A stretch of DNA of 64,000 nucleotides from an uncultured Cohaesibacter sp. (GTDB taxonomy: Bacteria > Pseudomonadota > Alphaproteobacteria > Rhizobiales > Cohaesibacteraceae): contig NZ_OY821667.1 of assembly GCF_963682185.1 (NCBI RefSeq), forward strand, positions 3,113,501 through 3,177,500, given 5' to 3'. The position numbers and the translations under genes were made by a program. Below, one piece after another: positions 1-64,000 of this stretch; within the stretch, counting starts at the first letter, position 1, and every line of letters begins with the position of its first letter. The notes beneath the pieces are model-generated. The model did no database searches. It saw only the letters and a list, made by a program, of their open reading frames with translations, and was not told where the DNA came from.

Positions 1-199
1 AGTATTGACTTCAGCAGCTATCTGATCACCGCACCGTTCGCGCACCCATCTTGCAGAAGGAGTGTCCGCGTGGACAACGATCCAACGATCCGGGGCTCCA
101 GATGCTGCGAAGGGTGCGAACGTAACGCGGCGCATTTTGCGTGCGGCCAATCCGGTCTGTGTCGGGCGCTGTGAGCGAAATCCTATCGATGCCTCTCGC

Positions 200-428
200 C
201 GTTGTATGGACAGCACATCTTCGCCCTGAAGAAGTCGAACGCGTAAATCAGGTGGAGTGCCTCAACGAGCACCTCTTTGCCAATTTGCCAGCGGCCATAA
301 GGCTGATTGAAGAATGGAGAATTGACTACAACACCAACAGACCTCATACAGCCCTAGATGGACTAACCCCAATCGAGTTCGCAACTAGATCCAGACGGGA
401 TCAAAACTGGAACAGAGCTAACTTTTAA
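200..428 (+). pseudogene. IS3-family transposase C-terminal fragment
   Basis: The last ~57 residues, beginning ECLNEHLF and containing DYNTNRPH and LTPIEFA, match the C-terminal end of the DDE integrase core of IS3-family OrfB transposases. A full OrfB has about 270-300 residues with its catalytic D-D-E triad upstream. Here the triad region is missing or scrambled, and upstream of about position 250 the reading frame no longer resembles the family. No matching terminal inverted repeats were found. This is a dead remnant, consistent with the decayed mobile DNA that follows. Confidence 0.7.
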
Positions 429-1606
429 ACGGGTACATAAAGGGGAGCACGTCATCATCACAAAAAACATGGCGTGTTCATCCTCCAAATCTTGAGTTAT
501 TATTATTTGTAACTGTTAAAGAAATTCTACAAATCTACAAAATCTTATGTGGTATTTATAAGAATGACATAATAAAGCCATGCTCTATTCCCTTGGTGTT
601 AAGGCGTGTCGGGATCCAAATCGAGTATTGATGGATGGGTCTTTCTGTTCGCTCAATTCCTCAACCAGCTTCCTCAAAAACCGGCTACTTACTGTTACCC
701 AATTCATGAAGGAGTGCCTTTCAGAAGCTTTCCCTCTGCGGTACCTGTAAAAAGATCAAATCCGTTTTTTTGTGGGGGGGTACCGGCCTCGCGGCCGGTG
801 TCCTATACGATCTTTAGTGATGATAATTCAGTCTATGCCATCGCACGATCCTGATGGGCCTGTTCCCCGACGGTGAGCCCCTTGAGGTTTATCTTTTCCA
901 TTTGTCCACTCCTTGGGAAAGGCCCCACCAAATGATGTCAGGCGATAATACCCTGCTTCCTGGCCTGCAGACGATGAGCTGCATTCAGGCGCTCGGATCG
1001 AGATTGCAATAGGTCTCGCTCTTTCCTCCGCTTAGCCATCAACCGGTCTTCTATCTCTGACTGGGTCTCTATGATGCTATCTCTGAGGATGGATTGAGTC
1101 CGCGTTTGCTTGCGAGATGCCGGGAGATCAAGAGGAAACGATGACAGGCCATTCGACTGCAGCAAATGTCACGCGTCACTTGAAAGGCAGCATTGAGGAA
1201 CAATGGTAACTAGGAGCACTTTTGCTGTCGCACTGGCGTTACATTGCTTGACGCCGTCATTTGCTTTGGGCTTTCAGATGCACACTTTCTTCCTTTTGTG
1301 CCGTCTTTGTTGAGCCCTGTGCCGTATCATCTTAGAAATCCATTTTGCTCTGATCTCCGCAATCGGTCTCTTCAACTGGCCTGATCTGGACGAAGATCGG
1401 CTACCGCCTCGATTGCCTAGGCCGCAATGGTTCGGATTGGCTTTCTTCCCCTGTCGGCAAATGACATTCCTCGCGAAACAACAAAGCCACGCCTCTCCAT
1501 CCTCCGCTGTGCTTCGGTCGCAAGGATGCGTCGGCAATCGTCTTCGGCCTTTTGATCGCCATCGAGACCGCATGGTGCGGGATCGGAAACAAAATGGAGA
1601 TTTAAA
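429..1606. other. Degenerate intergenic stretch with no convincing gene
   Basis: Several open frames exist here. The largest on the minus strand at the right end is only the antisense of the DUF736 gene. A 75-codon minus-strand frame at 938-1165 has a charged, helix-prone C-terminal half but no clear ribosome binding site and no recognisable family, so I do not call it. The only clear structure is the hairpin at 782-799. The stretch reads as decayed mobile-element DNA. Confidence 0.5.
782..799. repeat. Perfect 7-bp inverted repeat, 4-nt loop
   Basis: The arms ACCGGCC and GGCCGGT are separated by TCGC and directly preceded by a run of eight G. There is no T run after it on either strand, so it is not an intrinsic terminator. 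It may be an end or recombination site of a lost element; its function is unknown. Confidence 0.4.
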
Positions 1607-1933
1607 ATGGCTACCATCGGCACCTTCAAGAAGAACGGCACCAACGAATACACTGGCGAAATCGTCACTCTCAGCGTCCAGGCAAAAGGCGTCCGCATCG
1701 TCCCCGATATTCGTGCATCTGGCGAAAACGCTCCCAGCCACCGTGTCCTTGTCGGCCGTGCAGAAATTGGCGCAGCCTGGTCCAAGAGTTCCAGCGAAGG
1801 GCGTGATTACCTTGGCCTCAAACTGGATGATCCCAGCTTCACAGCTCCCATATATGCCAACCTCTTCGATGACGAAGATGGCGAGAGCTACATCCTGATC
1901 TGGTCTCGTCCCGATGGACACCGTGGCGAATGA
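1607..1933 (+). CDS. DUF736 family protein
   Basis: This 108-residue protein begins MATIGTFKK and contains GAAWSKSSSEGRDYLGLKLDDPSF followed by PIYANLF, written here in parts because these are the hallmark segments of DUF736 (GAAWxKxSxEGRDYLxVKLDDPSF). DUF736 proteins are small, of unknown biochemical role, and common on rhizobial plasmids and integrative conjugative elements, where they often sit near replication or transfer genes. A GGAG ribosome binding site lies about 10 bases before the ATG. The gene is full length and is followed by a good intrinsic terminator, so it may still be expressed although its surroundings are decayed. It marks this end of the window as former mobile DNA. Confidence 0.85.
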   Translation: MATIGTFKKNGTNEYTGEIVTLSVQAKGVRIVPDIRASGENAPSHRVLVGRAEIGAAWSKSSSEGRDYLGLKLDDPSFTAPIYANLFDDEDGESYILIWSRPDGHRGE

Positions 1934-1943
1934 CATCGCAAGC

Positions 1944-1969
1944 GCTCCGGTGAAAGCCGGAGCCTTTTT
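1944..1969 (+). terminator. Intrinsic terminator after the DUF736 gene
   Basis: The arms GCTCCGG and CCGGAGC enclose a 6-nt loop and are followed by CTTTTTC. It lies 11 bases after the DUF736 stop codon. Confidence 0.75.
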
Positions 1970-2154
1970 CATTTAGCAACAGCCAACTTCAATCTGAAAG
2001 TTTCATTCAGTAGATTGACGCACTGATTTGTCCGATTTGCCGCCATCTTCACGCTGGAATTCGACGAAGAAGAACTGCGTCTTGTATCTTGAGCCCTTAC
2101 GGGTCTGGATGGAGCTCAATAGAAATGACAATCATCTAGGAAAGGTTAGATATC

Positions 2155-2376
2155 ATGGTTCAGCCAGATCGTATCATCCGCCTTAAAACAGTCCTCGCAA
2201 GAAGCGGATTGTCGCGCTCAACGCTCTATCGCAAGATTGGAGAGGGCACATTCCCCGCCCAGATAAAGATCAGTGTACATGGTGCAGGATGGCGGGAATC
2301 CGAAGTCAACCGCTGGATTGACAATCCTATGAACTGGAGACCAAAGAGCGATCATGAACCCGCAGATGATGAGTAG
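2155..2376 (+). CDS. AlpA family phage/element transcriptional regulator
   Basis: This 73-residue protein has the MerR-like winged helix-turn-helix of the AlpA family: LARSGLSRSTLYRKIGEGTFP is the recognition region (residues about 14-34), followed by KIS, the GWRESEVNRWI segment and a short acidic tail. AlpA proteins activate excision or integrase genes of P4-type and CP4-57-type elements. An AGGAAAGG ribosome binding site lies about 11 bases before the ATG. Integrase remnants lie just downstream on both strands, which fits this element context. The protein is complete, so it may still be active. Confidence 0.85.
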   Translation: MVQPDRIIRLKTVLARSGLSRSTLYRKIGEGTFPAQIKISVHGAGWRESEVNRWIDNPMNWRPKSDHEPADDE

Positions 2377-2426
2377 ACTGGCTAGGAAGCGTTGTTGACT
2401 TCAGGTGTCCTCGACTCACGCTTCGG

Positions 2427-2940
2427 CTAGCATCTTCCTGTTAGAAACTGTTCCCAGTCTCTCAGTACCTGCCGCCGTCTTTCTAGCATGTCTGAACGGT
2501 GGAAGGCGCGTTCAACGTCGGATCCGACCTTGTGGGCCAAACTGATCTCTGCAAGGTTTCGCTCATATCCTCGCTCTGCCTCGCAGTCCCGAAAGCTTGA
2601 TCATAGACCGTGAGGAACCGCTGGGCGTTTTGAGCGAGGGTCAAGCCAACCCTGATTACCAGCATTCAGTTCGCTTTCTTGCATCCGACGCATGACCGAA
2701 GAGAGGGACATGTCAGAGAGCTTTCCCCCTTTGATGGAGAAGAAGACGTAGGGGGCAGTCTTCGTGTTCAGGAATGGACTTCAGCAATTCCTCAGCGGCC
2801 TCAGGCTGTGGCACGCGATGTTCATTGCCTGCCTTCATTCGTCCCGCAGGAATGGTCCACAACGGGCCATCCGGTGCGTTCAGGTCCAGTTCATCCCAAG
2901 TTAAGCCGCGAACTTCGTCTGAGCGGGCGAGAGTTGGCAC
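2427..2940 (-). pseudogene. P4-type tyrosine integrase, broken remnant
   Basis: Two blocks on the minus strand belong to one phage-type integrase gene. The upstream block (2940 down to about 2713) encodes SDEVRGLTWDELDL, then WTIPAGRMKAGNEHRVP, the conserved region around the first catalytic Arg (normally RSGEVRGL) of P4-type tyrosine recombinases. The downstream block, in another frame and ending at a TAG whose complement is 2427-2429, encodes ERNLAEISLAHKVGSDVERA and then RRRQVLRDWEQFL, the usual extreme C-terminus of these enzymes. The N-terminal arm-binding part, the HxxR box and the Tyr nucleophile region are missing or frameshifted. It is inactive. Confidence 0.75.
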
Positions 2941-2949
2941 TAAGCGGTG

Positions 2950-3098
2950 CTAAGAAATTTTATAGCGGCAAGAAAATGAAACTCTTTGATAAGGGCATGG
3001 AAAAGATATCTATTGTCTGCTGCGAGAATATCACCTTGCAGAACATTCCGCTTGAAGCCTATGAATATATAGCCAATGGTAAGATTACACTCGAATGA
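2950..3098 (+). pseudogene. C-terminal fragment of an ISP-type restriction helicase
   Basis: In the plus-strand frame ending at the TGA at 3096-3098, about 45 residues run KKMKLFDKGMEKISIVCC, then ENITLQNIPLEAYEYIANGK. This resembles the C-terminal end of the large 'predicted helicase' proteins of single-polypeptide (ISP) restriction-modification systems, where IPLEAYEYVVNGK is strongly conserved; that match is from memory of the family. Nothing upstream in the same frame continues the match, because the left neighbour is the opposite-strand integrase remnant. It appears to be a deletion scar joining two elements. Confidence 0.55.
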
Positions 3099-3177
3099 GT
3101 TATGAGGTTTTCCAGCCTTGCCAACAATTACTTGTGGAGAAAAAGTGGACACGAACCCGTGCACTAGAGAGGGAACT

Positions 3178-3198
3178 GGGGTAACAGTCGGGGTAACA
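3178..3198 (+). repeat. Direct repeat pair GGGGTAACA, 12-bp period
   Basis: GGGGTAACA occurs at 3178-3186 and again at 3190-3198. A similar but different pair lies about 155 bp downstream before the integrase fragment. Such short tandem pairs in front of tyrosine-integrase starts could be binding sites for the integrase or its directionality factor; that role is an inference. Confidence 0.5.
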
Positions 3199-3334
3199 AA
3201 TAGTTAAAAGTAGTAAAAGAATAAAACAAATCAGTGAATTATGATAAAAATTCGAGTCCTCTCCTGGCACCATTCATCCTCAAAATTGAATGGTCACAAA
3301 GAGTTAAGCTCTTTCAATGGCTTGGTTGTCACCC

Positions 3335-3357
3335 GGTGGTACAAACGGGTGGTACAA
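3335..3357 (+). repeat. Direct repeat pair GGTGGTACAA, 13-bp period
   Basis: GGTGGTACAA occurs at 3335-3344 and 3348-3357, directly before the ATG of the integrase N-terminal fragment at 3369. The layout parallels the GGGGTAACA pair at 3178-3198. It may be a recombinase or excisionase binding site that outlived the gene. Confidence 0.5.
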
Positions 3358-3368
3358 TGGTCATCTTA

Positions 3369-3524
3369 ATGACCTACCCTTTCAAGCATCCCAAGACCGG
3401 CATTTACGACTACCGCAAGGTCGTCCCAGTGCCTCTCAGAGCTGTAATTGGGAAGCGGGAAGAGAAACGATCCCTCAAGACAAAAGATCCCCAGATCGCC
3501 ATCCCCCATTTTTCATCGTGTTGA
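3369..3524 (+). pseudogene. DUF6538-type tyrosine integrase, N-terminal fragment
   Basis: Starting at the ATG at 3369, the frame reads MTYPFKHPKTGIYDYRKVV and then RAVIGKREEKRSLKTKDP. This is the N-terminal arm-binding domain typical of integrases with a DUF6538 domain (FRHPxTGxYYxRRxVP...IGKREIKxSLKTKDP). After about 50 residues the match ends and a stop codon follows. A full enzyme would have 350-550 residues. It is a second integrase, different from the minus-strand remnant at 2427-2940, so at least two elements have been at this locus. Confidence 0.7.
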
Positions 3525-3597
3525 ATTGAATAAGCCACAGGCACGCATCGGCAGGGTTGCTCCACAAAGTGGGGCGCTAGCGTTTTCACCATGTGGT

Positions 3598-5160
3598 TTA
3601 TCCGTTGGCCAACAGGTCATGAGAGTGCGGCGTTTCGAGCAGTTTGAGGGTTTCTTCACTGCTGGCTGGTGTGCCCAGATAATATCCCTGACCGCGACTA
3701 CAGCCCAGCTCTATCAGGGCTGCGAGCTGGTTGCTGGTCTCGACGCCCTCGGCGGTGGTTTCCATGCCAAGGGAAGAGCCCAGCGCCAGCATGCTCTTGA
3801 CGATGGTCATGCGCTTTTCATCGGTCTGGAAACTGTCGATGAAGCTGCGGTCGATCTTGATCTTGTTGAAATCGAGATGGGAGAGCTGCGACAGGTTGGA
3901 ATAGCCAGTCCCGAAATCATCCAGTGAGATGCGGATGCCCAGTTGGTGCATCTGATAGATGATCTCGGTGGCCGTATCCAGTTCGTTGATAAGGGCCGTT
4001 TCGGTGATCTCCAGCTCAAGGCGATGGGGTGGGAAGTCCACCTCATTAAGCAGCTTGAGTATGCGCAGCCCAAGATGCGGATCGGAGAGCTGCAGCGGAG
4101 AAATATTGAAAGACAGCGAAACGGTATCGGGCCACTTTTTGGCATCAAGGCATGCCACCCGAAGCAAGTGATCCGAGAGTTCGGTGATGACGCCGATTTC
4201 TTCGGCAATTCTGATAAATTCTGTCGGAGGGACAAAGCCATGTCCCTTGCGATTCCAGCGGGCCAGCGCTTCAAAGCCGCTGATTTCGCCCGTATCGAGT
4301 TCTACCAATGGCTGGTAGAAGGGCTTGATTTCATTGTTGGCGATCGCGTTGAGCAGATCTTTTTCCAGCTGCGCCCGTTCCATATTGGTAATCAGCATCT
4401 CCGGCTCGAAGCGGGCAACGCGCTTGGTCCGGGACCGTTTGGCCGAATACATGGCCAGATCGGCAAAATGGATAGCATCGGAGAGCGTATCTGCATCTTC
4501 TCCAAGAATGCTCAACCCGACGCTGACGCCGACAATCTGGGTCGTCCCGTCGATTTCGATAGGGTGCACCAGTTGCTGTGCAATCTCTTCGGCAAAGACT
4601 ATAGGGTCCGTGTTTGATGGAATATTTGTGAAGGCCAGAAACTCGTCACCACCAAGGCGGAACGCCAGTTCAACGCCTTTGGCGTTCATGATGCGTTCGG
4701 AGATTTCCTTAAGGACGGTATCTCCAGCCTGATGCCCCAAAAGATCATTGGCTTTCTTGAAATCATTCAGATCCAGAGACAATAGGCCGAAGCGTTTGAA
4801 CCTGGACGTATAGGTCTCGCAGCAATTGCCATCCGACAACTTCTGCAAATAACGCCTGTTGGGCAACCGAGTGAGACTGTCATGCTTGGAAAGCCACTCC
4901 AGTTCATCTTCTGCCCGGATTCTGCGTTTGATTTCCCTGTTTTTCTGCAATTGGTATCGCAGCGTGTAGAACAGGCCGGCACTGCCAAAGCAGAGAATGG
5001 CCCAGACGATTTCATCTAGCTCGTAGTCTTCGTGGGATCTTGAATAGGTATAAAACGATTCAAATACATCATTTTCGGCACCAAGTAGCCATACCATCGC
5101 AGCCAAGCATAGTATGATGCCAAGTTCAAAATGTTTTTTCCCGAAGGCAACGACTGACAT
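3598..5160 (-). CDS. Membrane GGDEF-EAL cyclic-di-GMP enzyme
   Basis: This 520-residue protein has two N-terminal hydrophobic segments (about residues 11-27 and 51-66), a short linker, a GGDEF domain (about 85-250) and an EAL domain (about 260-510). GGDEF at residues 170-174 is intact, so diguanylate cyclase activity is possible. The EAL signature FEALARW is at 296-302, and DDFGTGYSNL is also present, so phosphodiesterase activity is possible too. The net direction cannot be told from sequence. No periplasmic sensor domain is large enough to recognise; about 20 residues lie between the two membrane segments. The ATG has an AGGAG site 10 bases upstream. The gene stands alone at the border of the decayed mobile island. 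Confidence 0.92.
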   Translation of the reverse strand: MSVVAFGKKHFELGIILCLAAMVWLLGAENDVFESFYTYSRSHEDYELDEIVWAILCFGSAGLFYTLRYQLQKNREIKRRIRAEDELEWLSKHDSLTRLPNRRYLQKLSDGNCCETYTSRFKRFGLLSLDLNDFKKANDLLGHQAGDTVLKEISERIMNAKGVELAFRLGGDEFLAFTNIPSNTDPIVFAEEIAQQLVHPIEIDGTTQIVGVSVGLSILGEDADTLSDAIHFADLAMYSAKRSRTKRVARFEPEMLITNMERAQLEKDLLNAIANNEIKPFYQPLVELDTGEISGFEALARWNRKGHGFVPPTEFIRIAEEIGVITELSDHLLRVACLDAKKWPDTVSLSFNISPLQLSDPHLGLRILKLLNEVDFPPHRLELEITETALINELDTATEIIYQMHQLGIRISLDDFGTGYSNLSQLSHLDFNKIKIDRSFIDSFQTDEKRMTIVKSMLALGSSLGMETTAEGVETSNQLAALIELGCSRGQGYYLGTPASSEETLKLLETPHSHDLLANG

Positions 5161-5565
5161 GTCGGCTCATGCTCCTGAGGCAGAAATACTTTATCTCTTC
5201 TAAAATCGCACAAGACCGTAGAGAATCTATTAATTGCCCTTGTCACTTTTTACGATCAATGCAGTCAGGTGTTCCTGTTTGCGGAAATTTAGTGATGTAG
5301 AACAGATAGTTGCAAGATCCCCTTGGTCTTAAGAAAGGGAGAGAGAACAGGAAGCAATAGAGGATGAAGCGCGGGCTCGAGGGCCATTATGCGCTATCAA
5401 TGGGAGCCTCAGGTTGCATATCATGCTATTCGTATGCAAAATGCGGGGCTGTCATGACCTGACAAACCCACAATAAGTGATTCCTTCCCGGACGATCCCT
5501 CACACAAGCAGTGCGATGGCCTTTAGCCATAATCAACGGCACCAACCAGGCGCCTCAGGAGAGAC
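5161..5565. other. Divergent promoter region between the GGDEF-EAL and MFS genes
   Basis: This 405-bp gap separates two divergent genes and must hold both promoters. No RNA gene or conserved peptide was recognised. The only clear symmetry is the inverted repeat at 5414-5439. Confidence 0.4.
5414..5439. promoter_or_regulatory. Candidate operator: TTGCATA-N12-TATGCAA
   Basis: The perfect 7-bp arms TTGCATA (5414-5420) and TATGCAA (5433-5439) lie about 127 bp upstream of the MFS start. The size and spacing suit a dimeric repressor. The binding protein is unknown; the ROK regulator that converges on the MFS gene is one candidate. Confidence 0.35.
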
Positions 5566-6777
5566 ATGCTCACATTTATCAGACAGAATAGCCGGTGGCT
5601 CGGTGCAGGCTTTTTGCTCACTTTTGCTTCCTCTTTCGGCCAGACCTGGTTTATTTCGCTGTTCGCAACAGAAGTAAAACTTGAGTTCGGTTTGAGCGAT
5701 GGTGCGTGGGGCTCACTTTATACCGCGGCTACCCTCAGTTCTGCTTTGCTGATGTTCTGGCTCGGCTCTCTGGCTGATAAGGTCGCCCTGTCTCGTCTTG
5801 CTCCGGCCATCTCGCTCATCTTTGCTATTGCGGCGTTGGGCTTCAGTTTTTCCAGCTCGGTGGTCATGCTCGGGATCTTTATCTTTCTGTTGCGCTTTTG
5901 CGGGCAGGGGATGTTTGGGCACCTCGCCATGACGGCCATGGGGCGCTGGTTTGATGCCTCGCGCGGGCGGGCCGTTTCGATTGCCATGCTGGGGCATCCA
6001 CTGGGTGAAGTGGTCATTCCTCTGGTTGCCGTGTTTGCCATCGCATCCATCGGCTGGAATCTGACATGGGTTACTGTTTCTGTGATCCTCGTCCTGATTG
6101 TTGCGCCAGCTTTGTGGTTTCTTTCCCTTGATGACCGCTCTCCAGTGGGCAAAAAGGCCGAGCAGACCCTGACAAAGGGGCTTGGTGGACGTCACTGGAC
6201 GCGAAGCGATGCGGCACGGCACTGGCTTTTGCCTGCTCTGATCCCGATGTTGCTGACACCCGGCTTCATTGTAACCGTCATGTTCTTCCACCAGACCCAT
6301 ATTGCCGACGTCAAGGGATGGTCGCTGATGGAAATGGCGCCGGGCTATTCCTTCTTCGCCTCGGCCACCGTTGCCTCCACCTTTCTCATGGGGTGGGCGT
6401 CCGATCGATTTGGCCCGGAGCGCTTGCTCCCGGTCATTCTGATTCCCATGGGGCTTGGTGTGCTGCTGATAACCGTCGGCGATCCGGTATGGAGCTGGTA
6501 CGCCGTGTTGGCGCTGTGCGGTGTTACTCAGGGGCTGTCGGGTGCTTTCTGGGGTGTGTTCCTGCCGGTGGCTTACGGGACGCGCTATCTTGGTGCCATT
6601 CGGGCCTTGACGACCACCGTCATGGTCTTTTCCACGGCAATCGGTCCGGGCATCACCGGTCTCTTCATCGATGCTGGTGTGTTCTTTCCCACGCAGAGCA
6701 TTTTTATGAGCATCTGGTGCTTTATCTTCTCGCTGATCAGTTTCGTCATCGCGCGACGTTTGAAGCGGGAAAACTGA
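5566..6777 (+). CDS. MFS transporter
   Basis: This 403-residue hydrophobic protein has about 12 predicted membrane helices and the usual 6+6 layout of the major facilitator superfamily. Helices 2-3 are joined by GSLADKVALSRL, a variant of the family's G-x-L-a-D-r-x-G loop motif, and a second-half counterpart is GWASDRFGPERLL. The central cytoplasmic loop is around residues 195-215. The substrate is unknown; the general look is that of monocarboxylate- or nitrate-type facilitators, but no residue settles this. An AGGAGAG site stands just before the ATG. The gene is convergent with the ROK regulator, with 63 bp between their stops and no obvious terminator. Confidence 0.85.
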   Translation: MLTFIRQNSRWLGAGFLLTFASSFGQTWFISLFATEVKLEFGLSDGAWGSLYTAATLSSALLMFWLGSLADKVALSRLAPAISLIFAIAALGFSFSSSVVMLGIFIFLLRFCGQGMFGHLAMTAMGRWFDASRGRAVSIAMLGHPLGEVVIPLVAVFAIASIGWNLTWVTVSVILVLIVAPALWFLSLDDRSPVGKKAEQTLTKGLGGRHWTRSDAARHWLLPALIPMLLTPGFIVTVMFFHQTHIADVKGWSLMEMAPGYSFFASATVASTFLMGWASDRFGPERLLPVILIPMGLGVLLITVGDPVWSWYAVLALCGVTQGLSGAFWGVFLPVAYGTRYLGAIRALTTTVMVFSTAIGPGITGLFIDAGVFFPTQSIFMSIWCFIFSLISFVIARRLKREN

Positions 6778-6840
6778 TGTCTGGCTAATGCCTGACTCGT
6801 ATCTGAAGCTGCGAAGAACGAAAGAGGCGCCCGGATTGCG

Positions 6841-8088
6841 TCACTGTGAACGCAGAAGCGTGTTCTGGTCGATCATGTGGTTCTGATTGATCAAGGTCGC
6901 CGCGCCGCCCAGAATGCGGGCCTTGCGCCCCACATGACCGGCATCAATTTCCGGCATCGTAACGCCCTGTAAATCGATGATGTCCATTTGATGACGAAAT
7001 TCATCGACCAGACGCTGGCGGATTTCTGCCGGAAAGGCGCCGTCTATCACCACGCCCTCAAAGTCGATCACGGCAAGAGCCGAGACGGTTGCATGCGCCA
7101 GATTGCGGGCCGCCCGGTGGATCCAGTTCGAGACATAGGGCTCTAGAGTGCTCCAGTCAGTGGCTTCATCATAGATATCCAGCGGCTCCTTGTTGTCCGC
7201 CTTCAGCCAATGCTCCAGAACCACCAGCGAGGCATGGTCGACCAGCCGGTCGCCCTCCTTGCCTGGCACGCGCATGGGGCCGAAGCCGCCCGCATTGCCC
7301 TTCCTGCCGGCAAAGACGCTGCCATTGAGCACGATGCCGCCGCCCACGAAGGTGCCGATAAAAAAGTAGATCCAGTCCTGCAATGTGCTGCGTGAGCCGA
7401 AGACGAGTTCTGCACGGCAGGCCGCCGTTGCATCATTTTCAAATACGATGGTCCATGGCACAAGCTCTTGCAATGCCTCGACCAGAGAGAAATCCCGCCA
7501 GGCACTCATCACCTCGGAAGGAGCATCAAACTCGCTTGTCCAGCTCCATAGCTCGAACGGCATAGCGAGGCCCATTCCGGCAATAGAGCCGCGATTCTGC
7601 TTGGCTGCCCGCAGCAGAGGGGTCAGGTTGTCTTTGAAGAATGTCAGCGTCCCTTCCGGCGTCGGATAAGGGATGATCAGGCGCTTGGATGCTTTGACCT
7701 TACCGAGAAAATCAATGACGGCAAGTTCCATACTCCGGCGCCCGACGGCAAAGGCCACATAGTGGCGGACCTCCGGATCAAGACGCATCGGCGTTGATGG
7801 CTGACCGATCCGGCCCCGGATCGGTTCATCGCGCAAAAGAAACCCGTCCTCTTCCAGCGTCCGGAAAATCGTAGAAATGGCATTGGGGGAAAGGCCGGTC
7901 GCACGGGTGGCATCAGCCTTGGTGACAGCGCCCTGTTCCCGGATCAATTGCAGCACCAGACGTTCATTATAGCTTCTGATCGCAACCTGATTGGAGCCTT
8001 TCTGAAAGCTGCGCTGGAGCGTGTCGGGATTGTTCTTGTTCATATTATCGACTTTCAAACGAGCGCTTCTGATCAGGCCGGATGCCAT
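6841..8088 (-). CDS. ROK family transcriptional regulator, probably of the adjacent fructose importer
   Basis: This 415-residue protein has an N-terminal winged helix-turn-helix (about residues 35-95, with EQGAVTKADATRATGLSPNA) joined to a ROK sugar-kinase-like domain. In the ROK part, FENDATAACRAE and IGTFVGGGIVLNGSVFAG are the family's catalytic-Asp and phosphate-binding segments. The zinc CXCGXXGC motif of classic NagC/Mlc proteins is not seen, as in many alphaproteobacterial ROK regulators. It is divergent from frcBCAK, so a fructose- or hexose-responsive repressor of that operon is likely. The ATG at 8088 has GGCGGAA upstream; an internal ATG at 8043 is an alternative start giving 400 residues. 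Confidence 0.85.
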   Translation of the reverse strand: MASGLIRSARLKVDNMNKNNPDTLQRSFQKGSNQVAIRSYNERLVLQLIREQGAVTKADATRATGLSPNAISTIFRTLEEDGFLLRDEPIRGRIGQPSTPMRLDPEVRHYVAFAVGRRSMELAVIDFLGKVKASKRLIIPYPTPEGTLTFFKDNLTPLLRAAKQNRGSIAGMGLAMPFELWSWTSEFDAPSEVMSAWRDFSLVEALQELVPWTIVFENDATAACRAELVFGSRSTLQDWIYFFIGTFVGGGIVLNGSVFAGRKGNAGGFGPMRVPGKEGDRLVDHASLVVLEHWLKADNKEPLDIYDEATDWSTLEPYVSNWIHRAARNLAHATVSALAVIDFEGVVIDGAFPAEIRQRLVDEFRHQMDIIDLQGVTMPEIDAGHVGRKARILGGAATLINQNHMIDQNTLLRSQ

Positions 8089-8391
8089 GATTGCTGTTCC
8101 GCCATACTAGAAATCCCCCCTATTGTCTGCAAGCGCAAATGCGCGTCAATGCGTCCATTGTCTTATTAATTCATTAGGAAGTATTTATTGACAAGCCTTT
8201 CATAACAGGGGTACGTAAGAGCATGACGGCGGTTTGGCCGTCGGGAGGAAGCTTCGAGACGACACTTCAAGATATGAGCCGATTGTGCCCATTCGAGGCT
8301 TTTTGCCCATGGAGGAGACTTCTGCTGGCCGGGTTGGGGGACCTTGCCCGAGAGAGCAGAAGATTGAGGCAATAGAACCTGGAGTTCACTT
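8089..8391. promoter_or_regulatory. Divergent control region of the ROK regulator and frcB
   Basis: The region holds a short palindrome GCGCAAATGCGC (8133-8144), which may be the ROK operator, and a TTGACA hexamer at 8188-8193 with no convincing -10 partner. A hairpin GACGGC/GCCGTC lies at 8225-8242. A longer leader stem-loop is listed separately. Operator assignment is an inference from position. Confidence 0.4.
8319..8362 (+). other. Stem-loop in the frcB leader
   Basis: The perfect 8-bp arms CTTCTGCT (8319-8326) and AGCAGAAG (8355-8362) enclose a 28-nt loop that can itself fold (CGGG/CCCG). The structure ends about 29 bases before the frcB ATG, in the expected 5' untranslated region, and could affect translation or mRNA stability. 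No known riboswitch was recognised. Confidence 0.35.
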
Positions 8392-9408
8392 ATGAAATAT
8401 CTCACTACACTGGCAACTGCCGCGCTCATGACAGCAGGCATGTCCGCCGCTGCGTCTGCAGCAGACACCTCGGTCTGCCTGATCACCAAAGACGCAACCA
8501 ATCCATTTTTCGTTAAGATGAAAGAAGGCGCTCAGGCCAAAGCTGACGAACTTGGTGTCGAGCTACGCAGCTTTGCGGGCAAGTATGATGGGGACCACGA
8601 AACGCAGGTATCTGCCATTGAAACATGCATTGCAGCGGGTGCTGGGGGCATCTTGCTGGTGGCAACCGATTCCAAGGCGATCACTGGTCAGGTAAAAAAG
8701 GCTCGCGATGCTGGCCTTGTGGTGATTGCTCTGGATACACCGCTTGATCCGATGGACGCTGCCGACATGACCTTCGCCACGGATAACTTCCTGGCTGGTG
8801 AACTGATCGGTAAATGGGCCGCAAAAACCGTGGGCGATCCTGCCAACGCTAAAATCGGCCTCATCAACATCAACGTAACGCAGCCATCCGTTGGCGTATT
8901 GCGCAATCAGGGTTTCCTCACCGGCTTCGGCATCGATATTGGCGACAAGAGCAAATGGGGTGACGAAACCGACAGCCGCATCGTCGGTCAGGAAATCGGC
9001 AACGGCAATGCAGAAGGCGGCCGCAAGGGCATGGAAAACCTGCTCGCCATCAACCCTGATATCAATGTGGTCTACACCATCAACGAACCAACCGCAGCCG
9101 GTGCCTATGAAGCTCTCAAGGCCTTTGGCAAACAGGATGACGCTGTCATCGTGTCTGTTGATGGCGGCTGCCCGGGTGTGGCCAACGTGGAAGCCGGTGT
9201 GATCGGGGCAACCGCTCAGCAATATCCCCTAGATATGGCAGGTAAAGGGGTTGAAGCCATCGTCAAGGCTGTGAAGACCGGCGAAATGCCAGCCGCAACC
9301 GAAGGCAAGGACTTCTTTGATACGGGCGTTGGCCTCGTAACAGACAAACCGGTTGAAGGGCTCAAACAGCTGACCGTCGAAGAAGGCAAGAATCTTTGCT
9401 GGGGCTAA
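8392..9408 (+). CDS. frcB: Fructose-type ABC importer, periplasmic binding protein
   Basis: This 338-residue protein has a signal peptide (about residues 1-24, ending SAAASAAD) and the type I periplasmic sugar-binding fold: [11 protein letters not shown] at the start of domain 1, ALDTPLDP and [14 protein letters not shown] in the hinge and sugar-contact regions. It strongly resembles FrcB of Sinorhizobium meliloti, the fructose/mannose/ribose-binding protein. It is the first gene of a four-gene operon (frcB-frcC-frcA-frcK) in the same order as in S. meliloti. A GGAG site stands 8 bases before the ATG. A GC-rich hairpin follows the stop codon, which would favour high FrcB levels relative to the membrane parts. 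Confidence 0.9.
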
Positions 9409-9431
9409 TGCCTCTTTTGAAAGATCTAATC

Positions 9432-9455
9432 GCGGGGCGCCCGGCGGCGTCCCGC
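9432..9455 (+). other. Intercistronic hairpin frcB-frcC
   Basis: GCGGGGCG (9432-9439) pairs with CGTCCCGC (9448-9455), an 8-bp stem with one G-U pair and an 8-nt loop. It lies 24 bases after the frcB stop and has no T run. It probably acts as a 3' stabiliser of the frcB message rather than a full terminator. Confidence 0.55.
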
Positions 9456-9484
9456 TCCCGTGCACTCATTAGGAATGCGATCTC

Positions 9485-10546
9485 ATGACTGATGCACCAG
9501 GATCTGCTGAAGAACGCTTGCCAGAGCAAGAGACCGTCGCAGAATTCAACAGCTCCCACAAATCAAACTTCCATCGCTTACTTGGGTTTCTTCAGACAAC
9601 CCCCTCTGCCATTCCGCTTTTCGTGCTGGTCACGGCAGTGATTGTCTTTGGTATCCTTAACGGCAATCGCTTTTTCTCGCCCTTCGCGCTGACATTGATC
9701 CTGCAGCAAGTGGCGATCGTGGGCATCGTGGCCGTGGCACAATCCCTCGTTATTCTCACCGCAGGTATTGACCTCTCCGTTGGCGCAGTCGCTGTCATAT
9801 CCTCGGTTATTATGGGCAAATTCACCTTTGATCTTGGCATTCCGGGCGAGCTTGCCGTTGTTTGTGGATTGGCAACCGGCCTGTTTTTCGGCACAGCCAA
9901 CGGCCTTCTGGTCGCCTTTGTCAAGCTACCCCCCTTCATTGTTACGTTAGGCATGTGGCAGATCGTTCTGGCCGCCAACTTCCTCTATTCGGGCAGTGTG
10001 GTTATCCGTAGCGAAGAGATCGCACAGGTTGCCCCGATCCTGCAGTTTTTCGGCAGAACCATAACGGTGGGAGGCGCAGTCTTTACCTATGGCGTTATCC
10101 TGTTGCTGTTTCTGGTGCTGCTCATGTCCTACATTCTCAGCCAGACGGCCTGGGGACGCCATGTCTATGCGGTGGGGGATGATCCGGAGGCCGCTGAACT
10201 TTCAGGCGTCAAGGTGAAAGCCACTCTCGTGTCCGTATACGCCATCGGCGGTTTGATCTGCGGCTTTGCCGGCTGGGCATTGATTGGTCGTCTTGGCTCT
10301 GTGTCGCCACAGGCTGGGCAATTGGCCAATATCGAGAGTATCACCGCTGTGGTGATCGGTGGCATCTCGCTGTTTGGCGGGCGCGGCTCAGTGGCTGGCA
10401 CCCTGTTCGGTGCGCTGATTGTTGGCGTCTTCACTCTTGGCCTGCGCCTGCTTGGAGCTGATGTGCAGTGGACCTATCTGCTGATTGGTGCCCTGATTAT
10501 TTTCGCAGTAACCGTCGACCAAACCATTCGGAAAGTGAGCCTGTGA
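9485..10546 (+). CDS. frcC: Fructose-type ABC importer, permease
   Basis: This 353-residue permease of the sugar ABC family (RbsC/XylH type) has a soluble N-terminal tail of about 35 residues and then some 8-10 membrane helices. SLVILTAGIDLSVGAV and GRGSVAGTLFGALIVG are conserved parts of this family, and the EAA-like coupling loop lies at AVGDDPEAAELSGV. It forms the membrane channel with FrcA and receives sugar from FrcB. Its stop codon overlaps the frcA start as TGATG, so the two are translationally coupled. An AGGA site precedes the ATG. Confidence 0.9.
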   Translation: MTDAPGSAEERLPEQETVAEFNSSHKSNFHRLLGFLQTTPSAIPLFVLVTAVIVFGILNGNRFFSPFALTLILQQVAIVGIVAVAQSLVILTAGIDLSVGAVAVISSVIMGKFTFDLGIPGELAVVCGLATGLFFGTANGLLVAFVKLPPFIVTLGMWQIVLAANFLYSGSVVIRSEEIAQVAPILQFFGRTITVGGAVFTYGVILLLFLVLLMSYILSQTAWGRHVYAVGDDPEAAELSGVKVKATLVSVYAIGGLICGFAGWALIGRLGSVSPQAGQLANIESITAVVIGGISLFGGRGSVAGTLFGALIVGVFTLGLRLLGADVQWTYLLIGALIIFAVTVDQTIRKVSL

Positions 10547-11325
10547 TGACCAGCCCTATTCTGACCGCACGCAAACTGAACAAGCGATATGGGCGCGTTA
10601 TCGCCATGGAAGACTGCGATTTCGATCTGATGCCCGGAGAAATCCTCGCTGTCATTGGCGACAATGGCGCAGGCAAATCAACCCTCATCAAGGCTTTGTC
10701 CGGCGCTCTAAAGCCGGACAGTGGCGAAATCCGCCTGGAGGGCAAGCCGGTGCATTTCTCTTCGCCCATACAGGCCCGAGAACATGGCATTGAAACCGTC
10801 TATCAAACGCTGGCCCTTTCGCCCGCGCTGACGATCGCCGACAATATGTTCATGGGACGCGAGATCCTCAAGCCGGGCATCATGGGCAGCGTGTTCCGGC
10901 AGCTTGACAAGAAGAAGATGCAGAATTTTGCCCGTGACAAGCTCTCCGAGCTCGGGCTGATGACCATCCAGAATATTGCCCAGACCGTGGAGACTCTTTC
11001 TGGTGGCCAAAGGCAGGGGGTGGCTGTGGCGCGTGCTGCAGCGTTCGGTACCAATGTTGTTATTCTCGATGAGCCGACTGCGGCCCTTGGCGTGAAGGAA
11101 AGTCGCAAGGTTCTCGATCTTATCAAAACAGTGAAGAGCAAGGGTATTCCGATCATTCTGATCTCGCATAATATGCCCCATGTCTTTGAAGTTGCAGATC
11201 GAATTCATGTGCATAGGTTGGGTAAACGGCTCTGCGTTGTTGATCCAAAGCAATATTCCATGTCAGATGCGGTTGCTTTGATGACAGGGGCAATGGCCCC
11301 TCCGGATCAAGAGGCGGTTGCATGA
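10546..11325 (+). CDS. frcA: Fructose-type ABC importer, ATPase
   Basis: This 259-residue single-domain ABC ATPase has Walker A GDNGAGKST (residues 38-46), signature LSGGQRQGVAVARA, Walker B VVILDEPTAAL and a switch His in LISHNM. FrcA of S. meliloti is likewise a single-domain ATPase of about 260 residues, unlike the double-domain RbsA. The ATG at 10546 is chosen because it overlaps the frcC stop and gives the family's usual length; the frame stays open 26 codons further upstream. The C-terminus overlaps the kinase gene by four bases. Confidence 0.9.
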   Translation: MTSPILTARKLNKRYGRVIAMEDCDFDLMPGEILAVIGDNGAGKSTLIKALSGALKPDSGEIRLEGKPVHFSSPIQAREHGIETVYQTLALSPALTIADNMFMGREILKPGIMGSVFRQLDKKKMQNFARDKLSELGLMTIQNIAQTVETLSGGQRQGVAVARAAAFGTNVVILDEPTAALGVKESRKVLDLIKTVKSKGIPIILISHNMPHVFEVADRIHVHRLGKRLCVVDPKQYSMSDAVALMTGAMAPPDQEAVA

Positions 11326-11969
11326 AAAAGGAAAGCCTGAAACAGAAGACGGCAGAGGTCTGCGCGCTTGTCGAGCGGCATAAAAGACCGGATGGGCGAA
11401 CGATTCTCGCCATCGCCGGAGCGCCTGCGTCAGGCAAGTCTACGCTCGCCGAGAGTGTGGTCAAGGCGCTCAATGCGGGTCATGAAGGCGAAGTGCCCAA
11501 GGCGGCACTTCTGCCGATGGATGGCTACCATCTGGACAACCGGATTCTGAAGGCGCACGGTCTGTTTCCTCGCAAAGGGGCTCCGGAAACATTTGATGCC
11601 GTGGGATTTTGTGAGGCCGTAAAAAGCCTCTCGAAATCTGATGGGCTCACCTACTTTCCCACCTTTGATCGCAGCCGCGATATTGCCATTGCTGGCGCTA
11701 TTGAAATTGCGCCGACAACGCCGATCATCGTGGTGGAGGGCAACTATTTGTTGCTCCGCACCGCGCCGTGGAATGCGCTGGCCGATGCCTTCTCCGCCAG
11801 TGTTTTTGTCAATCCGGGGCTTGAAGAGTTGACCCGGCGCCTTAACAAGCGCTGGCTGCGCTATGGCCTTGATCCGGAAGCTGCTGCCAAGCGCACGGAA
11901 ATGAATGATCTGGTCAATGCTCGCCTTGTTCTCAAGCAGAGCATCAAGGCTGATATGGTGCTGGACTAA
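11322..11969 (+). CDS. frcK: P-loop kinase of the fructose importer operon
   Basis: This 215-residue P-loop kinase is related to uridine kinase and pantothenate kinase. Walker A is GAPASGKS (residues 33-40), followed by the acidic substrate motif PMDGYHLDN and by FPTFDRS and VVEGNYLLL. It matches FrcK of S. meliloti in length and position, a predicted kinase of the fructose transport operon whose exact substrate is, to my knowledge, not firmly settled. The start overlaps frcA as ATGA, showing tight coupling. A sugar or nucleoside substrate would fit the fold. It is the last gene of the operon. Confidence 0.82.
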   Translation: MKKESLKQKTAEVCALVERHKRPDGRTILAIAGAPASGKSTLAESVVKALNAGHEGEVPKAALLPMDGYHLDNRILKAHGLFPRKGAPETFDAVGFCEAVKSLSKSDGLTYFPTFDRSRDIAIAGAIEIAPTTPIIVVEGNYLLLRTAPWNALADAFSASVFVNPGLEELTRRLNKRWLRYGLDPEAAAKRTEMNDLVNARLVLKQSIKADMVLD

Positions 11970-11997
11970 TACAAGGTACCAGGTGTGGGAAAACAAA

Positions 11998-12030
11998 CCA
12001 CCCCAAAGCGTGCATGACGCTCCGGGGTGG
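11998..12030. terminator. Hairpin between convergent frcK and acr3, possible terminator
   Basis: CCACCCC (11998-12004) pairs with GGGGTGG (12024-12030), with an inner AGCGT/ACGCT stem. There is no immediate T run on either strand, so termination is uncertain, but it lies between convergent operons. Confidence 0.4.
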
Positions 12031-12156
12031 CAATGGGCCCTTCGAATGCTGGTGCTTTCTTTTCTTGCGCAGCAGGGTGGATGCTTTTCGTCTGCGCTGG
12101 GAATAACCTATACGCCCTATCTGTGATGGCAGTTGAAGAGCGGCCTCCGATTTCCC

Positions 12157-13227
12157 CTATGCGGGAAAATGCTGGCGGGTACGATTGGCAAAAGCCACCA
12201 GCGACAGCATCACGGGCACTTCCACCAGAACGCCGACAACCGTCGCCAGAGCCGCGCCGGAATTCAAGCCGAACAGACCGATGGCAACCGCAACAGCCAG
12301 CTCGAAGAAATTCGATGTACCGATCAGGGCACAAGGTGCGGCAATCCGGAAGGGTACCTTCATGACCCAAGCTGCCGCATAGGCTATCGCAAAGATGCCA
12401 TAGGACTGGAGCAGCAAAGGCGCAGCGATGAGCGCGATCAGCAGAGGTTGCGACAGAATGACCCCGCCCTGAAAACCGAACAGCAGCACCACTGTTGCCA
12501 GCAGGCCAATGACGGAAAGGGGCTTCAGCTTTGCGGTGAAATCAGCCACGGCTTTATCGGTTCTGGAGCCGGAAACCAATGCCTTGCGGGTGAAATAGCC
12601 CGCGACCAAAGGCACGACCACATAGAGCAGGACCGACAGCAGAAGCGTATCCCATGGCACCGGAATATCGGTGACCCCTAGCAATAGCGCGACGATTGGC
12701 GCATAGGCGAAGATCATGATGAGGTCGTTCACGCTAACCTGCACAAGCGTGTAGTTGGCGTCGCCACGGGTGAGTTGAGACCAGACAAACACCATCGCGG
12801 TACAAGGGGCAGCCCCCAGCAGGATAAGACCCGCAATATAGGAATCCGCATCCGCCGTGCTGATCATGCTGGTAAAGAGATATTTGAAGAAGACTACCCC
12901 TAGCACAGCCATGGTAAAGGGCTTGATCAGCCAATTGACCGCCAGCGTGATGATCAGCCCCTTGGGCTCGTCGGCCACATGGCTGATGCTGGAGAAGTCG
13001 ACCGATACCATCATCGGATAGACCATCGCCCAGATGAGGATGGCGACCACCAGATTCACATGGGCATATTCAAATCCGGCCAACAATCCAAAGAGAGCGG
13101 GATACAGCTCGCCCAGCACCAGGCCAGCAACAATCGATAGGGCGACCCAGACGGAGAGCCATTTTTCGAAGAAGCCGATGCCCCCGCTCTGGGAGGCGTC
13201 GGGCAGGGTATTTGCGTCGACGGACAT
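12157..13227 (-). CDS. acr3: ACR3 family arsenite efflux permease
   Basis: This 356-residue protein has about 10 membrane helices and belongs to the bile/arsenite/riboflavin transporter superfamily. [18 protein letters not shown] and [14 protein letters not shown] are typical ACR3 segments; the Cys in the latter is the conserved arsenite-binding residue of helix 4. It exports arsenite from the cytoplasm using the proton motive force. It is the second gene of an arsC-acr3 operon: its ATG overlaps the arsC stop codon (TAATG). The operon is divergent from arsR and probably controlled by the palindrome near 13882. Confidence 0.92.
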
Positions 13228-13736
13228 TATTCTGCTTTCGCTTGGTTTTTGCCGATTGCATCAAGCCTGTTCTGCAGAGACAGGCGATCAATGCTGGCTA
13301 TGGGAAGGGAGGAAAAGATGGAGATTCTGGAATTGAGCATGCGATAGGCGTCTGAGAAGGCAAGGGCGATCTCGCTTTCCGAGCCGGTTACAACGGCAGG
13401 GTCGGGCACGCCCCAACGCGCAGTCATCGGCTGGCCCGGCCATAGGGGGCAGGTTTCACTGGCAGCATTGTCACAAACCGTAAAGACAAAATCGAGCTTG
13501 GGGGCATCTGACTTCGCGAACATATCCCAGCTTTTGGATGCGGCAAAATCGGTGTCGTAATTCATGCGTTTGAGCAATGCGATAGCATGGGGATTAACGG
13601 TGCCTGTCGGATGTGACCCCGCAGAAAAGGCCTTGAAACGGCTCGCACCGGTCCGATTAAGGATCGCTTCAGCCAGAATGGATCTGGCGGAGTTGCCCGT
13701 GCATAGAAACAAGACATTGTAGGTGATTTCGGTCAC
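13227..13736 (-). CDS. arsC: Arsenate reductase, low-molecular-weight phosphatase type
   Basis: This 169-residue enzyme of the LMW protein-tyrosine-phosphatase fold has the active-site P-loop CTGNSAR (C12-R18). Further thiols are in the [14 protein letters not shown] segment, the redox Cys pair of the thioredoxin-coupled ArsC class. It reduces arsenate to arsenite for export by Acr3. The start is a GTG with AGGAAA upstream. The C-terminal ~30 residues extend past the usual core of ~140 and do not look conserved. It is first in the arsC-acr3 operon. Confidence 0.9.
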
Positions 13737-13866
13737 GTTCGGTTTCCTGCTTTAGCGTGTGGTCCGGCCAGTTTGCTGGTTTGGTATGGACCATCATATT
13801 TTATATCGAGAAATCTTGAATAATTGATTTATTCCTCTGTGTCAATGCGTCGCAAATGCATTCTGA

Positions 13867-13910
13867 CGAATATGCATTGACTCGCATATGCGATGAGACG
13901 TATATGGGTA
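13867..13910. promoter_or_regulatory. Candidate ArsR operator in the divergent ars promoter
   Basis: A perfect 12-bp palindrome TCGCATATGCGA (13882-13893) sits in a cluster of ATATGC/GCATAT motifs stretching from about 13867 to 13910. ArsR-family operators are typically AT-rich inverted repeats of this kind. It lies between arsC (leftward) and arsR (rightward), overlapping the arsR leader, which suits autoregulation and control of both operons. Confidence 0.6.
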
Positions 13911-13913
13911 GGC

Positions 13914-14279
13914 ATGGAAAATGTCACAAATCTGTTTGCGGCCCTTTCGGATCCGATCCGATTGCGGATATTGGCGCTGATTGCCAAAGAGACCGAGCTT
14001 TGCGTGTGCGAGCTGGTCGGTGCGCTGCAATTGCCCCAGCCCAAAATTTCACGCCACTGCAAGGTGCTGAGCGAAGCCAACCTCTTGGTGAGCCGTCGTG
14101 AAGCGCAATGGGTGCTCTATTCTCTGGTTGATGACATGCCGGACTGGAGCAGGCAGGCTCTGGAAGCCGCCGTCGAGGGCATCAGGCAGGACACCCAATA
14201 TGCCGAGGATTGCGCGCGCCTCTCAAATGTTGAGAGGCCGCCCGTACGCTGCGATGGCATGGAGAAACAGGCATGTTAG
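13914..14279 (+). CDS. arsR: ArsR/SmtB family metalloregulator
   Basis: This 121-residue winged-helix repressor has FAALSDPIRLRILALI at the N-terminus, then ETELCVCELVGALQLPQPKISRH as the recognition region, written in the usual ELCVCEL order of arsenic-sensing ArsR (Cys pair in helix alpha-3). Additional Cys residues are in the C-terminal tail (YAEDCARL, VRCDGM, QAC). It probably senses As(III) and represses the flanking ars genes. I chose the ATG at 13914; an ATG at 13893 lies inside the palindrome and would add seven residues. Its stop overlaps the start of the downstream permease gene. Confidence 0.88.
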   Translation: MENVTNLFAALSDPIRLRILALIAKETELCVCELVGALQLPQPKISRHCKVLSEANLLVSRREAQWVLYSLVDDMPDWSRQALEAAVEGIRQDTQYAEDCARLSNVERPPVRCDGMEKQAC

Positions 14280-15358
14280 ACAATGGTTCTACCATGGGAG
14301 GAAGCAGACCATGGATGAAGGGCGCCGGCAAACCGGGGCCTGTGCTGCTCATTATCGGCACGTTTTTGGGCGTGGCGCTCTGGTGGGCGGTCTATAGCCA
14401 GCTCAGTCCCTTCTCCGAAGCGGTGACGGCGCTGTTTCCTGTTGATCGCCATAGCCACACCGGCGAGGCCATCGCCTTCTTCTTTTATGATGTGCCCAAA
14501 GTCCTGATGCTGTTGACGCTTATCGTCTTTGCCATGGGGGTGGTGCGCTCATGGTTCAGCCCTGAGAAGACCCGCGCCTTGCTTTCGGGTAAGCGTGAAG
14601 GGGTGGGCAATGTCATGTCTGCCTGCCTCGGTATTCTGACTCCTTTCTGCTCCTGCTCGGCTGTACCACTCTTTATCGGCTTTGTGTCTGCAGGCGTACC
14701 GCTTGGCGTCACCTTCTCTTTCCTGATTGCCGCACCGATGGTCAATGAGGTGGCCCTCATTTTGCTGGTCGGTCTCGTCGGCTGGAATGTGGCTCTGACC
14801 TATCTGTTTTTCGGGCTTGGCGTGGCTATTCTGGCAGGCTGGGTGATTGGCAAGCTGAAACTGGAAGGCTGGTTGCAAGACTGGGTGCAGGAGATCCATT
14901 CCGGCGCCAATGCACCAAGCGCCGTCGAAGCGGAAAAACTGACCCTTTATGATCGCTACAAGCTTGGCTATGAGGCGGTGCGCGATATCCTCTCCAAGGT
15001 CTGGATCTGGATCATCATCGGTATCGCTCTGGGCGCGCTCATTCATGGCTATGTGCCCGAAGATATGATGGTCGATATCATGGGCGCCGATGCCTGGTGG
15101 TCGGTTCCGGCGGCCGTTGTTATGGGCGTGCCGCTCTATACCAACGCTGCGGGCGTGATCCCCATCGTTGAAGCCCTGTTGGGCAAAGGCGCAGCGCTGG
15201 GCACCGTTCTGGCCTTCATGATGAGTGTCATCGCGCTCTCCTTGCCCGAAATGCTGATTTTGCGACAGGTGCTGACCTTGCGTCTGATCGCCGTATTCAT
15301 CGCAGTGGTAAGCAGCGGCATTCTTGCCGTCGGCTTCCTGTTCAATGCGATTTTCTAA
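14273..15358 (+). CDS. Permease of the YraQ/ArsP type (SO_0444-like efflux family)
   Basis: This 361-residue protein has eight or more membrane helices. The hallmark FCSCSAVPLFIGF in the first half and VPLYTNAAGVIP in the second half mark the DUF318/YraQ family, which includes ArsP, the efflux permease for trivalent organoarsenicals. Its start overlaps the arsR stop (ATG within ATGTTAG), so it is coupled to arsR. Given the position I infer export of an arsenical, but related permeases handle other thiol-reactive metals. An alternative ATG at 14294 would give a slightly shorter N-terminus. Confidence 0.8.
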   Translation: MLDNGSTMGGSRPWMKGAGKPGPVLLIIGTFLGVALWWAVYSQLSPFSEAVTALFPVDRHSHTGEAIAFFFYDVPKVLMLLTLIVFAMGVVRSWFSPEKTRALLSGKREGVGNVMSACLGILTPFCSCSAVPLFIGFVSAGVPLGVTFSFLIAAPMVNEVALILLVGLVGWNVALTYLFFGLGVAILAGWVIGKLKLEGWLQDWVQEIHSGANAPSAVEAEKLTLYDRYKLGYEAVRDILSKVWIWIIIGIALGALIHGYVPEDMMVDIMGADAWWSVPAAVVMGVPLYTNAAGVIPIVEALLGKGAALGTVLAFMMSVIALSLPEMLILRQVLTLRLIAVFIAVVSSGILAVGFLFNAIF

Positions 15359-15382
15359 ATATCAAGGAAGGAACCGACTGAT

Positions 15383-15619
15383 ATGAAACAGGTTAAGGTT
15401 TATGGCCCCGGCTGCAAACGCTGTGAGACGACAGCTCAGATGATGCGAGATGCCGCCAGCAAACTTGGCATCGAAGCCGACGTTGAGAAGGTGACCGACC
15501 CCAAGGCAATCGCCATGGCGGGCGTCATGTCTACGCCGGGAATCGCTGTGGATGGCAAATTGGTGCATAGCGGCGGTCTACCCGATGAAGCCAAACTGGC
15601 CGGATGGTTAAAAGACTGA
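15383..15619 (+). CDS. Small thioredoxin-fold protein (redox-active disulfide protein 2 type)
   Basis: This 78-residue protein has the GCKRCE active site (CxxC at residues 11-14), a cis-Pro loop in STPGIAV and the short beta-alpha fold of minimal thioredoxins of archaeal and bacterial 'redox-active disulfide protein 2'. These small proteins very often follow YraQ/ArsP-type permease genes, as here, with a 24-bp gap. It may deliver electrons or thiol-bound metal to the permease or to ArsC; this is inferred. An AAGGAAGG site precedes the ATG. Confidence 0.85.
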   Translation: MKQVKVYGPGCKRCETTAQMMRDAASKLGIEADVEKVTDPKAIAMAGVMSTPGIAVDGKLVHSGGLPDEAKLAGWLKD

Positions 15620-15648
15620 CCCCCAGAGAGGGGCAGGTGGGCAAGAAG

Positions 15649-15681
15649 GAAGGAGGCGGTTCTATCTGCCTCCTTCTCTTT
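15649..15681 (+). terminator. Intrinsic terminator of the arsR operon
   Basis: GAAGGAGGC (15649-15657) pairs with GCCTCCTTC (15668-15676) around a 10-nt loop, followed by TCTTT. It ends the arsR-permease-thioredoxin operon and separates it from the convergent araC-type gene. Confidence 0.7.
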
Positions 15682-15703
15682 AGGAGCCTGTGCTCAAAGA
15701 AGC

Positions 15704-16540
15704 CTAGCCGGGATTGCGCGTCCAGCTCTCGGCGCGTAGCTTACGGGGGGAGAGGCCATAGGCTTCCTTGATCTGGCGTGAAAAGTGATTGGGTGTCTTG
15801 AACCCCACTTCATAAGCGATCTGGCTGATCTGCTTGCCCGTATGGCTGAGCAGATACGCGCCGCGCCGCACGCGCAATCGCCACAGACAATCAAGCGGAT
15901 TTTCATCAAAGGCGGCCTGATACAGCCGGTTGAGATGTTGCGGCGAGAGGCCGGAAAGCTCAGCCAGTTGCGTCATCGTGATGGGCGAGCCAAGATGATC
16001 TTCGATATAGCGGCGCACCAGCTGCACCTGCGGTGGGATCTTGTCGACAGAGTCAAGAGCCAGTCGCCGCACCATCAGATTTTCCATCACGGCAATGCCC
16101 AGCGCCGAGCATAAATCCTCCATTCCGGCGTGAAATTCGGTGGGCAGGTCTGCCCCGATCTTCAAAAGAGAGACGGAGGCAGGCGCCACATCCATCGGCC
16201 CGGCTCCACGGGCAAGATGGGAAAAGGTGCGGCTATCGAGCCTTTCGGAAAGATACTGGCACCAGACAACGTTGCTGAGGTTGGCTGGCCCGTAGCGATA
16301 TTCCAGCCGCTCTTGTGAGGCGATCAACGCCACTTGCGGTGCCGTCATGGAAAAGATCTCATCATCGCAATGCACTTCCACCTGCCCAACCCGCAGATAG
16401 ATCGCTTCAAGCTGGTAGCCTTTCAAGGGGCCGAAAATCTCACCAGCCTGATAGGCCGTTTCTCCAAAAGCGAAACGGGCGTCGCTACCAACAAGACTCG
16501 CAACAGATGGCCTTGACGCCGACGTGTTCATTTTGGGCAT
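15704..16540 (-). CDS. AraC family transcriptional regulator
   Basis: The C-terminal ~100 residues carry two helix-turn-helix motifs: ITMTQLAELSGLSPQHLNRLY, written in the usual order of the AraC first HTH, and ISQIAYEVGFKTPNHFSRQI, followed by the family's FSRQIKEAYGLSP. The N-terminal ~160 residues look like a cupin-type sensing domain but are not assigned to a subfamily. The frame is open upstream to a TTG at 16612; I use the ATG at 16540 (278 residues), and neither start has a strong ribosome binding site. It is divergent from the purine operon, so it may activate it in response to a purine; this is inferred from position only. Confidence 0.82.
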   Translation of the reverse strand: MPKMNTSASRPSVASLVGSDARFAFGETAYQAGEIFGPLKGYQLEAIYLRVGQVEVHCDDEIFSMTAPQVALIASQERLEYRYGPANLSNVVWCQYLSERLDSRTFSHLARGAGPMDVAPASVSLLKIGADLPTEFHAGMEDLCSALGIAVMENLMVRRLALDSVDKIPPQVQLVRRYIEDHLGSPITMTQLAELSGLSPQHLNRLYQAAFDENPLDCLWRLRVRRGAYLLSHTGKQISQIAYEVGFKTPNHFSRQIKEAYGLSPRKLRAESWTRNPG

Positions 16541-16740
16541 GTTGCTATTTACCGCGTTGTGTTTGGGTGCTGAATTTTTGCCAGTTTGCCTGAAAAATAT
16601 GCATTTTGCCAACCATAAGGATAACGATACAAAATAACATTATTCATTTCAGATAATTTTTCAAAGTTTCAGACATGTAATTTCTATTGAGCTTCTCACG
16701 CTGTTGACAATATCTAAATAGCAAACAGGAGTGCAGGTAA

Positions 16741-18507
16741 GTGAATCTTAGAGAATTGATCCGGGCCGGCAACGGCGACATCAAGGCCGATCTGGTGATC
16801 ACCAACGGCAAACTGATCAACGTTGCCACCGCTGAAATTTACCCCGCAGAAGTCGCAATAAAAAAGGACCACATTGTCGCTATTGGCAATGTGGACCATT
16901 GCAAGGGGCCGCAAACGCGCATTCATGATGCCAAAGGCCGCTATCTGGCGCCCGGCATGATCGACGGGCACCTGCATGTGGAATGCTCCAAGCTGTCGGT
17001 TTCCAGCTTTGCCGATCTGGTTGTACCCTTTGGCACCACGTCGGTTGTCTCGGGGCTGGATCAGATTCTCGTGGTCGCAGGGCTTGAAGGCGTACGGCAT
17101 TTTCTCGATGAGGCCAACGCCAGCCCGCTGACGATCCATTGGGGTGCACCTTGCAAGACGCCCTACACCATGCCGCGCTCAACGGTGAACCACTATTTCG
17201 GCCCCGATGATCATCGCGCCACCCATGAATGGCCCGAATGCATCGGTATCTGGGAAACCGTGCGTGAATTCATTCAGGAAGAAGATGACGATGTCATCGA
17301 GGCGCTGGAGATTGCCCGCCAGCACAAGCTGCCGGTCTTTGGCTGCTCGCCCATGTGCAAAGGCTCCAAGCTGGCCAGCTATGCCAGCGCCGGCATTCGT
17401 CTCGACCATGAAAGCTATGAGGTGACCGAAGCGCTCGAGAAAATGCGCAACGGCATGTTCATGCTGATCCGCGAAAGCTCCATCAGCCATTTCCTTGAAG
17501 AGAATATCCAGCTGGCCACCAAATATGTGCCGCAGGCTGATCACCGCATCAGCTTCTGCACCGACGATGTGGTGGCAACCGATGTGCTCAAGCGCGGCCA
17601 TGTCGACAATATGGTGCGCATGGCCATTGCCGCAGGTGTTCCGCCGATGGCGGCGATCCAGATGGCGACCATCAACAGCGCCGTTGCCTGCCAGATCGAC
17701 CATAAGGTTGGCCTGATAGCGCCAGGTCGTCAGGCCGATATTCTGCTCGTCGACAGCCCGGAAAGCTTCACCGTCGAGCAGGTCATTGCCAAGGGCCGTT
17801 TCGTGGCCGAAGGCAACCACATGATCGAGCCGGTCAATCGGCCCGAGCGCCCGACACTGTTGACCGATACCATGCATGTTGCACCCGTTAAGGCAGATGA
17901 TATCAAGAAGCGGTCGGAGGCTAAAAAGGTCAAGGTCCTGTCCATGAACATGTCGCTGGATGTGCCCTTCGTGCGCAATCGCCGCGATGTGGTGCTGGAC
18001 GTGGTTGATGGCGAGATCAAGCCGGATACGGCGCAGGATGTGCTCTATGTCTGCGTTGTCGAACGTTATGGTAAGACCGAGAACAAGCCGGTAGCCTTTG
18101 TCTCCGGCTTCGGTCTCAAATATGGCGCCATGGCAACCTCCACGGCACCGGACGACAATAACATTGTCTGTATCGGCACCAACGCCGAGGATATGGCTGC
18201 CGCTATCAACTGGGTCATTGCCAAGGGCGGTGGTCAGGTCTTCATGCGTGATGGCGAGCCGGTGGTCGGTCTCGAGCTGCCGATTGGCGGCATCGTGTCG
18301 GATATTGCACCTGAAGAAATGGCTGCCAAGGAAGAAGCCCTTGATGAGGCCGCCCGCGAGGCCGGATGCGCGCTGGCATGGCCCTTCATGAACATGTTCG
18401 TTCTCTCCATCACAGCCATTCCCGATTATGCCATCACCGATCTTGGCGCCGTCGATTGCGTTGGGCTGAATATTTTCGACCCGGTTCTGGAAAGCATCGC
18501 CGATTGA
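16741..18507 (+). CDS. Adenine deaminase-family amidohydrolase with altered metal-site motifs
   Basis: This 588-residue protein aligns along its length with COG1001 adenine deaminases: HLHVE (H77, H79), LDHESYE (H223), CTDD (D275-D276) and a C-terminal ADEAC-like domain with VVGLELPIGG. It departs at usually fixed places. The DPHEI motif of canonical enzymes reads GLDQI (105-109), and the GH(F/C)P segment reads GCSP (201-204), so a metal-ligand His and a His-Glu pair are missing. The Glu of GLxEM is kept (E172). It may therefore act on a different purine or another cyclic amidine. The start is GTG with AGGAG upstream. It heads a purine-uptake operon. Confidence 0.8.
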   Translation: MNLRELIRAGNGDIKADLVITNGKLINVATAEIYPAEVAIKKDHIVAIGNVDHCKGPQTRIHDAKGRYLAPGMIDGHLHVECSKLSVSSFADLVVPFGTTSVVSGLDQILVVAGLEGVRHFLDEANASPLTIHWGAPCKTPYTMPRSTVNHYFGPDDHRATHEWPECIGIWETVREFIQEEDDDVIEALEIARQHKLPVFGCSPMCKGSKLASYASAGIRLDHESYEVTEALEKMRNGMFMLIRESSISHFLEENIQLATKYVPQADHRISFCTDDVVATDVLKRGHVDNMVRMAIAAGVPPMAAIQMATINSAVACQIDHKVGLIAPGRQADILLVDSPESFTVEQVIAKGRFVAEGNHMIEPVNRPERPTLLTDTMHVAPVKADDIKKRSEAKKVKVLSMNMSLDVPFVRNRRDVVLDVVDGEIKPDTAQDVLYVCVVERYGKTENKPVAFVSGFGLKYGAMATSTAPDDNNIVCIGTNAEDMAAAINWVIAKGGGQVFMRDGEPVVGLELPIGGIVSDIAPEEMAAKEEALDEAAREAGCALAWPFMNMFVLSITAIPDYAITDLGAVDCVGLNIFDPVLESIAD

Positions 18508-18630
18508 TCGGCCCCGCAAGTGAGCCTGCCGCATGACCATGGGGCAGGCGCGAAACTGTCAAATTCTGAAGGAAAGGGCGTGCAAAAGCCGCCAACCAAC
18601 GATAAGACCTTAGCCAACCTGGAGAACAGT

Positions 18631-19641
18631 ATGAACATCTTTAAGAAGCTGGGTAGCGCTGCCGCGATGATGGTACTTGCCACGCAAGTCTTCGCCGCAG
18701 AGCCGACGAAACTGGGCATCGGCCTCATTCTGGCCACCGGCCCGGAAGCGGCATGGGACGCGACCCTGATGCGCGATGTCGAGAGTGTCGCTGAGGCTGC
18801 ACCGCATGGCCTTGATATCTCCTACAAGAATGTAAACGGCGTCTGGGGTGAAGAAGCCGGTGATGCCATGGAGCTGATGGCCCGCTCTGGCAAATACCAG
18901 ATCATCTGGGCACACAGCAGCTACTCCGATCAGGTGAAGGCGCTGCAGGAGAAATATCCTGACGTGCTGTTCGTGGTTGTCGGTTCCGGCAACGAGGGCC
19001 TTGGGGGCAATGCCTATTGGGTTTACAAACGCGCCCATGAGCCATCCTACCTGCTGGGTGTTCTGGCGGGCCGCCTGACTGAAAGCGATGTTGTCGGTGT
19101 TGTCGGTCAGTTTCCTTCCGAGGATGTGAATGACCAGATCAACAGCTTCTTTGCCGGTGCCCGCTCGGTGAATCCGGACGTGAAACGCAAGGTGGCTTTC
19201 ATCGAAAGCTGGTATGATCCGGCCAAGGCCGAACAATTCACCAAGGCACAGATCGCCGCTGGCGCTGATTTGACGTTCCAGTTGGTTGAAAGCTTTGAGA
19301 CGTGCGAAAAAGAAAAGATCATGTGCTTTGGCAACTATGTCGATCATGGGGCTTCCGCACCGAAGTCTGTCGTTGCCAGCGCTCTCATCTCCTGGACGCC
19401 AGATCTCAATTGGATCATCGATGAATGGTACGACCACGCTGCCAATGGTGCGCCTTATGAGGGCAACACCAAGGAACATTGGTTCTCCATGGCTGAAGGG
19501 GGCTCGTCCCTGTCTGGCTACCACGACTATGAGACCAAGCTGCCAGATCAGCTCAAGGAAGAGGTTGCAGATCTCTCCAAGCAGATCGAATCCGGTGCGC
19601 TGGACATTCCGGTAGACCTGTCTCTGCCAACGTCTGACTGA
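18631..19641 (+). CDS. BMP family nucleoside/purine-binding lipoprotein-like protein
   Basis: This 336-residue periplasmic protein has a signal peptide (residues 1-22, ending QVFAAE) and no lipobox Cys. It belongs to the basic membrane protein (BMP)/PnrA family of nucleoside-binding proteins, seen from LGIGLILATGPEAAWD, the GNAYWVYKRAHEPSYLLGVLA hinge segment and the late EHWFSMAEGGSSL part. BMP proteins feed nucleosides or purines to two-permease ABC importers, matching the three genes downstream. The ATG at 18631 has GGAG 8 bases upstream and begins the signal peptide directly. The flanking deaminases suggest adenine or a related base as ligand. Confidence 0.87.
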   Translation: MNIFKKLGSAAAMMVLATQVFAAEPTKLGIGLILATGPEAAWDATLMRDVESVAEAAPHGLDISYKNVNGVWGEEAGDAMELMARSGKYQIIWAHSSYSDQVKALQEKYPDVLFVVVGSGNEGLGGNAYWVYKRAHEPSYLLGVLAGRLTESDVVGVVGQFPSEDVNDQINSFFAGARSVNPDVKRKVAFIESWYDPAKAEQFTKAQIAAGADLTFQLVESFETCEKEKIMCFGNYVDHGASAPKSVVASALISWTPDLNWIIDEWYDHAANGAPYEGNTKEHWFSMAEGGSSLSGYHDYETKLPDQLKEEVADLSKQIESGALDIPVDLSLPTSD

Positions 19642-19648
19642 CAAGACC

Positions 19649-19673
19649 GTGCCTCTGCTTCTGGCAGGGGCAC
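19649..19673 (+). other. Intercistronic hairpin after the BMP gene
   Basis: GTGCCTCTGC (19649-19658) pairs with GCAGGGGCAC (19664-19673), a 10-bp stem with one G-U pair and a 5-nt loop. It lies 8 bases after the stop and has no T run, so it is more likely a message stabiliser than a terminator. Confidence 0.6.
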
Positions 19674-19693
19674 CCAACTGGTGAAATGCGTTT

Positions 19694-21202
19694 ATGACAA
19701 GCCCAACGCTTGAGGTTACTGCTCTGTGCAAGAGCTTTGGTTCCGTCAGGGCCAACCATGATGTGACCTTCTCGGTCGATGCCGGAGAACTGCTCTGTCT
19801 CTTTGGTGAAAACGGAGCGGGGAAATCCACACTTTCGGCCTGCCTGACCGGCCTCTATCGTCCCGATAGCGGCGAGATCGCGTTGGAGGGAACTCCTCTG
19901 CGCCTTTCCTCGGCTGCTGATGCCATCCGGCATGGCATCGGGCTTGTGCATCAGCATTTCGTTCTTGTGCCCGATTTCACGGTGCTGGAGAATATCGTTG
20001 TTGGCTCGGAAACTGGCCTCTTTGTTGATTTTGCCAGCGCCGAAGCCAGGCTGCGGCAGATCTGCCAAAGTTACGGCATTGAAATCGACCCCAATGCGCG
20101 GGTGGAAGATCTTTCGGTTGGCGAGCAGCAATGGGCGGAGCTTCTCAAGGCCCTGTATTTTGATGCCAAGCTGCTCATTCTGGATGAGCCCACCGCGACG
20201 CTGGATGTGGAAGGCTCCAAAAAGCTGTTCCGCATCATCGACAAGCTTAAGGCGGACGGCGTTGCGATCATCCTCATCACCCATTTCCTTGAAGAAGTGA
20301 TGCAGGCCGACCGGGTTGCCGTGTTGCGGCAGGGCGCCGTGGTTGGCATCAAGAAAACCGCTGAGACCTCGCCAGAAGAACTGACACGAATGATGGTCGG
20401 GCGCGATCTAAAGCGCCAGACCCGCCAGGCGACGCCGATGGGGACAGCGCGCCTGGCACTCGAATCCGTGACCGTAGAAGGGCTCGGAGAGCGCCCCGAT
20501 CTGGACGACATCTCCTTTTGCGTGCATGAAGGTGAAATCTTCGGCATCGCCGGAGTGGCAGGCAATGGTCAGCGCCCCTTGATGGAGGTCATCGCCGGAG
20601 TGCGCAAGCCAAAGTCTGGAGCCATCACGCTGGATGATACCCTGATCTCCAACAAGGGCGTTCATGCCATCAAGGCTATGGGATTGGGCCATATCCCCGA
20701 AGACCGTTTTGCAGAGGGTCTTGTGCGTGATTTCTCGATTGAGGAGAATCTCATTCTGGGTGAGCATCGCGGCACTTTCGCCAAAGGTGGCCTGCTCGAT
20801 TTCCGCAAGATGGCCCAGAATGCCAAAAGGCTGATCGCTGAATTCAGCATCGCGGCACCATCGGGTGAGACGCGCGTTGGCAATCTTTCCGGCGGCAACG
20901 CCCAGCGGGTCATTCTGGCCCGTGAGATGCAGCTTGCCAGCAAGGTGCTTCTGGCCAATCAGCCCACTCGCGGGCTTGATGTGGGCGTCATCGATTATAT
21001 CCATCAATGCCTGTTCAACAAGAAGGCCGAAGGCGTGGCCGTGGTGATTGCTTCTTCCGAGCTTGAAGATCTGATTGCCCTGTGCGACCGCATCGGCGTG
21101 CTGTTTCAGGGGCGCCTGATGGGCATTGTCGACGCGCGCAAGACCAATCTGGAAGAAATCGGTCTGCTGATGGCCGGACACGCACTGGAGACCGCAGCAT
21201 GA
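19694..21202 (+). CDS. Nucleoside-type ABC importer, double ATPase
   Basis: This 502-residue protein has two ABC domains. The first has Walker A GENGAGKST, signature LSVGEQQWAELLKAL and Walker B LLILDEPTATLD. The second has a degenerate Walker A region GVAGNGQRPL, signature LSGGNAQRVILARE and Walker B with LLANQPTRGLDVG. That asymmetry is normal for the RbsA/BMP-importer class, where the second site binds ATP poorly. LVHQHFVLVPDFTVLENI is a typical Q-loop region of the BMP-associated subfamily. The stop overlaps the first permease start as ATGA. Confidence 0.9.
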   Translation: MTSPTLEVTALCKSFGSVRANHDVTFSVDAGELLCLFGENGAGKSTLSACLTGLYRPDSGEIALEGTPLRLSSAADAIRHGIGLVHQHFVLVPDFTVLENIVVGSETGLFVDFASAEARLRQICQSYGIEIDPNARVEDLSVGEQQWAELLKALYFDAKLLILDEPTATLDVEGSKKLFRIIDKLKADGVAIILITHFLEEVMQADRVAVLRQGAVVGIKKTAETSPEELTRMMVGRDLKRQTRQATPMGTARLALESVTVEGLGERPDLDDISFCVHEGEIFGIAGVAGNGQRPLMEVIAGVRKPKSGAITLDDTLISNKGVHAIKAMGLGHIPEDRFAEGLVRDFSIEENLILGEHRGTFAKGGLLDFRKMAQNAKRLIAEFSIAAPSGETRVGNLSGGNAQRVILAREMQLASKVLLANQPTRGLDVGVIDYIHQCLFNKKAEGVAVVIASSELEDLIALCDRIGVLFQGRLMGIVDARKTNLEEIGLLMAGHALETAA

Positions 21203-22269
21203 TCGAGATTACCCGACGCCAAACGGTTGGCTACAGGGCGCGGATTGCTGCCTATCTGCTTGCGCTCGTCATGGGATTCGCCTGCACATCCCTGTTGATC
21301 TGGTTGAGCGGTGCCAGTGTCATGGAAGGCTTTTCGACCCTGTTTGAAGGGGCCTTTGGCTCAGAGGAAGCCATGCTGCAAAGCCTTGTGGCCGCAACGC
21401 CGCTGATCTTTACCGGCCTTGCCACCGTCATCGCCTATCGTGCTGAAATCTGGAGCATCGGGCAGGAGGGGCAGATGTTTGCCGGAGCCATGAGCGGCTA
21501 TTTCGCCTCGCTCTATCTGGGCGGTGCGCCGATGCTGGTTGCCGTGCCGGTGATCATTCTGGCTGCCATGATTGGCGGCGCTCTTCTGGGCATGCTCTGC
21601 GGCTGGCTCAAAAGTCGCTTTGCTGTCAACGAGATCATCTCCACCGTGATGCTCAACTATGTGATTGTCTATTTCCTTTCCTATCTGCTGGCGGGAGGCC
21701 CATGGACTGCGGAGGGGTCAACCTCTTATCACCAGACAGCCTTGCTGGCAGATAATTTCCGCCTGCCGCTGATCGTCTCAGACGTCAAACTGCATATCGG
21801 TTTCCTGCTGGCCATTCTGGCCACCGTCCTGTGTTGGGGCATTCTCAAATTCACGCCCTTCGGCTTTGAGATTCGCGCGCTTGGGGCCAACCCGACGGCG
21901 CTGCGTTTCAAGGGCGTCAATGTCGCTCGCACCATCCTGATTGTCATGGCGGTGAGTGGAGCGCTGTCGGCACTTGCTGGCGTATCCGAGATCTTCGGCG
22001 TCAACTATCGCCTCAAGGGGGATGTGCTGACAGGCCTTGGCTTTACCGGCATTATCGTGGGCATGATCGGCGGGCTGAACCCGCTTGGCGCCCTTATCGC
22101 GGCGCTGCTGTTCGGGGCGCTGGAAAATGGCTCGCTCTATATGAGTGTCCTCTCCGACATTCCGCCCGCGCTTGTGCCTGCCATGCAGGGCATTTTGCTG
22201 CTTTTCTTTCTCAGTGCCTCAGTGATTGTCCGCTATCGTGTCCGCATTCGGAGGGCCTCCCATGTCTGA
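21199..22269 (+). CDS. Nucleoside-type ABC importer, permease 1
   Basis: This 356-residue permease of the BPD_transp_2 family has about 10 membrane helices. Its segments IWSIGQEGQMFAGA and the EIRALGANPTALRFKGVNV coupling loop match YufP/NupB-type permeases of BMP-linked importers. The ATG at 21199 overlaps the ATPase stop codon; the frame is open further upstream only because it runs antiparallel within the ATPase gene. It overlaps the second permease by eight bases. Confidence 0.88.
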   Translation: MIEITRRQTVGYRARIAAYLLALVMGFACTSLLIWLSGASVMEGFSTLFEGAFGSEEAMLQSLVAATPLIFTGLATVIAYRAEIWSIGQEGQMFAGAMSGYFASLYLGGAPMLVAVPVIILAAMIGGALLGMLCGWLKSRFAVNEIISTVMLNYVIVYFLSYLLAGGPWTAEGSTSYHQTALLADNFRLPLIVSDVKLHIGFLLAILATVLCWGILKFTPFGFEIRALGANPTALRFKGVNVARTILIVMAVSGALSALAGVSEIFGVNYRLKGDVLTGLGFTGIIVGMIGGLNPLGALIAALLFGALENGSLYMSVLSDIPPALVPAMQGILLLFFLSASVIVRYRVRIRRASHV

Positions 22270-23194
22270 GTTGCTGTCTCCTGAAATTCTCATGTCCATC
22301 ATGGTTGCCGCCATGGGCGGCGCGACCGTCATCCTGTTCGCAGCTCTGGGCGAACTGGTCACCGAGCGGGCAGGCATCTGGAATATGGGCGTGGAAGGCA
22401 CCATGCTGGTCGGCTGTCTCGTCGCCTATCTGGTGATGGCTGGCACCGGCTCGCCTATCCTTGCGTCTATCGCGGCCATCGGGGCGGGCATGGTTGCAGG
22501 GCTCATCATCGGCTTCATGACAGTGACCTTGCGGGTGGATCATTTCGTGACCGGCCTTGGCTTTAATCTTCTGGCCAGCGGCCTGACGCTCTTCTGGTTC
22601 CGCAGCTATGTTGGCGGCGGCAAACCACCCAGCTATTCCACCATCGATACGGTGCCCATTCCAGGCCTCGCAGACATCCCCATACTCGGCCCGATCCTCT
22701 TTAATCAGCATTTATTGACCTATATCGCGCTTCTCAGTGTGCCAGTAATCGCCATCTTCCTGCGCCGAACCACCTTCGGGCTGGAAACGCGCGCAGCAGG
22801 TGAAAATCCGCAATTTCTGGAGGCCAAGGGGCTTTCAGTCGCCACCCGCCAATATGCTGCTCTGCTGTTTGGCTCGGCGCTTACCGGCCTTGGCGGGGCC
22901 TTCCTGATGCTCGCCTTCGCCGATCAGTTCCGCCCGGACATTTCCGGCGGCCGCGGTTGGCTCGCCATCGTTGCCGTCATTGCGGGCAACTGGAAGCCTC
23001 TGCGCACCATGGCGGCAGTGCTGATTTTCGCCATTCTTGACAGCCTTGCGGTTCATGCCCAAGGTGTCGGGGTCGATGTGCCCTATCAATTCTTTCTCAT
23101 GTTGCCCTATGTGGCGTCCATCGGCCTGTTGATTTTGATCCGCAGTCGGTCCGGCCAGCCAGCTAAACTGGGCGTTCCTTATCTGCGACACTAA
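22262..23194 (+). CDS. Nucleoside-type ABC importer, permease 2
   Basis: This 310-residue second permease (YufQ/NupC type) has 8-10 membrane helices. It carries TERAGIWNMGVEGTMLVG, the partner of the matching segment in permease 1, and GLETRAAGENPQFLEAKG as coupling loop. It forms the heterodimeric channel with permease 1. Its start overlaps the first permease's end by eight bases. The adenine deaminase gene follows after a 14-bp gap with a GGAGG site, so all six genes from 16741 to 24999 look like one transcription unit. Confidence 0.88.
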   Translation: MSELLSPEILMSIMVAAMGGATVILFAALGELVTERAGIWNMGVEGTMLVGCLVAYLVMAGTGSPILASIAAIGAGMVAGLIIGFMTVTLRVDHFVTGLGFNLLASGLTLFWFRSYVGGGKPPSYSTIDTVPIPGLADIPILGPILFNQHLLTYIALLSVPVIAIFLRRTTFGLETRAAGENPQFLEAKGLSVATRQYAALLFGSALTGLGGAFLMLAFADQFRPDISGGRGWLAIVAVIAGNWKPLRTMAAVLIFAILDSLAVHAQGVGVDVPYQFFLMLPYVASIGLLILIRSRSGQPAKLGVPYLRH

Positions 23195-23208
23195 ATTCGG
23201 AGGTCTTT

Positions 23209-24999
23209 ATGCCTATCCCATCCTGGAGTGAACTAGCCCCACAATTGGTTGATGTGGCCATGGGTCGGCGCATGGCCGACAGCGTTATTCGCAAGGGCAA
23301 ATGGGTCAATGTCCATACCGGTGAAATCATTCCCGATATGGATGTGGCCATTTCTGGCGGCCGCATTGCCTATGTTGGCGCGGATGCCAGCCACGCCATT
23401 GGCGACGACACCAAGGTCATAGAGGCCAACGGGCGCTATATGGTGCCTGGCCTTTGCGATGCGCATATGCATGTGGAAAGCGGCATGATCACCGTCAGCG
23501 AATTTGCGCGCGCCGTCATTCCCCACGGCACCACATCCATGTTCATCGATCCGCACGAGATTGCCAATGTGTTGGGCCTGAAGGGCGTCAAAGTGATGCA
23601 TGACGATGCTGCCAACATGCCGATCAACATTCAGGTGCAGGTGCCATCCTGTGTGCCATCAGCTCCGGGCTTGGAAAATGCCGGAGCGGAAATCACCGTC
23701 GACGACGTCAAGGAAGCTCTCTCATGGCCGCAGATCTGCGGTCTGGGCGAAATGATGAACTTCCCCGGTGTGGCCATGGGCGACGCCAAAATGCTGGGCG
23801 AAATCGCGGCTACGCAGGACGCCGGCAAGACCGTGGGCGGCCATTTCCCGACGCCAGAGCTTGACCTGATGTTCCATGGCTATGTGGCAGGAGGCCCGGC
23901 TGATGACCATGAAGGCACCCGCAAGGAAGATGCCATTGCCCGCGCCCGTCAGGGCATGCGCCCGATGATGCGCCTTGGCTCGGCATGGTATGACGTGGCC
24001 GAGCAGGTAAAAGCCATCACCGAAGATGGCCTTGATCCGCGCAGCTTCATCCTCTGCACCGATGACAGCCATTCAGGTACCATCGTCAATGATGGTCACA
24101 TGAACCGCGTCGTGCGTCACGCCATCGCACAAGGGCTCAAACCCATCACCGCCATTCAGATGGCAACGCTCAACACCGCCCAGCATTTCGGCATGGACCG
24201 AGACATCGGTTCCATCACGCCGGGTCGCCGCGCCGACATTATCCTGACCTCGGATCTGCCGAGCCTGCCGATCGAACTGGTCATGGCGCAGGGAGAGGTC
24301 TTGGCGGAAGACCAGAAACTGCTCGTGGACATTCCCGAAGCCAGCTATCCCGATTTCTGCCGCAACACCGTCAATATGGGCAAGAAGCTGGCTGCTGATG
24401 ATTTTGATATCTTTGCTCCGAGCGGTGCCAATCAGGTGCGTGCCCGTGTCATCGGCGTCATCGAAAATCAGGCCCCGACCAAGGCGCTGGAACGCACCTT
24501 GCCGGTCGAGCGCGGTCTGGTACAGATGGATGGCGAAGGCGATGTCTGTCAGATTGCGCTTGTCGAGCGCCATCGTGGCACCGGCGGCGTGGTCAATGGC
24601 TTCGTATCCGGCTTTGGCTACAACAAGCCTTGCGCGGTGGCTTCCACCGTTGCCCATGACAGTCATCACATGATCGTGGTCGGCACTTCCAAGGAAGATA
24701 TGGCAGCAGCAGCCAATCATCTGGGCAAGGTCGGGGGCGGCATCACCGTCTTCTCGGAAGGCAAGGAACTGGCGACCGTCGAATTGGCCATCGCCGGGCT
24801 GATGTCTGAAGAGCGCGCCGAGATCGTGGCTGAAAAGGCGACAAAGATGGTCGAGGCCATGGCCGCCTGTGGTTGCACGCTCAACAACGCCAACATGCAG
24901 CATTCTCTGCTGGGGCTGGTGGTGATCCCAGAAATCCGCATCTCCGATGTCGGGTTGGTGGACGTAACCAAATTCGAGACGGTGGATCTGTTCCTGTAA
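23209..24999 (+). CDS. ade: Adenine deaminase
   Basis: This 596-residue enzyme of the COG1001 amidohydrolases hydrolyses adenine to hypoxanthine and ammonia. It has all canonical motifs: HMHVE (H86, H88), DPHEI (114-118), GLGEMMNFPG, GGHFP, DDHEGTRKEDA and CTDDSHSG, then a C-terminal domain with LAIAGLMS. That contrasts with the divergent paralogue at 16741. An AATTCGGAGGTC ribosome binding site precedes the ATG. It is the last gene of the purine operon and is followed by a strong bidirectional terminator. Together the operon would import a purine and feed it to salvage or to nitrogen supply. Confidence 0.9.
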   Translation: MPIPSWSELAPQLVDVAMGRRMADSVIRKGKWVNVHTGEIIPDMDVAISGGRIAYVGADASHAIGDDTKVIEANGRYMVPGLCDAHMHVESGMITVSEFARAVIPHGTTSMFIDPHEIANVLGLKGVKVMHDDAANMPINIQVQVPSCVPSAPGLENAGAEITVDDVKEALSWPQICGLGEMMNFPGVAMGDAKMLGEIAATQDAGKTVGGHFPTPELDLMFHGYVAGGPADDHEGTRKEDAIARARQGMRPMMRLGSAWYDVAEQVKAITEDGLDPRSFILCTDDSHSGTIVNDGHMNRVVRHAIAQGLKPITAIQMATLNTAQHFGMDRDIGSITPGRRADIILTSDLPSLPIELVMAQGEVLAEDQKLLVDIPEASYPDFCRNTVNMGKKLAADDFDIFAPSGANQVRARVIGVIENQAPTKALERTLPVERGLVQMDGEGDVCQIALVERHRGTGGVVNGFVSGFGYNKPCAVASTVAHDSHHMIVVGTSKEDMAAAANHLGKVGGGITVFSEGKELATVELAIAGLMSEERAEIVAEKATKMVEAMAACGCTLNNANMQHSLLGLVVIPEIRISDVGLVDVTKFETVDLFL

Positions 25000-25020
25000 A
25001 TCCTGTTGCAAATGAACGAA

Positions 25021-25049
25021 AAAAAAAGGCCGCGCAGACGGCCCTTTTT
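25021..25049. terminator. Bidirectional terminator between ade and the AceE-like gene
   Basis: GGCCG (25028-25032) pairs with CGGCC (25039-25043). It has seven A before and five T after, so it can serve both convergent operons. Confidence 0.75.
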
Positions 25050-25096
25050 GCGTTCGCGATTTTATACGCCTGAAATGGGAGCGCCCTGGACATCCC

Positions 25097-27457
25097 TTAT
25101 CTGATGCGCCGACCGGCGGACAAGCCTTCGACCTTCTCGATGATGGAGGCGGCATCAATGCCATGATGGTGATAGAGATCGCCGATCGTGCCGGTTTGGC
25201 CGAAATGCTCGATGCCGAGCGAAATGGTACGATGCCCTGCGACCCCGCCAAGCCAGGCCAGCGTGGCAGGATGACCGTCAATGACAGTCACGATCTTGCA
25301 ATGTTCGGGCAGATCATCCATCAGATGCTCCACATGGGAAATGGCCTTTTCGTTGCCCCGTGAACGCGCTCGCTGGGCCGCTGTCCAGCCCGCATTCAGG
25401 CGGTCTGCCGAGGTGACCGCCAACACGCCGATATCGCGTCGGGCTTCTGCAATGGCACCCGCAGCCTTGATCGCTTCGGAGGCCACAGCCCCTTGATAGG
25501 CAATGACAATCTCGCAATTGGGCCCCGGTTTGCGCAGCCAATAGCCTCCATCGATGGCACCTTGCACAAAGGCGTCATCCGCCCGCTTGCCCGGTTGCTC
25601 GATCGGGTTGGTTGTCAGCCGCAGATAGACCGAACCGCCGGTTTCATCGCGCAGCCATGTGCGCTCGTCCGGATCGCCTTCGCCATCCCGTTGCATATAG
25701 TCAAAGGCCCATTCCATGATAACAGCCAATTCATCGGCAAAGGCTGGCTCGAAAGCGGCCAGACCATCCTGGCTCATGCCGATGAGCGGCGTGCCGACAG
25801 ACTGGTGCGCGCCCCCTTCAGGAGCCAGGGTGACGCCGGAGGGCGTGCCAACAATCATGAAGCGGGAATCCTGATAGCAGGCATAATTGAGCGCATCGAG
25901 GCCACGGCAGACAAACGGGTCATAAACCGTACCGATGGGGATCAACCGCTTGCCAAACAGCGAGTGGGACAGCCCCGCCGCGCCGAGCAGCAGAAACAGG
26001 TTCATTTCTGCAATGCCAAGCTCGATATGTTGCCCTTCCGGATCAAACACCCATTTGGCCGTTGAGGGAATGCGGTGTTCGATGAAAGCATCCTTTTGAG
26101 CCGTGCGGGCAAACAGCTTGCGCCGGTTGACCCATGGGCCGAGATTGGTCGTGCCTGTCACATCCGGAGAGGTGGTTACGATCCGTGCTGCCAATTCGCT
26201 GTCGCCCTTGGAAAGCGTATCGAGGATCTTGCCAAATGCTGCCTGCGTGGAAAGGGTGCGGGCGCTGTCCATCTCAATGGCCGGAACGGCCAGTTTGTGA
26301 TCATGATAGCGGCGCGTGCCCTTGGCAAAGAACGGCACCTCCTTCAGAAACGCCTTGAGAGCGTTGGCGTCTTTCACCGTGGCGAAAGGCTCCCATTCCT
26401 CTCCCTTGGCAACGCCCATATGCGCCTGCCATGCATCCATCTGGGTCGGGTTCATCAGACCGCCGTGATTGTCCTTGTGTCCGGCAATTGGCGTGCCCCA
26501 CCCCTTGACCGTATAGGCAAGGAAGCAGGTTGGGCGGTCATGGTCGATGGAGGCAAAAACGTCGGCCATGGTGGTCACGCAGTTGCCGCCGAGATTTTCC
26601 ATGAGCGCTGCCAGTTCATCGTCACTGCGCCGCTCGATAAGAGCGGTGACATCGCCCTGATCGCCCAGATCATCCATCAGGCGCTTGCGCCATACCGCGC
26701 CACCCATGAAGGTGAGGGCGGAATAATCCTGATTGGGGCAGGCATCAATCCATGCTTTGAGCTTGTCGCCTCCGGCCTCCTCAAAGGCCTCCCGCTGCAA
26801 TTTGCCATATTTGACCCGAACGACATCCCAGCCGAAGGCATCGAAGATTTTCTCGACCCGCTCGAAGAGCCCCTCGCGCACGATCCCGTCCAGAGACTGA
26901 CGGTTATAGTCGATAATCCACCAGCAGTTCCGCAGGTCGTTTTTCCAGCCTTCCTGCAGGCATTCATAGATGTTGCCCTCATCCAGCTCGGCGTCACCAA
27001 CCAGAGCCACCATGCGGCCGAGAGCCTGTTCCTGTCCCCAGCTTTTGGCCTTGATATAATCCTGAACGAGCGAGGCAAAGGAGGTGATGGCAACGCCTAG
27101 CCCGACCGATCCGGTGGAGAAATCCACATCATCAATATCTTTGGTGCGGGACGGGTAGGATTGCACTCCGCCAAAGCCGCGGAAATTCTCCATCTTTTCC
27201 CGTGTCTGGTTGCCCATCAGATATTGCATCGCATGGAAAATGGGCGAGGCATGGGGCTTGACGGCGACGCGGTCTTCAGGACGTAGGGCGGAGAAATAGA
27301 GCGCGGTCATGATCGAGACCATGGACGCAGAGCTGGCTTGATGCCCACCCACCTTGATGCCATCCGCCTTGGGGCGGATATGGTTGGCATTGTGAATCAT
27401 CCAGTGAGACAGCCACAAAAGGCGCTGCTCGATTGTCTTTAAATGGGGGCTCTGCAT
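25097..27457 (-). CDS. AceE-like homodimeric 2-oxoacid dehydrogenase E1 (transketolase family)
   Basis: This thiamine-diphosphate enzyme of 786 residues has the AceE layout: an N-terminal ThDP-binding domain with the GDAELDEGNIYE Mg-diphosphate motif and NHGGLMNP, a middle pyrimidine domain with GIAEMNLF, and a C-terminal domain. It resembles AceE and MdeB, the 2-oxobutyrate dehydrogenase E1 of the Pseudomonas methionine gamma-lyase locus, which also lies next to an Lrp-type regulator gene. No E2 or E3 gene is nearby. I chose the ATG at 27457, which has AGGCGAG close upstream; starts at 27490 (ATG) and 27508 (TTG) are possible. It is divergent from the Lrp gene at 27582. Substrate unknown: pyruvate or a branched or short 2-oxoacid. 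Confidence 0.78.
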   Translation of the reverse strand: MQSPHLKTIEQRLLWLSHWMIHNANHIRPKADGIKVGGHQASSASMVSIMTALYFSALRPEDRVAVKPHASPIFHAMQYLMGNQTREKMENFRGFGGVQSYPSRTKDIDDVDFSTGSVGLGVAITSFASLVQDYIKAKSWGQEQALGRMVALVGDAELDEGNIYECLQEGWKNDLRNCWWIIDYNRQSLDGIVREGLFERVEKIFDAFGWDVVRVKYGKLQREAFEEAGGDKLKAWIDACPNQDYSALTFMGGAVWRKRLMDDLGDQGDVTALIERRSDDELAALMENLGGNCVTTMADVFASIDHDRPTCFLAYTVKGWGTPIAGHKDNHGGLMNPTQMDAWQAHMGVAKGEEWEPFATVKDANALKAFLKEVPFFAKGTRRYHDHKLAVPAIEMDSARTLSTQAAFGKILDTLSKGDSELAARIVTTSPDVTGTTNLGPWVNRRKLFARTAQKDAFIEHRIPSTAKWVFDPEGQHIELGIAEMNLFLLLGAAGLSHSLFGKRLIPIGTVYDPFVCRGLDALNYACYQDSRFMIVGTPSGVTLAPEGGAHQSVGTPLIGMSQDGLAAFEPAFADELAVIMEWAFDYMQRDGEGDPDERTWLRDETGGSVYLRLTTNPIEQPGKRADDAFVQGAIDGGYWLRKPGPNCEIVIAYQGAVASEAIKAAGAIAEARRDIGVLAVTSADRLNAGWTAAQRARSRGNEKAISHVEHLMDDLPEHCKIVTVIDGHPATLAWLGGVAGHRTISLGIEHFGQTGTIGDLYHHHGIDAASIIEKVEGLSAGRRIR

Positions 27458-27581
27458 GTCTCGCCTCATATCGGGGGATAGATCTGGCATGCATCTTAAT
27501 GGATCCAATCAAGATGATCCTCGCTTTTTCAGTCTGGCACCGTTATAAATTTGGAGGAAATAACTACGAATTGAAAAGAAA

Positions 27582-28052
27582 ATGAAGAAATCCACTTCAC
27601 TTGATGCCTTTGATATTCAGATCCTGCGTGCCTTGGGGCAGGACGGCCGCATGCCTCTGCAGGCGCTGGCGGATACCATCAAATTGAGCGCAACGCCGAC
27701 GGCAAGGCGCCTCAAGCGGCTCGAAGAAAGCGGCATTATCACAGGATACAGCGCCCTGATCGATGAGGCTGCTCTTGGTTTTGATGTGACGGTTTTCGTC
27801 TCCGTGCAGCTGGATAGGCAGGTGGATGACGCTCTGGCCCAATTCGAGGCGGCGGTCGATACCTTCGATGAGGTGGTCGATTGTTGGCTGATGACCGGCA
27901 ATCGCGACTATATGATGCGCGTGGTGACACGAAACCTCAAAGAATTCGAGACCTTCCTTGTCGGGCGTCTGACCAAGGTGCCCGGCGTTGCCAATATCGA
28001 GAGCTCGATCCCGCTGCGGCGAGTAAAGGAAGGGGTGGCGCGGACGCCTTGA
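27582..28052 (+). CDS. Lrp/AsnC family transcriptional regulator
   Basis: This 156-residue protein has an N-terminal helix-turn-helix (residues about 8-55, with MPLQALADTIKLSATPTARR) and a C-terminal RAM effector domain with LMTGNRDYMMRVV. Such regulators sense amino acids. It is divergent from the AceE-like gene with a 124-bp shared gap, so it most likely controls that gene. This parallels MdeR-MdeB in pseudomonads and suggests an amino-acid-derived 2-oxoacid as the signal. A GGAGG lies about 28 bases upstream of the ATG, too far to be a normal ribosome binding site. Confidence 0.88.
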   Translation: MKKSTSLDAFDIQILRALGQDGRMPLQALADTIKLSATPTARRLKRLEESGIITGYSALIDEAALGFDVTVFVSVQLDRQVDDALAQFEAAVDTFDEVVDCWLMTGNRDYMMRVVTRNLKEFETFLVGRLTKVPGVANIESSIPLRRVKEGVARTP

Positions 28053-28100
28053 TCCGGCTTTTTGGGCCGAAGTCTTTCAAAAGGCACGCGAAAAAATACA

Positions 28101-28141
28101 AAAAGCCGTCACTATGTTCCAATCGTGACGGCTTGTCTTTT
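28101..28141. terminator. Bidirectional terminator between lrp-type gene and proX
   Basis: AAGCCGTCAC (28103-28112) pairs with GTGACGGCTT (28125-28134) around a 12-nt loop. On the minus strand it is followed by a U-rich tract (complement of 28084-28102); on the plus strand by GTCTTTT. Confidence 0.75.
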
Positions 28142-28153
28142 GGTGGACTGATA

Positions 28154-28178
28154 AGATCAGGCGCGAGGCGCCTGATCT
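28154..28178. other. Very stable hairpin just after the proX stop
   Basis: AGATCAGGCGC (28154-28164) pairs perfectly with GCGCCTGATCT (28168-28178) across a GAG loop. It lies 10 bases beyond the proX stop codon, before the terminator at 28101-28141, and probably protects the proX 3' end. Confidence 0.55.
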
Positions 28179-28188
28179 GTCAGGTCAC

Positions 28189-29199
28189 TTATTTTGCAGC
28201 TGCGCGTGCATCGTCGAGCCATTTGTTGACTTCGTCCTGATGCTTTTCAATCCATGCAGCAGCCTGTGCTTTCACATCATCGTCGCCTTCATTCATGGCA
28301 GCATTCTGTGCATAGATGTCAGCTACAGGGATGCGCACTTCATCAAGAAGGGCCTTGACCGCAGGGTTCTTCTCAATGAAGGCATCGTTGGCAACTGGCA
28401 GGATATCAGCTGCAGCAAAGCCCATGGAGCAAGGATCGGATACGCAGGTTTTAAGGCCTTTCACGGCTGGAGCCGTTTCAACACCATCGCGTTCCGGCAC
28501 GGTGATCCACATGACATCTTTACCCGGCTTCAATTCGTTCACGGTCCAGTTTGGGGTCCATGTGTAGAACAGGATATGCTCGCCAGCTTCATAAGAAGCA
28601 ACAGCATCAGCCATGGAAGCAGAATAGCCAGCCTTGATAGGGTTGATATCGTCGCCGAGATCATAATCTTTCATATGTTCGGAGATCTTCACTTCGCAAC
28701 CCCAGCCTGGAGGGCAGGCAACCAGATCGGCTTTGCCATCGCCATTGCGGTCGAACGCTTCCTTGACTTCTGGGCGTTTGAAATCATCCAGAGATTTGAT
28801 GCCGAATTCATCAACGGCGGCCTTGTCAACGAGATAACCCTGCAGGGCGCCCTTCTCGGCGACAGCACCAACGATAGAAGCGGTATCTTCAAAAGCAGGC
28901 TTGTAGGTGTCATGCAGCGGGAACCAGCCGTTCACCCAAAGATCCAGATCGCCAAAAGCGACGGACTGGTAGAAGGCGGGTACGTCAAGGGTGGTCGGAC
29001 CGTCTACCGTGTAGCCGAGCTTCTGGAACAGCTGGCTGTAGATTTCGGAGTGGAACCAGCCGGTATCCCAGGTGGCCTGACCCATTTTGATGGTGACGCC
29101 TTCACCAGGCATGTCCGCTGCGAAGGACGGTGCTGCGGAAACCAATACAGCGCCGGACAGAGCGGCGGCTGCAGCAAATTTACGGATAGCATTTGCCAT
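28189..29199 (-). CDS. proX: Betaine/proline ABC importer, periplasmic binding protein
   Basis: This 336-residue protein has a signal peptide (residues about 1-28, ending APSFAAD) and the OpuAC fold of quaternary-amine-binding proteins. Aromatic residues that could form the ligand cage are in QATWDTGWFHS, NGWFPLHD and FYTWTPNW. Cys pairs occur in CPPGWGC and CVSDPC, possibly a disulfide. It is the last gene of a proV-proW-proX operon and has its own GGAGAG ribosome binding site. A hairpin precedes it and another follows, which fits a separately stabilised message. Choline, glycine betaine or proline betaine is a likely ligand. Confidence 0.88.
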   Translation of the reverse strand: MANAIRKFAAAAALSGAVLVSAAPSFAADMPGEGVTIKMGQATWDTGWFHSEIYSQLFQKLGYTVDGPTTLDVPAFYQSVAFGDLDLWVNGWFPLHDTYKPAFEDTASIVGAVAEKGALQGYLVDKAAVDEFGIKSLDDFKRPEVKEAFDRNGDGKADLVACPPGWGCEVKISEHMKDYDLGDDINPIKAGYSASMADAVASYEAGEHILFYTWTPNWTVNELKPGKDVMWITVPERDGVETAPAVKGLKTCVSDPCSMGFAAADILPVANDAFIEKNPAVKALLDEVRIPVADIYAQNAAMNEGDDDVKAQAAAWIEKHQDEVNKWLDDARAAAK

Positions 29200-29239
29200 A
29201 ATAAACTCTCCTCTAGTAATTTAGTGGTTCAAAATAGCA

Positions 29240-29270
29240 AAAGCCAGACAGACAGAGTCCATCCGGCTTT
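29240..29270 (-). other. Intercistronic hairpin proW-proX
   Basis: Read on the minus strand, AAAGCCGGA pairs with TCTGGCTTT (29270-29262 with 29248-29240), with one G-U pair and a 13-nt loop, followed by TGCTATTTTG. It lies between the proW stop and the proX ribosome binding site, and could act as a processing or partial termination site. Confidence 0.5.
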
Positions 29271-29283
29271 CACAGTTGTTTCG

Positions 29284-30207
29284 TCAAGCTTTTTGTTTGT
29301 CGGAAGCCGTTGCTGACTGTCCCTTGAAAATGGACGCAATGAAGCCAAGCAGAGACGTTTTGCTTGTGTTTGGTTCAGCAAAGCCCTGCGTGATACGGTC
29401 AAGAATGATCGCCAGAATGACAATGCCGACACCGCCAGCTGTTGCGCCACCAACGTCAAGGCGACCAAGACCGGTGTTAACCACCAGACCAAGACCACCA
29501 GCACCAATGAGAGCAGCAATAACGACCATGGACAAGGCCAGCATCAGAGTCTGGTTGAGACCTGCCATGATGGTGCGCAAGGCCAGAGGAATCTGGACTT
29601 CCCACAAAATCTGGAAATAGGTTGCCCCAAAGGATTCTGAGGCCTCGATCAGATCCTTGCGCACATTGCGAATGCCAAGGTTGGTCATGCGAATGATCGG
29701 CGGCAAGGCAAAGATAATGGTTGCAATGATACCCGGAGCCATACCGACACCGAACAACATCACGATCGGCACAAGATAAACGAAGCTTGGAACCGTCTGC
29801 ATGATATCCAGAATGGGGCGGACGATCTTCCAGGCTGTATCGCTACTTGAAGCGAGGATGCCGACAGGAATACCGATCACGGCGCAGAAGAGCACCGATG
29901 TGATAATCATCGACAGGGTTGTCATGGTTTCCGGCCAAAGGCCGATCATGTCAATGAAGAAGAAACCGATAATGGTTGCGATGGCCATGGTGCGGTTGAC
30001 AACGCGCCAGGCGACCAAAGCAAAAACGAGCGTGATAATGAGCATCGGCACCCAGGCAAAGAAGCCGTCAAGTGCCTGAAGAACCTCGTTCACCGGCACC
30101 TGCATTGCCCGGAAAAACGGGCGAAAGTTAGGAACCAGAAACCCGCGAACGAAGCTGTTGACCACGTCATCAAACGGAATGGTTAAAAAGTCTGAAGGGC
30201 TGATCAA
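29284..30207 (-). CDS. proW: Betaine/proline ABC importer, permease
   Basis: This 307-residue permease has about six to seven membrane helices and the BPD_transp_1 coupling loop EASESFGATYFQILWEVQIP, the EAA motif. PVGILASSSDTAW and MQTVPSFVYLVPIVMLFG are typical of ProW/OpuAB. The start is a TTG with AGGAG six bases upstream. The gene is 13 bp downstream of proV. Together with ProV and ProX it makes an osmoprotectant or nutrient quaternary-amine importer. Confidence 0.9.
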   Translation of the reverse strand: MISPSDFLTIPFDDVVNSFVRGFLVPNFRPFFRAMQVPVNEVLQALDGFFAWVPMLIITLVFALVAWRVVNRTMAIATIIGFFFIDMIGLWPETMTTLSMIITSVLFCAVIGIPVGILASSSDTAWKIVRPILDIMQTVPSFVYLVPIVMLFGVGMAPGIIATIIFALPPIIRMTNLGIRNVRKDLIEASESFGATYFQILWEVQIPLALRTIMAGLNQTLMLALSMVVIAALIGAGGLGLVVNTGLGRLDVGGATAGGVGIVILAIILDRITQGFAEPNTSKTSLLGFIASIFKGQSATASDKQKA

Positions 30208-30220
30208 GTCAGTCTCCTAA

Positions 30221-31429
30221 TTATATTGCTGCGCTTGTGATGCTGTCCGGCCCGGTCTCTTCTTCATCTGAAGCCAGATGCTCGAAGATATTCTCGGCGG
30301 AAACAACACCAACCAGCTTGCCGTCATCATCGGTTACGGCCAAAGGCATACCGGTTTGCGCTTCTGAATAGATTTCATTGAGATAAGCGTCTTGTGGCAC
30401 GGTCGGCGGGTGGGCGTGCATGATGTCCATGACGCGCGCTGACGTTTTTGCTGCTTCTACGTCGCTGCGGGTCAGAAGTCCGGCCGGAACGCCATCCTTG
30501 ACCACATGAATGATCTCGGTTTCGGTCCGGTCCATTGCTGCGATGGCATCGGAAACCCGCGCGGTGAGTGGAACGCGAGAGGCATCCTCGGCAATGTCGG
30601 AAGCGGTGTAAACGCGGCTGCGGTCGATATCGGCAACAAACGCTTTCACATAGGCGTCTGCCGGATCGGAAACAATGTCCTGCGCCGTCCCTACCTGAAC
30701 GAAGGCGCCATCTTTCATGATCGCGATGCGATCACCCAGAAGCAGGGCTTCGTTGAGATCGTGGGTAATGAAGATGATGGTTTTCTTCAGCTCGCGCTGG
30801 AGAACGACCAGTTCATCCTGCATCTCGCGGCGGATCAACGGGTCAAGCGCGCCGAACGGTTCATCCATCAGCAGGATTTCCGGATCGTTGGCCAGACCGC
30901 GTGCCAGACCGACACGCTGCTGCATGCCGCCCGAAAGCTCGCCAGGATAGCTGTCTGCATGCGCATCCAGCCCCACTTTATCAAGGGATTCAAGCGCTCT
31001 CTTGTAGCGTTCCTCTTTGGGAACTCCGTTGACCTTCAAACCGAAGGCCACATTATCCAAGACAGTCTTGTGCGGGAAAAGCGCGAAATGCTGGAAAACC
31101 ATGCAGCATTTCTCACGCCGAACTTTTCGAAGCTCTTCCTTTGAGCAGGAGGCCACGTCGACGTCGTCGACCCAGATCTCCCCCGCTGACGAAGGGATCA
31201 AGCCGTTCAAAGTGCGCACCAGTGTGGACTTGCCGGATCCTGAAAGACCCATGATAACGAAGATCTCGCCTTCGTTTACATCAAAGCTGACATTGTTGAT
31301 CCCGACGGTGACGCCGGTCTCGCGAAAAATCTGCTCTTTGCTTTGTCCCTGCTGAACGCGCTTCCAGCCTTCACCACTCTCATCATTAAAGAGCTTGGAA
31401 ACGTTCCTAACTTTCATTTTAATAGTCAT
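30221..31429 (-). CDS. proV: Betaine/proline ABC importer, ATPase with CBS domains
   Basis: This 402-residue ATPase has Walker [10 protein letters not shown], signature [14 protein letters not shown], Walker [12 protein letters not shown] and a C-terminal tail of two CBS repeats (about residues 280-395). In OpuA-type importers such CBS tails sense ionic strength, which suits osmotic control. The N-terminus reads [13 protein letters not shown], usual for ProV. I use the ATG at 31429; a GTG at 31447 and an ATG at 31417 are alternatives, none with a strong ribosome binding site. It is the first gene of the operon and faces the AT-rich gap. Confidence 0.9.
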
Positions 31430-31764
31430 GGAGTAGGCCTTTAACACACTCGTGCTGAAATTGAAACCGTGATCAAAATTTTCATAAAAAATTCAAATTG
31501 GATGCTTAAATTGAGCGCAAGTTATTCTTTACGTATTTTTGAATTCTCCTGTCATGAAAACCAATGAAATACGTTGAGTTTTTTTCATATTTGAATTGAA
31601 AGACTGATTGGTGATATATTTATACGCAAAATAGATTTTAACATGAGGTGTAAATATTTAAAAACTGGGATTGTCAATAAAACATAATCTTATACAGTAT
31701 TTATGATTTTTTCTTTTGTAATACAATATCGTGAAGGTATGACGGTTTCGTATATGTAAGGAAA

Positions 31765-31805
31765 TGTAAATTGTAAATAATTTACATATGAGGAAATTTG
31801 TAAAT
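31765..31805. promoter_or_regulatory. TGTAAAT cluster with 15-bp palindrome TGTAAATAATTTACA
   Basis: TGTAAAT occurs at 31765-31771, 31772-31778 and 31799-31805. The middle copy is the left half of a perfect palindrome TGTAAATAATTTACA (31772-31786). The clustering suggests cooperative binding of a dimeric regulator in the gap that controls proV and the GRE. The protein is not known. Confidence 0.45.
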
Positions 31806-32107
31806 TGTCCGAAAAATATATGTATATTTATATGAGTATTCTTTATGTTTTGTGAGTGAAAATTTTATGAGGGAAAAAATTTAGTATTTGTCATCTTTAA
31901 GGATGCCTGAGTAAGGGTTTTATATTTTTAAATCAAAAAAAGAATTTAAATTTTTCTTTCATATCATACCTAGGTGCAAGCCTCTCTACCTGTTTGTGGA
32001 AAGGTTTTGACTGGCGAGAGTTCGCGGGATTTCGAAAATATCAATAAGTACAAATGCTTAAGATAAATGCCGCAAGTTGACTTGTGCAGATCTGTTTCAT
32101 AAAAAGG

Positions 32108-32153
32108 TTGTGCGTTATTGCGCACAAACTGGGGCGCTATGACGCGATAACGC
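32108..32153. promoter_or_regulatory. Nested inverted repeats upstream of the GRE gene
   Basis: TTGTGCG (32108-32114) and CGCACAA (32121-32127) form a 7-bp inverted repeat with a 6-nt spacer. GCGTTAT (32112-32118) and ATAACGC (32147-32153) form another with a 28-nt spacer. They end about 54 bases before the GRE start, a normal place for an operator. The XRE-cupin regulator coded next to the GRE operon is a candidate ligand-responsive binder. Confidence 0.4.
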
Positions 32154-32207
32154 GGAATGGTGCCTGGTGTCGTTTCGCGCGCATGATGATGGAAGCGGAG
32201 CAAACGG

Positions 32208-34595
32208 ATGCTTAAAACGATGACGCCTGTATCTGATCGCATTGAACGGCTGCGGCAGAATTACGTCAATACCAAACCCTCAATCTGTTATGAGCGCGCC
32301 AAGATCTATACGGAGTCGCACAAGAAGACCGAAGGCAAGCCGACCATTCTGCGTCGCGCTCAGGCCTTTTATGATTTCTGTGCGCAATTCCAGGTCCGCA
32401 TTTTCGAGGATGAGCTGATTGTCGGAACGGCTGGCAAGTTTCGTCGGACCGGCATTCTGACGCCAGAATATTCCTGGAAGTGGGTCGACAAAGAAATGGA
32501 CACCTTCCCGACCCGCCCGCAAGACCCCTACCAGATCACGCCGGACCAGTGCGATGTCGTGCGCGCAGAGATTTTCCCCTATTGGCATGGCAAGTCTCTT
32601 GAGGAGCATTTTCTGGCCGCTTTGCCCGAAGAGACAGCAAGAATCGCCGTGGATACGGGCATCATCGACAATGATTCCAAATGGCGACAGGCCGTGGGTG
32701 AAATCACGCCGGACTATGAAGGTCACCTGTTCGTCAAAGGCTATGGCGGTATCCTCAAGGATGCCGAAGAAAAGCTCGCTGCGCTTGATTATCTCAACGC
32801 CGAGGATATCGACCGGATCCACTATTATCAGGCGACCATCCTTAGCGCCAAGGCCATCATTCTGCTGGCAAACCGTTATGCCGATCTGGCTGAAAGCATG
32901 GCAGAAGAAGAAGCCGACGGTGATCGTAAGGCCGAGCTGTTGGAAATTGCCCGCGTGTGTCGGCGCGTGCCGGAATATCCGCCGCAAAGCTTCCATGAAG
33001 CCACGCAATTCATCTGGTTTGTTCAGCTGGGCGGCATCATTACCGAGAATCCTCTGGCGCTCAATCCGGGGCGCTATGACCAGTTCATGTATCCCTATTA
33101 TGCGGCCGATCTGGACAAAGGCATTTTTGACAAGGCCGGCGCCAAGGAACTGATCCACGCTCTGTGGCTAAAATATTCCGAATGGGTCTGGACCATCTCG
33201 GAAAACACCACAGGCTATTTCGCTGGCTATAACCAGTTTCAGAACCTGACCGTTGGCGGCAAGAAGCGCGATGGCAGCGATGCGACCAACGAGCTGACCT
33301 ATCTCTGCCTTGAGGCAACCGATGAAGTGCGCACCCACCAGCCGGGTCTCAGCGTGCGTGTACAATCGGATTGTCCGCCAGAATTTCTCTATGCCGTGTC
33401 CGATCTGGTTAGCAAGGGCACGGGCTTCCCTGCGATCCATAACGATCAGGCCGGAACGCAGATGCTGCTGCAGGCCGGGTATGAACCCGAAGATGCCCGC
33501 GACTGGAACAATTGCGGCTGCGTTGTGCCTCATTTCCGCCAGACAGGGCAATGGACCAGCGCGGTCAATGTCAACTTCGCCGCAGCGATGGAATATGCCC
33601 TTAATGAGGGCAAGAGCCGCCTGACAGGCGAGAAGATGGGGCTTGATGCCAAGCCACTGGCAAACTATGCCAGCTATCAGGAAATCGAAGATGCCACCTT
33701 CGAGCAGGTGGGCAATCTCATTCATCATTCGGTGGTCTCCACCGTCATCGCCCAGAAACTCCACGCGGAAATGGTGCCGCGTCCATTCCTGTCCACCTGC
33801 ATCGGTCATTGTCTGGAAGAGGGCAAGGATCTTTCTCGCGGGGGCGCGAAATATAATGTCGGTCCGGTTCTGACCGGTATCGGCCTTGCGGTCGTCGCCA
33901 ACTCGCTGGCCGTCATCAAGAAACTTGTGTTCGAAGACAAGGTGACCACGCTCGCCGAACTGGATGCCGCGATGAACGCCGACTGGGAGGGCTATGACGC
34001 CCTGCGTACCAAGGCGCTTGCTGTGGTCAAATATGGCAATGACGACGACTATGTCGATGCCATCGCGCGCGATCTGGCCAACTATTATTATCGCAAAACC
34101 CGCGCCTATAAGGACAATTTCGGGTCGCCCTTCAACTCGGCCTTCATGGGCATTTCCAACTATATCCCAACGGGGCGGATCGTCGGGGCCACCCCGTGCG
34201 GACGCAAGGCGACCAAGCCGATTACGGAAGGGGTTTCGCCCTTTGCCGGCAGCGATGTGAAGAGCCCACTCGCAGCCATGCGCTCCAGCGCCAAGATGAA
34301 TCATGATGTGCACACCGGCGGCACACTGCTCAACTTGCGCCTTAGTGAAGATCTGGTCAGCACGCCAAAGGGCAAGCGCGATCTGGGTGGCATCATCCGA
34401 GCCTATTTCTCGCTCGGGGCTTTTCATGTGCAGTTTAACACGCTGTCCACCGAGACCTTGCGCAAGGCCCAGAAAAATCCGGAAGACTACAAAGATCTAC
34501 TGGTGCGGGTTGCTGGCTACAGCACCCAGTTTGTCAATCTCTCGCCTGAAATGCAGGAGGCGATCATCGCACGGTCGGCTCATGGCAGTTATTGA
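32208..34595 (+). CDS. Glycyl-radical enzyme of unknown substrate (atypical GCVVP active site)
   Basis: This 795-residue protein is a full-length member of the pyruvate formate-lyase/glycyl-radical enzyme (GRE) family. The C-terminal glycyl-radical loop reads VRVAGYS, then FVNLSPEMQEAI (radical Gly at about 770). The family's SFHEATQFIWF and PGRYDQFMYPYY segments are at 261-297. The predicted catalytic thiyl Cys is C438 in NNCGCVVPH. In the dehydratases and lyases I can recall (CutC, glycerol dehydratase, HypD, isethionate lyase) the residue two after the Cys is a Glu acting as base; here it is V440. C436, two before C438, is a further Cys. So it is not simply one of those enzymes. GGAG stands 8 bases before the ATG. 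The activase gene overlaps its 3' end by 14 bp. Confidence 0.88.
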   Translation: MLKTMTPVSDRIERLRQNYVNTKPSICYERAKIYTESHKKTEGKPTILRRAQAFYDFCAQFQVRIFEDELIVGTAGKFRRTGILTPEYSWKWVDKEMDTFPTRPQDPYQITPDQCDVVRAEIFPYWHGKSLEEHFLAALPEETARIAVDTGIIDNDSKWRQAVGEITPDYEGHLFVKGYGGILKDAEEKLAALDYLNAEDIDRIHYYQATILSAKAIILLANRYADLAESMAEEEADGDRKAELLEIARVCRRVPEYPPQSFHEATQFIWFVQLGGIITENPLALNPGRYDQFMYPYYAADLDKGIFDKAGAKELIHALWLKYSEWVWTISENTTGYFAGYNQFQNLTVGGKKRDGSDATNELTYLCLEATDEVRTHQPGLSVRVQSDCPPEFLYAVSDLVSKGTGFPAIHNDQAGTQMLLQAGYEPEDARDWNNCGCVVPHFRQTGQWTSAVNVNFAAAMEYALNEGKSRLTGEKMGLDAKPLANYASYQEIEDATFEQVGNLIHHSVVSTVIAQKLHAEMVPRPFLSTCIGHCLEEGKDLSRGGAKYNVGPVLTGIGLAVVANSLAVIKKLVFEDKVTTLAELDAAMNADWEGYDALRTKALAVVKYGNDDDYVDAIARDLANYYYRKTRAYKDNFGSPFNSAFMGISNYIPTGRIVGATPCGRKATKPITEGVSPFAGSDVKSPLAAMRSSAKMNHDVHTGGTLLNLRLSEDLVSTPKGKRDLGGIIRAYFSLGAFHVQFNTLSTETLRKAQKNPEDYKDLLVRVAGYSTQFVNLSPEMQEAIIARSAHGSY

Positions 34596-35499
34596 TCGCG
34601 GTGAATTAGGCAAGAACGGTGTGATCCTGCAAATGCAGGATTACTCCATCCATGATGGAGAAGGGGTCCGCACGATCATCTTTCTGGCCGGATGCGGCCT
34701 CAGGTGCCAGTGGTGCGCCAATCCGGAGAGCTGGACCCAGCATAAGAAACTCGCCTATCACGCCCACAAATGCAAAGGCTGCCACACGTGCCGCTCTGTC
34801 TGCCCGGAAGGGCTCGACCCAGCGGCGGAAGGCTTTGATATTACCCGCTGCACCTTCTGCGGAGACTGCGTGGCCGCGTGCCCGGAAAAGGCACTCCAGC
34901 TCGCCTGTGAAGCGATGGATGCCGATGCGGTTCTTGACCAGATCCGCCGCGACGAAATTTTCTTTCGCCATTCCGGTGGCGGGGTGACATTCTCTGGCGG
35001 AGAGCCTTTTGTGCAGCACCAGTTTCTTCGGCGCCTAGTGGCCGGTTGCGAAAAGCTCGGTGTTTCTGTCTGGGTGGAAAGCTGCGGCTTTTTCAAATGG
35101 GACCAGTGCAGCGACCTGATGGCGGGGATCGATCATATCTTCTTTGATATCAAGCATATGGATAGTGAAACCCACCGGAAGTTTACCGGCTTGGGCAACG
35201 AAACCATTCTTGAAAATGCCAAGAGGATCTTCTCAGCTGGCGTTCCGATGACGGTTCGTATTCCCCTGATCACGGAAGTGAATCTGGACGGCAGGAATCT
35301 CACCGCAACAGCGCGCTTCATGCAGGACCATCTGCCGGGCAGCCTGATTGAGCTGTTGCCCTATCATGAGCTTGGCAAAGCCAAATATAATGCGTTTCGC
35401 ATGCAGGATGACTTCCATGCCTTTACCACGCCAACAGCAGCACAAGTCGAGGCTGCCTACAGTATCTTCGAGCATCATGGGGTAGGGCGTTATCAGTAG
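34582..35499 (+). CDS. Glycyl-radical enzyme activating enzyme (radical SAM)
   Basis: This 305-residue radical-SAM activase has the CX3CX2C cluster motif CGLRCQWC, followed by a two-cluster ferredoxin insert with CKGCHTCRSVC and CTFCGDCVAAC. The GGE motif is SGGEPF. It also has DYSIHDGEGVRT near the N-terminus, the usual start of GRE activases. The two extra [4Fe-4S] clusters are typical of activases for GREs other than classic PFL. It installs the radical on the Gly of the upstream enzyme. The ATG at 34582 overlaps the GRE stop; AGGAGG is 22 bases upstream. It converges on the XRE-cupin gene with a seven-base overlap of coding ends. Confidence 0.9.
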   Translation: MAVIDRGELGKNGVILQMQDYSIHDGEGVRTIIFLAGCGLRCQWCANPESWTQHKKLAYHAHKCKGCHTCRSVCPEGLDPAAEGFDITRCTFCGDCVAACPEKALQLACEAMDADAVLDQIRRDEIFFRHSGGGVTFSGGEPFVQHQFLRRLVAGCEKLGVSVWVESCGFFKWDQCSDLMAGIDHIFFDIKHMDSETHRKFTGLGNETILENAKRIFSAGVPMTVRIPLITEVNLDGRNLTATARFMQDHLPGSLIELLPYHELGKAKYNAFRMQDDFHAFTTPTAAQVEAAYSIFEHHGVGRYQ

Positions 35500-36023
35500 C
35501 TGACAATATTCTGGAAGACGACCATTTGGCTCGCGGCTCGATAGCCATGGGGCTGATCGGCGTAGAAGCGGAAGGTTCCGCCTTCTTCGACCGTCTGCCA
35601 ATAACCATCGGCAAAGATCTCCAGCGTTCCCTTCACAACAATCACACTCTCCACCACGCCATGGGCATGGGGATCGGACATCTGGCAATGATGGTTGGTC
35701 AGGGTGATTTCATGGATCTCGAAATTTACCGCTTCGCTGTAGGGAAAGATCGAGACCATCTTCATGTCTGGATCGTTTGGAAAGGTCGGACTTTCTTCCG
35801 GATCGGTTGACTGGCCGAGAAAAGCGGAGAAAGAGGTTTCCAGACCAGTCGCGATTTGCCAGAGCTTGGCAATGGTGGGGCTAGATTCTTCCCGCTCGAT
35901 CTGCCCGAGCATAGCCTTGGATACACCGGTCAGTTTGGCGACATCATCGAGGCTGAGTTTGCGCTGGCTGCGTATCGTCTTCAGATGGGCTGCGACAGAG
36001 TGTTTGAATTTGTTTTCCGACAC
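35493..36023 (-). CDS. XRE-cupin transcriptional regulator
   Basis: This 176-residue protein joins an N-terminal XRE-type helix-turn-helix (KLSLDDVAKLTGVSKAMLGQ, residues about 22-41) to a C-terminal cupin domain with the HHCQMSDPHAHGVVESVIVV metal-site-like segment and a second strand at YADQPHGYRA. Such regulators sense small ligands and often control catabolic operons for amines, sugars or amino acids. It starts at a GTG preceded by GGGA. The gene converges on the GRE-activase operon, with stop codons overlapping, so antisense interference is possible. It is the likely regulator of that operon or of the TRAP cluster. Confidence 0.88.
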   Translation of the reverse strand: MSENKFKHSVAAHLKTIRSQRKLSLDDVAKLTGVSKAMLGQIEREESSPTIAKLWQIATGLETSFSAFLGQSTDPEESPTFPNDPDMKMVSIFPYSEAVNFEIHEITLTNHHCQMSDPHAHGVVESVIVVKGTLEIFADGYWQTVEEGGTFRFYADQPHGYRAASQMVVFQNIVSY

Positions 36024-36103
36024 AAACGAATCCCGTTCTTCTTAATCTTTGCGGGCTATTCATATCAGCAAGAGCATGTCTCTGGCTATGCCTAAAGGAA
36101 AGG

Positions 36104-36745
36104 CTAGAGTTGTTCCCCCAATGCCAGATGCAGGGAATTGTTGATGTGTCTTTCAAGAGCCTTTTCGGCTTCGGCAATGTCGGACGAAAGCATGGGGCGC
36201 AAAATGGCCAGATGCTCACCTGTGATACGCTCTGCGTTGAAGGGGGTCACTTGGAGGCGAGATTGTACGACCATGTGAATTTTGACCGAATTGACGCGGT
36301 AGACATTGGAAATTAGGGCATTTTGCATGCTGCCGATCAAGGCTGCGTGTATGTCCCAGTCAAGCTTCTGCATGGCATCGGCGTCATCCTGGTCAGATTT
36401 GGCCTGTATATTTGCCAGATAGGTTTCATGTTGCCTGATCCAGTCTGCAATGATCTCTTTGGGGATGCGGTTCACCGCAGCGCTGATGGCACTGATCTCC
36501 AGGATGCGCCTCAACTCATAGGCATCGCGTACAAAAGAAACATCAAGAGAGGGGACCATGAGCCCACGCTTGGGGATGGTTTCAAGAAGGCCGTCGGCCT
36601 CAAGGCGCGGAATGGCTTCCCGTATGGAGCCAAGCGTCGAACCGGTCATTTCCATCAGTTCGCGTTGCGATACCAAGGTGCCCGGCTTCAGGGCTCCCTG
36701 ATCGAGCAATTCCACGATGCGTTCATAGGCCGCGCGCTTTAGCAT
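36104..36745 (-). CDS. GntR family regulator, FCD subfamily
   Basis: This 213-residue protein has an N-terminal winged helix (ALKPGTLVSQRELMEMTG and SIREAIPRLEADGLL) and an all-helical FCD effector domain of about 140 residues with the metal-type residues in LRRILEISA, DWDIHAALI and GEHLAIL. FCD regulators usually bind organic acids. I use the ATG at 36745, which has AGGAATTAAGA just upstream; an ATG at 36763 lacks one. It is divergent from the TRAP importer at 36996, and a palindrome lies in between. I infer that it represses dctPQM and the downstream catabolic genes. Confidence 0.88.
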   Translation of the reverse strand: MLKRAAYERIVELLDQGALKPGTLVSQRELMEMTGSTLGSIREAIPRLEADGLLETIPKRGLMVPSLDVSFVRDAYELRRILEISAISAAVNRIPKEIIADWIRQHETYLANIQAKSDQDDADAMQKLDWDIHAALIGSMQNALISNVYRVNSVKIHMVVQSRLQVTPFNAERITGEHLAILRPMLSSDIAEAEKALERHINNSLHLALGEQL

Positions 36746-36911
36746 TCTTAATTCCTGTCTCATGCATTGGGCTGCCGGATAGCAGTATCCAGTTCATTCT
36801 CTCATTACGCGTCATGGGGTGCGAGTGCAACCATATTGCTTTCATCCACACGGACGCCAAGAGGATCCCAATCTATTCACAAATTTTCGTAACAGGTCAA
36901 AGTTACGATTG

Positions 36912-36933
36912 CTAACATGTTAGTTGCATGTTA
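36912..36933. promoter_or_regulatory. Candidate GntR-FCD operator CTAACATGTTAG
   Basis: A perfect 12-bp palindrome CTAACATGTTAG (36912-36923) is followed by a further half-site, giving TAACATG-N7-CATGTTA (36913-36933). It lies 63 bases before the dctP start and between it and the divergent gntR-type gene, the classic site for autoregulation plus operon repression. Confidence 0.6.
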
Positions 36934-36995
36934 ATACACCAAGTCAGCATCAGGCGCAAGGAGGCGCCGGTGCTTCGGAGGAAATAGGAGGACTT

Positions 36996-38021
36996 ATGAA
37001 ACGTTCAGTTAAATTGTTGGCCGGTGTCGCCGCAGTAGCCCTTTCAGCCATGGTTTCCATGTCAGCACAGGCCGAAACCCTGCGTTTTGCCACAACCCTG
37101 CCAGAAGCAGACAACCCAGAAACCCACGCCATGAAGGCTTTTGAGCAATATGTCGAGTTCCACACCAATGGCGACATTGATGTGCAGTTGCTTCATGGTG
37201 GTGTCGGTGGCGACCGTGAAATTCTGGAAAGTGTTCGCAACGGCATCTTCCAGATGACCGCAACAACCGATGGGGCTCTTGCCTCCTTCTATCCGGGCGT
37301 GCAGGTCTTCTCGATGCCATATCTGTTCCGCTCGACGCGCCATGCTGTGGAATTCATGAATAACGCACCTGTCATGGATGATTTCGTGGCCGACGTGGAA
37401 AAAGAAGCCGGTCTTCGCATTGTTGGCTTTGCGGCTGATGGCTTCCGTAACTTTGTGAACAACAAGCACCCGATCAAGACTCCGGCAGATGTGGAAGGCC
37501 TTAAGCTGCGTTCCATGGAAAGCCCCGTCATGATCGCGCTGATGAAAAGCCTCGGCGCTGCGCCAACGCCAATTCCATTCCCGGAAAGCGCCATGGCGAT
37601 CCGTCAGGGTGTTGTTGATGGTGGCGAAAATCCACCATCCACCGTTATCAATGGCGGCTGGGCTGAAGTCATTAAATATATGTCTCTGGATGAGCACATC
37701 TTCTCTGCCGTGTTTGCCTATGCCAATCCGGCATTTCTCGATGGCTTGAGCGAGCAGAATCGCGCTGCAGTTCTGGATGGCGTGAACCTCTACACCACCA
37801 TCATGCTGGCTGGTAAGGGGCAGGGATATCTCTCAGATACCCAGAAGATCAGCGATATGGGCGTTGATGTCTATGTGAACTCGCCTGCAGAGAAAAAGGC
37901 ATTCGGTGAAAAGGCCCAAAAGCCGGTACGCGAGTTCCTGTCTGAAGAACTCGGCGCAGACTATGTGGATGGTTTCCTGGCCGCGGTGTCGGAAACTGAA
38001 GCCAAACTATACGGCGAATAA
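36996..38021 (+). CDS. TRAP transporter, periplasmic solute-binding protein
   Basis: This 341-residue DctP-family protein has a signal peptide (residues about 1-26, ending SMSAQAE). The conserved carboxylate-binding Arg is expected in GLKLRSMES, and VVDGGENPPSTV is the family's GxxDGQEN segment with Gly in place of Gln. TRAP binding proteins mostly carry organic acids, including sugar acids and hydroxy acids. A GGAGG site precedes the ATG. It begins the dctPQM-dehydrogenase-lyase-kinase operon. The ligand is unknown; the neighbouring enzymes suggest a hydroxy or sugar acid. Confidence 0.88.
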   Translation: MKRSVKLLAGVAAVALSAMVSMSAQAETLRFATTLPEADNPETHAMKAFEQYVEFHTNGDIDVQLLHGGVGGDREILESVRNGIFQMTATTDGALASFYPGVQVFSMPYLFRSTRHAVEFMNNAPVMDDFVADVEKEAGLRIVGFAADGFRNFVNNKHPIKTPADVEGLKLRSMESPVMIALMKSLGAAPTPIPFPESAMAIRQGVVDGGENPPSTVINGGWAEVIKYMSLDEHIFSAVFAYANPAFLDGLSEQNRAAVLDGVNLYTTIMLAGKGQGYLSDTQKISDMGVDVYVNSPAEKKAFGEKAQKPVREFLSEELGADYVDGFLAAVSETEAKLYGE

Positions 38022-38044
38022 GTCCCTTTCGCTGTAACCAATGC

Positions 38045-38096
38045 GTCTGCCGGCTCCGTGCCTCCCTTTTGCATCCCTCTATGGGAGCCGGCGGAC
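38045..38096 (+). other. Intercistronic hairpin dctP-dctQ
   Basis: GTCTGCCGGCTCC (38045-38057) pairs with GGAGCCGGCGGAC (38084-38096), a 13-bp stem with one G-U pair and a 26-nt loop, starting 24 bases after the dctP stop. There is no T run. Confidence 0.65.
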
Positions 38097-38118
38097 CTTA
38101 TCCGAATGGAATTTTCTT

Positions 38119-38622
38119 ATGGCATCTTCTCTGACACAGAGTTATCTGCGTTGGACAGCCAAGCTGTCGAACGCTACGGAATATCTGGCGGTGGCGATAT
38201 TTGCCGGGATTGTATTGGTCAACTTCATGGCTGTGGGGGCGCGCTATGTGCTCGCCGATCCCATTGGCTGGAGTGAGGAAGCCCTGCGCTATGCCGTTGT
38301 CTGGGCTGTGTATCTGGTGGCTGGCGCCACCTTTCGTCATGGTGAGCAGATGATGATCGACCTCATCGTCATCATTCCGTCCGACATGATCAAGCGCATC
38401 GCGGCCCTTCTGTCCCTTCTGACCACATTGGTGCTGGCTGCAATTGTAATTGCACTCGGTATCCCGTTTCTTATGGATACGGGGCAGGTTTCCCCCTCCA
38501 TGCGCCTGCCTATGTGGATCCCCTACGCGTCAGTTGTCATCGGCTACCTGATGATTGCGGTCCAAGCGATTGCCGGTTACATCGAGCAGCCTGTGCTTGG
38601 CAACAAGGAGCCTGCAAAATGA
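38119..38622 (+). CDS. TRAP transporter small permease (DctQ)
   Basis: This 167-residue membrane protein has four predicted helices and the DctQ hallmark of the family's second helix region, with DPIGWSEEALRYAVVW. It joins the binding protein to the large DctM subunit. The ATG at 38119 is chosen because the upstream 26 codons lie within the intercistronic hairpin. The stop overlaps the dctM start as ATGA. Confidence 0.87.
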   Translation: MASSLTQSYLRWTAKLSNATEYLAVAIFAGIVLVNFMAVGARYVLADPIGWSEEALRYAVVWAVYLVAGATFRHGEQMMIDLIVIIPSDMIKRIAALLSLLTTLVLAAIVIALGIPFLMDTGQVSPSMRLPMWIPYASVVIGYLMIAVQAIAGYIEQPVLGNKEPAK

Positions 38623-39896
38623 GCCCGGCAGCAATCTTTTCAACCTTCTTCTTTCTGGTATTGATCGGCTCTCCCATCGCTGTGGCGCTGGGTTTGACGG
38701 GTGCCTCTGCCGCCTGGTTTGCGCATCTTCCGATGGTCATTATCCCGACGCGCTTTTTCAGCTCTCTGGATAACTTCTCGCTCCTCGCTGCGCCTTTCTA
38801 TATTTTTGCCGGTGAAGTGATGAACCGGGGAGGGATCACCGAAACGTTGATTACCTTCGCGGCAAAGATCACCCGCTTTGTGTCCGGTGGTGCGGCCTAT
38901 GCCAACATTCTGGCCTCTGTGCTGTTTGCCGGTATTTCGGGCACGGCGATTGCCGATACCGCAGCTCTTGGCAAGATCTTCATCAACGGCATGCCCAAAC
39001 AGGGCTATACCAAGGAATTCTCGGCCGCTGTTACCGTTGCCAGTTCCATGATCGGACCGATCATTCCCCCCTCGGTGATCATGATTGTCTACGCATCGGT
39101 CGCTCAGGTTTCCATCATCAAGCTGTTTGTTGCTGGCATCGTTCCGGGGCTGATCCTCGGGGGCGCCTGTGCCGTCATCGTGCTCATCACGGCTCTGACC
39201 AAAGGGCTGCCAAAAGGCGAGATCAAGGCGGTCGACAAATCGGATAAACAGCTGGTGTTCGAAACCGCGTTGGTCTTCTCCATTCCGCTGTTCATCGTTT
39301 TCGGTACGCTTTCGGGCGTCTTTACGGCAACCGAGGCAGGCGGTATTGCCTGTGTCTATGCGATGGTTCTGGGGCGGTTTGTCCTCAAGACCCTATCGGG
39401 ACGCAACATTCTCTCCTGCATGCGGGCTTCCATGCGTACAACGGCGAGCCTTTATCTGGTGATCGCAGGGGCTTCGGTGCTGTCCTACATTCTCACCGTA
39501 ACCGGCGCCATTTCTTCGGTCCGGTCCCTGACGGCGATCTTCTCGGGCGATCCGACAATCTTTCTGTTCTTTGTACTGGGCATTCTGATTGTTGCGGGCT
39601 TCTTCCTTGAGCCGGGCGTTCAGGTGCTGCTGCTGGCACCTATCTTCCTGCCCATCTCCCGCAGTCTGGGCATCGACGAAATGCAATTCGCCATGGTCTT
39701 CCTGCTCTCGGGCACCCTGAGCCTGATGACCCCGCCTGTCGGCATCTGCCTCTTCGTGGCCGCGCAAATAGGCGAGATAAGCATCGGGCGCATGTTCAAG
39801 GCGATCATGCCCTTCCTGCTCGCCCAGATCGTCGCAATTTCTCTTCTCATCATTTGGCCGGATCTTGTCACGTTCCTGCCCAACCTGGTCAACTAG
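38619..39896 (+). CDS. TRAP transporter large permease (DctM)
   Basis: This 425-residue protein has about 11-12 membrane helices and the DctM family segments FFLVLIGSPIAVALG, SGTAIADTAALG and MIGPIIPPSVIMIVYA. It is the ion-coupled transport subunit. Coupling to dctQ is tight (ATGA). It is followed after two bases by the dehydrogenase gene, so uptake and catabolism are co-transcribed. Confidence 0.92.
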   Translation: MSPAAIFSTFFFLVLIGSPIAVALGLTGASAAWFAHLPMVIIPTRFFSSLDNFSLLAAPFYIFAGEVMNRGGITETLITFAAKITRFVSGGAAYANILASVLFAGISGTAIADTAALGKIFINGMPKQGYTKEFSAAVTVASSMIGPIIPPSVIMIVYASVAQVSIIKLFVAGIVPGLILGGACAVIVLITALTKGLPKGEIKAVDKSDKQLVFETALVFSIPLFIVFGTLSGVFTATEAGGIACVYAMVLGRFVLKTLSGRNILSCMRASMRTTASLYLVIAGASVLSYILTVTGAISSVRSLTAIFSGDPTIFLFFVLGILIVAGFFLEPGVQVLLLAPIFLPISRSLGIDEMQFAMVFLLSGTLSLMTPPVGICLFVAAQIGEISIGRMFKAIMPFLLAQIVAISLLIIWPDLVTFLPNLVN

Positions 39897-39898
39897 CA

Positions 39899-40888
39899 AT
39901 GACAAAGCAAAAAATCCTCGTTCTGACGGAACAGTTCACCAATGAATGCCCTCTGTTCGATCCTCTGCGTGATGCGGGATATGACGTGGTGGTGAACGAA
40001 ACCGGACGTCTCCCCGACGAACCGACCCTTAAGGAAATGCTCTCCAGCGGTGTGGTGGCCACCATTGCCGGAGGCGAGCCCTACACCCCTGACGTGATCG
40101 CTTCCGCCAGGGATCTCAAGATGATTGCGCGTTGGGGCGTCGGATATGACAAGGTCAATGTCCCCGCAGCGACCGAGCATGGCATCCCCCTTGCCATGGC
40201 TTTTGGCCAGAACCACGAGAGCGTGGCCGAATATGCGCATGCAATGGCTCTTTCGCTTGCCTGCGGTATCGGGCGCCGCGATGCCATGGTGCATGGCGGT
40301 ACATGGATGTTTGATGGTTTCCATCCCGGTCTTTGGGAGCGCACCGCCGGTCTCATTGGCCTTGGCCGCATTGGTGGTGCCATGGCACGACGGCTCAATG
40401 GGCAATCCATGCGGGTTCTGGTCTATGATCCATATGTGACCGAAGAACAGGCCGAAGCTGCTGGTGTCGAGAAATGTGATCTCGATACGCTTCTGGCCGA
40501 GAGTGATATCATTTCGGTTCATGCTCCCTCAACCCCAGAGACACGCCACACGCTGAATGCTGAAACCTTCGCCAAGATGAAGGATGGCGTCATTGTCATC
40601 AACACCTCGCGCGGGCCGCTGATTGACGAGGCCGCTCTGGTTGATGCGATCAAATCCGGCAAGGTCTATGGCGCTGGCCTGGACGTGTTCGAAACCGAGC
40701 CTCTACCGGCTGATAGCCCCTTGCGCAGCTGTGACAATGTCATTCTCAGCCCGCATGTGTCCGGTATGGACAAGATGGCAGAGAAGCGGGTGACCCTGCG
40801 CTGCGTCTATAACATTCTGGCGTGGCTCAACGGCGATCCCAAAGAGCTCCTGCCCTATGTGGTCAATCCCGAAACGCTGAAAATTTGA
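39899..40888 (+). CDS. D-isomer-specific 2-hydroxyacid dehydrogenase
   Basis: This 329-residue NAD(P)-dependent dehydrogenase belongs to the phosphoglycerate dehydrogenase/glyoxylate reductase family. GLIGLGRIGGAMA is the nucleotide-binding loop (GxGxxG), with catalytic Arg in NTSRGPLID, Glu in DVFETEPLP and His in LSPHVSG. It interconverts a 2-hydroxyacid and a 2-oxoacid. Its place between a TRAP importer and an aldolase-type lyase suggests that it oxidises the imported acid or reduces a product. The ATG at 39899 lies two bases after dctM and has no clear ribosome binding site, so translational coupling is likely. Confidence 0.88.
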   Translation: MTKQKILVLTEQFTNECPLFDPLRDAGYDVVVNETGRLPDEPTLKEMLSSGVVATIAGGEPYTPDVIASARDLKMIARWGVGYDKVNVPAATEHGIPLAMAFGQNHESVAEYAHAMALSLACGIGRRDAMVHGGTWMFDGFHPGLWERTAGLIGLGRIGGAMARRLNGQSMRVLVYDPYVTEEQAEAAGVEKCDLDTLLAESDIISVHAPSTPETRHTLNAETFAKMKDGVIVINTSRGPLIDEAALVDAIKSGKVYGAGLDVFETEPLPADSPLRSCDNVILSPHVSGMDKMAEKRVTLRCVYNILAWLNGDPKELLPYVVNPETLKI

Positions 40889-40926
40889 ACGGCAAATCCC
40901 GAAAGTCTGATAAGAGGAATATAACA

Positions 40927-41862
40927 ATGAGCAAAGAAATCTCGGGCATCATCCCCGTTGTATTGACGCCGTTCACCGACGACAACAAAATCGACTGGGC
41001 TGGCTATGAGCGCCTGATCGAGTGGTATCTGGAAAATGGCGCAACGGCGCTGTTTGCGGTCTGCCAGTCATCCGAAATGCTGTTCCTGAGCGTTGAAGAA
41101 CGCGCCGAGTTGGCTCGCTTCACGGTCAAAAAGGTGGCAGGACGTGTGCCTGTCATGGCATCGGGTCATATTTCCGATTCTCTGCAAGACCAGAAAACAG
41201 AGCTAGGCGCCATGGTTGATACCGGTGTTGACGCCATCGTTCTGGTGACCAACCGCCTTGATCCGGACCAGAAAGGTGCAGATGCCTTCCGCTCCAATCT
41301 CGATGCATTGCTCGACTTCCTGCCGGACGATCTGCCTTTGGGCCTTTATGAATGTCCCGCTCCCTATCGCCGCCTGATGAGCGACGATGAAGTGACCTAT
41401 TGCGCCAAATCCGGCCGCTTTGTCATCGTCAAGGATGTCTCTTGCGATCTGGAAACGGTCAAGCGCCGCGTGGAACTGGTCAAGGGTACGCCGATGAAAA
41501 TCTGCAACGCCAACGCCGCCATCGCGACGCCAGCCATGCAGGCGGGCTCGGCAGGCTTCTGCGGCGTCTTTACCAACATCCATCCCGATCTCTATCGTTG
41601 GGTGATGGATCATGGTGCAGAGCATCCTGAGCTGTGCGAAGAACTCTCCGTCTTTCTCGTTCTCGCTGCCACGGTTGAGCCGATGGGCTATCCGAAAATG
41701 GCCAAGCTTTATCATAAGCGCATGGGCACATTCTCCAGCATTCACAGTCGCGTGGTTCCCTTCGATATCGAAGAGAAATTCTGGGCTCTGGGCGCTATCA
41801 TCGACCGCATCGAGCAGGGCACGGATCTGTATCGCAAGAAAATCGCGGCGCTGGGAGAATAG
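40927..41862 (+). CDS. DapA/NAL family class I lyase or aldolase
   Basis: This 311-residue TIM-barrel enzyme of the dihydrodipicolinate synthase/N-acetylneuraminate lyase family has the Schiff-base Lys in RFVIVKDVSC and the catalytic Tyr in GLYECPAPYR. PVVLTPFTDD is the usual N-terminal start. The family cleaves or forms 2-oxoacid aldols, or dehydrates 2-keto-3-deoxy sugar acids. The usual GTxGE phosphate-binding loop reads CQSSEM here, which argues against a DapA role. The AGAGGAA site gives a firm start at 40927. The product may be pyruvate plus an aldehyde. Confidence 0.85.
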   Translation: MSKEISGIIPVVLTPFTDDNKIDWAGYERLIEWYLENGATALFAVCQSSEMLFLSVEERAELARFTVKKVAGRVPVMASGHISDSLQDQKTELGAMVDTGVDAIVLVTNRLDPDQKGADAFRSNLDALLDFLPDDLPLGLYECPAPYRRLMSDDEVTYCAKSGRFVIVKDVSCDLETVKRRVELVKGTPMKICNANAAIATPAMQAGSAGFCGVFTNIHPDLYRWVMDHGAEHPELCEELSVFLVLAATVEPMGYPKMAKLYHKRMGTFSSIHSRVVPFDIEEKFWALGAIIDRIEQGTDLYRKKIAALGE

Positions 41863-41867
41863 CATCC

Positions 41868-42785
41868 ATGTCAATCACGGTATTCGGATCTGTCAATCTG
41901 GATCTGACGGTATCTGTTGAGCAGATGCCGGAACCGGGCGTAACCAGCCATGCCACCGGCTTCCTCAAGGGGCTCGGTGGCAAGGGCGCCAATCAGGCGG
42001 TTGCGGCCACTAGACTGGCCAGGGGCGCGGTGCGCTTTGTGGCCGCCATTGGCGCCGATGCTTTTGGCGATAGTCTGAAGGCCAGCCTTGACGGGCTTGG
42101 TGTTGATACCAGAGATCTGGTTACAATGCCGGAGCATGATTCCGGTATCGCCCTCATCCATGTCGATGCCTCTTCACAGAATACGATCACCGTCGTTGGC
42201 GGGGCCAATATGGTCTGGCCAGCTGAGGGACCTGATGCGTGCTGCTTTGATAAGTGCAAGGTTGCCTTGTTCCAATTGGAAACGCCACAGGACACCACCA
42301 TTGCTGCCATGCGCAAGGCACGCGCAGCCGGTGCCACCGTCATTCTGGATCCAGCACCGATTGCCTCTTGCGGCATGGATGCCCTGTTGGCCGAGGCGGA
42401 TATCATTACCCCCAATGAAACCGAAGCGGCAGGTCTTTCGGGCACCAAACCAACCAATCTGGAAGAGGCGCGGGAGGTTGCTCGCAGTCTTTGCGCACGC
42501 GGTCCCCAAACCGTTATCGTCAAGCTCGGCGCCAAAGGGCTGGCCTATGCCAGTCGTGACGGGCAGGGCGGCATAATGGAGCCCTTTAAGGTCAAGGCGA
42601 TCGATACCGTGGCGGCGGGAGACAGCTTTAACGGTGCCTTGGCTGTAGCCCTTTCAGAGGGTATGCCCCTTGAGACTGCTCTGCGCTTTGCCTCAGCAGC
42701 AGGGGCGCTGGCCACTACAAAAAAGGGAGCCAGCGAAGCCGTTCCCGATCGCGCCGCAGTGGATGGCTTGATTTCGAACGCTTGA
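41868..42785 (+). CDS. Ribokinase-like PfkB family sugar kinase
   Basis: This 305-residue kinase has GGKGANQAVAATRLA as the first PfkB signature and DTVAAGDSFNGALAVAL as the second, with catalytic Asp in AAGDSF. IVKLGAKG and ITPNETEAAGL are nucleotide-site segments. The closest look is ribokinase, but the PfkB family also contains 2-keto-3-deoxy-sugar-acid kinases. Its place after a DapA-family lyase suggests a sugar or sugar-acid intermediate. A GGGAG site is 10 bases before the ATG. It is the last gene of the TRAP operon. Confidence 0.87.
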   Translation: MSITVFGSVNLDLTVSVEQMPEPGVTSHATGFLKGLGGKGANQAVAATRLARGAVRFVAAIGADAFGDSLKASLDGLGVDTRDLVTMPEHDSGIALIHVDASSQNTITVVGGANMVWPAEGPDACCFDKCKVALFQLETPQDTTIAAMRKARAAGATVILDPAPIASCGMDALLAEADIITPNETEAAGLSGTKPTNLEEAREVARSLCARGPQTVIVKLGAKGLAYASRDGQGGIMEPFKVKAIDTVAAGDSFNGALAVALSEGMPLETALRFASAAGALATTKKGASEAVPDRAAVDGLISNA

Positions 42786-42814
42786 AATGAACGCCACAAG
42801 GCATGAGATAGCTT

Positions 42815-42848
42815 AAGGGCAGGGTCAGCTGATGCGGGCTCTGCCCTT
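42815..42848 (+). terminator. Weak terminator-like hairpin after the kinase
   Basis: AAGGGCAG (42815-42822) pairs with CTGCCCTT (42841-42848) around an 18-nt loop. Only TTG follows, so termination may be partial. Confidence 0.4.
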
Positions 42849-43194
42849 TGCGCATTAAGGCTTAACTGATGCGACTTTTGGTTTTCAGAGCACAACCTCA
42901 CGACAAAGTGAACGAGGCGGTGCAAAATATGGATCATACTCTCGTAATTCTGGCCAATAGGGAACCATTGCCGTCTTGGCGCGTTTCACAATAGCTGGGA
43001 AAAAGCCGGTTTTTGTGGTAAACTGACTACTGATAATAGTGGATTGAATTTGGCTGATCCCGGTGCGCTCTGCCACAACGTCGATTATCAAAAACGGACT
43101 GTGGGGAGTCTGATTGTCTCGATAATATGAGACATATTTGTTTATCGTATCTGTGTCGGGTAAGGCAAATCAACAAAGTAAGCGGGACAAGATT
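42849..43194. other. Intergenic region upstream of the BA14K gene
   Basis: I see no gene here. A 68-codon minus-strand frame (42885-43091) has no family look and no good start. The BA14K promoter should lie in the right half. Confidence 0.4.
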
Positions 43195-43572
43195 ATGAAA
43201 TTACGTAGAACGATTGTGGCTTCGGCTATTGCACTGTGTATGGGTATGACCGGTTTGCCTCTGGGCAATGTCAATGCCTCGCTAGGCGTTGTTGGTGTTT
43301 CAGAAGCGCAGGCCCAACCGGCTCCGCGGCCACCGCGTGGTGGACCGCCTGTACGTCGTAGAAGCAATAGCGATAATGTCGGCGCTGGCGTCGCGGGTGC
43401 GATCATTGGTCTGGCAGTTGGTGCCATCGCTGCTGATGCCGTACGCAAGAATGCCAATCGCGCACCCGAATGGTGCAATGTGCGCGCCTGTTCGAGCCGC
43501 TACAGAAGCTTCCGGGCATCTGATTGTACCTTCCAGCCTTACAATGGCCCGCGCAAATATTGCCGCATGTAA
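43195..43572 (+). CDS. Secreted BA14K-family protein
   Basis: This 125-residue protein has a signal peptide (residues about 1-40), a proline-arginine-rich linker ([15 protein letters not shown]), a glycine-alanine membrane-like segment (about 64-80) and a C-terminal Cys-rich motif with CSSRYRSF, then [13 protein letters not shown]. That last block is the hallmark of the BA14K family, first known as an immunoreactive Brucella protein, found widely in Hyphomicrobiales. Its biochemical role is unknown. The internal hydrophobic run could anchor it to a membrane. GGGA precedes the ATG. Confidence 0.75.
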
Positions 43573-43630
43573 AGCCCGAGGTTTCATGAAGGATAGATTG
43601 AGGCGCGCCTCTTGATATTCATCGTTACGA

Positions 43631-43664
43631 GCCGATCATCCGGGATGCCGGATGATCGGCTTTT
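43631..43664 (+). terminator. Strong intrinsic terminator after the BA14K gene
   Basis: GCCGATCATCCGG (43631-43643) pairs perfectly with CCGGATGATCGGC (43648-43660), 13 bp with a GATG loop, followed by TTTT. Confidence 0.85.
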
Positions 43665-44076
43665 GTGTGCAGCTGCTAGCAATTTCGTCTGATCAAGCGG
43701 AATTCATGCAGATTTTGCTTGCGCTGCGGGAGTGCCGAGGCCTCCCTTGTGATCGGACGAAAATAGGGTTATAGGGTTGGGATCGTAAATTATTTGGTAT
43801 TTTAAGTAGTTGTACCTATTGGGAAATCTTTGAAACTATTTTCGATCCATGTGACGATACGCTAACAGCGCATATCTGCTATGCAATTAAATTCAATAGT
43901 GCGAATCCAGCAATTTAAAGGAAATATTTGAACAATTCCAATTTTGATTGCACTGCACAAAAATGATAATCTGTGTATCTGATCTGCGTTTGAGGAATAG
44001 GTCGTCATCTGGACGTGCATTCCGCGCAAGTGATATACCAATGTCTCGTTCTAGAATGAAGTGATGTAGAGAGTTC
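43665..44076. other. Promoter region of the MaoC-phosphotransacetylase gene
   Basis: This gap of about 410 bp has no gene that I can support. It is AT-rich in its middle (about 43780-43970). I searched for FNR/FixK-like boxes (TTGAT-N4-ATCAA) and found none. Confidence 0.4.
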
Positions 44077-45489
44077 ATGACCGTCCCTCCCTCCGCACTC
44101 CAGCAACCGATCACAAAGCTTACAAGTCTGACCTTTGATGAGCTTATGGTTGGTCAGTGTGCCAGCGTAACCCGAAGCCTGACACAGACAGATGTGAATC
44201 TGTTTGCGACGGTCTCTGGCAACGTGGATCCTCTTCATTTTCCTGAAGGGGCGGACAATGCTGTCTTCTCGCAGCCGATTGGTCATGGCATGTGGGCTGG
44301 CGCGATTTTTTCCGGTTTGCTCGGCTCGCATCTGCCCGGACCGGGCACCATCTATCGCAAGCAGAATTTGAAATTCCGCGCTCCCATTCCTCTGGAGGCC
44401 TGCGTTACGGCTTCGGTTTCCGTGGTCTCCAAAAGAACCTCGCCCAAGGGCCACAAGCTGGTGAGCTTCGATTGCCGGATGACTGATCAAGAGGGCACCG
44501 TGCTGGTGGAAGGCACAGCAGAAGTCATTCCGCCACGCACCCATTCCGATCAACCCGGGCACAGTTTGCCAGACTTTCAAATCATCTCGCATGACCAGCT
44601 GACATCCCTGTCAGATCAGTGCGCGGATTATGATCCTCTGCCCACTGCAATCATCTATCCCTGCGATGCGCTGTCCCTGCAAAGCGCATGTGACAGTGCA
44701 AAAATGGGGTTGATTGATCCGGTTCTGGTCGGGCCGCAGTCGATCATTGAGGCGCTTGCTCGTGATCTGGATCTTGATATATCGGCCTTCCGTCTTGTGG
44801 ATGCGCGCCATGAAAAGGACGCTGCGCTCAAGGGTGTTGCTCTGGCCAAGGCCGGTGAAGTGGGAGCCGTGATGAAGGGCTCCCTGCATACGGATGAACT
44901 GATGGCTGCCGTCGTACGGCGCGATAGTGGCCTGCGGACCTATCACCGCATAAGCCATGTATTCGTCATGAACGTGCCGACCTATCACAAGCCCTTGCTG
45001 ATCACCGACGGTGTCGTCAATATTTCCCCCAACGCCGATGACAAGGCGCATATCATTCAAAACGCGGTTGCGCTGGCCCATGTGCTGGGGGTGGAAACAC
45101 CCAAGGTGGCCATTCTCTCCGCGTTGGAAACCGTAAATCCGAAAATCATTTCCACCGTTGATGCTGCGGTTCTGTGCAAGATGGCAGACCGAGGACAGAT
45201 CAAGGGTGCCATTCTTGACGGGCCTTTGGCCTTCGATAATGCCATTTCGAAGGACGCAGCAATGACCAAGGGCATCAAATCAGAGGTTGCTGGTGATCCG
45301 GACATTCTTCTGGCTCCGGATCTTGCATCCGCAAATATGCTGGTCAAGCAGCTTTCATTTCTGGCCCATGCCAATGCCGCCGGCATTGTTTTGGGGGCTG
45401 CTGTTCCGGTTATCCTGACCAGTCGTGCTGACAGTTTGTCGGCGCGCCTTGCTTCATGCGCTCTGGCTGTTCTGTTGGCAAACAGATAG
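44077..45489 (+). CDS. Bifunctional MaoC-like hydratase/phosphate acetyl- or butyryltransferase
   Basis: This 470-residue fusion has an N-terminal MaoC/hot-dog domain (about 1-150; TDVNLFATVSGNVDPLHF and IGHGMWAGAIFSGLLG hold the hydratase Asp-His region) and a C-terminal PTA/PTB domain (about 165-465). The latter carries VLVGPQSIIEAL, GAVMKGSLHTDELM and DGPLAFDNAIS. The transferase makes acyl phosphate from acyl-CoA; with acetate kinase downstream it forms an ATP-yielding acetyl-CoA to acetate route. Such fusions paired with ackA are common in alphaproteobacteria. The hydratase part may be vestigial or act on crotonyl-CoA-like esters. GAGAG precedes the ATG. Confidence 0.87.
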   Translation: MTVPPSALQQPITKLTSLTFDELMVGQCASVTRSLTQTDVNLFATVSGNVDPLHFPEGADNAVFSQPIGHGMWAGAIFSGLLGSHLPGPGTIYRKQNLKFRAPIPLEACVTASVSVVSKRTSPKGHKLVSFDCRMTDQEGTVLVEGTAEVIPPRTHSDQPGHSLPDFQIISHDQLTSLSDQCADYDPLPTAIIYPCDALSLQSACDSAKMGLIDPVLVGPQSIIEALARDLDLDISAFRLVDARHEKDAALKGVALAKAGEVGAVMKGSLHTDELMAAVVRRDSGLRTYHRISHVFVMNVPTYHKPLLITDGVVNISPNADDKAHIIQNAVALAHVLGVETPKVAILSALETVNPKIISTVDAAVLCKMADRGQIKGAILDGPLAFDNAISKDAAMTKGIKSEVAGDPDILLAPDLASANMLVKQLSFLAHANAAGIVLGAAVPVILTSRADSLSARLASCALAVLLANR

Positions 45490-45525
45490 TCGGGCTCCCT
45501 AGTTTGAATAGAAAGAAAAGAACCA

Positions 45526-46728
45526 ATGACAGATATTAAAAAAGGCGCTTTGCTGGTCCTGAATAGTGGATCATCAAGCGTAAAATTCACGGTATTTCAG
45601 GTTGGTGACGCTGACCAGAAAATTGCGCTTTATTTCGGTGGTCAGCTTGATGGCATCGGCACTTCGGCTCACCTCAAGGTGAAAACCGCTGCCAAGGAAC
45701 TGCTGGCTGATGACTCTTGGGAACATCTGGATCAGGGCACGGTTCCGGCTATTCTGCCACATCTGCTGGAATGGATCGAAAGCAAGCTGCCTGAAGATCT
45801 GCCGCTGATCGGCGCGGGCCATCGTGTGGTTCACGGTGGTGAAACCTTCGACAAGCCGATGCTCATCACGGATGAAATCATTGAAAAGCTGACCAGCCTT
45901 GCTCCGCTGGCTCCTTTGCATCAGCCGCAGAATGTTGCTGCCATCAAGGCATTGGCTTCTAGCCGCCCTGATCTGCCTCAGGTTGCCTGCTATGACACCG
46001 CTTTCCATCGCACCATTCCAGCCATCAACGCCACCTTCGCCATTCCCAAGGAATATACCGACGCCGGTGTGACCCGTTATGGCTTCCATGGCCTTTCCTA
46101 CGAATATATCGCCTACAATCTGCGCCAGAACAAACCGGACCTTGCCAAGGGCAAAGTCGTCGTGGCTCACCTTGGTAGCGGCGCAAGCCTTGCAGCCCTG
46201 CAGGATGGTGTCAGCATCGACACCTCCATGGGCTTCTCTGCGCTTGATGGTATCCCGATGGGTACCCGCCCAGGCAGCATGGATCCAGGTGTGCTCGTTT
46301 ATCTGATGCGCGAATACAACATGAGCGTCGATGATCTGGAAAAGATGCTCTATTACAAATGTGGTCTTCTGGGCATTTCCGACATTGCAAACGACATGCG
46401 CGAAATCGAAGAAAATGAAGCGCCGGGTGCCGTTCTTGCTTTGGATATCTTCTGCCAGCGTACGGCCAAGCAGATTGCTTCTCTGGCTGTTTCCCTTGGT
46501 GGCATCGACGCTCTGGTCTTCACCGCAGGCATCGGCGAAAATGGCCCGATCATCCGCGACAAAGTCTGTGCCGATCTGGCCTTCATGGGCATCAAGCTTG
46601 ACACTGAGAAAAATGACACGCGCGGCGTTGAACTGATTTCTACAGAAGACTCTGTTCCAGTCATGGTCATTCCGACCGACGAGGAATTCATGATCGCGCA
46701 GCATGCCGTGAATATCCTGTCTGCATAA
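45526..46728 (+). CDS. ackA: Acetate kinase
   Basis: This 400-residue enzyme of the ASKHA fold has the signature NSGSSSVKF at residues 11-19, GHRVVHGG, then the second signature TRYGFHGLSYEYI and LGSGASLAALQDGVS. It makes ATP from acetyl phosphate, or the reverse. It lies 36 bp after the phosphotransacetylase fusion, so both are likely co-transcribed. Length and motifs are normal for AckA. A strong terminator follows. The pair could harvest acetyl-CoA from fermentation, fitting a facultative anaerobe. Confidence 0.93.
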   Translation: MTDIKKGALLVLNSGSSSVKFTVFQVGDADQKIALYFGGQLDGIGTSAHLKVKTAAKELLADDSWEHLDQGTVPAILPHLLEWIESKLPEDLPLIGAGHRVVHGGETFDKPMLITDEIIEKLTSLAPLAPLHQPQNVAAIKALASSRPDLPQVACYDTAFHRTIPAINATFAIPKEYTDAGVTRYGFHGLSYEYIAYNLRQNKPDLAKGKVVVAHLGSGASLAALQDGVSIDTSMGFSALDGIPMGTRPGSMDPGVLVYLMREYNMSVDDLEKMLYYKCGLLGISDIANDMREIEENEAPGAVLALDIFCQRTAKQIASLAVSLGGIDALVFTAGIGENGPIIRDKVCADLAFMGIKLDTEKNDTRGVELISTEDSVPVMVIPTDEEFMIAQHAVNILSA

Positions 46729-46752
46729 GCCAGACAAACAAATACAAGATGC

Positions 46753-46788
46753 AAACCGGCTTCAGGAAACTGGAGCCGGTTTCTTTTT
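46753..46788 (+). terminator. Strong intrinsic terminator after ackA
   Basis: A 13-bp stem (46753-46765 with 46770-46782) carries a GAAA tetraloop and is followed by CTTTTT. Confidence 0.88.
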
Positions 46789-46945
46789 GGTCTTTATGTG
46801 GCTCTGTGGCAGGCTCTTTTGTCGAGGAGGCGGATAAAGAGTTGCAAGCCAGCGCGCCGATACGCTAAGCACAGGGCCTCAACATCAGGTGGTTTCGCCC
46901 GACTGGGACCAAGCGCTGAGCCGCCGCAGGAAGAAAGAAAAAGTC

Positions 46946-47956
46946 TTGAAACGCGTCTTCATTACGGGCACCGCCGGCTTCATCGGTTTTCATCTCGCCA
47001 AATTGCTCCTTGCCGAAGGTTTTGCTGTGCATGGCTATGATGCCATGACCGACTATTACGACGTGAGACTGAAAGAGCGTCGCCACGCCATGTTGCGGCA
47101 GAACGAGCATTTTCAGGCAACCGTCGGCATGCTGGAAGATGCGGACTTGCTCAACCGGGTGATGGAGGAGTTCCAGCCCGATGTGATCGTGCATCTGGCA
47201 GGTCAGGCTGGCGTGCGCTACAGCATGGAAAATCCCCGCTCCTATCTGGAATCCAATATTGTTGGCAGCTTCAATATTCTCGAAGCCGCCAACCAGCTCA
47301 AGGTCGACCATCTCTTGATGGCCTCCACCTCTTCGGTCTATGGCGCCAATGAGGTTCAGCCCTTCCGCGAAACAGACAAGGTGGATCTGCAGGTCTCCTT
47401 CTATGCCGCCACAAAGAAATCCTGCGAGAGCATGGCCCATTCCTATGCCCATTTGTGGGGGCTGCCGGTGACCATGTTCCGTTTCTTTACGGTCTATGGC
47501 CCGTGGGGACGACCAGACATGGCGCTGTTCAAATTCACCGATGCCATTCTCGATGGCCGCCCGATCGACATCTATAACAATGGTGAAATGTATCGCGATT
47601 TCACCTATATCGACGATCTGGTGCGCGCCATTCACCTGCTGATTGACGCGGTGCCCGAACGCCCGGAAGATGGTCAGGTAGACGAAGGGGACAGTCTGTC
47701 TCCTGTTGCCCCTTATCGCGTGGTCAATATCGGCAATTCCAATAAAGTACGCCTGCTTGATTTCGTCGATGCCATCGAAGGGGAGCTGGGCATCAAGGCC
47801 GAGCGCAACTATCTGCCCATGCAGAAGGGCGATGTCTATGAGACCTATGCCAACTGCGATCTGCTCAAATCACTGACCGATTATGCGCCAAAAACCGATA
47901 TTCGCGCTGGCGTTGGCAAATTCGTACACTGGTTCCGCGATTATTACGACAAGTGA
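46946..47956 (+). CDS. NAD-dependent epimerase, UDP-glucuronate 4-epimerase type
   Basis: This 336-residue extended short-chain dehydrogenase has the Rossmann motif GTAGFIGFHLA, the catalytic Ser-Tyr-Lys set in MASTSSVYGAN and FYAATKKSCE, and the GPWGRPDMALFKF substrate segment usual for UDP-glucuronate 4-epimerases (LpsL type). It would provide UDP-galacturonate for surface polysaccharide. The start is uncertain: I prefer the TTG at 46946 (AGGAAG upstream), which gives the family N-terminus KRVFITG; a GTG at 46889 would add 19 residues. Confidence 0.83.
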   Translation: MKRVFITGTAGFIGFHLAKLLLAEGFAVHGYDAMTDYYDVRLKERRHAMLRQNEHFQATVGMLEDADLLNRVMEEFQPDVIVHLAGQAGVRYSMENPRSYLESNIVGSFNILEAANQLKVDHLLMASTSSVYGANEVQPFRETDKVDLQVSFYAATKKSCESMAHSYAHLWGLPVTMFRFFTVYGPWGRPDMALFKFTDAILDGRPIDIYNNGEMYRDFTYIDDLVRAIHLLIDAVPERPEDGQVDEGDSLSPVAPYRVVNIGNSNKVRLLDFVDAIEGELGIKAERNYLPMQKGDVYETYANCDLLKSLTDYAPKTDIRAGVGKFVHWFRDYYDK

Positions 47957-48136
47957 TGGCCCGTGAGAGCATAGCGCGGCTGTGTGATTGGCAGAGCTTA
48001 GGCATCGGCCCTTTCGTAAAATCGGGAGCATGACGCCATTTTGGCTGCCCCCAAGGGGGCTGCGGCATGATGACTGCTGCAAAAAGATAACTTGTTCCTC
48101 CCCTTTACGGCTCCTATTTTTTGCTTGAAATTCAAA

Positions 48137-48164
48137 AAAATGTCATCTTTAGCGGTGACATTTT
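48137..48164. promoter_or_regulatory. Candidate operator upstream of malonyl-CoA decarboxylase
   Basis: The perfect 9-bp arms AAAATGTCA (48137-48145) and TGACATTTT (48156-48164) with a 10-nt spacer lie 37 bases before the ATG. The size and position suit a repressor site. The remaining gap (47957-48136) shows nothing else. The binding protein is not encoded nearby. Confidence 0.5.
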
Positions 48165-48200
48165 GCCTTCAAGATCAAAGAGACCAAAGGGGTTTACACT

Positions 48201-49553
48201 ATGGCAGCCAAGAGTTTTCTCAGTGACATGCTTCAACGCATTGCAAATGCAGGCCCCTTCCTGTCGTCCAAGGCGGCTATGACACCGGATCATTTGATCC
48301 CGCTTTGCAAGGAACTGGTCGGCGACAAGGGTGAAGCATCAGGACTGAAAAACGCGCTCAAGATTCTCGAGATCTATGAAGCAGCCTCTGAAGAAGAACG
48401 CCACAGCTTTTTCGTCAAGATCGCGGAAGAATTCGGCGTTGATCACGATGCGCTGGCAAAGGCCGTCGCACAATGGGAACCGGGAGATCATGCAGCCGCT
48501 CGCGAGCTTTATTTCGCTGCCGAGCCCAAAAGTCAGGAACTCATCCGTCGCCTCAATCGCGTGCCCGGATCAACGGCACGGCTCGTGAATATGCGCGCCG
48601 ATCTGCTGAATTATGTGAAAGCCGAGCCAGAGCTCAAGAGTCTGGATCATGATTTCCAGCATCTGTTTTCTGCATGGTTCAACCGTGGATTCCTCGAAAT
48701 CGAACGGATTGACTGGTCTACGTCAGCCGAGATACTCGAAAAGATCATCGCCTATGAAGCGGTACACCGTATCCATGGGTGGGATGATCTGCGCCAGCGT
48801 GTGGCCGATCCGGACCGGCGTTTATTTGCCTTCTTCCATCCGGCAATGCCAACAGATCCGCTGATCTTTGTGGAAGTGGCGCTAACGCGTGAAATCCCCA
48901 AATCCATTGCCTCCATTTTGGAGCAGGAGAGGGAGCATATTGAACCGGGCGCAGCCAATGCCGCGATTTTCTATTCTATCTCCAACTGTCAGGTCGGCTT
49001 GCGCGGCATTTCCTTTGGCAACTTTTTGATCAAGCAGGTTGTCGCCGAGCTGCAGAAGGAATTCCCGGCTCTGCATACCTTTGTCACCCTGTCTCCGGTG
49101 CCCGGCTTCCGCCGTTGGGTCAAGAGTGCCATTGAAAATGAGGATCCGCTTCTCAAGCCCGAAGAACGCGCGGTTCTGGAACAGCTTGGCGATGATGAGC
49201 TGCCAGCAGATGATTTCGTCCAGCGTCTGGCTGCTCGTTATCTGGTCAATGCCCGCAGCAAGAAGGGCACGGCCTATGATCCTGTTGCCAACTTCCATCT
49301 TGGGAACGGGGCGCTGCTGCACAAGGTTCATGCCAATGCCGACCATTCCGAGCGCGGCAGAAGCATCAGCTGGGGTGTGATGGTCAACTATCTCTATGAC
49401 GAGAATAAAATTGAAGAGCACCATCAGGCTTATGCAACAGACGGAACGGTTGCTGCGTCCTCTGAAGTCAAGTCTCTGGCCAACGCCAAAGTCAAGCTGG
49501 CACCGGCTGCAACTGCCAAGGCCGCCACGCCAACCAAAGCAGAAACGGCTTGA
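48201..49553 (+). CDS. Malonyl-CoA decarboxylase
   Basis: This 450-residue enzyme matches the MCD family: an N-terminal helical domain (about 1-170) and a C-terminal catalytic acetyltransferase-like domain with ISNCQVGLRGISFGNFLIK and TFVTLSPVPGFRRW. LHKVHANADHSERGR is a conserved C-terminal part; the catalytic Ser-His pair of the family lies in these segments. It turns malonyl-CoA into acetyl-CoA and carbon dioxide. The last ~30 residues are Ala/Lys/Thr-rich and look disordered. It stands alone, with AAAGGGG before the ATG. A terminator follows at 49582. Confidence 0.9.
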   Translation: MAAKSFLSDMLQRIANAGPFLSSKAAMTPDHLIPLCKELVGDKGEASGLKNALKILEIYEAASEEERHSFFVKIAEEFGVDHDALAKAVAQWEPGDHAAARELYFAAEPKSQELIRRLNRVPGSTARLVNMRADLLNYVKAEPELKSLDHDFQHLFSAWFNRGFLEIERIDWSTSAEILEKIIAYEAVHRIHGWDDLRQRVADPDRRLFAFFHPAMPTDPLIFVEVALTREIPKSIASILEQEREHIEPGAANAAIFYSISNCQVGLRGISFGNFLIKQVVAELQKEFPALHTFVTLSPVPGFRRWVKSAIENEDPLLKPEERAVLEQLGDDELPADDFVQRLAARYLVNARSKKGTAYDPVANFHLGNGALLHKVHANADHSERGRSISWGVMVNYLYDENKIEEHHQAYATDGTVAASSEVKSLANAKVKLAPAATAKAATPTKAETA

Positions 49554-49581
49554 TTGTTCTGACCTTTTTACGAAACAAGAT

Positions 49582-49619
49582 GCCCGGTAAGCTTTGGCTC
49601 TCCGGGCGTTGTTGTTTTT
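49582..49619 (+). terminator. Intrinsic terminator after malonyl-CoA decarboxylase
   Basis: GCCCGG (49582-49587) pairs with CCGGGC (49602-49607), followed by GTTGTTGTTTTT. Confidence 0.7.
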
Positions 49620-49931
49620 GCAGTTGCAACCAGAATAAATATTCTCTTTCGTCAGCATCTCCTGCAGGATGAAAGACGATAGAAGACTTTAGACGTATTC
49701 TCTTGTTATGTTCCAGTAATAAAATGTAAATTGAAATACATCTTTCTTTTTCTTCTTAACTAACTATCCACTATATTTGCCTACCCTTTCAAAAAAAGGC
49801 CCTGCATTTTTATGGTTTTAAGGCGCTCGCCTTCTTGTTCCAACAGGCTCAGGGCTTTGATTGCATCGCAAGATAAGGGCTGATGCCATTCTGTTGAGGT
49901 TGAGTGTTGCTGGTGCAACAGAAGGGGAGAC
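49620..49931. other. Intergenic region before the chemoreceptor gene
   Basis: This is a 312-bp AT-rich gap with no gene. The promoter of the chemoreceptor is expected here. No sigma-28-like or sigma-54-like sequence was clear. Confidence 0.35.
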
Positions 49932-51611
49932 ATGATGCGTTTTACCATTGCTAAACGGCTGTATTTGCTAGTGGGTCTGTTTTTTGTCGGTCTTTCTGTG
50001 CTGACCATCACAATGGACACGAGCTTCCGCGCGGAGCTAACGGATCAGAAAGCGGCAGAGCTTGAAAGCCTCGTCGATGCTGCAGCCAATGTCGCCCAGT
50101 CGAAGTATGATCTCTTCAAGGCCGGAGAATTGAGCGAGGACGAAGCCAAACAGGCTGCGGCCAAGGCAATTGAGGCGATGCGCTACCGTGGCAAAGAGTA
50201 TTTCTGGATCAATGACATGCAGAACGTCATCGTGATGCATGCGGCCAAGCCGGAACTGGTTGGCAAGGATCTCTCAAGCCTCAAGGACGCAAATGATGTC
50301 GCCATCTTCCCGACATTCGTGAAAACCGTAAAGGCCGAAGGACGCGGATTTGTAGGCTATATGTGGCCCAAGGCTGGCTCGGACACAGCCGTTGACAAGC
50401 TTTCCTACGTGAAGGGTTTTGCCCCTTGGGGATGGGTCATTGGCACAGGCGTCTATATGGATGACCTGCAGGCGATCCTTTGGACAAATTCCAAGATCAT
50501 GTTTGGCATTGGTGGTTTCGTATTGTTGATCTGTCTTCTCGCTGGCTGGTTTACCGTCCGGTCCATCATTTCGCCCCTGGAGGCGTTGAAAGGGACGATG
50601 TTGTCGCTGGCTTCAAACGAAACGGTTACCGACATTCCGGCAGAAGGGCGCCGTGATGAGTTGGGAGAAATGGCCGAAGCGGTCAAAACGTTCCGTGATA
50701 TGGGCTCCGAGCGCAGACAGCTTGCTATCCAGCAGGAGAAAGATCAGGCGGCACAGGCCGAGCGTCAGGGCCGGATTGATCAGTTGATCGCATCCTTCCG
50801 CCAGGAAGCCAGCCAGGAACTGCATGTGGTATCAGAGCAAATGCAACGCCTGCAGGCGACCGCCAACAATCTGGCGGATTTGTCGGAATCCTCTGCAGTA
50901 CGCTCTCATCAGGCCCAGGATGCCGCAACTCTTGCGTCTTCGAATGTGCAGACGGTGGCTGCGGCCAGTGAGGAATTTTCCGCCTCCATCGGCGAAATCG
51001 CCCGACAGGTCGATCAGGCCACCAACGCCGTCAATACGGCAATGATCACCACAGGCGCAGCCAATGATCGCGTTGGAAGTCTGGCCGAGGCTGCACAGCA
51101 GATTGGGGACGTTGTCAGCCTCATTCGCGATATTGCAGAACAGACCAACCTGTTGGCGCTGAATGCCACCATCGAGGCGGCTCGTGCTGGGGAAATGGGT
51201 AAGGGCTTTGCCGTCGTGGCAGCCGAAGTGAAAGAACTGGCCAATCAGACCAGCAAGGCAACCGAGCAGATCTCTGCCCAGATCAACGCCATTCAGGGTG
51301 AAACGCAGGAAGCGGTGCATTCCATCGAGGAAATCGGCACCACAATCGAGCAGGTCAACAGCTATACGGCGTCGATCTCCGAAGCCGTCCAGCAGCAGAA
51401 TCTGGCGACCAACGAAATCGCCAACTCCATTCAGGAAGCCGCCAGAGGCACAACGGCTCTCAGTCAGGATATCAGCGTGGTTTCAGGTGCTGTCGGCCAG
51501 ACCCATAGCGCGGTGGATGAGGTCAATACCGTGTCCAGAGATGTGAATGCCTGTGCTGACGGACTGGCCAATACGGTGGATCAGTTCCTGCTCAAAGTAT
51601 CAAAAGCATAG
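49932..51611 (+). CDS. Methyl-accepting chemotaxis protein with single Cache domain
   Basis: This 559-residue receptor has an N-terminal membrane helix (about 9-26), a periplasmic sCache_2 domain (about 30-180, with [19 protein letters not shown] and [15 protein letters not shown]), a second helix (about 190-210), a HAMP linker and a long coiled-coil signalling domain. The hairpin tip reads [19 protein letters not shown], then [14 protein letters not shown]. sCache domains often bind small organic acids. No C-terminal CheR-docking pentapeptide is seen. GGGGAG precedes the ATG. A terminator follows at 51679. Confidence 0.93.
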
Positions 51612-51678
51612 AGGCAGGTTAGCGGGTGCGTCGGCTTTGCTTCGCGCGGCAGCTGTAGAATGTGCATAGAAAAGCAAG

Positions 51679-51700
51679 GGGCGGGGTTTCCGCCCTTTTT
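51679..51700 (+). terminator. Intrinsic terminator after the chemoreceptor gene
   Basis: GGGCGG (51679-51684) pairs with CCGCCC (51690-51695), followed by TTTTT. Confidence 0.75.
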
Positions 51701-51789
51701 CTTGCGTGTCTCCTTGTCAGTCGTTATAGAAGAGCCCCGGATACGGTGTTTGATCCGGCACTCCAGACAGATAACGCTCAAGGATGATT

Positions 51790-53010
51790 ATGGCACAGCG
51801 GCGCGGCGGACAGTCTTCCAGACAGGGAAACCCCAAAGGCGGGGCAAAAGCGGCCTCAGGCGGCAAACGCGGCGCTACGGGTGCTTCGCGCGGCAAGGAC
51901 GAGCGCGGCGGACGCAGCAACTTTTCAGGCCGCAAACCTGAGTTCAAACCGGGCCGTATTGTCAAACATGGCGACCGGGACAAATCCCAGTCGAAAAATG
52001 CTTCCAAGTCCCAAAGTCAAACGCAGGGAAAAGCGCTCCATGAAGTGCGTGAACCCTTTGTGCTGCCACCCCGTCCAGAAGGCCCCCAGCCGCGCAGGGC
52101 CCCCTTCGCACTGATGGTCACCAAGCCTTGGCAGGACTATGCCCTGCTGGATATGGGGCACGGTCGCAAGCTGGAACGCTACGGCCCTTACGCCATCGTG
52201 CGCCCCGAACCGCAGGCCATGGGCAGTCCGCGTCTGGGGGCGGACGTCTGGGATGCTGCCGATGCATTTTTCACTGGCGATTTGGAAGAAGAGGGGCCGG
52301 GCCGCTGGCGCTATCCGTCTCCTCTGGGTGAAACCTGGGAAACCAGCTGGGATGATATCCGATTTTACGGGCGCTTCACGGCCTTTCGCCATGTGGGCTT
52401 CTTCCCCGAGCAGGCCGCTCATTGGGCCTGGATGGACAAGCAAATTCGCTCCGCTTATCTGGGGCGCGCACCGCGGGTGCTCAACCTGTTTGGCTATTCC
52501 GGCGTTGCCTCGCTGGTTGCGGCCCGTGCAGGCGCCGAGGTAACCCATGTGGATGCCTCCAAGAAGGCTGTGGGCTATGGCAAGGAAAACCAGATGCTTG
52601 CCGGTCTTGATGACAAGCCCATCCGCTGGATTGTCGATGACGCCATGAAATTCGTTCAGCGCGAAATCCGGCGTGGCAATGTCTATGACGGCATTCTGCT
52701 CGATCCGCCCAAATTCGGGCGCGGGCCCAAGGGCGAAGTCTGGCAATTGTTTGAAATGCTACCCGAGATGCTGGATGCCTGCCGACAGATCCTGTCGAAA
52801 GAAGCGCTTTTCTATACACTTACCTGCTACGCCATGCGCGCGTCCTATGCGGCTTTTGATGAGCTGATGATCGAGGTGATGACCGGGCAGGGTGGGATCG
52901 TGGAATCCGGTGAGTTGATGATTGCCGAGGAGGGCGGAGCCCGCACGCTCAATACCTCGATTTATACCCGCTGGCGACCACTCACAAAGCAAGAGGAGGC
53001 GGACCAATGA
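51790..53010 (+). CDS. Class I SAM-dependent RNA methyltransferase, RlmI-like
   Basis: This 406-residue protein has a basic, Gly/Ser/Lys-rich disordered N-terminus (about 1-85), then a Rossmann methyltransferase domain with NLFGYSGVASLVAARAGAEV as the SAM-binding motif I and LLDPPKFGRG as the DPPxF/Y-type motif IV. That is typical of 23S rRNA cytosine-C5 methyltransferases of the RlmI/YccW group, though the N-terminal PUA domain is not evident. The ATG at 51790 has AAGGA five bases upstream; an ATG at 51784 is an alternative. It overlaps the SpoU-family gene by four bases (ATGA), so both are one RNA-modification unit. Confidence 0.85.
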   Translation: MAQRRGGQSSRQGNPKGGAKAASGGKRGATGASRGKDERGGRSNFSGRKPEFKPGRIVKHGDRDKSQSKNASKSQSQTQGKALHEVREPFVLPPRPEGPQPRRAPFALMVTKPWQDYALLDMGHGRKLERYGPYAIVRPEPQAMGSPRLGADVWDAADAFFTGDLEEEGPGRWRYPSPLGETWETSWDDIRFYGRFTAFRHVGFFPEQAAHWAWMDKQIRSAYLGRAPRVLNLFGYSGVASLVAARAGAEVTHVDASKKAVGYGKENQMLAGLDDKPIRWIVDDAMKFVQREIRRGNVYDGILLDPPKFGRGPKGEVWQLFEMLPEMLDACRQILSKEALFYTLTCYAMRASYAAFDELMIEVMTGQGGIVESGELMIAEEGGARTLNTSIYTRWRPLTKQEEADQ

Positions 53011-53858
53011 CAGAATTGGAAAGCCGCGCGACCAAAAAAGGTCTGATCAAGGAAATCACAGCCGTTTCCAACCAGCATATCAAGGATATTCGCGCCCTTG
53101 AGCGGCGCAAGGTGCGCAATCAGACCGGCCAGTTTATGGCCGAAGGGTTGCAGCTTGTGGCTTTTGCGCTGGACGCTGGCTGGGATGCGGACATTCTGGT
53201 TTATGCCAAGAATATCAAGAGCCATGAGCTGGTGCAGCAGGTGGCCGCCAAGGTCTATGCCCGAGGCGGGCTCATTCTGGAAGTGTCCGAACAGGTGCTT
53301 TCCAAGCTCACCCATCGTGACAACCCCCAGCATGTGATCGGCGTCTTTCGCCAACGTTATGGCAAGCTCACCGATCTGGCCTCTGACCTTGAAGCAGCCG
53401 GAGGTGATATGGTCGTGGCAATGGAAGGGGTGAAAGATCCGGGCAACCTGGGGACCTCCATCCGGACTTCCGATGCCGTGGGCGCCAGCGCCTTGCTTCT
53501 GATTGGCGAGACCACGGATCCCTTCAGTCTTGAAGCTGTGCGGGCCACAATGGGCTCCATTTTCCATGTGCCGCTCTATCGCGCCACACGCGAGGAATTC
53601 CTCAACTGGCGCAAGAGCTGGCCCGGCGACATTGTCGGCACCCATCTGAAGGGCGCGGTGGACTATCGGTCCGTCAAGCCGAAGGATCCCCTGATGGTGA
53701 TGATGGGCAACGAGCAATCGGGCCTACCGGATGAGTTTGCAGAAAGCTGCGATCATCTGGTCAAGATCCCCATGGACGGACGGGCCGAGAGCCTCAATCT
53801 GGCCGTCTCCACCGGCATCACGCTCTTCCGCCTGCGCGAAGGCAAGCTTGGGCTTTAA
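53007..53858 (+). CDS. SpoU/TrmH family RNA 2'-O-methyltransferase
   Basis: This 283-residue enzyme has an N-terminal substrate-binding domain (about 1-110, with RKVRNQTGQFMAEGLQLV) and a C-terminal SPOUT domain. The motifs are AMEGVKDPGNLGTSIRTSD, VMMGNEQSGLP and IPMDGRAESLNLAVSTGI, the usual motifs 1-3 of TrmH/RlmB-type ribose methyltransferases that form a knot. It probably acts on rRNA or tRNA. It is translationally coupled with the upstream methyltransferase. I cannot name the modified base. Confidence 0.9.
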   Translation: MTELESRATKKGLIKEITAVSNQHIKDIRALERRKVRNQTGQFMAEGLQLVAFALDAGWDADILVYAKNIKSHELVQQVAAKVYARGGLILEVSEQVLSKLTHRDNPQHVIGVFRQRYGKLTDLASDLEAAGGDMVVAMEGVKDPGNLGTSIRTSDAVGASALLLIGETTDPFSLEAVRATMGSIFHVPLYRATREEFLNWRKSWPGDIVGTHLKGAVDYRSVKPKDPLMVMMGNEQSGLPDEFAESCDHLVKIPMDGRAESLNLAVSTGITLFRLREGKLGL

Positions 53859-53912
53859 TCCCGTCACAAGGGTTCCTATATGGGCAGGACTGTTGCGCAT
53901 AAAGGAACCCTC

Positions 53913-54557
53913 ATGACCAAAGCCGTTCACATCGATATTGTCTCGGATGTTGTCTGCCCGTGGTGCGCCATCGGCTATCATCAATTGCGCACTGTGCTTG
54001 ATGACCTTGGGATGGACGCCGAAATCCACTGGCAGCCCTTCCAGCTTAATCCGGATATGGGCCCCGAAGGGCAAAATCTGGGCGAGCATTTGGGCGAGAA
54101 ATACGGAATTTCACCTGAACAGAGCCGCCAAAACCGCGAGCATATCACCGCGATTGGTGCTGAGCTTGGTTTTACGTTCCGCTTCACCGACGAGATGCGC
54201 ATGGTCAACACCCACGATGCGCACCAGCTCATTCACTGGGCGGCCCTCAAGGGGCGCGATACCGAGGTCAAGCAGGCCTTCCAGAAAGCCTATTTCACAG
54301 ATGGGCTTGATGTGAGCGATCAGGACGTGCTGGTCAAACTGGTCTCCGATCTTGGCTTTGACGGTAACGAGGCACGTGCCATCCTTGACGACCAGCGCTA
54401 TGATGGCGCTGTGAGGGAGCAAATGGATTTCTGGCGTCAGCAGGGCATCAACAGCGTGCCCGCCATCATCTTCGAGCGCAAATATCTGGTGCCCGGTGCG
54501 GCAGGTATCGAGCAGTTCCGTCAGGTGCTCTCGGAAGTTGCCAAGCAACAGGCCTAG
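53913..54557 (+). CDS. DsbA family (FrnE-like) oxidoreductase
   Basis: This 214-residue protein has a thioredoxin fold with the active site CPWC (DVVCPWCAIG, residues about 13-20) and the inserted helical domain of DsbA-like enzymes. The cis-Pro loop is INSVPAIIF. With no signal peptide it is cytoplasmic, like FrnE and the 2-hydroxychromene-2-carboxylate isomerase-related members. Its substrate is unknown; FrnE-type proteins help with stress-linked disulfides. The ATG at 53913 has AAGGAA upstream; an in-frame start at 53880 would extend it without similarity. Confidence 0.88.
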   Translation: MTKAVHIDIVSDVVCPWCAIGYHQLRTVLDDLGMDAEIHWQPFQLNPDMGPEGQNLGEHLGEKYGISPEQSRQNREHITAIGAELGFTFRFTDEMRMVNTHDAHQLIHWAALKGRDTEVKQAFQKAYFTDGLDVSDQDVLVKLVSDLGFDGNEARAILDDQRYDGAVREQMDFWRQQGINSVPAIIFERKYLVPGAAGIEQFRQVLSEVAKQQA

Positions 54558-54583
54558 AGAAGAATAGTTCAGCTCTGGCAATA

Positions 54584-54617
54584 AAAAGCCCTGCTCAAAG
54601 GCAGGGTTTTTGTTTTT
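54584..54617. terminator. Bidirectional terminator between dsbA-like gene and uppP
   Basis: CCCTGC (54589-54594) pairs with GCAGGG (54601-54606), with five A before and TTTTTGTTTTT after. It lies between convergent genes. Confidence 0.8.
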
Positions 54618-54670
54618 CTGTCGCCAGAATGAACCTTATAAGGATCGTTTAGTGATACGAAAAAGCGTGA

Positions 54671-55477
54671 CTAGCCGACCATATAAAGCCCGATAAATCC
54701 CGCAACACCCACAACAATACGCCAGATGGCAAAGGGCATGAAGCCGTGGCGGGAAACAAAATCGAGCAACTGCCGCACGACAAAGACTGCGGCAATGAAA
54801 GCGGCGATAAAGCCCACAGTGATTACGCCAGCCTGATCCAGACTGATGATGTCCCGGTTCTTGTAGAGATCATACGCAAAGGCGCCTGCCATGGTCGGCA
54901 TGGCCAGGAAGAAGGAAAATTCAGCAGCCGAGCGTTTGTCTGTCCCCATCAATAGCGCGCCGGCAATCGTAGAGCCCGATCGGGACATGCCCGGTACCAG
55001 CGCCAGACATTGGAACAGGCCGATCTTGAAGCAGAGCGAGAGGGGATAATCCATGATGTCGGTATAACGTGGCTTGAGATCGAGCCGATCAATCCATGCC
55101 AGTGCTACGCCGCCAACAATCAATGTGGTGCATATGAGCCTTGGGCTCTCAAACAGCACCTGCTTGATGAAGCCATGCAAGCTTGCCCCCAGCACGGCCG
55201 CGGGTAGAAAGGCCAGCAGAATACCCGCCACAAACAAACGCGCCTTTTGGCTGGTGGGCAGATCAACCGCAATCTTGATGAGCCGGTGCGAATAGACCGT
55301 CAAAATCGCCAGAATGGCGCCGAGTTGGATCAGAACCTCAAATGTCTTGCCGTCATTTTGAAATCCCAGAAAGTGCCCGGCGAGCAAAATATGGCCAGTG
55401 GATGAAACAGGGAGAAATTCGGTAAAGCCCTCAATAAGGCCGAGGATGACAGCTTCGAAATATGTGGCAAGATCCAT
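54671..55477 (-). CDS. uppP: Undecaprenyl-diphosphatase
   Basis: This 268-residue membrane enzyme of the BacA/UppP family has about eight helices. Its hallmark segments are [14 protein letters not shown] near the N-terminus and [17 protein letters not shown] in the second half, which hold the catalytic Glu, Ser and Arg. It dephosphorylates undecaprenyl diphosphate for recycling in cell-wall synthesis and can give bacitracin tolerance. I start at the ATG at 55477, 14 codons inside a frame that opens with a GTG at 55519. GAGAAAG lies upstream. Confidence 0.92.
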
Positions 55478-55691
55478 TTTTATCTCATTCTTTCTCTGGC
55501 AGAAAAATGCTTCTGCCACTATGGTCCCCTTTCAACCCCAAATCGGGTGAAAGTGCGGCACCTAATGGACGTTTTTAAATCACGTCTGTTAAATAGCTGA
55601 TAATCATTTCATACTTGAATGGTTGAGCGTCCACACTTTTGCCAGTTTTCTGCTCGAAGAAGCGTTAGGCACGAAAGGAATCGCACGGGCA

Positions 55692-56384
55692 ATGCTACTG
55701 CTCTACCACACCATGATGTCAGTTCCTTCTCGCTTTACACGGCTGATTTTGGCCGAGTGCAAGGCGAATGCAGAATTGACCGAAGTTCTTCCCTGGGAGC
55801 GGACAGAAGAGTTTCTGCTGGTCAATCCGGCGGGTACTGTTCCTGTGCTCAGAGAGAATGACGGGCCTCCGGTATGTGGAGCGATGACCATTGCCGAATA
55901 TCTGGACGAAACCCGTGGCTATGCGCTCGGCAGCCGTCGCCTTTTGCCAGATCATCCCAATCATCGTGCCGAAGTGCGCAGACTCGTGCATTGGTTTCTC
56001 AACAAGGCCGTGGAAGAAAGCGCCCGCTTTTTCGTTGAGGAAAAGATCTACAAGCGCATGCGCCGCCCGAGCGAAGGGGGAGGGTCACCCGACTCGACCC
56101 TTCTGCGCGCAGCCAGAGGCAACCTGAAGATCCATCTCAACTATATCGCCTATCTGGCCGAACGCCGGAAATGGCTGGCTGGTGAAAATTTCTCCTATGC
56201 CGATCTTGCCGCAGGGGCCATGCTTTCGACCATCGATTATCTGGGCGAAGTCCCTTGGGAAAAGGAGCCGATTGTCAAGGATTGGTATCAGCGTATCAAG
56301 TCGCGTCCGGCGTTCCGCCCCATTCTGGCCGATAGCCTCAAGGGGATTCCACCGTCGAGCCAGTATATGGATCTGGACTTCTAG
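55692..56384 (+). CDS. Glutathione S-transferase-fold protein, possibly FzlA-like
   Basis: This 230-residue protein has an N-terminal thioredoxin-like GST domain (about 1-80, with VLPWERTEEFLLVNPAGTVP) and a C-terminal helical GST domain with KWLAGENFSYADLAAGAML. The usual GSH-contact Ser-Ser/Glu-Ser pair region is AMTIAEYLDE, so GSH binding is doubtful. Its length matches FzlA, the GST-like activator of FtsZ-driven division in alphaproteobacteria. Close linkage to uppP and queG suits a cell-envelope or division role. The ATG at 55692 has AGGAA upstream; a TTG at 55623 is not favoured. Confidence 0.75.
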   Translation: MLLLYHTMMSVPSRFTRLILAECKANAELTEVLPWERTEEFLLVNPAGTVPVLRENDGPPVCGAMTIAEYLDETRGYALGSRRLLPDHPNHRAEVRRLVHWFLNKAVEESARFFVEEKIYKRMRRPSEGGGSPDSTLLRAARGNLKIHLNYIAYLAERRKWLAGENFSYADLAAGAMLSTIDYLGEVPWEKEPIVKDWYQRIKSRPAFRPILADSLKGIPPSSQYMDLDF

Positions 56385-56408
56385 TCTCACCTCCTACAAT
56401 GATGGTGC

Positions 56409-57623
56409 ATGACCGTGCCAAACCCGGACAAACAGGCAAAATTGCGGGCCTTCATAGACAAAGAGGCTCAGGCGCTGGGCTTTGCCCAATTGCGGGTCTG
56501 TCGCGCCGGTGATGCCAAGAGCCGCGAAGCTGTTTTGCGGCACTTTGTCGAGAAGGGCTATCACGGCTCCATGGACTGGATGGAAGAGACGCTGGATCGC
56601 CGCGCCCACCCGGCCAACCTGTGGGATGACGTGCAATCCATCCTCATGCTTGGTTTTAATTATGGCCCGGATGAAGACCCAAGAGCGCTTCTGGACCATC
56701 CCGACAAGGCCAATATTTCGGTCTATGCCCGCCATCGCGATTATCACGACCTGATCAAGGGGCGATTGAAGCAGCTTTCGGCCAAGCTGCTCTCGCGGGT
56801 GCGCGACAGCCAGCCAGATGGTGCTATCAAGGTGTTTGTCGACACGGCCCCCGTAATGGAAAAACCTCTGGCAGAGCTCGCTGGACTGGGCTGGCAGGGC
56901 AAACACACCAATCTGGTTAGTCGTGAGTTTGGCTCATGGCTGTTTCTGGGCGCAATCTTCACCAATCTGGACCTTGCCCCCGATGAAGCCGAGATGGACC
57001 GCTGTGGCTCCTGTGTGGCCTGTCAGGAGGCTTGCCCAACGGGGGCTTTTCCAAAACCATATCAGATCGACGCCAGCCGCTGCATTTCTTATCTGACCAT
57101 CGAGAATAAGGGCCCGATCCCGCATGCTTTGCGCGGGGCCATCGGCAATCGCATCTATGGCTGTGATGACTGTCTGGCCGCTTGTCCATGGAACAAGTTT
57201 GCGCAACAGGCCAGCGAAGCCAAGCTCAAGGCGCGCGCTGACCTCAAGGCTCCGGCGCTTGTTGATTTTCTGGCGCTGGATGACGCGGCCTTCCGCCAGC
57301 ATTTCTCCGGCTCTCCCATCAAGCGCATCGGTCGCAATCGCTTCATGCGCAATGTGCTGATCGCCGCAGGCAACGCAGGCAACGCAGGCAACGCAGGCAA
57401 CGCAGGCAAGGGGGAAACTCCAGAAAAATCCGGGCTGATCAGGGCGGTCACACCGCATCTTGGCGATGCTGATCCTCTGGTCAGGGGGGCAGCCATCTGG
57501 GCGCTTGGGCGCCTGATGCCCGCACAGGAATTTGTTCAAATGGCAAAAGACCGCATTGACGGGGAAACAGCCCCGGATGTGAATGAAGAATGGCACTTGG
57601 CGCTGGAAGGAAAGACCCAATGA
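56409..57623 (+). CDS. queG: Epoxyqueuosine reductase
   Basis: This 404-residue iron-sulfur enzyme has two ferredoxin-type Cys clusters: CGSCVACQEACPTGAF and CDDCLAACPWNKFA. It has a cobalamin-binding N-terminal domain of the QueG family with DTAPVMEKPLAELAGLGWQGKH. It reduces epoxyqueuosine in tRNA to queuosine. A low-complexity stretch of repeated Asn-Ala-Gly units lies at about residues 320-335, coded by a 9-bp repeat (57366-57410), in a loop before the C-terminal HEAT-like domain. The stop overlaps the next gene by ATGA. Confidence 0.92.
   Translation: MTVPNPDKQAKLRAFIDKEAQALGFAQLRVCRAGDAKSREAVLRHFVEKGYHGSMDWMEETLDRRAHPANLWDDVQSILMLGFNYGPDEDPRALLDHPDKANISVYARHRDYHDLIKGRLKQLSAKLLSRVRDSQPDGAIKVFVDTAPVMEKPLAELAGLGWQGKHTNLVSREFGSWLFLGAIFTNLDLAPDEAEMDRCGSCVACQEACPTGAFPKPYQIDASRCISYLTIENKGPIPHALRGAIGNRIYGCDDCLAACPWNKFAQQASEAKLKARADLKAPALVDFLALDDAAFRQHFSGSPIKRIGRNRFMRNVLIAAGNAGNAGNAGNAGKGETPEKSGLIRAVTPHLGDADPLVRGAAIWALGRLMPAQEFVQMAKDRIDGETAPDVNEEWHLALEGKTQ
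57366..57410 (+). repeat. Five tandem copies of a 9-bp unit inside queG
   Basis: GCAGGCAAC is repeated four times from 57366, with a fifth unit GCAGGCAAG. It encodes repeated Ala-Gly-Asn. The unit is a multiple of three, so length changes keep the frame. Confidence 0.9.
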
Positions 57624-58498
57624 AACTGTTTATCTTCGGATATGGCTATAGCGCTCGAGCCATTGCGCAGGAACTGGCACTGGACTGCGACTGGATCGCG
57701 GCAACCACACGCTCGGAGGAAAAAGCCGCAGCGATGACTGCCGCCGGGTTGCGTGCCTTTCCATTTGATGGCGAAAGCCCTACTGCAGCCCTTAAGGAAG
57801 CGCTGGCAGAGGCAACACACCTGCTCATTTCAATCGCGCCGGGGGCCGAGGGCGATCCTGTTCTCAATTGCCTGCGCGAAGATCTGAAACAGCTTCCTGC
57901 GCTTTGCTGGATCGGTTATCTCTCAACCGTTGGCGTCTATGGCAATCATGATGGCGCATGGGTGGATGAAGACACTGAATGTCGTCCCGTTTCGCGCCGG
58001 TCGGTGCAGCGGGTAGCGGCTGAAAAAGACTGGCAGGCACTGGCATCAGAGCTGGACATGCCACTTGGCATCTATCGGCTGGCCGGCATTTATGGCCCCG
58101 GGCGCAACCAGATGATCAAACTGGATGCGGGCACATGCCGGGCCATCAACAAACCCGGACAGGTGTTCAATCGTATTCATGTGGCTGACATCGGTCTGGC
58201 CGTTGCCAAAGCCGCCAGACAGCACCACAGCGGCATTCTCAACGTGGTGGATGATGAACCCGCCGCCCCACAAGAGGTGATTTACTATTGCGCCGATCTG
58301 ATGGGATTGCCTCGCCCCGAAGAGCAGTCATTCGAGCAAGCCGACATGAGTCCCATGGCGCGCAGCTTCTATGGCGAGAATAAGCGTTGCAGCAATATTC
58401 GTCTGCATGAGTTGATCGGTGGCATCTTGCACTATCCGACCTATCGGGAAGCATTTGCCCATATGTGGCAAACAGATAGCTGGCGCAAGAAAGACTAG
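57620..58498 (+). CDS. SDR-family NAD(P)-binding protein (YeeZ-like)
   Basis: This 292-residue short-chain dehydrogenase-like protein has a nucleotide-binding loop GYGYSARAIAQE at residues 5-16, IGYLSTVGVYGN as the Ser-Tyr region and YRLAGIYGPGRN. The usual catalytic YxxxK is replaced, so the activity is unclear; family members of the YeeZ type are unassigned. It overlaps queG (ATGA) and is co-transcribed. A strong hairpin follows the stop. Confidence 0.8.
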   Translation: MKLFIFGYGYSARAIAQELALDCDWIAATTRSEEKAAAMTAAGLRAFPFDGESPTAALKEALAEATHLLISIAPGAEGDPVLNCLREDLKQLPALCWIGYLSTVGVYGNHDGAWVDEDTECRPVSRRSVQRVAAEKDWQALASELDMPLGIYRLAGIYGPGRNQMIKLDAGTCRAINKPGQVFNRIHVADIGLAVAKAARQHHSGILNVVDDEPAAPQEVIYYCADLMGLPRPEEQSFEQADMSPMARSFYGENKRCSNIRLHELIGGILHYPTYREAFAHMWQTDSWRKKD

Positions 58499-58507
58499 AT
58501 CGATCCA

Positions 58508-58540
58508 CAGGGCGTTTGTGCACCGCTTTCAAACGCCCTG
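58508..58540 (+). terminator. Strong hairpin after the SDR gene
   Basis: CAGGGCGTTTG (58508-58518) pairs perfectly with CAAACGCCCTG (58530-58540) across an 11-nt loop. There is no T run, so it may be a 3' end-stabilising or factor-assisted terminator. Confidence 0.5.
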
Positions 58541-58700
58541 ACAACAGCTCTTTCGCGGCTTTCCGCCATCTCTTTTCACAGGCTTGCTCAACGCTGTTAA
58601 AAAAATGAAATAAAAACCAAAACGCCCTTGCCAACTCGGCCAATAGGGATTAGACAACAGCCTCACTTGCCGAGCTCAAAACGAGCATGGCACACAGGTT

Positions 58701-58777
58701 GCGCTGGTAGCTCAGTTGGATAGAGCACCAGACTACGAATCTGGGGGTCGGGGGTTCGAATCCTCCCCAGCGCGCCA
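58701..58777 (+). tRNA. tRNA-Arg (anticodon ACG)
   Basis: The cloverleaf is complete. Acceptor GCGCTGG (58701-58707) pairs with CCAGCGC (58767-58773); D arm GCTC/GAGC; anticodon arm CCAGA-CTACGAA-TCTGG with ACG at 58735-58737; T arm with GTTCGAAT. The discriminator is G and the CCA end is encoded. The A of the ACG anticodon would be deaminated to inosine. Confidence 0.97.
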
Positions 58778-58876
58778 TTCTCCTCTTTACATCAGTGTCT
58801 TATCGCTTAGGCAGCATGCTGCTTATGTGTGTTCGTATGGTCTTTTGGCTGTGCCCGCAGCATACCTCCTCGTGCA

Positions 58877-58920
58877 TTGGCAAAATGCTTTGCCAAAAAA
58901 AAGGCCCCGTTTCCGGGGCC
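58877..58920 (-). terminator. Terminator of the second TRAP operon
   Basis: Read on the minus strand, GGCCCCG/CGGGGCC (58920-58903, TTTC/GAAA loop) is followed by eight T. A further 8-bp hairpin TTGGCAAA/TTTGCCAA lies at 58877-58896. Confidence 0.8.
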
Positions 58921-58965
58921 AAGAGGGGCACTGGCAGAGGATTGCCAGCGCATGTGTTTTAGGGC

Positions 58966-60240
58966 TTATTTGAAGAGATACGGCAACGTGGTCGAAATCG
59001 GTTCAATCATCGTGATCAGCAGCAAGGCGACGATCAGGGCGCCCAGATAGGGGGCGGTCGATTTCATGACCTTTTCCAAGGGCACCTTGGTAATGGCACT
59101 GGCCACGAACAGATCCAGCCCTACCGGAGGCGTAATACAGCCGATGGCAAGGTTGACGACCATGATCACGCCGAAATGGATCGGGTCGATGCCCATGTTG
59201 AGGGCGACCGGCAGGAAGATCGGGGTCAGGATGACCACCGCAGCCGACGCATTCACAAGGGTTCCCAACACCAGAAGCAGCACGTTCATGATCAGCAGGA
59301 AGACGATTCCTGAACTGGTGAACTGGATGATGGCTTCACCGATCATGTGCGGGATCTGCAGGTTGGTCATCAGCCAGCCGAAGACCTTGGCAGCGCCCAC
59401 AAGGAACATGATGAGCGTTGTGCCGATCACCGCCTTGAAGACGATTTCAGGGAAATCCCGAAGGGCCAGCTCTTTATAGATAAACAGACCGACCAGAATG
59501 CCATAGACCGCGGCAACAGCAGCCGCTTCCGTTGGCGTGAAAATACCCGAATAGATGCCGCCGATGATGATGACCGGGGTCATCAGAGCCCAGAAGGCGT
59601 CCTTGAGGGCCAGAGCGAGGCGTTTGCAGGAGAAAGACCCGTCGGGGGGGATCTGGCCTTTCTTGGCAAGGTACCAGCCCATGCCGCACATGGCGCCGCC
59701 CATCAGAAGGCCCGGAACAACACCAGCCATGAAGAGATCGCCGATCGAGACGTTGGCAATAACCCCATACACCACGAAGGTGATGGAAGGTGGAATGACG
59801 ATGCCCACCGTACCGGCCGCAGCCACGATGCCGGTTGCCATTTCGCGTTTATAGCCCTTCTGCTCCATTTCGTTGACCATGGTCGAGCCGATGGCCGCCG
59901 TGGTCGCAGCGGAAGACCCGGAAATGGCCGCAAAGAACATGCCGGCAACAGCCACGGCTTGAGCCAGACCTCCGGTAAAGGAGCCGACCATGGCTTGCGC
60001 CACATTGACCAGACGCGAGGTCACACCACCCGCCGACATGAAAGCACCGGCGAGCATGAAGAAGGGCACCGCCATAAAGGAGAAGGAATCGATGCCGGAG
60101 AAGAGGTTGTTGGTAATGAGAACCTGTGGCAGGTCCATGTAGAACGCCAGAACGAAGGAGACCGAAAGAGCCAGGGCATAAGCCACCGGCACACCGATCA
60201 GCGCCATCGCGACGAAGGAAAGAATAAGTGCGACTTCCAT
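58966..60240 (-). CDS. dctM: TRAP transporter large permease (DctM)
   Basis: This 424-residue protein has about 12 membrane helices and the DctM segments FFAAISGSSAATTAAIGSTM, IVIPPSITFVVYG and LTPIFLPVALNMGI. It is the ion-coupled transport subunit of a DctPQM importer, most likely for C4-dicarboxylates given the DctD-type activator alongside. It is the last gene of a dctP-dctQ-dctM operon, 15 bp after dctQ, and is followed by a terminator at 58877-58920. Confidence 0.92.
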   Translation of the reverse strand: MEVALILSFVAMALIGVPVAYALALSVSFVLAFYMDLPQVLITNNLFSGIDSFSFMAVPFFMLAGAFMSAGGVTSRLVNVAQAMVGSFTGGLAQAVAVAGMFFAAISGSSAATTAAIGSTMVNEMEQKGYKREMATGIVAAAGTVGIVIPPSITFVVYGVIANVSIGDLFMAGVVPGLLMGGAMCGMGWYLAKKGQIPPDGSFSCKRLALALKDAFWALMTPVIIIGGIYSGIFTPTEAAAVAAVYGILVGLFIYKELALRDFPEIVFKAVIGTTLIMFLVGAAKVFGWLMTNLQIPHMIGEAIIQFTSSGIVFLLIMNVLLLVLGTLVNASAAVVILTPIFLPVALNMGIDPIHFGVIMVVNLAIGCITPPVGLDLFVASAITKVPLEKVMKSTAPYLGALIVALLLITMIEPISTTLPYLFK

Positions 60241-60255
60241 GATATCAGCCTCCCG

Positions 60256-60774
60256 CTAGTCCGTTACAACCGATGTGTCATCGGCATTGTCGTCTTCAGC
60301 TTTGCCTCCGAGCGAGCGGAAGATGCTTATGGTGTCCTTGATGTGATACATCAGCATGAGAACACCCGAGACAGGCATGATGATATAGACATAGCTCATC
60401 GACAGACCGAGACCGGGAGAGGTCTGGAAGGTCATGGTCTGAGCCATTTTCCAGCCCTGCACGATCAGCAGCAGAATGAAAACATAGCCGCAGGCATTGA
60501 TGAACAGGTTGAGCGCGAAGCCGGGCTTGGTGCCTTTGAGAAGGCGGGGAACCAGCTCGACGGCCAGATGTCCGTCTTCGCCCATGATAAGCGCTGAGCC
60601 AAGGAATACGACCCAGACAAACAGGAAGCGGGCCAACTCTTCAGACCACTCGAAGGAGAAGCCGAACAGGTAGCGGGTGATCACCTGTATGAAGATGATT
60701 GTCAGCATGACAAGCATGGCAACGACGGAAATCCCATACAGCAACTTGCGCAGGATTTTGAATATGGCGTCCAT
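60256..60774 (-). CDS. dctQ: TRAP transporter small permease (DctQ)
   Basis: This 172-residue membrane protein has four predicted helices and the family segment GFSFEWSEELARFLFVWVV. It bridges DctP and DctM. The ATG at 60774 has AAAGG upstream; a further 25 codons open upstream carry no similarity. The C-terminal ~18 residues are acidic. Confidence 0.88.
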   Translation of the reverse strand: MDAIFKILRKLLYGISVVAMLVMLTIIFIQVITRYLFGFSFEWSEELARFLFVWVVFLGSALIMGEDGHLAVELVPRLLKGTKPGFALNLFINACGYVFILLLIVQGWKMAQTMTFQTSPGLGLSMSYVYIIMPVSGVLMLMYHIKDTISIFRSLGGKAEDDNADDTSVVTD

Positions 60775-60895
60775 GAATAGAGACCTTTTATGGGGCCGGA
60801 GCAGCATGCTGCAAATCTCCAGGCCAAGCCTTGTTGTTGATTTGATCACGAATGCGGGTGATGAGGCCCGGTGAACCAGGGTTCATGTGCGCAGC

Positions 60896-60929
60896 GGGCT
60901 GACCCGGGGTCTTGTGACCGGGCCAGCCC
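60896..60929 (-). other. Intercistronic hairpin dctP-dctQ of the second TRAP operon
   Basis: GGGCTGACCCGG (60896-60907) pairs with CCGGGCCAGCCC (60918-60929), a 12-bp stem with one G-U pair on one strand and a 10-nt loop. It lies 57 bases beyond the dctP stop. Confidence 0.6.
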
Positions 60930-60986
60930 TTACCCAAGTTCGGCACGAGCCCAGATCATTGTGGGCTCTCTTGGGGCTGGCTTTTG

Positions 60987-61964
60987 TTATTCGGCCAGAG
61001 CGTTGATCTTGTCGATATTGTCCTGACCAACGGTGTCGGCGAACATTTTGATCACAGGAGCCGTCGCGGCCTTGAATTTGGAGCGATCCACATCGATGAC
61101 TTCCATTTTGCCAGTCGCGATGATCTGATCCCAATATTCATTGTCCTGCTCTTCAGAAATCTTGCGCTGCCATGCAATCGCTTCCTTGGCGGCGTCCTGA
61201 ATGATGGCTTTCTGCTCATCATTGAGCTTTGCCCAGCTGATCATGGAAATGATCATCGGTTCCGGAGAATAGGCGTGTGCAGTCTTGGAGGCATATTTCT
61301 GGACTTCATAGAAGCGTTTGGTAAAGATATGCGCGGAAGGGTTTTCCTGACCGTCAACCGTGCCCTGCTGCATGGCAGAATAGAGTTCGCTGAAGGCCAT
61401 AGGGGTTGGAGACGCACCCAGAGATTTCATCATTTCAACAAAGATCTTGTTGGTCATGACGCGGATCTTCAGGCCTTCCATGTCGGCCGGTTCCTTGATG
61501 GGGCGAACATTGTTGGTAACGTGGCGGATGCCGTTTTCCATATAGCCCAGCAGCTTGATGCCGCGGCCTTCCAATTCCTTGCCAAGCTCCATGCCGACGC
61601 TGTCCAGAGACTTGTAGGCATGCGGACGGTCGTTGAAAATGAAGGGAAGGTCGAAAATGGAAATCTGTGGCTGGAACTGGCCCAGAACAGCGGTCCCGAC
61701 CAGAGCCATGTCAACAGCACCGAAAACCATGCCTTCGATCAGGTCTTTCTGGCCACCCAGCTGGGAGCTTGGGAAAACCTTGACTTCGATGGAGCCGTTG
61801 CTCTTTTCGTTGACGAGTTTGGCGAAATAGTCAGCGCCCTTGCCATATGGATGGTCAGGCACGGCAATGTGGCCGAGCTTGAGGGTGACATCGGCAGCGA
61901 AAGTCGGGGCTGCGAGCGAAAGGGCCATAAGGCCAGCGCCGAGAATACTTGCGAGACGGATCAT
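60987..61964 (-). CDS. dctP: TRAP transporter, periplasmic solute-binding protein (DctP)
   Basis: This 325-residue binding protein has a signal peptide (residues about 1-23, ending APTFAAD) and the DctP fold. GLKIRVMTNK holds the conserved carboxylate-binding Arg and GTVDGQENPSAHI the family's acidic segment. The likely ligands are C4-dicarboxylates such as succinate, fumarate or malate. GGAGGAAA lies right before the ATG. It is the first gene of the operon and is preceded by a 280-base leader from a sigma-54 promoter. Confidence 0.92.
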   Translation of the reverse strand: MIRLASILGAGLMALSLAAPTFAADVTLKLGHIAVPDHPYGKGADYFAKLVNEKSNGSIEVKVFPSSQLGGQKDLIEGMVFGAVDMALVGTAVLGQFQPQISIFDLPFIFNDRPHAYKSLDSVGMELGKELEGRGIKLLGYMENGIRHVTNNVRPIKEPADMEGLKIRVMTNKIFVEMMKSLGASPTPMAFSELYSAMQQGTVDGQENPSAHIFTKRFYEVQKYASKTAHAYSPEPMIISMISWAKLNDEQKAIIQDAAKEAIAWQRKISEEQDNEYWDQIIATGKMEVIDVDRSKFKAATAPVIKMFADTVGQDNIDKINALAE

Positions 61965-62789
61965 TAGGTTTCCTCCCTATTCCTGTCTTCAAAAAAGCCT
62001 GTTATTCGAATGTAGCTTCGACACCGCGAGGGTGTCTGGTCTGTAAGGCGAACCGCCTTCATAACAACAAAAGCCGGATCAACCTGATTTGCTTCTGGAT
62101 CTCGCGATCCGTGTTTCATTTCATAATGAAGCGAGGCCTCACCTCGTTCCCTACATGCTCCTCCTTGATGGGATCTGTTGATCCTGAGCACGCCAGTCCC
62201 CTGCTGCGATTGTGGAGTTCCGCCCAATGAGCTTGCGTGCTGCTTGTACGAACATCAGCAAGCCCCGTGCCAAATAGTAGCCGAAGACGCACAAAAACGG
62301 TGTGTCGGAAGGCGCAAGCGGAGCTTCCAGCCTGATCGCTCAATCATTAACCATTTGTGACATAAGAGCTTTCTTTCCCGTGAGTAGGAGAAGGCGTCTC
62401 ATGGTGATTCTGGCTAATTTTTTCAAGAAGGGCGCAAAGAAAAAGCAAAGAGCGCAGGAGGCTTGATCCTTCGTCTAAAGAAAATGCTTGGATTTGTGCG
62501 GATTTCCAGACACGCTCAGGAGCGAGTGTCACGATATCCGCACAGATTTGGGTGGAGTGCGGGGACAAGATGCTTCATGGACATGTGAAAACCGGCAAAT
62601 AGTCAGTTTTGGCCCCTTCCTTCTATCGAGCGCCTCGACGCTTGCTCCATTATGTGTATAAAGTTGAAGGGTTGGAGAAGGGCATGAGGAGCGGTTCGCG
62701 GGGGGGCATGGTTCGAAAAAGGAACAGCCTGATGAACTGCCCGCCGTGGTGAGGACCTTGCGGTTTGCCCTGTCAGAGAGGACCAAGGC
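61965..62789. other. Divergent control region between dctP and dctD
   Basis: This 825-bp gap holds the sigma-54 promoter at 62258-62272 and the dctP leader. No sensor-kinase gene dctB is present here, so it may follow dctD beyond the window. A 21-codon frame starting at about 62410 (basic, GKKKQ-like) is too short to call. I did not find an obvious DctD upstream activator pair. Confidence 0.5.
62258..62272 (-). promoter_or_regulatory. Sigma-54 promoter of dctPQM
   Basis: On the minus strand it reads TGGCACGGGGCTTGC, exactly TGGCAC-N5-TTGC with GG at -24 and GC at -12. It lies about 290 bases upstream of the dctP start and points towards it. The DctD-type activator coded at 62790 is the expected partner. 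Confidence 0.8.
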
Positions 62790-64000
62790 GTGGATCAGAT
62801 CGATATTTCGATACTTTACATCGAAGACGATAAAAGCGTGCAATTTGCGTATCAGCAATCCATGGAAATGGCTGGCTTTACCGTTCTTACAGCAGACAAT
62901 GCGGAAGACGGGTTGACGCTGGTGCGGAAGCATCCGGCCTCGGTCGTTCTGACCGACATCCGCCTGCCGGGCATGTCTGGCGTCAAGTTGATGGAAAAGG
63001 TACTCGCCATTGATCCGGCCATCCCTGTGGTTCTGATCACTGGCCATGGCGATGTGGAAATGGCGGTCAATGCCATGAAGCAGGGCGCCCATGACTTTAT
63101 CGAAAAACCATGCAGCAACAAGCGCCTGACGGAAATCCTGCAACGAGCGGTCGACAAGCGTCGGCTGGAACTGGAGAATGTCCAGTCACGCTTGCAGCAA
63201 AAGGCGGCCAATGGCCCCGTAATGATCGGCTCGAGCAAGGCGATGAACCGTATTCGGGAGATGATCCTGAATATCTCGGATACAGATGCTGATGTGCTGG
63301 TGCAGGGCGAAACGGGCACAGGCAAGGAAGTGGTGGCCAATGCCATCCATATGTGGAGCGATCGGCGCAATGCCAATTTCGTGCCGCTGAACTGCGCTGC
63401 TTTCCCCGATAGCCTGTTTGAAAGCGAAATGTTCGGTCATGAGGCAGGCACCTTCACCGGCGCTACCAAAAAGCGGATCGGCAAGGTGGAATATGCGCAT
63501 AAGGGCACGCTGTTTCTCGATGAGATTGAAAGCATGCCGCTGGATATTCAGGCCAAGTTTCTGCGCGTGCTGCAAGAGCGCACCGTCGAGCGGCTGGGCA
63601 ACAATATACTCGTGCCGGTCGATTGCCGCGTGGTGGCAGCCACGAAGGAAGATCTCCAGAAACTGAGCGAAAAGAAAGCCTTTCGCTCCGACCTCTATTA
63701 TCGGCTGAATGTCGTTACCATTCACCTGCCGCCCCTGCGCGAGCGGCGTGAAGACATTCCCGAACTATTTTATCATTTTGCCTTTCAGGCTGCCCAGCAA
63801 TATCGGCGCCCGATGCCGGACATTAAACCCGAGCTTGTTATCTGGCTGCAAACCCAGAAATGGCCGGGCAATGTGCGCGAGCTGAAGCACTTCGCCGACC
63901 GCTATATTCTCGGTTTTGTGCCCCCTGAGACTGACGGCTTCTCCATTTCGGATGAAAATCGCATGAGCCTCACGGAATGTCTGGATTCCTTTGAAAAGCA
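62790..64000 (+). CDS. dctD: DctD-type sigma-54-dependent response regulator (partial)
   Basis: At least 403 residues are seen; the gene runs off the window. An N-terminal receiver domain has IEDD (11-14) and phospho-acceptor D56 in LTDIRLPGMSG, with Lys in EKPC. The AAA+ domain has Walker A GETGTGKE (173-180), Walker B FLDEIE and the sigma-54 contact loop at 220-225, read as GTFTGA rather than GAFTGA. RLNVVTIHLPPLRERREDI and WPGNVREL are further family segments. A C-terminal Fis-type HTH should follow outside the window. GTG start with GAGAGGA upstream. It is divergent from the sigma-54-promoted dctPQM operon, its likely target. Confidence 0.93.
   Translation, partial: MDQIDISILYIEDDKSVQFAYQQSMEMAGFTVLTADNAEDGLTLVRKHPASVVLTDIRLPGMSGVKLMEKVLAIDPAIPVVLITGHGDVEMAVNAMKQGAHDFIEKPCSNKRLTEILQRAVDKRRLELENVQSRLQQKAANGPVMIGSSKAMNRIREMILNISDTDADVLVQGETGTGKEVVANAIHMWSDRRNANFVPLNCAAFPDSLFESEMFGHEAGTFTGATKKRIGKVEYAHKGTLFLDEIESMPLDIQAKFLRVLQERTVERLGNNILVPVDCRVVAATKEDLQKLSEKKAFRSDLYYRLNVVTIHLPPLRERREDIPELFYHFAFQAAQQYRRPMPDIKPELVIWLQTQKWPGNVRELKHFADRYILGFVPPETDGFSISDENRMSLTECLDSFEK

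Follow-up and report, generated by a model that had tools for sequence, protein, structure and literature searches.

A glycyl radical enzyme family with valine in place of the eliminase glutamate, from a Cohaesibacter genome

In eliminases of the glycyl radical enzyme (GRE) superfamily, the Glu residue two positions after the thiyl Cys deprotonates the hydroxyl group of the substrate, and the Cys-x-Glu motif is the usual guide to these enzymes. The locus described here raises the question of what a GRE with the eliminase fold does without this base. The window, a 64,000-nucleotide stretch from the genome of an uncultured Cohaesibacter sp. (5.39 Mb, single contig), encodes a GRE that reads CGCVVP at its predicted thiyl site. 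A search of the openly licensed literature, with most subscription journals outside its scope, found no paper on this motif.

The GRE gene is one uninterrupted frame on the plus strand, from an ATG at 32208 to a stop codon ending at 34595, and encodes 795 amino acids that match the Pfam PFL-like (719.4 bits) and Gly_radical (PF01228, 109.7 bits) families. Read directly, the codons give C436 (TGC, 33513–33515), G437 (GGC), C438 (TGC, 33519–33521), V439 (GTT), V440 (GTG, 33525–33527), P441 (CCT) and H442 (CAT), with the glycyl radical site at G770 (GGC, 34515–34517) in the loop LLVRVAGYSTQF. C438 aligns with C489 of CutC and is the predicted thiyl Cys; C436 lies two residues N-terminal of it, and V440 takes the place of the catalytic Glu of the eliminases (E491 in CutC). 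A Gly_radical loop with its catalytic Gly, a mid-protein Cys, a PFL-like fold and a cognate radical-SAM activase encoded alongside place the protein in the GRE superfamily. The frame, the codons and the Pfam matches bear out the full-length enzyme and intact radical loop that the initial annotation had described. The protein is 98% identical to the GRE of Cohaesibacter marisflavi. The same genome holds two further GREs, one PFL-type and one HpfG-like; the latter (L157, G000:C1:366900-370100) reads GCVEP, scores 682 bits against the NF048009 cut-off of 1000, and reaches the cut-off of one model alone, the broad TIGR01774.

Whether the Val is real can be judged from the family, for which we took 80 of the 179 relatives found and two additional loci (L164 and L165; n = 82). 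V440, C436 and C438 are present in all 82 loci, and G770 in all 81 that are readable at that position. Eight of 18 Cohaesibacter genomes carry the gene, and all eight read NCGCVVPH. Compared with nine relatives, the window gene has a dN/dS (Nei-Gojobori) of 0.017–0.056, and the family GRE is under strong purifying selection. Together, the fixed motif and the low dN/dS speak against both a sequencing error and a decaying copy. An error at the V440 codon, the caveat raised when the Val was first noticed, is ruled out by the 82 loci, the eight genomes of the genus and the low dN/dS, and the replacement of Glu by Val is real. Two copies in other genomes are interrupted. The family GRE of genome G208 (L166, 225–2506) is split close to the motif, which is unreadable there, reflecting either an error in the metagenome-assembled genome (MAG) or a pseudogene. 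The copy of Terrisporobacter petrolearius (L058) has an in-frame TGA between the segments that align with positions 386 and 390, and an intact homologue exists in T. mayombei; selenocysteine at this TGA was rejected because the aligned residue of the intact homologue is not a cysteine.

How unusual this replacement is depends on the GREs with which it is compared. The initial annotation had set the Val against a Glu shared by characterized dehydratases and lyases; this comparison holds for the sequences of CutC, HypD, 4-hydroxyphenylacetate decarboxylase (HPAD) and glycerol dehydratase, but it does not extend to GREs as a whole. Glu also occupies this position in HpsG, HpfG-like and PflD sequences and in 1,2-propanediol dehydratase, and 14 of 18 other GREs in our reference set keep it. 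The exceptions are three PFLs, which have Ser, and L150, which, like L094, reads MSCVGTG at the radical Cys, with Gly in place of Glu. L150 has no NCBIfam equivalog and a fragment of it is closest to HypD in the PDB, and a ‘BSS-like’ label for it was dropped on these grounds. A search of 245 genomes of the Clostridia class gave 44 matches, 39 of them outside the family, and Glu follows the Cys by two residues in all 17 that were sampled from these 39. When 60 genomes of the same class were searched with the PFL-like profile, more than 100 matches came up; 30 sampled loci comprised 12 with Glu and 18 PFLs with Ser, and two more matches were family members already known. As read from these motifs, then, Glu is not universal among GREs.

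The family nevertheless appears to stand on its own. In a maximum-likelihood tree of 47 rows, the 29 family rows form one clade with support of 100/100 on a branch of 0.77. Within the 245 Clostridia-class genomes, identity falls from 56% inside the family to 40% outside it. None of the 12 NCBIfam models listed for the window enzyme reaches its cut-off: the highest profile score is that of the CutC model (TIGR04394; 723.9 bits against 1050), the HypD model scores 566.1 bits against 1100 (NF043068), and the PFL model gives 121.2 bits against 994.2 (TIGR01255), the protein having C-G-C and no adjacent C-C pair. The broad eliminase-type model TIGR01774 (PFL2-3) comes close, at 674.1 bits against 678.2, and sequences of HypD, CutC and HpsG likewise fall below this cut-off, which leaves the near miss with little meaning. 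The discrete clade, the Val throughout, the profile scores and the identity gap support the earlier proposal of a new GRE subfamily, which we treat as a separate, sequence-defined group. Its nearest neighbors are CutC and a GRE (L145) close to the N-methyl-4-hydroxyproline dehydratase structure 8id1 (1220 bits). The fork that joins them has support of 92/86, with long branches flagged, and any branching order drawn from it for CutC, the N-methyl-4-hydroxyproline type and the CGCVVP family is tentative. With the whole protein as query, phmmer scores rank CutC first, then 8id1, glycerol dehydratase, 9rco and 8iof; with the motif region alone as query, 8id1 ranks first.

The family is rare but wide. 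It occurs in 4 of the 245 Clostridia-class genomes (one gene being split and one genome being the center of the search), in 5 of 398 genomes of the phylum (two of them carriers already known) and in 1 of 289 alphaproteobacterial genomes, that of the window itself. Members are mostly Bacillota, with MAGs of Synergistota and Actinomycetota and a few Alphaproteobacteria, and the records include Intestinibacter bartlettii, Evtepia gabavorous, Sedimentibacter and Terrisporobacter. In the tree, those of Cohaesibacter are embedded in Bacillota with strong support, which suggests that the GRE gene moved between phyla. Of 22 carrier genomes chosen by hand, 11 have a D-proline reductase PrdA above its cut-off and 11 do not, compared with 6 of 99 genomes sampled from a single class that have one (Fisher p = 4e-6, ancestry ignored); the carriers lie partly outside the comparison class, and two of the 99 are themselves carriers (G061 with PrdA, G089 without). 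This enrichment fits amino-acid fermenters and implies no fixed partnership.

Genomic context might be expected to name the substrate, and here it defines a small cassette. A radical-SAM GRE activase with a ferredoxin-type cluster insert (34582–35499, plus strand; TIGR02494, 311.8 bits against a cut-off of 174.35) follows the GRE gene, its likely ATG at 34582, the start that we chose, overlapping the end of the GRE gene by 14 nt; the family scans used 34576–35499. An activase homologue lies after the GRE in 79 of 79 family loci with enough flanking sequence. A regulator with XRE-type helix-turn-helix and cupin domains (HTH_3, Cupin_2; 35493–36023, minus strand) is part of the wider cassette, and 38 of the 63 loci with sufficient flanking sequence have a homologue close to the GRE. 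Next to it in the window, a GntR/FCD regulator assigned by Pfam (36104–36763, minus strand) has homologues directly before the GRE, in place of the XRE-cupin protein, at four loci (L065, L069, L074 and L082). The conserved unit is GRE plus activase, often with the XRE-cupin regulator.

Other neighbors vary. It had been anticipated that homologues with Val would share the TRAP transporter and DapA-type genes found beside the window GRE, and this expectation failed outside Cohaesibacter: the full set of TRAP, D-2-hydroxyacid dehydrogenase, DapA and PfkB genes is present in 2 of 80 loci (L004 and L005), both Cohaesibacter, and was rejected as a family-wide partner. Single homologues occur elsewhere at L022 and L026 (dehydrogenase) and at L069 (PfkB). 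Within Cohaesibacter, 13 of 18 genomes have the DapA homologue, including five (G005, G012, G014, G015 and G016; 64–92% identity) that have no family GRE. In seven of the eight carriers the DapA homologue and the GRE are separated by no more than about 10 kb, in G011 by about 730 kb, and the link may be local to the genus and separable. A glycine betaine/L-proline-type ABC transporter (ProX, ProW and ProV; 28189–31447, minus strand) is divergent from the window GRE; it adjoins the GRE in C. marisflavi-like genomes only and was set aside as a clue to partners.

No pathway gene recurs beside the cassette in samples of 30 and 10 neighbor proteins assigned by Pfam, which vary by lineage and include, for example, peptidase M20, MATE, aldo-keto reductase, KARI and metallophosphatase proteins. 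No riboswitch reached the gathering threshold on the cassette in 21 loci and the window. A ZMP/ZTP riboswitch near the cassette of a Megasphaera MAG (L077, 8265–8343, minus strand) lies on the strand of a neighboring 752-residue GRE. FNR-like sites number 39 in the window against 34.2 expected, with none in 31448–32207. The activase of an Acidaminobacter MAG is followed, after 67 bp, by a gene for formimidoylglutamase (HutG; L083, 3474–4517). Two MAGs, one of Clostridium and one of Tepidibacter, have a gene for the HPAD large subunit downstream of the cassette (L021:15172-17880, about 1.8 kb away, and L066:13568-16288, about 0.4 kb away; NF033715, 1623 and 1708 bits against 1150), each with an ORF of about 92–95 residues and an activase. 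Because the GRE-activase cassette is self-contained, its substrate and product may be part of general metabolism; alternatively, the product may be excreted.

The active site was compared with CutC, whose pocket we take to be C489, E491, Y208, D216, T502 and Y506; Y208, T502 and E491 mutants occur in PDB titles. The corresponding residues of the window GRE are C438, V440, S157 (for Y208), E165 (for D216), T450 (for T502) and N454 (for Y506), and F344 corresponds to F395. Cys and Thr of the CutC pocket are kept, and Glu, Tyr, Asp and Tyr have become Val, Ser, Glu and Asn. An AlphaFold2 model (mean pLDDT 93.3) has a normal GRE fold in which strands 434–436 and 440–442 flank C438. Foldseek places CutC first (TM 0.97 to the best chains), followed by glycerol and propanediol dehydratases and, after them, 8iof and 8id1; the top chains of each have a TM of about 0.96–0.97.

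Both 8id1 and 8iof read CGCVETN at the radical Cys, that is, C-G-C together with Glu, and the window enzyme departs from this pattern at V440. The additional Cys singled out in the initial annotation is thus present throughout the family but is not special to it. At the level of the motif, what is novel is the Val in place of Glu, the extra Cys being already known from dehydratases, and the proposal that C436 and C438 act as a PFL-like pair is weakened.

An alignment of 38 sequences, 25 from the family and 13 from other GREs (three of the N-methyl-4-hydroxyproline type), extends this comparison to the whole protein. In 24 columns, all 25 family rows have one residue that none of the 13 others has, among them D156, W159, L283, L285, W326, I330, N333, V440, H442, R444 and R525; across the 82 loci, L285, R444 and R525 are each found in 81, and the other eight in all. 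Eleven columns, including K158, E165, W433 and C436, are common to the family and the three N-methyl-4-hydroxyproline-type rows, with at most one of the ten others. Ten other columns are common to the family and CutC and absent in the N-methyl-4-hydroxyproline rows. The residue at the position of L283 is Asp in HypD, His in the HpfG-like GRE, Ala in the N-methyl-4-hydroxyproline type and Thr in CutC; L283 is therefore not evidence for a second lost group, because the position is already Ala or Thr in the closest types.

Based on these comparisons, we propose a reading to which we give a probability of roughly 40%: that the enzyme is a GRE lyase that breaks a C–N or C–C bond of a small amino-acid- or betaine-like substrate and does so without deprotonating a hydroxyl group. 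The family is probably isofunctional and would sit on the branch with CutC and the N-methyl-4-hydroxyproline dehydratases. A radical would be generated on G770 by the activase encoded next to the GRE and, by analogy with the superfamily, would pass to C438. The thiyl radical on C438 is expected to take a hydrogen atom from a small zwitterionic substrate of the amino-acid or betaine class, whose amino-acid part would be held by K158 and E165, residues common to the N-methyl-4-hydroxyproline dehydratases. The substrate radical would then most likely break a C–N or C–C bond and not lose water, because the Glu that would deprotonate a hydroxyl group is V440. With this Glu gone, ordinary dehydration becomes a less likely reaction, and the different chemistry suggested in the initial annotation is plausible. 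The link to substrates of the amino-acid type is weak, since ten columns go with CutC and, in the Foldseek ranking, 8iof and 8id1 come below the dehydratases of glycerol and propanediol.

The main rival, which we consider possible though less probable than lyase cleavage of a C–N or C–C bond, is that the enzyme is an ordinary GRE eliminase, either a dehydratase or a C–N lyase, whose base has moved to E165 (the place of CutC D216), D156 or H442. The closest relatives and structures are eliminases, and E165, D156 and H442 are invariant in all 82 loci, D156 and H442 being absent from the 13 other GREs compared; such a relocation could count against our proposal. Against it, most reference GREs keep the Glu, the exceptions being the PFLs and L150, and the N-methyl-4-hydroxyproline type keeps it despite having both E165 and C436. 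Position 283 brings the rival closer to the lyase reading, since the rows of the nearest dehydratases and of CutC have Ala or Thr there, and not Asp or His. A bolder view, which we regard as possible but less likely than not, is that the eliminase fold has given up its base for a radical reaction new to GREs (C–C or C–N fragmentation without a hydroxyl group, isomerization or a mutase reaction). Its substrate would be a common metabolite of the amino-acid type, and its carriers are anaerobes of gut and sediment together with a few Alphaproteobacteria.

A decarboxylase with an excreted product, like the arylacetate decarboxylases, would explain a self-contained cassette without pathway genes. 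The hydrophobic V440 would be in keeping with such a reaction, as would the HPAD operon downstream in 2 of 80 loci; HPAD itself, however, has Glu at the position of V440 and is far off in the tree, and we judge this explanation improbable. Less probable still is a radical isomerase, epimerase or carbon-skeleton mutase in which a hydrogen atom taken by C438 is given back by C436 or C438, so that a base is not required. Two invariant Cys residues without Glu would suit this chemistry, as would the basic R444 and R525, which the 13 other GREs lack, but C436 is common to true dehydratases and is no mark of new chemistry, and we know of no isomerase, epimerase or mutase among GREs. Weakest is a PFL-like C–C lyase of a 2-oxo acid using CoA, very unlikely even though PFL also has two nearby Cys residues and no Glu, given the far side of the tree on which PFL lies, the C-G-C in place of C-C spacing, and the Ser of PFL where the family has Val.

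A conserved family without Glu, found in gut, sediment and marine bacteria, means that the Cys-x-Glu motif should not be assumed inside the CutC branch. It also offers a clean case for asking what an eliminase-fold GRE does without its base. Its reaction might supply a step that is missing from the anaerobic breakdown of amino acids or betaines.

Among known systems, CutC is the best match in sequence and by Foldseek; T502 and F395 are kept, and ten columns are shared by CutC and the family alone or nearly alone. CutC differs in having no C-G-C, its Y208, D216, E491 and Y506 are replaced in the family, and the window enzyme falls below the CutC cut-off. The N-methyl-cis-4-hydroxy-L-proline dehydratase of I. 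bartlettii (8id1) and the N-methyl-cis-4-hydroxy-D-proline dehydratase (8iof) are like the window enzyme in fold (TMq 0.96–0.97). At 37–39% identity, this type has C-G-C in common with the family and keeps K158, E165 and W433 in the three rows, but it retains Glu where the family has Val and has Asp where the family has N454. The B12-independent glycerol dehydratase and 1,2-propanediol dehydratase, which Foldseek ranks between CutC and these two structures, differ in that both read GCVEP, with 36–37% identity in the Foldseek alignment. HypD belongs to the same superfamily and has the glycyl and thiyl sites, but it is 33% identical, reads GCVEA or GCVET and lies in a separate clade of the tree. 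PFL likewise does without the Glu, having Ser, but it is distant both in sequence (about 20% identity) and in the tree.
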